Of a stretch of DNA of 9,628 nucleotides, positions 1 through 9,628 are shown piece after piece (position 1 is the stretch's first letter; each line of letters opens with the position of its first letter). The notes under the pieces were generated by a model that saw nothing but the letters and a program-made list of their open reading frames with translations, was not told the DNA's origin and made no database searches. Where the stretch lies: the NCBI GenBank assembly GCA_014377915.1, contig JACMOT010000532.1, positions 1 through 9,628 on the forward strand. Reading direction: 5' to 3'. This DNA is from Tardiphaga sp. (lineage in GTDB: Bacteria; Pseudomonadota; Alphaproteobacteria; Rhizobiales; Xanthobacteraceae). Position numbers and translations under genes: made by a program.

Positions 1-12
1 CCCCGGAATGAC
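1..12. repeat. End of a truncated intergenic palindromic repeat
   Basis: The first 12 bases, CCCCGGAATGAC, are identical to the right end of the palindromic element at 1900-2019 (bases 2008-2019). They lie just past the stop codon of the minus-strand SnoaL-like gene. This looks like the terminal arm of a further copy of the same repeat, the rest of which is outside the window. Confidence 0.5.
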
Positions 13-21
13 CGTGTTGCC

Positions 22-453
22 CTACGCCTCGATATCCATCCGCACCAGCACGCGTTCGGCGCTGTCGTTCCAGACGTCCATCTGCACGATCTGGCCGCCG
101 CGCACGACAAAGCGGTCGACATAGCGGTTGCCCTCGAACGCGGTGCCGTCGTGCCATTCGCCGTACAGCGTGCCGGTATTGTAGACGATGGTCTCGCCAT
201 TGCCGGGCGACACGTCGGTGCGGGCCATCAGCTTCTTCACCCATTTGTAGCGCATCGCGTTGAAGGCGGTGGCGTCGCGCGGGTGGCTGAACTTGCGGCC
301 GCCGGTAAAAGTGATCGCGACGTCGGGCGCCATGAAGGTCGCGGCGGTTTCCGGATCCGGCACCATCGAGGCGACAAGGAAGCGTTCGACGATCTCGGCG
401 GCTGCGGCGGTGTCCGAAGTGGCGGGCGCGAGAGCCGCGGCGGAATGCGACAT
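22..453 (-). CDS. SnoaL-like / NTF2-fold protein (nuclear transport factor 2 family)
   Basis: A 143-residue protein with the size and pattern of a stand-alone SnoaL/NTF2-like cone fold. It has an N-terminal helix (VERFLVASMVPDPETAATFM, about residues 22-41), then beta-rich segments ending in GNRYVDRFVVRGGQIVQMDVWND. The family includes cyclases, isomerases, dehydratases and non-catalytic ligand-binding proteins, so the reaction cannot be named. I chose the ATG at 453 because AGGAGA lies 7 bases upstream (461-466 on the plus strand), and because a sigma-54 promoter at 495-510 predicts transcription from about 484, which excludes the longer upstream reading frame. It is transcribed away from the ABC importer operon and both genes have sigma-54 promoters. 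By inference it is a pathway accessory enzyme or substrate binder. No signal peptide is evident, so it is probably cytoplasmic. Confidence 0.85.
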   Translation of the reverse strand: MSHSAAALAPATSDTAAAAEIVERFLVASMVPDPETAATFMAPDVAITFTGGRKFSHPRDATAFNAMRYKWVKKLMARTDVSPGNGETIVYNTGTLYGEWHDGTAFEGNRYVDRFVVRGGQIVQMDVWNDSAERVLVRMDIEA

Positions 454-494
454 GGTCGGTTCTCCTGGGATGCGAAAGGCTTGTTTGTCCCTCG

Positions 495-510
495 AGCAAA
501 GACGGTGCCA
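495..510 (-). promoter_or_regulatory. Sigma-54 (RpoN) promoter of the SnoaL-like gene
   Basis: On the minus strand the sequence reads TGGCACCGTCTTTGCT, which fits the -24/-12 consensus TGGCAC-N5-TTGCW exactly, with GG and GC separated by 10 bases. With the GC at -12, transcription would start near 484, giving a leader of about 31 bases that contains the AGGAGA ribosome binding site before the ATG at 453. Confidence 0.75.
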
Positions 511-512
511 GC

Positions 513-547
513 ACTGTATCCGATCCTGTGTAAGGATTGTATACGAT
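513..547. promoter_or_regulatory. Tandem 12-mer repeat, candidate activator or repressor site
   Basis: ACTGTATCCGAT (513-524) and ATTGTATACGAT (536-547) match at 10 of 12 positions and are 23 bases apart, about two helical turns. The second copy is nearly palindromic. They lie about 157 and 134 bases upstream of the predicted start of the importer operon, the usual distance for a sigma-54 enhancer-binding activator. The second copy also fits the TNGTNNACNA pattern of FCD-type GntR operators, so a repressor is an alternative. Confidence 0.4.
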
Positions 548-587
548 TTAATCGCGAGCTGGACGTATATTAGGCAGCCGGAACGTC

Positions 588-624
588 GGAAAGCGCAATG
601 CTGACGGGCCTCGTTGCGATTTCG
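588..624. promoter_or_regulatory. Inverted repeat in the divergent control region, candidate regulator site
   Basis: GGAAAGCGCAATG (588-600) and CGTTGCGATTTCG (612-624) form a dyad that matches at 10 of 13 positions with an 11-base spacer. Its centre is about 122 bases upstream of the predicted minus-strand start and about 69 upstream of the plus-strand start. It could be the upstream activating site for the SnoaL-like gene or shared by both promoters. No specific regulator is recognised. Confidence 0.35.
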
Positions 625-648
625 AGCCCGCGCCGATCGCATACGCGG

Positions 649-664
649 TGGCACACCGATTGCT
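649..664 (+). promoter_or_regulatory. Sigma-54 (RpoN) promoter of the ABC importer operon
   Basis: TGGCACACCGATTGCT fits the sigma-54 consensus TGGCAC-N5-TTGCW exactly, with GG and GC 10 bases apart. Transcription would start near 675, leaving a 27-base leader that holds the TGGAGGGG ribosome binding site (687-694) ahead of the ATG at 702. This implies dependence on RpoN and on an ATP-driven enhancer-binding activator, often a sign of nitrogen-limitation or substrate-responsive control. Confidence 0.8.
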
Positions 665-701
665 TGGCTTTGGCCAGTCAATTCACCTGGAGGGGTCCGT
701 C

Positions 702-1889
702 ATGCCATCATTGTTGCCGAGATTTTCGCGCCGCCTGCTGCTGGCGGCGGGCGCGGCCTCGTTGTCGCTGGCCTTCGCGCTGCCGGCTTCGGCGCAGGAG
801 ACCGTGAAGATCGGCGTCGTCGCCGCGATGTCCGGCCAGTCGGCGAAGTCCGGCGAGGCGATCGTGCGCGGCGTGTCGCTGGCGATCGACGAGATCAACG
901 CCAAGGGCGGGTTGCTCGGCAAGAAGGTCGAGCTGGTGGTGCGTGACGACGAGAGCAATCCGGCCAAGTGCGTGATCGCCGCGCGCGAGCTGGTGCAGCG
1001 CGAGAAGGTCGCGGCTTACTTCGGCGGCGTCGACACGCCGGTATCGATGGCCATCGTGCCCTTCGCCAACCAGTCCAAGGTGCCGTTCATCGGCGTCTGG
1101 GCCGCCGGCACCGCGATCACCCGCAACGGCGCCGCCGAGAACTACGTGTTCCGCGTCTCCGCCGTCGATGCGCTGGTCGATGTCGCGCTGGTCGACTATG
1201 CCGTCAAGAAATACGCGGCCAAGAAGCCGGGCATGATCCTGATCAACAACCCGTGGGGCGAGTCCAACGAGGCCGGTTTGAAATCGGCGCTGGAGGCCAA
1301 GAAGCTGCCCTTCGCGGGTATCGAGAAATTCGAGACCGGCGATGTCGACGTGGTGCCGCAGCTGACCCGGCTGAAGGAGGCCGGCGCCGATGCGCTGTTC
1401 CTGGTCGCCAATGTCGCGCCCTCGGCGCAGGTGGTGAAGTCGCTCGACCGCATGGGCTGGAACGTGCCGATCGTGTCGCATTGGGGCCCGGCCGGCGGCC
1501 GCTTCACCGAGCTCGCCGGTCCTTCCGCGGAGAAGGTGCACTTCATCCAGACCTTCAGCTTCTCCGGCAACACCTCGCCGAAGTCGGCTTCCGTGTTCGA
1601 GGCGCTGAAGAAGAAGTTTCCGGAGATCAAGACCGCCGCCGACGTGACGCCCGCGGTCGGCATCGCCAACGCCTATGACGCCATGCACCTCACCGCGCTG
1701 GCGGTGACCAAGGCCGGCTCCACCGAAGGCCCGAAACTGCGCGAAGGCTTTTACGAGATCGGCAGCTATGACGGGCTGATCAAGAAGTACGACAGACCAT
1801 TCTCGAAGGACAACCAGGACGCGCTGTCGCCGTCGGATTATCTGTTCACCTATTTCAAGGGCGACGAGATCCTGCCGCTGGTAAACTGA
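702..1889 (+). CDS. Periplasmic substrate-binding protein of a branched-chain amino acid/amide-type (HAAT) ABC importer
   Basis: A 395-residue type I periplasmic binding protein (Peripla_BP_6, LivK/UrtA/AmiC relatives). It delivers a ligand to the permease encoded next door. The N-terminus is a signal peptide: SRRLLL at residues 9-14, a hydrophobic stretch, then a likely signal peptidase I site after ALPASA (residue 31). SRRLLL resembles a twin-arginine motif. The mature start VKIGVVAAMSGQSAKSG and the block AIDEINAKGGLLGKKVEL are hallmarks of the family. The ATG at 702 follows TGGAGGGG by 7 bases; an earlier in-frame ATG at 648 overlaps the sigma-54 promoter and is rejected. The gene heads the operon. 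HAAT proteins also carry urea and short amides, and the downstream hydrolases favour an amide or N-heterocycle over leucine. The ligand is not readable from sequence alone. Confidence 0.9.
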   Translation: MPSLLPRFSRRLLLAAGAASLSLAFALPASAQETVKIGVVAAMSGQSAKSGEAIVRGVSLAIDEINAKGGLLGKKVELVVRDDESNPAKCVIAARELVQREKVAAYFGGVDTPVSMAIVPFANQSKVPFIGVWAAGTAITRNGAAENYVFRVSAVDALVDVALVDYAVKKYAAKKPGMILINNPWGESNEAGLKSALEAKKLPFAGIEKFETGDVDVVPQLTRLKEAGADALFLVANVAPSAQVVKSLDRMGWNVPIVSHWGPAGGRFTELAGPSAEKVHFIQTFSFSGNTSPKSASVFEALKKKFPEIKTAADVTPAVGIANAYDAMHLTALAVTKAGSTEGPKLREGFYEIGSYDGLIKKYDRPFSKDNQDALSPSDYLFTYFKGDEILPLVN

Positions 1890-1899
1890 CGGCGAAGCC

Positions 1900-2019
1900 G
1901 TCATCCCGGGATGCCCGCGGCGCCGTCAGGCGTCGTGGGCAGACCCGGGATCCCGACATGTTTTGAACATCTCCAGATTCCGGGTTCGCTCGAGCTGCGC
2001 TCTCGCGCCCCGGAATGAC
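1900..2019. repeat. Palindromic intergenic repeat (REP/BIME-like) between binding protein and permease genes
   Basis: The element begins 10 bases after the binding-protein stop codon and ends 25 bases before the permease start. Its outer arms, GTCATCCCGGGA (1900-1911) and CCCCGGAATGAC (2008-2019), pair at 10 of 12 positions. Inner arms GACCCGGGATC (1942-1952) and GATTCCGGGTT (1976-1986) pair at 9 of 11, and the mismatches allow G-U pairs in RNA. It resembles short dispersed palindromes common between genes of Bradyrhizobium and relatives. It fills most of the 155-base gap at 1890-2044. No promoter is seen there. Confidence 0.75.
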
Positions 2020-2044
2020 AGCATACCCTTTCCAAGGACCTCCC

Positions 2045-2914
2045 ATGCTCGCATCCGCCATCATTTCCGGCATCGGCCTGGGCTCCATGTACGGACTGAT
2101 CGCGCTCGGCTTTCACATCACTTACGTCGTCTCCAGCACCGTGAATTTCGCGCAGGGCTCGGCGATGATGCTGGGCGCGGTGCTCGGCTATACGTTTGGC
2201 ATCAGATATGGCTGGCCGATGCCGCTGGCGGTGATCGCGGCGCTCGCGGTCTGCGCGTTGTTCGGTCTGGTGGTCGAGCGCTGCCTGGTGCGGCCCTTCG
2301 TGGCCAAGGGCTCCAATGCCTGGCTGATGGCCACCGTCGCCGCCGGCATCGTGCTCGACAATGCCGTGATGTTCACGTTCGGCAAGGAGCCGCGCGGCTT
2401 TCCCTCGGCGCTGGCCAGCGCGCCGATCAAGATCTTCGGCGCCGGCGTCTATCCGCTGCAGCTGATCATTCCGCTGGTCGGCCTCGGCATCGCCGGGGTC
2501 ATGCACCTGGTGCTGCATCACACCCGCCGCGGCAAGACGCTGCTGGCGGTGGTGCAGAACCCCGACGCGGCCCGGCTGATGGGCATCAACGTGCACCGCA
2601 CGGTGGCGATCTCCTTCGCGCTGTCGACCGCGCTGGCGGGTCTCGCCGGCATCCTGATCGCGCCTCTGTTCAGCGTGTCGTCGGAAATGGGCACTTTGTT
2701 CGGCATCAAGGCCTTCGCGGTGGCGATCCTCGGCGGCATGGGCTCGGCCTGGGGCGTGGTGATCGCCGGGCTCGCCTATGGCCTGATCGAGGCGCTGGTC
2801 ACTTCCTATCTCGGCTCGGTCTATACCCAGATCGTGGTGTTCTCGATTGTCATCGCAGCCCTTGCCTGGATGCCCAACGGGTTGTTCGGTCGTGCCGCGA
2901 TCAACAAGGTCTGA
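2045..2914 (+). CDS. livH: LivH-type inner-membrane permease of the HAAT importer
   Basis: A 289-residue, highly hydrophobic protein with the LivH pattern: the start GIGLGSMYGLIALGFHITYVV followed by NFAQGSAMMLGA, the cytoplasmic coupling segment around NPDAARLMGINVHRTVAISF (about residues 172-191), and the final GGMGSAWGVVIAGLAYGLIE block. It forms one half of the transmembrane channel and pairs with the LivM domain of the next protein. I chose the ATG at 2045, which has AAGGA at 2034-2038. An in-frame ATG at 2015 lies inside the palindromic repeat and lacks a good ribosome binding site. The stop codon is two bases before the next start, so the two membrane subunits are probably translationally coupled. 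The symbol is the family name; the transported ligand is unknown. Confidence 0.92.
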   Translation: MLASAIISGIGLGSMYGLIALGFHITYVVSSTVNFAQGSAMMLGAVLGYTFGIRYGWPMPLAVIAALAVCALFGLVVERCLVRPFVAKGSNAWLMATVAAGIVLDNAVMFTFGKEPRGFPSALASAPIKIFGAGVYPLQLIIPLVGLGIAGVMHLVLHHTRRGKTLLAVVQNPDAARLMGINVHRTVAISFALSTALAGLAGILIAPLFSVSSEMGTLFGIKAFAVAILGGMGSAWGVVIAGLAYGLIEALVTSYLGSVYTQIVVFSIVIAALAWMPNGLFGRAAINKV

Positions 2915-2916
2915 CG

Positions 2917-5409
2917 ATGAAGCGCTTTTCGCTGTGGGATTTTGCGATGCCGCTGGCGGTGCTGGCGCTGACCGGCGCGGCGCTGCTGTACGCCGCCAGG
3001 GCCGAGGGCTATGTGCCGTTCGTGCTGGCGATGGTGGCGCTGACGGCGATCGTCGGCGTCGGCCTCAATATCCTGGTCGGCCTCACCGGCCAGATCTCGC
3101 TCGGCCATGTCGGCTTCTATGCCATCGGCGCCTATACGGTGGCGATCCTGACGCTGAAGGGTTTCAGCTTCTGGCTCGCGCTGCCGCTCGCCGGCCTGAT
3201 CTCCGGCGCCATCGGGCTGTTGCTGTCGCTGCCGGCGCTGCGCGTCAGCGGGCCCTATCTGGCGATGGTCACCATCGCCTTTGCCTTCATCGTGCAGCAT
3301 CTGTCGATCGAGTGGCGCGGCGTCACCGGCGGCTCCAACGGGCTGATGGGCCTGCCGTCGCCGATGCTGGGCTCCGTGATGTTCGCCGAGCGCGAGATCG
3401 CGCTGCTGGCGATTTCCATCGCCGGAGCGTCGACCTATCTGTTCTATCGTCTGGCGCGCTCGGCGTGGGGCAAGGCGATGGTCGCGGTGCGCGACGCCGA
3501 GGTGGCGGCGCGCTCGATCGGCCTCAATCCGGTCACCGTCAAGGCCGCGGCGTTCATGCTGTCGGCGGTGTTCGCCGGCCTCGCCGGCGGCATCTTCGCG
3601 TCCCTGCTGGCGTTCGTGTCGCCGGATTCGTTTCCGTTCTCGCAATCGATCCTGTTCCTGTTCGCCTGCATCGTCGGCGGCGCCGGCTGGGTGCTCGGCC
3701 CCGCGGTCGGCGCGGTGATCACCGTGGTGTTGCCGGAGCTGCTCTCCCATCTCGCCGAATACCGGCTGCTGTTCTTCGGCGCGCTGCTGCTGGTGGTGCT
3801 GTGGCTGGCGCCGGAAGGCGTGCTCGGCACATTGGCGCGGCTGTTCCGCCGCGCCAATCCGCGCGCCGCCGAACCGGGCGGAATCGATGTCGCGGCGTTT
3901 CTGACTTCCGGCAATGATCGCGCGGCGCTGGAAGTGCGCGACATCGGCATCAGCTTCGGTGGCATCAAGGCGGCATCGAATGTGTCCTTCAGCGCCGCGC
4001 AGGGGCGGGTGACCAGCGTGATCGGCCCGAACGGCGCCGGCAAGACCACCGTGCTCAACATGATCGGCGGCTTCTACCGGCCGGACAGCGGCAGCATTCG
4101 CCTCGGCGCCGAGCAACTTGCCGGCGCGCCGGCGTGGCAGGTGGCGCGCGCCGGCATCGGCCGCACCTACCAGACCACCAAACTGTTCGAGACCATGAGC
4201 GTGCTCGACAATGTGCTGATCGCGATGCGACGCGGCCAGCTCGGCTCGATGCTGTCGGCCGCCGCCACGTCGAGCGATGAGGACGCCGCCGAGGCGCTGA
4301 TCGCCTTTGTCGGCTACAAGGGGGCGCTCGCCGCCATCGCCGGCGACCTGCCGCATGTCGATCGCCGGCTGGTCGAGATCGCCCGCGCGCTGGCGATGCG
4401 GCCGCGGGTGCTGCTGCTCGACGAGCCCGCCGCCGGGCTGATGGCCTCCGACAAGGAAGCGCTGAGCGGATTGCTGCGCCGGATCGCCGATGTCGGCATC
4501 GCCGTGATCCTGGTCGAGCATGACATGCGGCTGGTGATGGGCATTTCCGACCACATCGTGGTGCTCGGCGCCGGCCGTCCGATTGCCGCCGGCACGCCGA
4601 ACCAGATCCGCCACGATCCGAAAGTGCTCGCCGCCTATCTCGGCGCCGCCGGCATGCAGGCCCGCGCGCGCATCGCGCCATGGGCCGGATCGCAGGATGC
4701 CGTGCTCACCGCGATCGATCTGTCCGCCGGCTATGGCGCGGCACCGGTGCTGCGGAAACTCAATTTCGAGGTCAAGCCCGGCGAGATGGTGGCGCTGATC
4801 GGCGCCAATGGCGCCGGCAAGTCGACCATGATGCGCGCGGTGGCTGGATTGCTGCGGCCGGTGGAAGGCGACGTCATTCTCGATGATGTCCGGATCGAGC
4901 GCCACGAGGCGCATCGCATCGCCGCGCGCGGCCTCGCGCTGGTGCCGGAAGGCCGCCAGGTGTTTCCGGAGATGACCGTGTGGGACAATCTCGAGCTCGG
5001 CGCCAACACCCGCAAGGACGTCGACTACGCCACCGAGATCGAGGCGCTGCTGAAGCGCTTCCCGCGGCTGCGCGATCGGCTTGGCAGCCGGGCCGGGCTG
5101 CTGAGTGGCGGCGAGCAGCAGATGCTGGCGATTGCCCGCGGCATGATGGCGAAGCCGCGCATCCTGCTGCTCGACGAGCCGTCGCTGGGGCTGGCACCGG
5201 CGATGATCCAGGAATTGTTCGACGTGCTCGCCGACCTCCGCGACGAGGGCATCACGATTCTGCTGGTCGACCAGATGGCGGTGCTGGCTCTCGCCGTCGC
5301 CGATCGCGGCTATGTCATCGACTCCGGAAAAATCGTCCGCGAGGACAGCGCGGAAAATCTCGCGCGCGATCCCGAAGTCGAGGCCGCCTATCTCGGCCAT
5401 GCGTCGTAG
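2917..5409 (+). CDS. LivM-LivG-LivF fusion: permease plus two ATPase domains of the HAAT importer
   Basis: One 830-residue protein joins three normally separate subunits. Residues 1-312 are a LivM permease (GLNILVGLTGQISLGHVGFY near 48-67; coupling segment VRDAEVAARSIGLNP). Residues 336-576 are a LivG ATPase: Walker A GPNGAGKTT 370-378, Q-loop Q419, Walker B LLLDEP 499-504, switch H535. Residues 595-830 are a LivF ATPase: Walker A GANGAGKST 629-637, signature LSGGEQQ 729-735, Walker B LLLDEP 750-755, and Q786 where the switch histidine would be, as usual in LivF. The LivG signature is degenerate: LPHVD at 478-482 replaces the usual YGQ-type sequence. Linkers are near 313-335 and 577-594. With LivH this makes a complete importer of two permeases and two ATPases. 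The frame is open throughout, with no internal stop or ribosome binding site needed. AAGG at 2906-2909 lies inside the livH end. Confidence 0.93.
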   Translation: MKRFSLWDFAMPLAVLALTGAALLYAARAEGYVPFVLAMVALTAIVGVGLNILVGLTGQISLGHVGFYAIGAYTVAILTLKGFSFWLALPLAGLISGAIGLLLSLPALRVSGPYLAMVTIAFAFIVQHLSIEWRGVTGGSNGLMGLPSPMLGSVMFAEREIALLAISIAGASTYLFYRLARSAWGKAMVAVRDAEVAARSIGLNPVTVKAAAFMLSAVFAGLAGGIFASLLAFVSPDSFPFSQSILFLFACIVGGAGWVLGPAVGAVITVVLPELLSHLAEYRLLFFGALLLVVLWLAPEGVLGTLARLFRRANPRAAEPGGIDVAAFLTSGNDRAALEVRDIGISFGGIKAASNVSFSAAQGRVTSVIGPNGAGKTTVLNMIGGFYRPDSGSIRLGAEQLAGAPAWQVARAGIGRTYQTTKLFETMSVLDNVLIAMRRGQLGSMLSAAATSSDEDAAEALIAFVGYKGALAAIAGDLPHVDRRLVEIARALAMRPRVLLLDEPAAGLMASDKEALSGLLRRIADVGIAVILVEHDMRLVMGISDHIVVLGAGRPIAAGTPNQIRHDPKVLAAYLGAAGMQARARIAPWAGSQDAVLTAIDLSAGYGAAPVLRKLNFEVKPGEMVALIGANGAGKSTMMRAVAGLLRPVEGDVILDDVRIERHEAHRIAARGLALVPEGRQVFPEMTVWDNLELGANTRKDVDYATEIEALLKRFPRLRDRLGSRAGLLSGGEQQMLAIARGMMAKPRILLLDEPSLGLAPAMIQELFDVLADLRDEGITILLVDQMAVLALAVADRGYVIDSGKIVREDSAENLARDPEVEAAYLGHAS

Positions 5410-5443
5410 ATGCAAGACACCCAGCTCTACAACGCGGTCGTTC

Positions 5444-5572
5444 CCCGGACGCGGTGCAGCGCGCCGCATCTTTGCGGCGTGGTGCGCCGCAGAGCCGGGG
5501 TCCCGATTGTGCAGGCAACAAACCGGGATCCCGGCTCTGCGGAGCGGCACTTCGCGCCGCACCGCGTCCGGG
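5444..5572. repeat. Large nested palindrome between importer and hydrolase genes
   Basis: The outer arms CCCGGACGCGGTGC (5444-5457) and GCACCGCGTCCGGG (5559-5572) pair perfectly over 14 bases. Inner arms CCGCAGAGCCGGGGTCCCG (5487-5505) and CGGGATCCCGGCTCTGCGG (5524-5542) pair at 18 of 19. A small hairpin, CGCCGCA-TCTT-TGCGGCG, sits at 5462-5479. It is a dispersed Bradyrhizobium-type repeat and fills most of the 221-base gap at 5410-5630. It lacks a T-run, so it is not a classical intrinsic terminator. No sigma-54 or sigma-70 promoter is convincing in the gap, so the downstream enzymes probably depend on read-through. Confidence 0.85.
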
Positions 5573-5630
5573 ACACGATATCACTCAGCCCAACTGACGC
5601 GCTTCTAATCGCTACCCAAGGAATTCCGGT

Positions 5631-6863
5631 ATGACCTTCGACCTCATCCTGCGCAACGCCGCCATCGTCGATCGCGCGGGCATCGCCGATATCGGCATCC
5701 GTCACGGCCGCTTCACCGCTATTGAAGCTGACCTCCCCAAGAGCGCGCCGGAACAGGATCTGGCCGGTCGCCTCGTCGTTGGCGGTTTCGTCGAAACCCA
5801 CATCCATCTCGACAAGTCCTGCCTGCTCGGCCGCTGCAATTGCGAGCAGGGCACGCTGGCGGAGGCGATCGGCGAAGTCGCCAGGGCCAAGCGCGGCTTC
5901 ACCGAGGAGGACGTCTACGCCCGCGCTTCGCAGACGCTGGAGAAGGCGATCAAGCACGGCACCACGCAGATGCGCACCCATGTCGAGGTCGATCCCCGCG
6001 TCGGCCTCACCAGTTTTCGCGCGCTCAAGCAACTCAAGGCGGACTATGCCTGGGCGATCGATCTGCAGCTCTGCGTGTTTCCGCAGGAAGGCCTGCTCGA
6101 CGATCCCGGCTGCGAGGACATCATGCTGCGGGCGATGAAAGAGGGCGCCGACGTGGTCGGCGGTGCGCCCTATATGGACAAGGATTCGCACGGCCAGATT
6201 GCCAGGATCTTCGAAATGGCAAAGACATTTGGCACCGACATCGATTTCCATCTCGATTTCGCGCTCGATCCCACCCATCTCGACCTCGACGAGGTCTGCC
6301 GCATGGCGACGGCCACCGGCTGGGGCGGTCGCGTGGCCATCGGCCATGTGACGAAGCTGTCCGCGATGCCCAGGGCCGGCTTCGAGGCCGCGGCGAAACG
6401 CCTCGCCGATGCCGGCGTCGCGGTCACCGTGCTGCCGGCCACCGACCTGTTCCTCACCGCCCGCGACCACGAATTCAACGTGCCGCGCGGCGTTACCGCG
6501 GCTCACAAACTGCGCGCGCTCGGCGTCAACGCCAACGTCTCCACCAACAACGTCCTCAATCCATTCACACCGTTCGGCGATGTCTCGCTGATCCGGATGA
6601 TCAACCTCTATGCCAATGTGCTGCAGGTCGGCACGTCAGACGAACTCGCTTTCTGTCTCGACATGGTGACGTCGGCGTCGGCCCGGCTGCTCAACCGCGG
6701 CGATTACGGCATCAAGGTCGGTAACCCCGCCGACCTCGTGGTGCTGGATTGTGCCACCAAGGCGGAGGCGGTATGCGAGGTCGCGCAGCCTCTGTTCGGG
6801 CTGAAGCGCGGCGTTCGCACCTTCACCAGGCCCGCCGCCACGCTGCACCGGCCCACGAACTGA
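5631..6863 (+). CDS. Amidohydrolase-superfamily enzyme of the CodA/AtzC (cytosine deaminase-like) group
   Basis: A 410-residue cytoplasmic TIM-barrel metal hydrolase. The N-terminal DLILRNAAIVD and C-terminal GNPADLVVLD strands form the small beta-sandwich typical of the family. Metal-site motif THIHLDK gives H57, H59 and K62; further conserved histidines are H207 (DFHLD) and H239 (GHVTK). H207 and H239 are 32 residues apart, the same as H214 and H246 in E. coli CodA as I recall it. At the CodA Glu217 position there is F210, and at the CodA Asp313 position there is N306 (VSTNNVLNP), so two key acidic residues are absent. Cytosine deamination is therefore unlikely and the substrate is open; a ring amide, ureide or N-substituted amide is plausible. 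AAGGA at 5618-5622 precedes the ATG by 8 bases. The amidase gene follows after 15 bases, suggesting consecutive steps. Confidence 0.88.
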   Translation: MTFDLILRNAAIVDRAGIADIGIRHGRFTAIEADLPKSAPEQDLAGRLVVGGFVETHIHLDKSCLLGRCNCEQGTLAEAIGEVARAKRGFTEEDVYARASQTLEKAIKHGTTQMRTHVEVDPRVGLTSFRALKQLKADYAWAIDLQLCVFPQEGLLDDPGCEDIMLRAMKEGADVVGGAPYMDKDSHGQIARIFEMAKTFGTDIDFHLDFALDPTHLDLDEVCRMATATGWGGRVAIGHVTKLSAMPRAGFEAAAKRLADAGVAVTVLPATDLFLTARDHEFNVPRGVTAAHKLRALGVNANVSTNNVLNPFTPFGDVSLIRMINLYANVLQVGTSDELAFCLDMVTSASARLLNRGDYGIKVGNPADLVVLDCATKAEAVCEVAQPLFGLKRGVRTFTRPAATLHRPTN

Positions 6864-6878
6864 TTCACGGAGATCTCG

Positions 6879-8054
6879 ATGCCGATCAACGACACGCTGA
6901 ATGCCTTTGTCGCCCATGGCCGCATCGATGTGCGGACGACGAATGAAGGCCCACTCGCGGGCTTGAGCTTCGCCGTGAAGGACTTTTACGACATCAAGGG
7001 CCTGCCGACCGCCGCCGGCAGCCCGGAATGGCTGGCGACGCATCCGGTGCCCACCCTCTCGACGCCAATCTATGATCGCCTGCTCGCGGCCGGCGGCACA
7101 TTCGTCGGCAAGACCCACACCGACGAACTGGCGTGGAGCCTGAACGGCGAGAACGCGCATTACGGCACGCCGACCAATCCGGCCGCGCCCGGCCGGATTC
7201 CCGGCGGCTCCTCCAGCGGCTCGGCGTCGGCCACCGCCGGCGGACTGGTCGATTTTGCGATTGGCTCCGACACCGGCGGCTCGGGGCGGCTGCCCGCCAG
7301 CTATTGCGGCGTCTATGGCATCCGCACCACCCATGGCCGCATCCCGCTCGCGGCTGCCGTGCCGCTGGCGCCGAGCTACGACACGGCTGGCTGGTTTTCG
7401 CGCAGCGCCGACATGATGCAGACAATCGGCGATGTGTTGCTCGACGGCGCCCGCGCGCCGCGCAAGATCACCAAGGTGCTGGTGGCGCGCGATCTGTTCG
7501 CGGCGATCGATGACCGTGTCACCGCCGCGCTGCGGCCCTCGGTTGACAAATTGCTGGCGCTGGTCGGCACCAGCGAGGCGGTCGATGTCGCGAGCGGCGA
7601 TATCGCCGCGTGGCGCAACGTGTTTCGCGTCATCCAGTCGGAAGAGGCCTGGGCCGCGCAGGGCGAATGGATTTTGGCGACGAAGCCGAAATTCGGCCCC
7701 GGCGTCAAGGAACGCTTCGCGGCCGCGGCATTGATGGACACGGCCGAGATCGCCGCCGCCAAGGCATTGCGCGAAACCATTGTCGCGCGATTGTTGTCGC
7801 TGATGACACCGGACACCGTGATGGTGCTGCCGACCTCGCCGGGCATCGCGCCCTTGCTCAACACCCCGGCCGACCAGCTCGATACCTTCCGCTTCCGCGC
7901 CATCGAGCTGTTGTGCCTCGCCGGCCATGCCGGCCTGCCGCAGATTTCGATTCCGGCCGCCACGCTCGATGGCTGCCCGCTCGGCCTGTCGATCATCGGC
8001 GCAAGGAATTGCGACGAGGATATTCTGGCGCTGGCGGTGCAATTGGCGAAGTAG
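6879..8054 (+). CDS. Amidase-signature family amidohydrolase, compact AMI1-like type
   Basis: A 391-residue amidase-signature enzyme that would hydrolyse an amide to a carboxylate plus ammonia or an amine. The Ser-cisSer-Lys triad is complete: K34 in FAVKDFYD, cis-Ser S111 in GGSSSGSA, and nucleophile S135 in DTGGSGRLP, with the usual 24-residue spacing between the serines. The segment GENAHYGTPTNP followed by RIPGGSSSGSA resembles, from memory, indole-3-acetamide hydrolase AMI1 of plants and its bacterial relatives. It is shorter than GatA or AtzE (about 450-490 residues) and lacks the C-terminal domain of allophanate hydrolase. No signal peptide is seen, so it is cytoplasmic. GGAGA at 6869-6873 lies 5 bases before the ATG. 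As the last operon gene it is a likely final ammonia-releasing step. Whether indoleacetamide is a substrate cannot be told. Confidence 0.9.
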   Translation: MPINDTLNAFVAHGRIDVRTTNEGPLAGLSFAVKDFYDIKGLPTAAGSPEWLATHPVPTLSTPIYDRLLAAGGTFVGKTHTDELAWSLNGENAHYGTPTNPAAPGRIPGGSSSGSASATAGGLVDFAIGSDTGGSGRLPASYCGVYGIRTTHGRIPLAAAVPLAPSYDTAGWFSRSADMMQTIGDVLLDGARAPRKITKVLVARDLFAAIDDRVTAALRPSVDKLLALVGTSEAVDVASGDIAAWRNVFRVIQSEEAWAAQGEWILATKPKFGPGVKERFAAAALMDTAEIAAAKALRETIVARLLSLMTPDTVMVLPTSPGIAPLLNTPADQLDTFRFRAIELLCLAGHAGLPQISIPAATLDGCPLGLSIIGARNCDEDILALAVQLAK

Positions 8055-8071
8055 CGCACCAGCCGTGCGCT

Positions 8072-8201
8072 CCCTCGCCCCGCGCTTGCGGGGAGAGGGC
8101 TGGGGTGAGGGGCTCTTGTGAGTGAAACGCTGGCAGCCCCTCACCCGGCATGCGCGCTGACGCGCGATGCCGACCTCTCCCCGCGGAAGAGCGGGGAGAG
8201 G
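8072..8201. repeat. Hairpin cluster between convergent genes
   Basis: Four consecutive stem-loops fill the 172-base gap (8055-8226) between the amidase and tex stop codons. (a) 8072-8083 pairs with 8088-8099, a GC-rich 12-base stem with one mismatch and loop GCTT. (b) GGGTGAGGGGCT (8103-8114) pairs perfectly with AGCCCCTCACCC (8135-8146). (c) CGGCATGCGCG (8146-8156) pairs with 8161-8172 with one bulged G. (d) CCTCTCCCCGC (8174-8184) pairs perfectly with 8191-8201. The GCGGGGAGAGG unit occurs widely in rhizobial intergenic repeats. No T-run follows any stem on either strand, so a bidirectional terminator role is plausible but not of the textbook type. Confidence 0.8.
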
Positions 8202-8226
8202 TGAAGAGCCACAGCGCTCGTCGCTC

Positions 8227-9628
8227 CTATTTCGACTTCCCCGCGCCCTTTTCCGCGGCGCGGCGCAGGGCTTCCGCAAAGGCGCCGCCCGGTGCCGCTT
8301 CACCCGGCTTGATTGGCGCCGACGAACTCATCTTCTGCCGCTCCGGCACGCGCGGACCGCGGTCGCCCTGCGGGCGTTCGGCCTTGGGCCCCACGGCATC
8401 GTCCATCCGCAGGCTCAGCGCGATGCGTTTTCGCGCGACCTCGACTTCAAGCACCTTCACCTTGACGATGTCGCCGGACTTCACCACTTCGCGCGGGTCC
8501 TTGATGAAGGTGTGCGACATCGCCGAGATGTGCACCAGCCCGTCCTGATGCACGCCGATATCGACAAAGGCGCCGAACGCCGCGACGTTGGTCACGGTGC
8601 CTTCCAGGATCATGCCGGGCTTGAGATCGCTCAGCTTCTCCACGCCTTCCATGAACACCGCCGCCTTGAAGGCGGGACGGGGATCGCGGCCGGGCTTTTC
8701 CAATTCGCGCAGAATATCCGTCACGGTCGGCAAGCCAAAGGTGTCGTCGACGAAGGACTTCGGCTGCACCGTGCGGAGAATTTCGGCATTGCCGATCAAC
8801 GCCTTGATGTCGCTCTTGGTCGCCGCCAGAATCTTTCGCACCAGCGGGTAGGCTTCCGGATGCACGCCGGACTTGTCGAGCGGATCCTCGCCGTCGCTGA
8901 TGCGCAAAAAGCCCGCGCATTGCTCGAACGCTTTCGGCCCGAGCCGCGGCACGTCCTTCAGCGCCTTGCGCGACTTGAACGGGCCGTTGGCGTCGCGATG
9001 CTGCACGATGCTCTGCGCCAGGCCGGAGCCGATGCCCGAAACGCGCGCCAGCAGCGGCGCGGAAGCAGTATTGACGTCGACGCCGACGCCGTTGACGCAG
9101 TCTTCCACCACCGCGTCGAGCGATTTCGCCAGCTTCGATTCACCGAGATCGTGCTGGTACTGGCCGACGCCGATCGCCTTGGGATCGATCTTCACCAGCT
9201 CCGCCAGCGGATCCTGTAGTCGCCGCGCGATCGACACCGCGCCGCGCAGCGTCACGTCGAGCTCCGGCAGTTCTTCGGAAGCGAAGGCCGAGGCCGAATA
9301 CACCGAGGCGCCGGCTTCCGACACCACGATCTTCGACATCTTCAAATCCGGCAGCAGCTTGACCAGCTCCATCGCCAGCTTGTCGGTCTCGCGCGAGGCG
9401 GTGCCGTTGCCGATCGCGATCAGATCGACCTTGTGCTTGACGGCGAGCTTGCCCAGCGTCGCCAGCGCGGCGTCCCACTGCCGCTGCGGCTCGTGCGGAT
9501 AGATAGCAAGCGTATCGACCACCTTGCCGGTGGCTCCGATCCCGGCGACCTTGACGCCGGAGCGGAAGCCGGGATCGAGCCCCATGGTGACGCGGGCGCC
9601 GGCGGGTGCGGCCAGCAGCAGGTCACGC
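8227..9628 (-). CDS. tex: Tex-family RNA-binding transcription accessory protein (C-terminal part)
   Basis: The reading frame is open to the window edge, so about 466 C-terminal codons are seen of a protein that is usually about 770 residues. The missing part is the N-terminal helix-rich region. In the visible part, the order is a YqgF/RNase H-like domain starting at [13 protein letters not shown], a helix-hairpin-helix pair ([18 protein letters not shown] and [18 protein letters not shown]), then an S1 domain from [20 protein letters not shown] to RIALSLRMD, and a charged, Pro/Ala-rich tail. The ATG at 9585 is internal: upstream codons read [14 protein letters not shown], continuous with the conserved Tex sequence. 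Tex binds nucleic acid and affects transcription and toxin gene expression in other bacteria. It converges on the catabolic operon and is functionally unrelated. Confidence 0.95.

Follow-up and report, generated by a model that had tools for sequence, protein, structure and literature searches.

The window (the whole 9,628-nt stretch of DNA analysed here) carries two divergently oriented sets of genes. On the minus strand lies a gene for a SnoaL-like protein (22–453), whose match to PF12680 (E = 0.00097) is below the Pfam cut-off and whose nearest solved structure is the C-terminal part of 9mua, a longer chain named Tautomerase (E = 5e-22). On the plus strand are genes for the branched-chain/amide-type substrate-binding protein of an importer (702–1889; PF13458, E = 4.6e-59), an importer permease (2015–2914; PF02653), a permease-ATPase-ATPase fusion (2917–5409; PF02653 and two PF00005 stretches), a cytosine-deaminase-like amidohydrolase altered at catalytic places (5631–6863; PF07969/PF01979) and an amidase (6879–8054; PF01425; 516.5 bits to NF006169 against a cut-off of 391). 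Judged from these sequences, the transport system belongs to the branched-chain/amide type. Large inverted repeats lie between operon genes at 5438–5578, in the gap that precedes the amidohydrolase gene (5410–5630), and at 1886–1929; they are possibly dispersed palindromic elements. An Rfam scan of the window at gathering score matched no RNA element, and a literature search for this importer/amidohydrolase/SnoaL-like unit found no paper.

The cytosine deaminase CodA and the AtzC amidohydrolase are the nearest solved structures to the amidohydrolase of the window, which shares with them HxH, PQEG and two later His residues. Unlike CodA, the 72 aligned orthologues have HLDF (L in 71/72) instead of HCDE and NN instead of DD, such that F and N occupy in all 72 the places of the CodA Glu (of HCDE) and Asp (of DD), which we take to be its catalytic residues. 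The protein should therefore not be called a cytosine deaminase.

An earlier note had claimed that both strands of the 248-base gap between the SnoaL-like and substrate-binding protein genes carry exact matches to TGGCAC-N5-TTGCT with the correct 10-base GG-GC spacing. We confirmed both points. One predicted sigma-54 -24/-12 promoter, TGGCACACCGATTGCT (649–664, plus strand), faces the importer operon and the other, TGGCACCGTCTTTGCT (495–510, minus strand), faces the SnoaL-like gene; an excerpt of PMC4999443 quotes the sigma-54 consensus as TGGCAC-N5-TTGCW, and the GG and GC are 10 bases apart in both elements. The plus element is separated by 37 bases from the ATG at 702, which is preceded by GGAGGGG, and the ATG of the SnoaL-like gene (453–451, minus strand) is preceded by AGGAG. 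If transcription starts near 675 (plus) and 484 (minus), as the earlier note proposed, the leaders would measure about 27 and 31 nt, respectively.

These two are the only exact copies in the whole window, and from the composition of the gap itself 8.0e-5 (plus) and 4.4e-5 (minus) exact matches are expected. Six related genomes of 5.1–8.6 Mb each contain 9, 14, 10, 11, 19 and 11 exact copies versus 2, 3, 4, 3, 4 and 5 copies of reversed-pattern controls. When up to two mismatches are allowed, the window holds five matches against 2.5 expected, and 16/200 shuffles reach five. Thus the window is not clearly enriched at this level and only the exact pair stands out, which is why we build the case on exactness, placement and conservation.

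Conservation of the plus element was examined with a scan for the substrate-binding protein, at one genome per species, that returned 491 stretches with a relative; 80 of these became loci (L numbers; genomes are given G numbers), and all counts over 81 loci refer to these 80 plus the window. In 63/81 loci the strict form TGGCA[CT]-N5-TTGC lies no more than 250 nt from the estimated start, whereas only 6/10,394 control strand-windows, each 250 nt long and taken from these loci, contain it. The plus element is thereby kept in orthologous gaps from alpha- to gammaproteobacteria, including Pseudomonas, Thalassospira, Roseibium, Vibrio and Rhodoplanes, although it is unusually distant in L036 and L024 (224 and 143 nt ahead of the start). 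Among the 18 loci without the strict motif, L035, L044, L052 and L059 have near-matches. Within the family of G001 we searched 296 genomes, 50 of which gave a match to the protein with E no higher than 1e-100. The 30 top-scoring matches were taken as loci, several of them in genomes already represented among the 80, and all 30 have the plus element. It is likewise kept in 12/12 sequences in an alignment of the gap from the window and 11 relatives. The divergent SnoaL-like gene is upstream in 68 of the 80 loci, while 11 lack a match and L028 has the gene elsewhere; in L027 the gap to it is 1.1 kb. A further gene family recurs in 36 of the 81 stretches (L054:5744–7414 and 35 others), and its two scanned members are gamma-glutamyltranspeptidases.

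The minus element has a narrower distribution. Among the best 30 family matches, the 11 closest relatives (substrate-binding protein identity about 85–95%) retain the strict element in ten cases, the exception being L145, in which the GG is lost. The strict form was seen only within the clade of the window (L001–L004 and L137–L147 except L145). At a comparable place, nine of the other 19 loci have TGGC-N8-TGC, e.g. TGGCCGGGAAAATGCA, and a Bradyrhizobium RpoN study (PMC13207237) tabulates similar predictions, among them TGGCCGGACATTTGC and TGGCACGATTTATGC. This restriction to one clade, together with the loss in L145, would fit a situation in which the plus promoter works alone, the minus element matches by accident or is decaying, and the SnoaL-like gene is transcribed from a different promoter. 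We consider this improbable, because in the 12-gap alignment the minus element is kept in 11/12 sequences while its flanking sequence varies, and because its distance from the candidate enhancer described below is nearly constant in the clade. A sigma-70 scan of both strands of 400–750 found no promoter that could serve instead, but because only 0.1 is expected by chance this result has little weight.

The gap holds further conserved sequence beyond what the earlier note described, namely a predicted GntR-type operator and a predicted NtrC-type dyad. The candidate GntR/FCD-type operator ATTGTATACGAT (536–547) is invariant in 12/12 clade sequences and makes up the longest unbroken run of invariant bases in the gap. 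A probable second, degenerate operator, CTGTATCCGA, lies at 514–523, with GTATCCG in 10/12. FCD regulators bind dyads of the type TTG-N4-CAA, and this pattern is found in 54/81 gaps compared with 3–8 for spacers 0–3 and 5–9; the half-sites are nearly constant and the centre varies (TTGCATGCAA, TTGCTAGCAA, TTGTATACGA). A GntR/FCD gene is present in 72/81 stretches (four members were Pfam-scanned). In close relatives it lies directly past the SnoaL-like gene, so its expected place here is just beyond the left end of the window. In the gammaproteobacteria it is found some 6 kb or more downstream, with an identity of only about 31–40%. The regulator of G230, a complete genome, scores 104.2 bits, against 271.5, with TIGR03338, the NCBIfam model that fits it best. 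The palindrome of Pseudomonas overlaps the -12 element, which suits repression there, whereas the operator of the window sits between the promoters and its regulatory sign is less clear.

The prominence of this operator is the one feature that might suggest that both -24/-12 matches are coincidental and that GntR and sigma-70 alone govern the gap. We regard this as extremely improbable, since the genome copy counts, the control windows, the conservation across the family and the composition expectation all oppose it. The earlier note had likewise held a chance origin of the pair to be very unlikely, and the composition expectation, genome controls and conservation in orthologues bear this out. 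Chance origin of the elements was rejected on their exactness, the genome counts with controls and orthologue conservation. Taken on their sequence, both elements are predicted sigma-54 promoters and not chance matches.

Between the two promoters lies a candidate shared enhancer, the NtrC-type dyad GCTGGACGTATATTAGGCAGC (558–578, centre 568), which matches TGC[CA][CT]-N7-[AG][GT]GCA at 9/10 positions. It is the best match of the gap to this model, although its left half (TGGAC) is imperfect; the plus -24 lies 81 nt and the minus -24 58 nt away from its centre. The 12-gap alignment shows it as a fourth conserved block, more degenerate than the minus element, the operator and the plus element. 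In the 12 clade sequences we searched the region 63–92 nt upstream, resolving ties in favour of positions closer to 80. The distance between dyad centre and plus -24 is 80–81 nt in 11/12 (70 in L145), and that to the minus -24 is 57–58 nt in 10/11 (46 in L137, whose dyad scores 7/10); the two exceptions deviate by 10 and 12 bases, roughly one turn of the helix. In a free scan the dyad at 80–81 nt is the sole best match in 7/12, including the window, and ties for best in L142 and L147 and for second in L143; in L145 a dyad at 70 nt ties for best, and in L137 the dyad is outside the top three. The free scan slightly lowered our confidence in the explanation that we favour below.

Beyond the clade, gammaproteobacterial promoters reach at least 9/12 matches to the NtrC consensus in 19/24 cases (shuffle mean 1.0, maximum 4), and alphaproteobacterial promoters have GCC-N9-GGC in 13/41 (0–4 for other spacers; 1.6 in shuffles). 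A pooled dyad model, built after inspecting these sequences, is matched at 9/10 or better in 70/81 loci versus 11.6 in shuffles. Spacer 11 also peaks (39/81), which we ascribe to repeats of the GntR operator in Thalassospira and Roseibium, so that the NtrC site of these two genera is unproven. For comparison, four glnB sigma-54 promoters (G017, G230, G004 and G006), drawn from 17 P-II loci in five genomes, have dyads at 93–95 and 113–116 nt, although in the G230 gap both score just 7/10, below another dyad at 164 nt. A helical-phase test was applied to 36 hand-picked rows, with Thalassospira, Roseibium and other rows left out, among them the off-phase rows L003 (76), L008 (112), L023 (157), L029 (17), L071 (51) and L079 (48). 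It gave a Rayleigh p of about 5e-11 for rows that are not independent and 0.01 on 12 distinct distances, and our argument does not depend on it.

The weakness of the left half-site and the outright preference for the dyad in only seven of the 12 clade members might indicate that the dyad is no NtrC site and that the two sigma-54-dependent promoters respond to another enhancer-binding protein, such as NtrX, NifA or a pathway-specific activator. G230, whose substrate-binding protein is 95% identical to that of the window, indeed encodes several sigma-54 activators besides NtrC. We consider this alternative unlikely, if slightly less so than a functional plus promoter alone, because the gammaproteobacterial dyads fit the NtrC consensus, comparable dyads occur in the glnB gaps and, as shown below, absence of the -24/-12 motif tracks alteration of NtrC itself. 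In addition, 14 activator queries from two genomes were run against the 81 stretches, and L027 was the only one in which a linked sigma-54 activator gene was found. A dedicated linked activator was rejected on this ground.

The G230 genome contains 35 TGGCAY-N5-TTGCW sites versus 4 for the reversed control, of which 30 became loci and nine downstream genes were scanned. The scanned genes include a radical-SAM/FeMo-cofactor (nif-type) gene, three genes for family-5 peptide-binding proteins, and one each for an importer permease, a hydantoinase A and a member of the isochorismatase family; behind some sites no gene is evident. Past its GntR gene, G230 has a second branched-chain-type importer (L207:11221–12375) with its own sigma-54-like site, TGGCACTTCATTTGCA (L207:11159–11174). 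Another divergent sigma-54-like pair occurs at L195 (G230:C1:5929061 and 5929160), where one site faces a family-5 substrate-binding protein gene and the other a similar-looking frame.

We compared the promoter motif with the presence of RpoN and with the state of NtrC. Of the 50 orthologue-bearing genomes that we tested for RpoN, covering 50 of the 80 loci, 42 gave a match. Seven of the eight RpoN-less genomes belong to genera of Rhodobacterales, and none of these seven has the strict plus motif; the eighth, L002, is a draft genome in which the motif is present. RpoN presence alone is thus associated with the motif (31 loci with both, 11 with RpoN only, one with the motif only and seven with neither; p = 0.002). 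NtrC was searched in 46 genomes and read in 45 (G022 gave no readable frame), and the comparison covers 44 because G230 has no locus among the 80; only the protein of G230, our closest complete genome, was identified by a family model (TIGR01818, 744.6 bits), the others being taken as top matches. The sigma-54 loop is present in NtrC of G230, G002, G001 and G004, the closest relatives of the window, and the G[AS]FTGA loop is lacking in 8/44, comprising the seven RpoN-less Rhodobacterales and L028, likewise Rhodobacterales, whose genome keeps RpoN.

None of the eight loci with loopless NtrC has a strict -24/-12 motif, compared with 29 of the 36 with the loop (29/7/0/8; Fisher p = 3.6e-5, uncorrected for shared ancestry), making loop state a better predictor than RpoN presence. 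The 36 comprise 32 with GAFTGA and four with GSFTGA, which we presume to be loop-bearing; with the exact string GAFTGA only, the split is weaker (25/7/4/8, p = 0.011) because of these four. Seven loci have an intact loop yet lack the strict motif. Conversely, L031 and L036, labelled or placed in Rhodobacterales, have both loop and motif, the latter lying far from the start in L036. The losses of loop, RpoN and motif may represent a single event in Rhodobacterales, and the Fisher value therefore overstates the independent evidence.

The seven RpoN-less Rhodobacterales loci (L025, L043, L058, L063, L065, L066 and L072) all have TTTGAC 65–85 nt ahead of the start, a feature seen in 2/74 loci elsewhere. 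All seven also have a full-score dyad 54–56 nt before TTTGAC and a GntR-type operator, and in several an AT-rich -10 candidate follows about 20 bases downstream, a longer spacing than usual. According to the accessible portion of PMC10274813, Rhodobacterales NtrC lacks the loop and R. capsulatus NtrC works with sigma-70. We would credit and doubt in equal measure the proposal that enhancer and operator were kept here and the -24/-12 element was swapped for a TTTGAC-type promoter at a similar place after Rhodobacterales NtrC lost its loop, and that the unit includes an amidohydrolase of a distinct subfamily together with a SnoaL-like partner for a nitrogen compound.

We regard it as likely, from these sequence comparisons, that the locus is an NtrC/RpoN-activated, GntR-modulated nitrogen-scavenging regulon in which one dyad is shared by two promoters. 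Under nitrogen limitation, phosphorylated NtrC would most likely bind the dyad at 558–578 and activate RpoN-RNA polymerase at both promoters by DNA looping, with the plus promoter driving the importer/amidohydrolase/amidase operon and the minus promoter the SnoaL-like gene. Our comparisons thereby support the reading of the earlier note, which placed both gene sets in one RpoN regulon. The hydrolases would belong to the same regulon because of the continuity of the operon. A local GntR/FCD regulator would bind TTGTATACGA, and probably TGTATCCG too, and may gate both promoters according to the pathway substrate. The encoded pathway presumably scavenges nitrogen from an organic compound. The link to nitrogen, a suggestion in the earlier note, is strengthened by the NtrC-type dyads upstream of the plus promoter, the comparable glnB dyads and the lack of -24/-12 elements alongside loopless NtrC in eight genomes. 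If this is correct, a widely conserved importer/amidohydrolase/SnoaL-like unit gains a physiological setting, namely nitrogen limitation that is probably substrate-gated, which lets its substrate be sought by growth tests. The change in Rhodobacterales would also offer a natural experiment in how a promoter changes its sigma factor under the same activator.

The arrangement is conserved but of a fundamentally familiar, NtrC/RpoN nitrogen-scavenging kind. Urea importers and, in Rhizobiales, atzF are reported as members of the NtrC regulon (PMC5343134). Operons of the urt, atzF and amt/gln type resemble the window in their -24/-12 elements, upstream NtrC-type dyad, importer and C-N hydrolases, but the window has a different importer and amidohydrolase, an extra GntR-type operator and a single dyad flanked by two divergent promoters. 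Rhodobacterales NtrC acting with sigma-70, as far as the excerpted source describes it, is matched by the seven RpoN-less orthologues, which keep the dyad and lack both the -24/-12 motif and the GAFTGA loop, whereas the relatives of the window represent the sigma-54 side of this split. Finally, GntR/FCD-regulated catabolic clusters have the TTG-N4-CAA operator in common with the present locus and the nearby GntR/FCD gene in common with most of its orthologues; the locus differs in combining such an operator with sigma-54 promoters.
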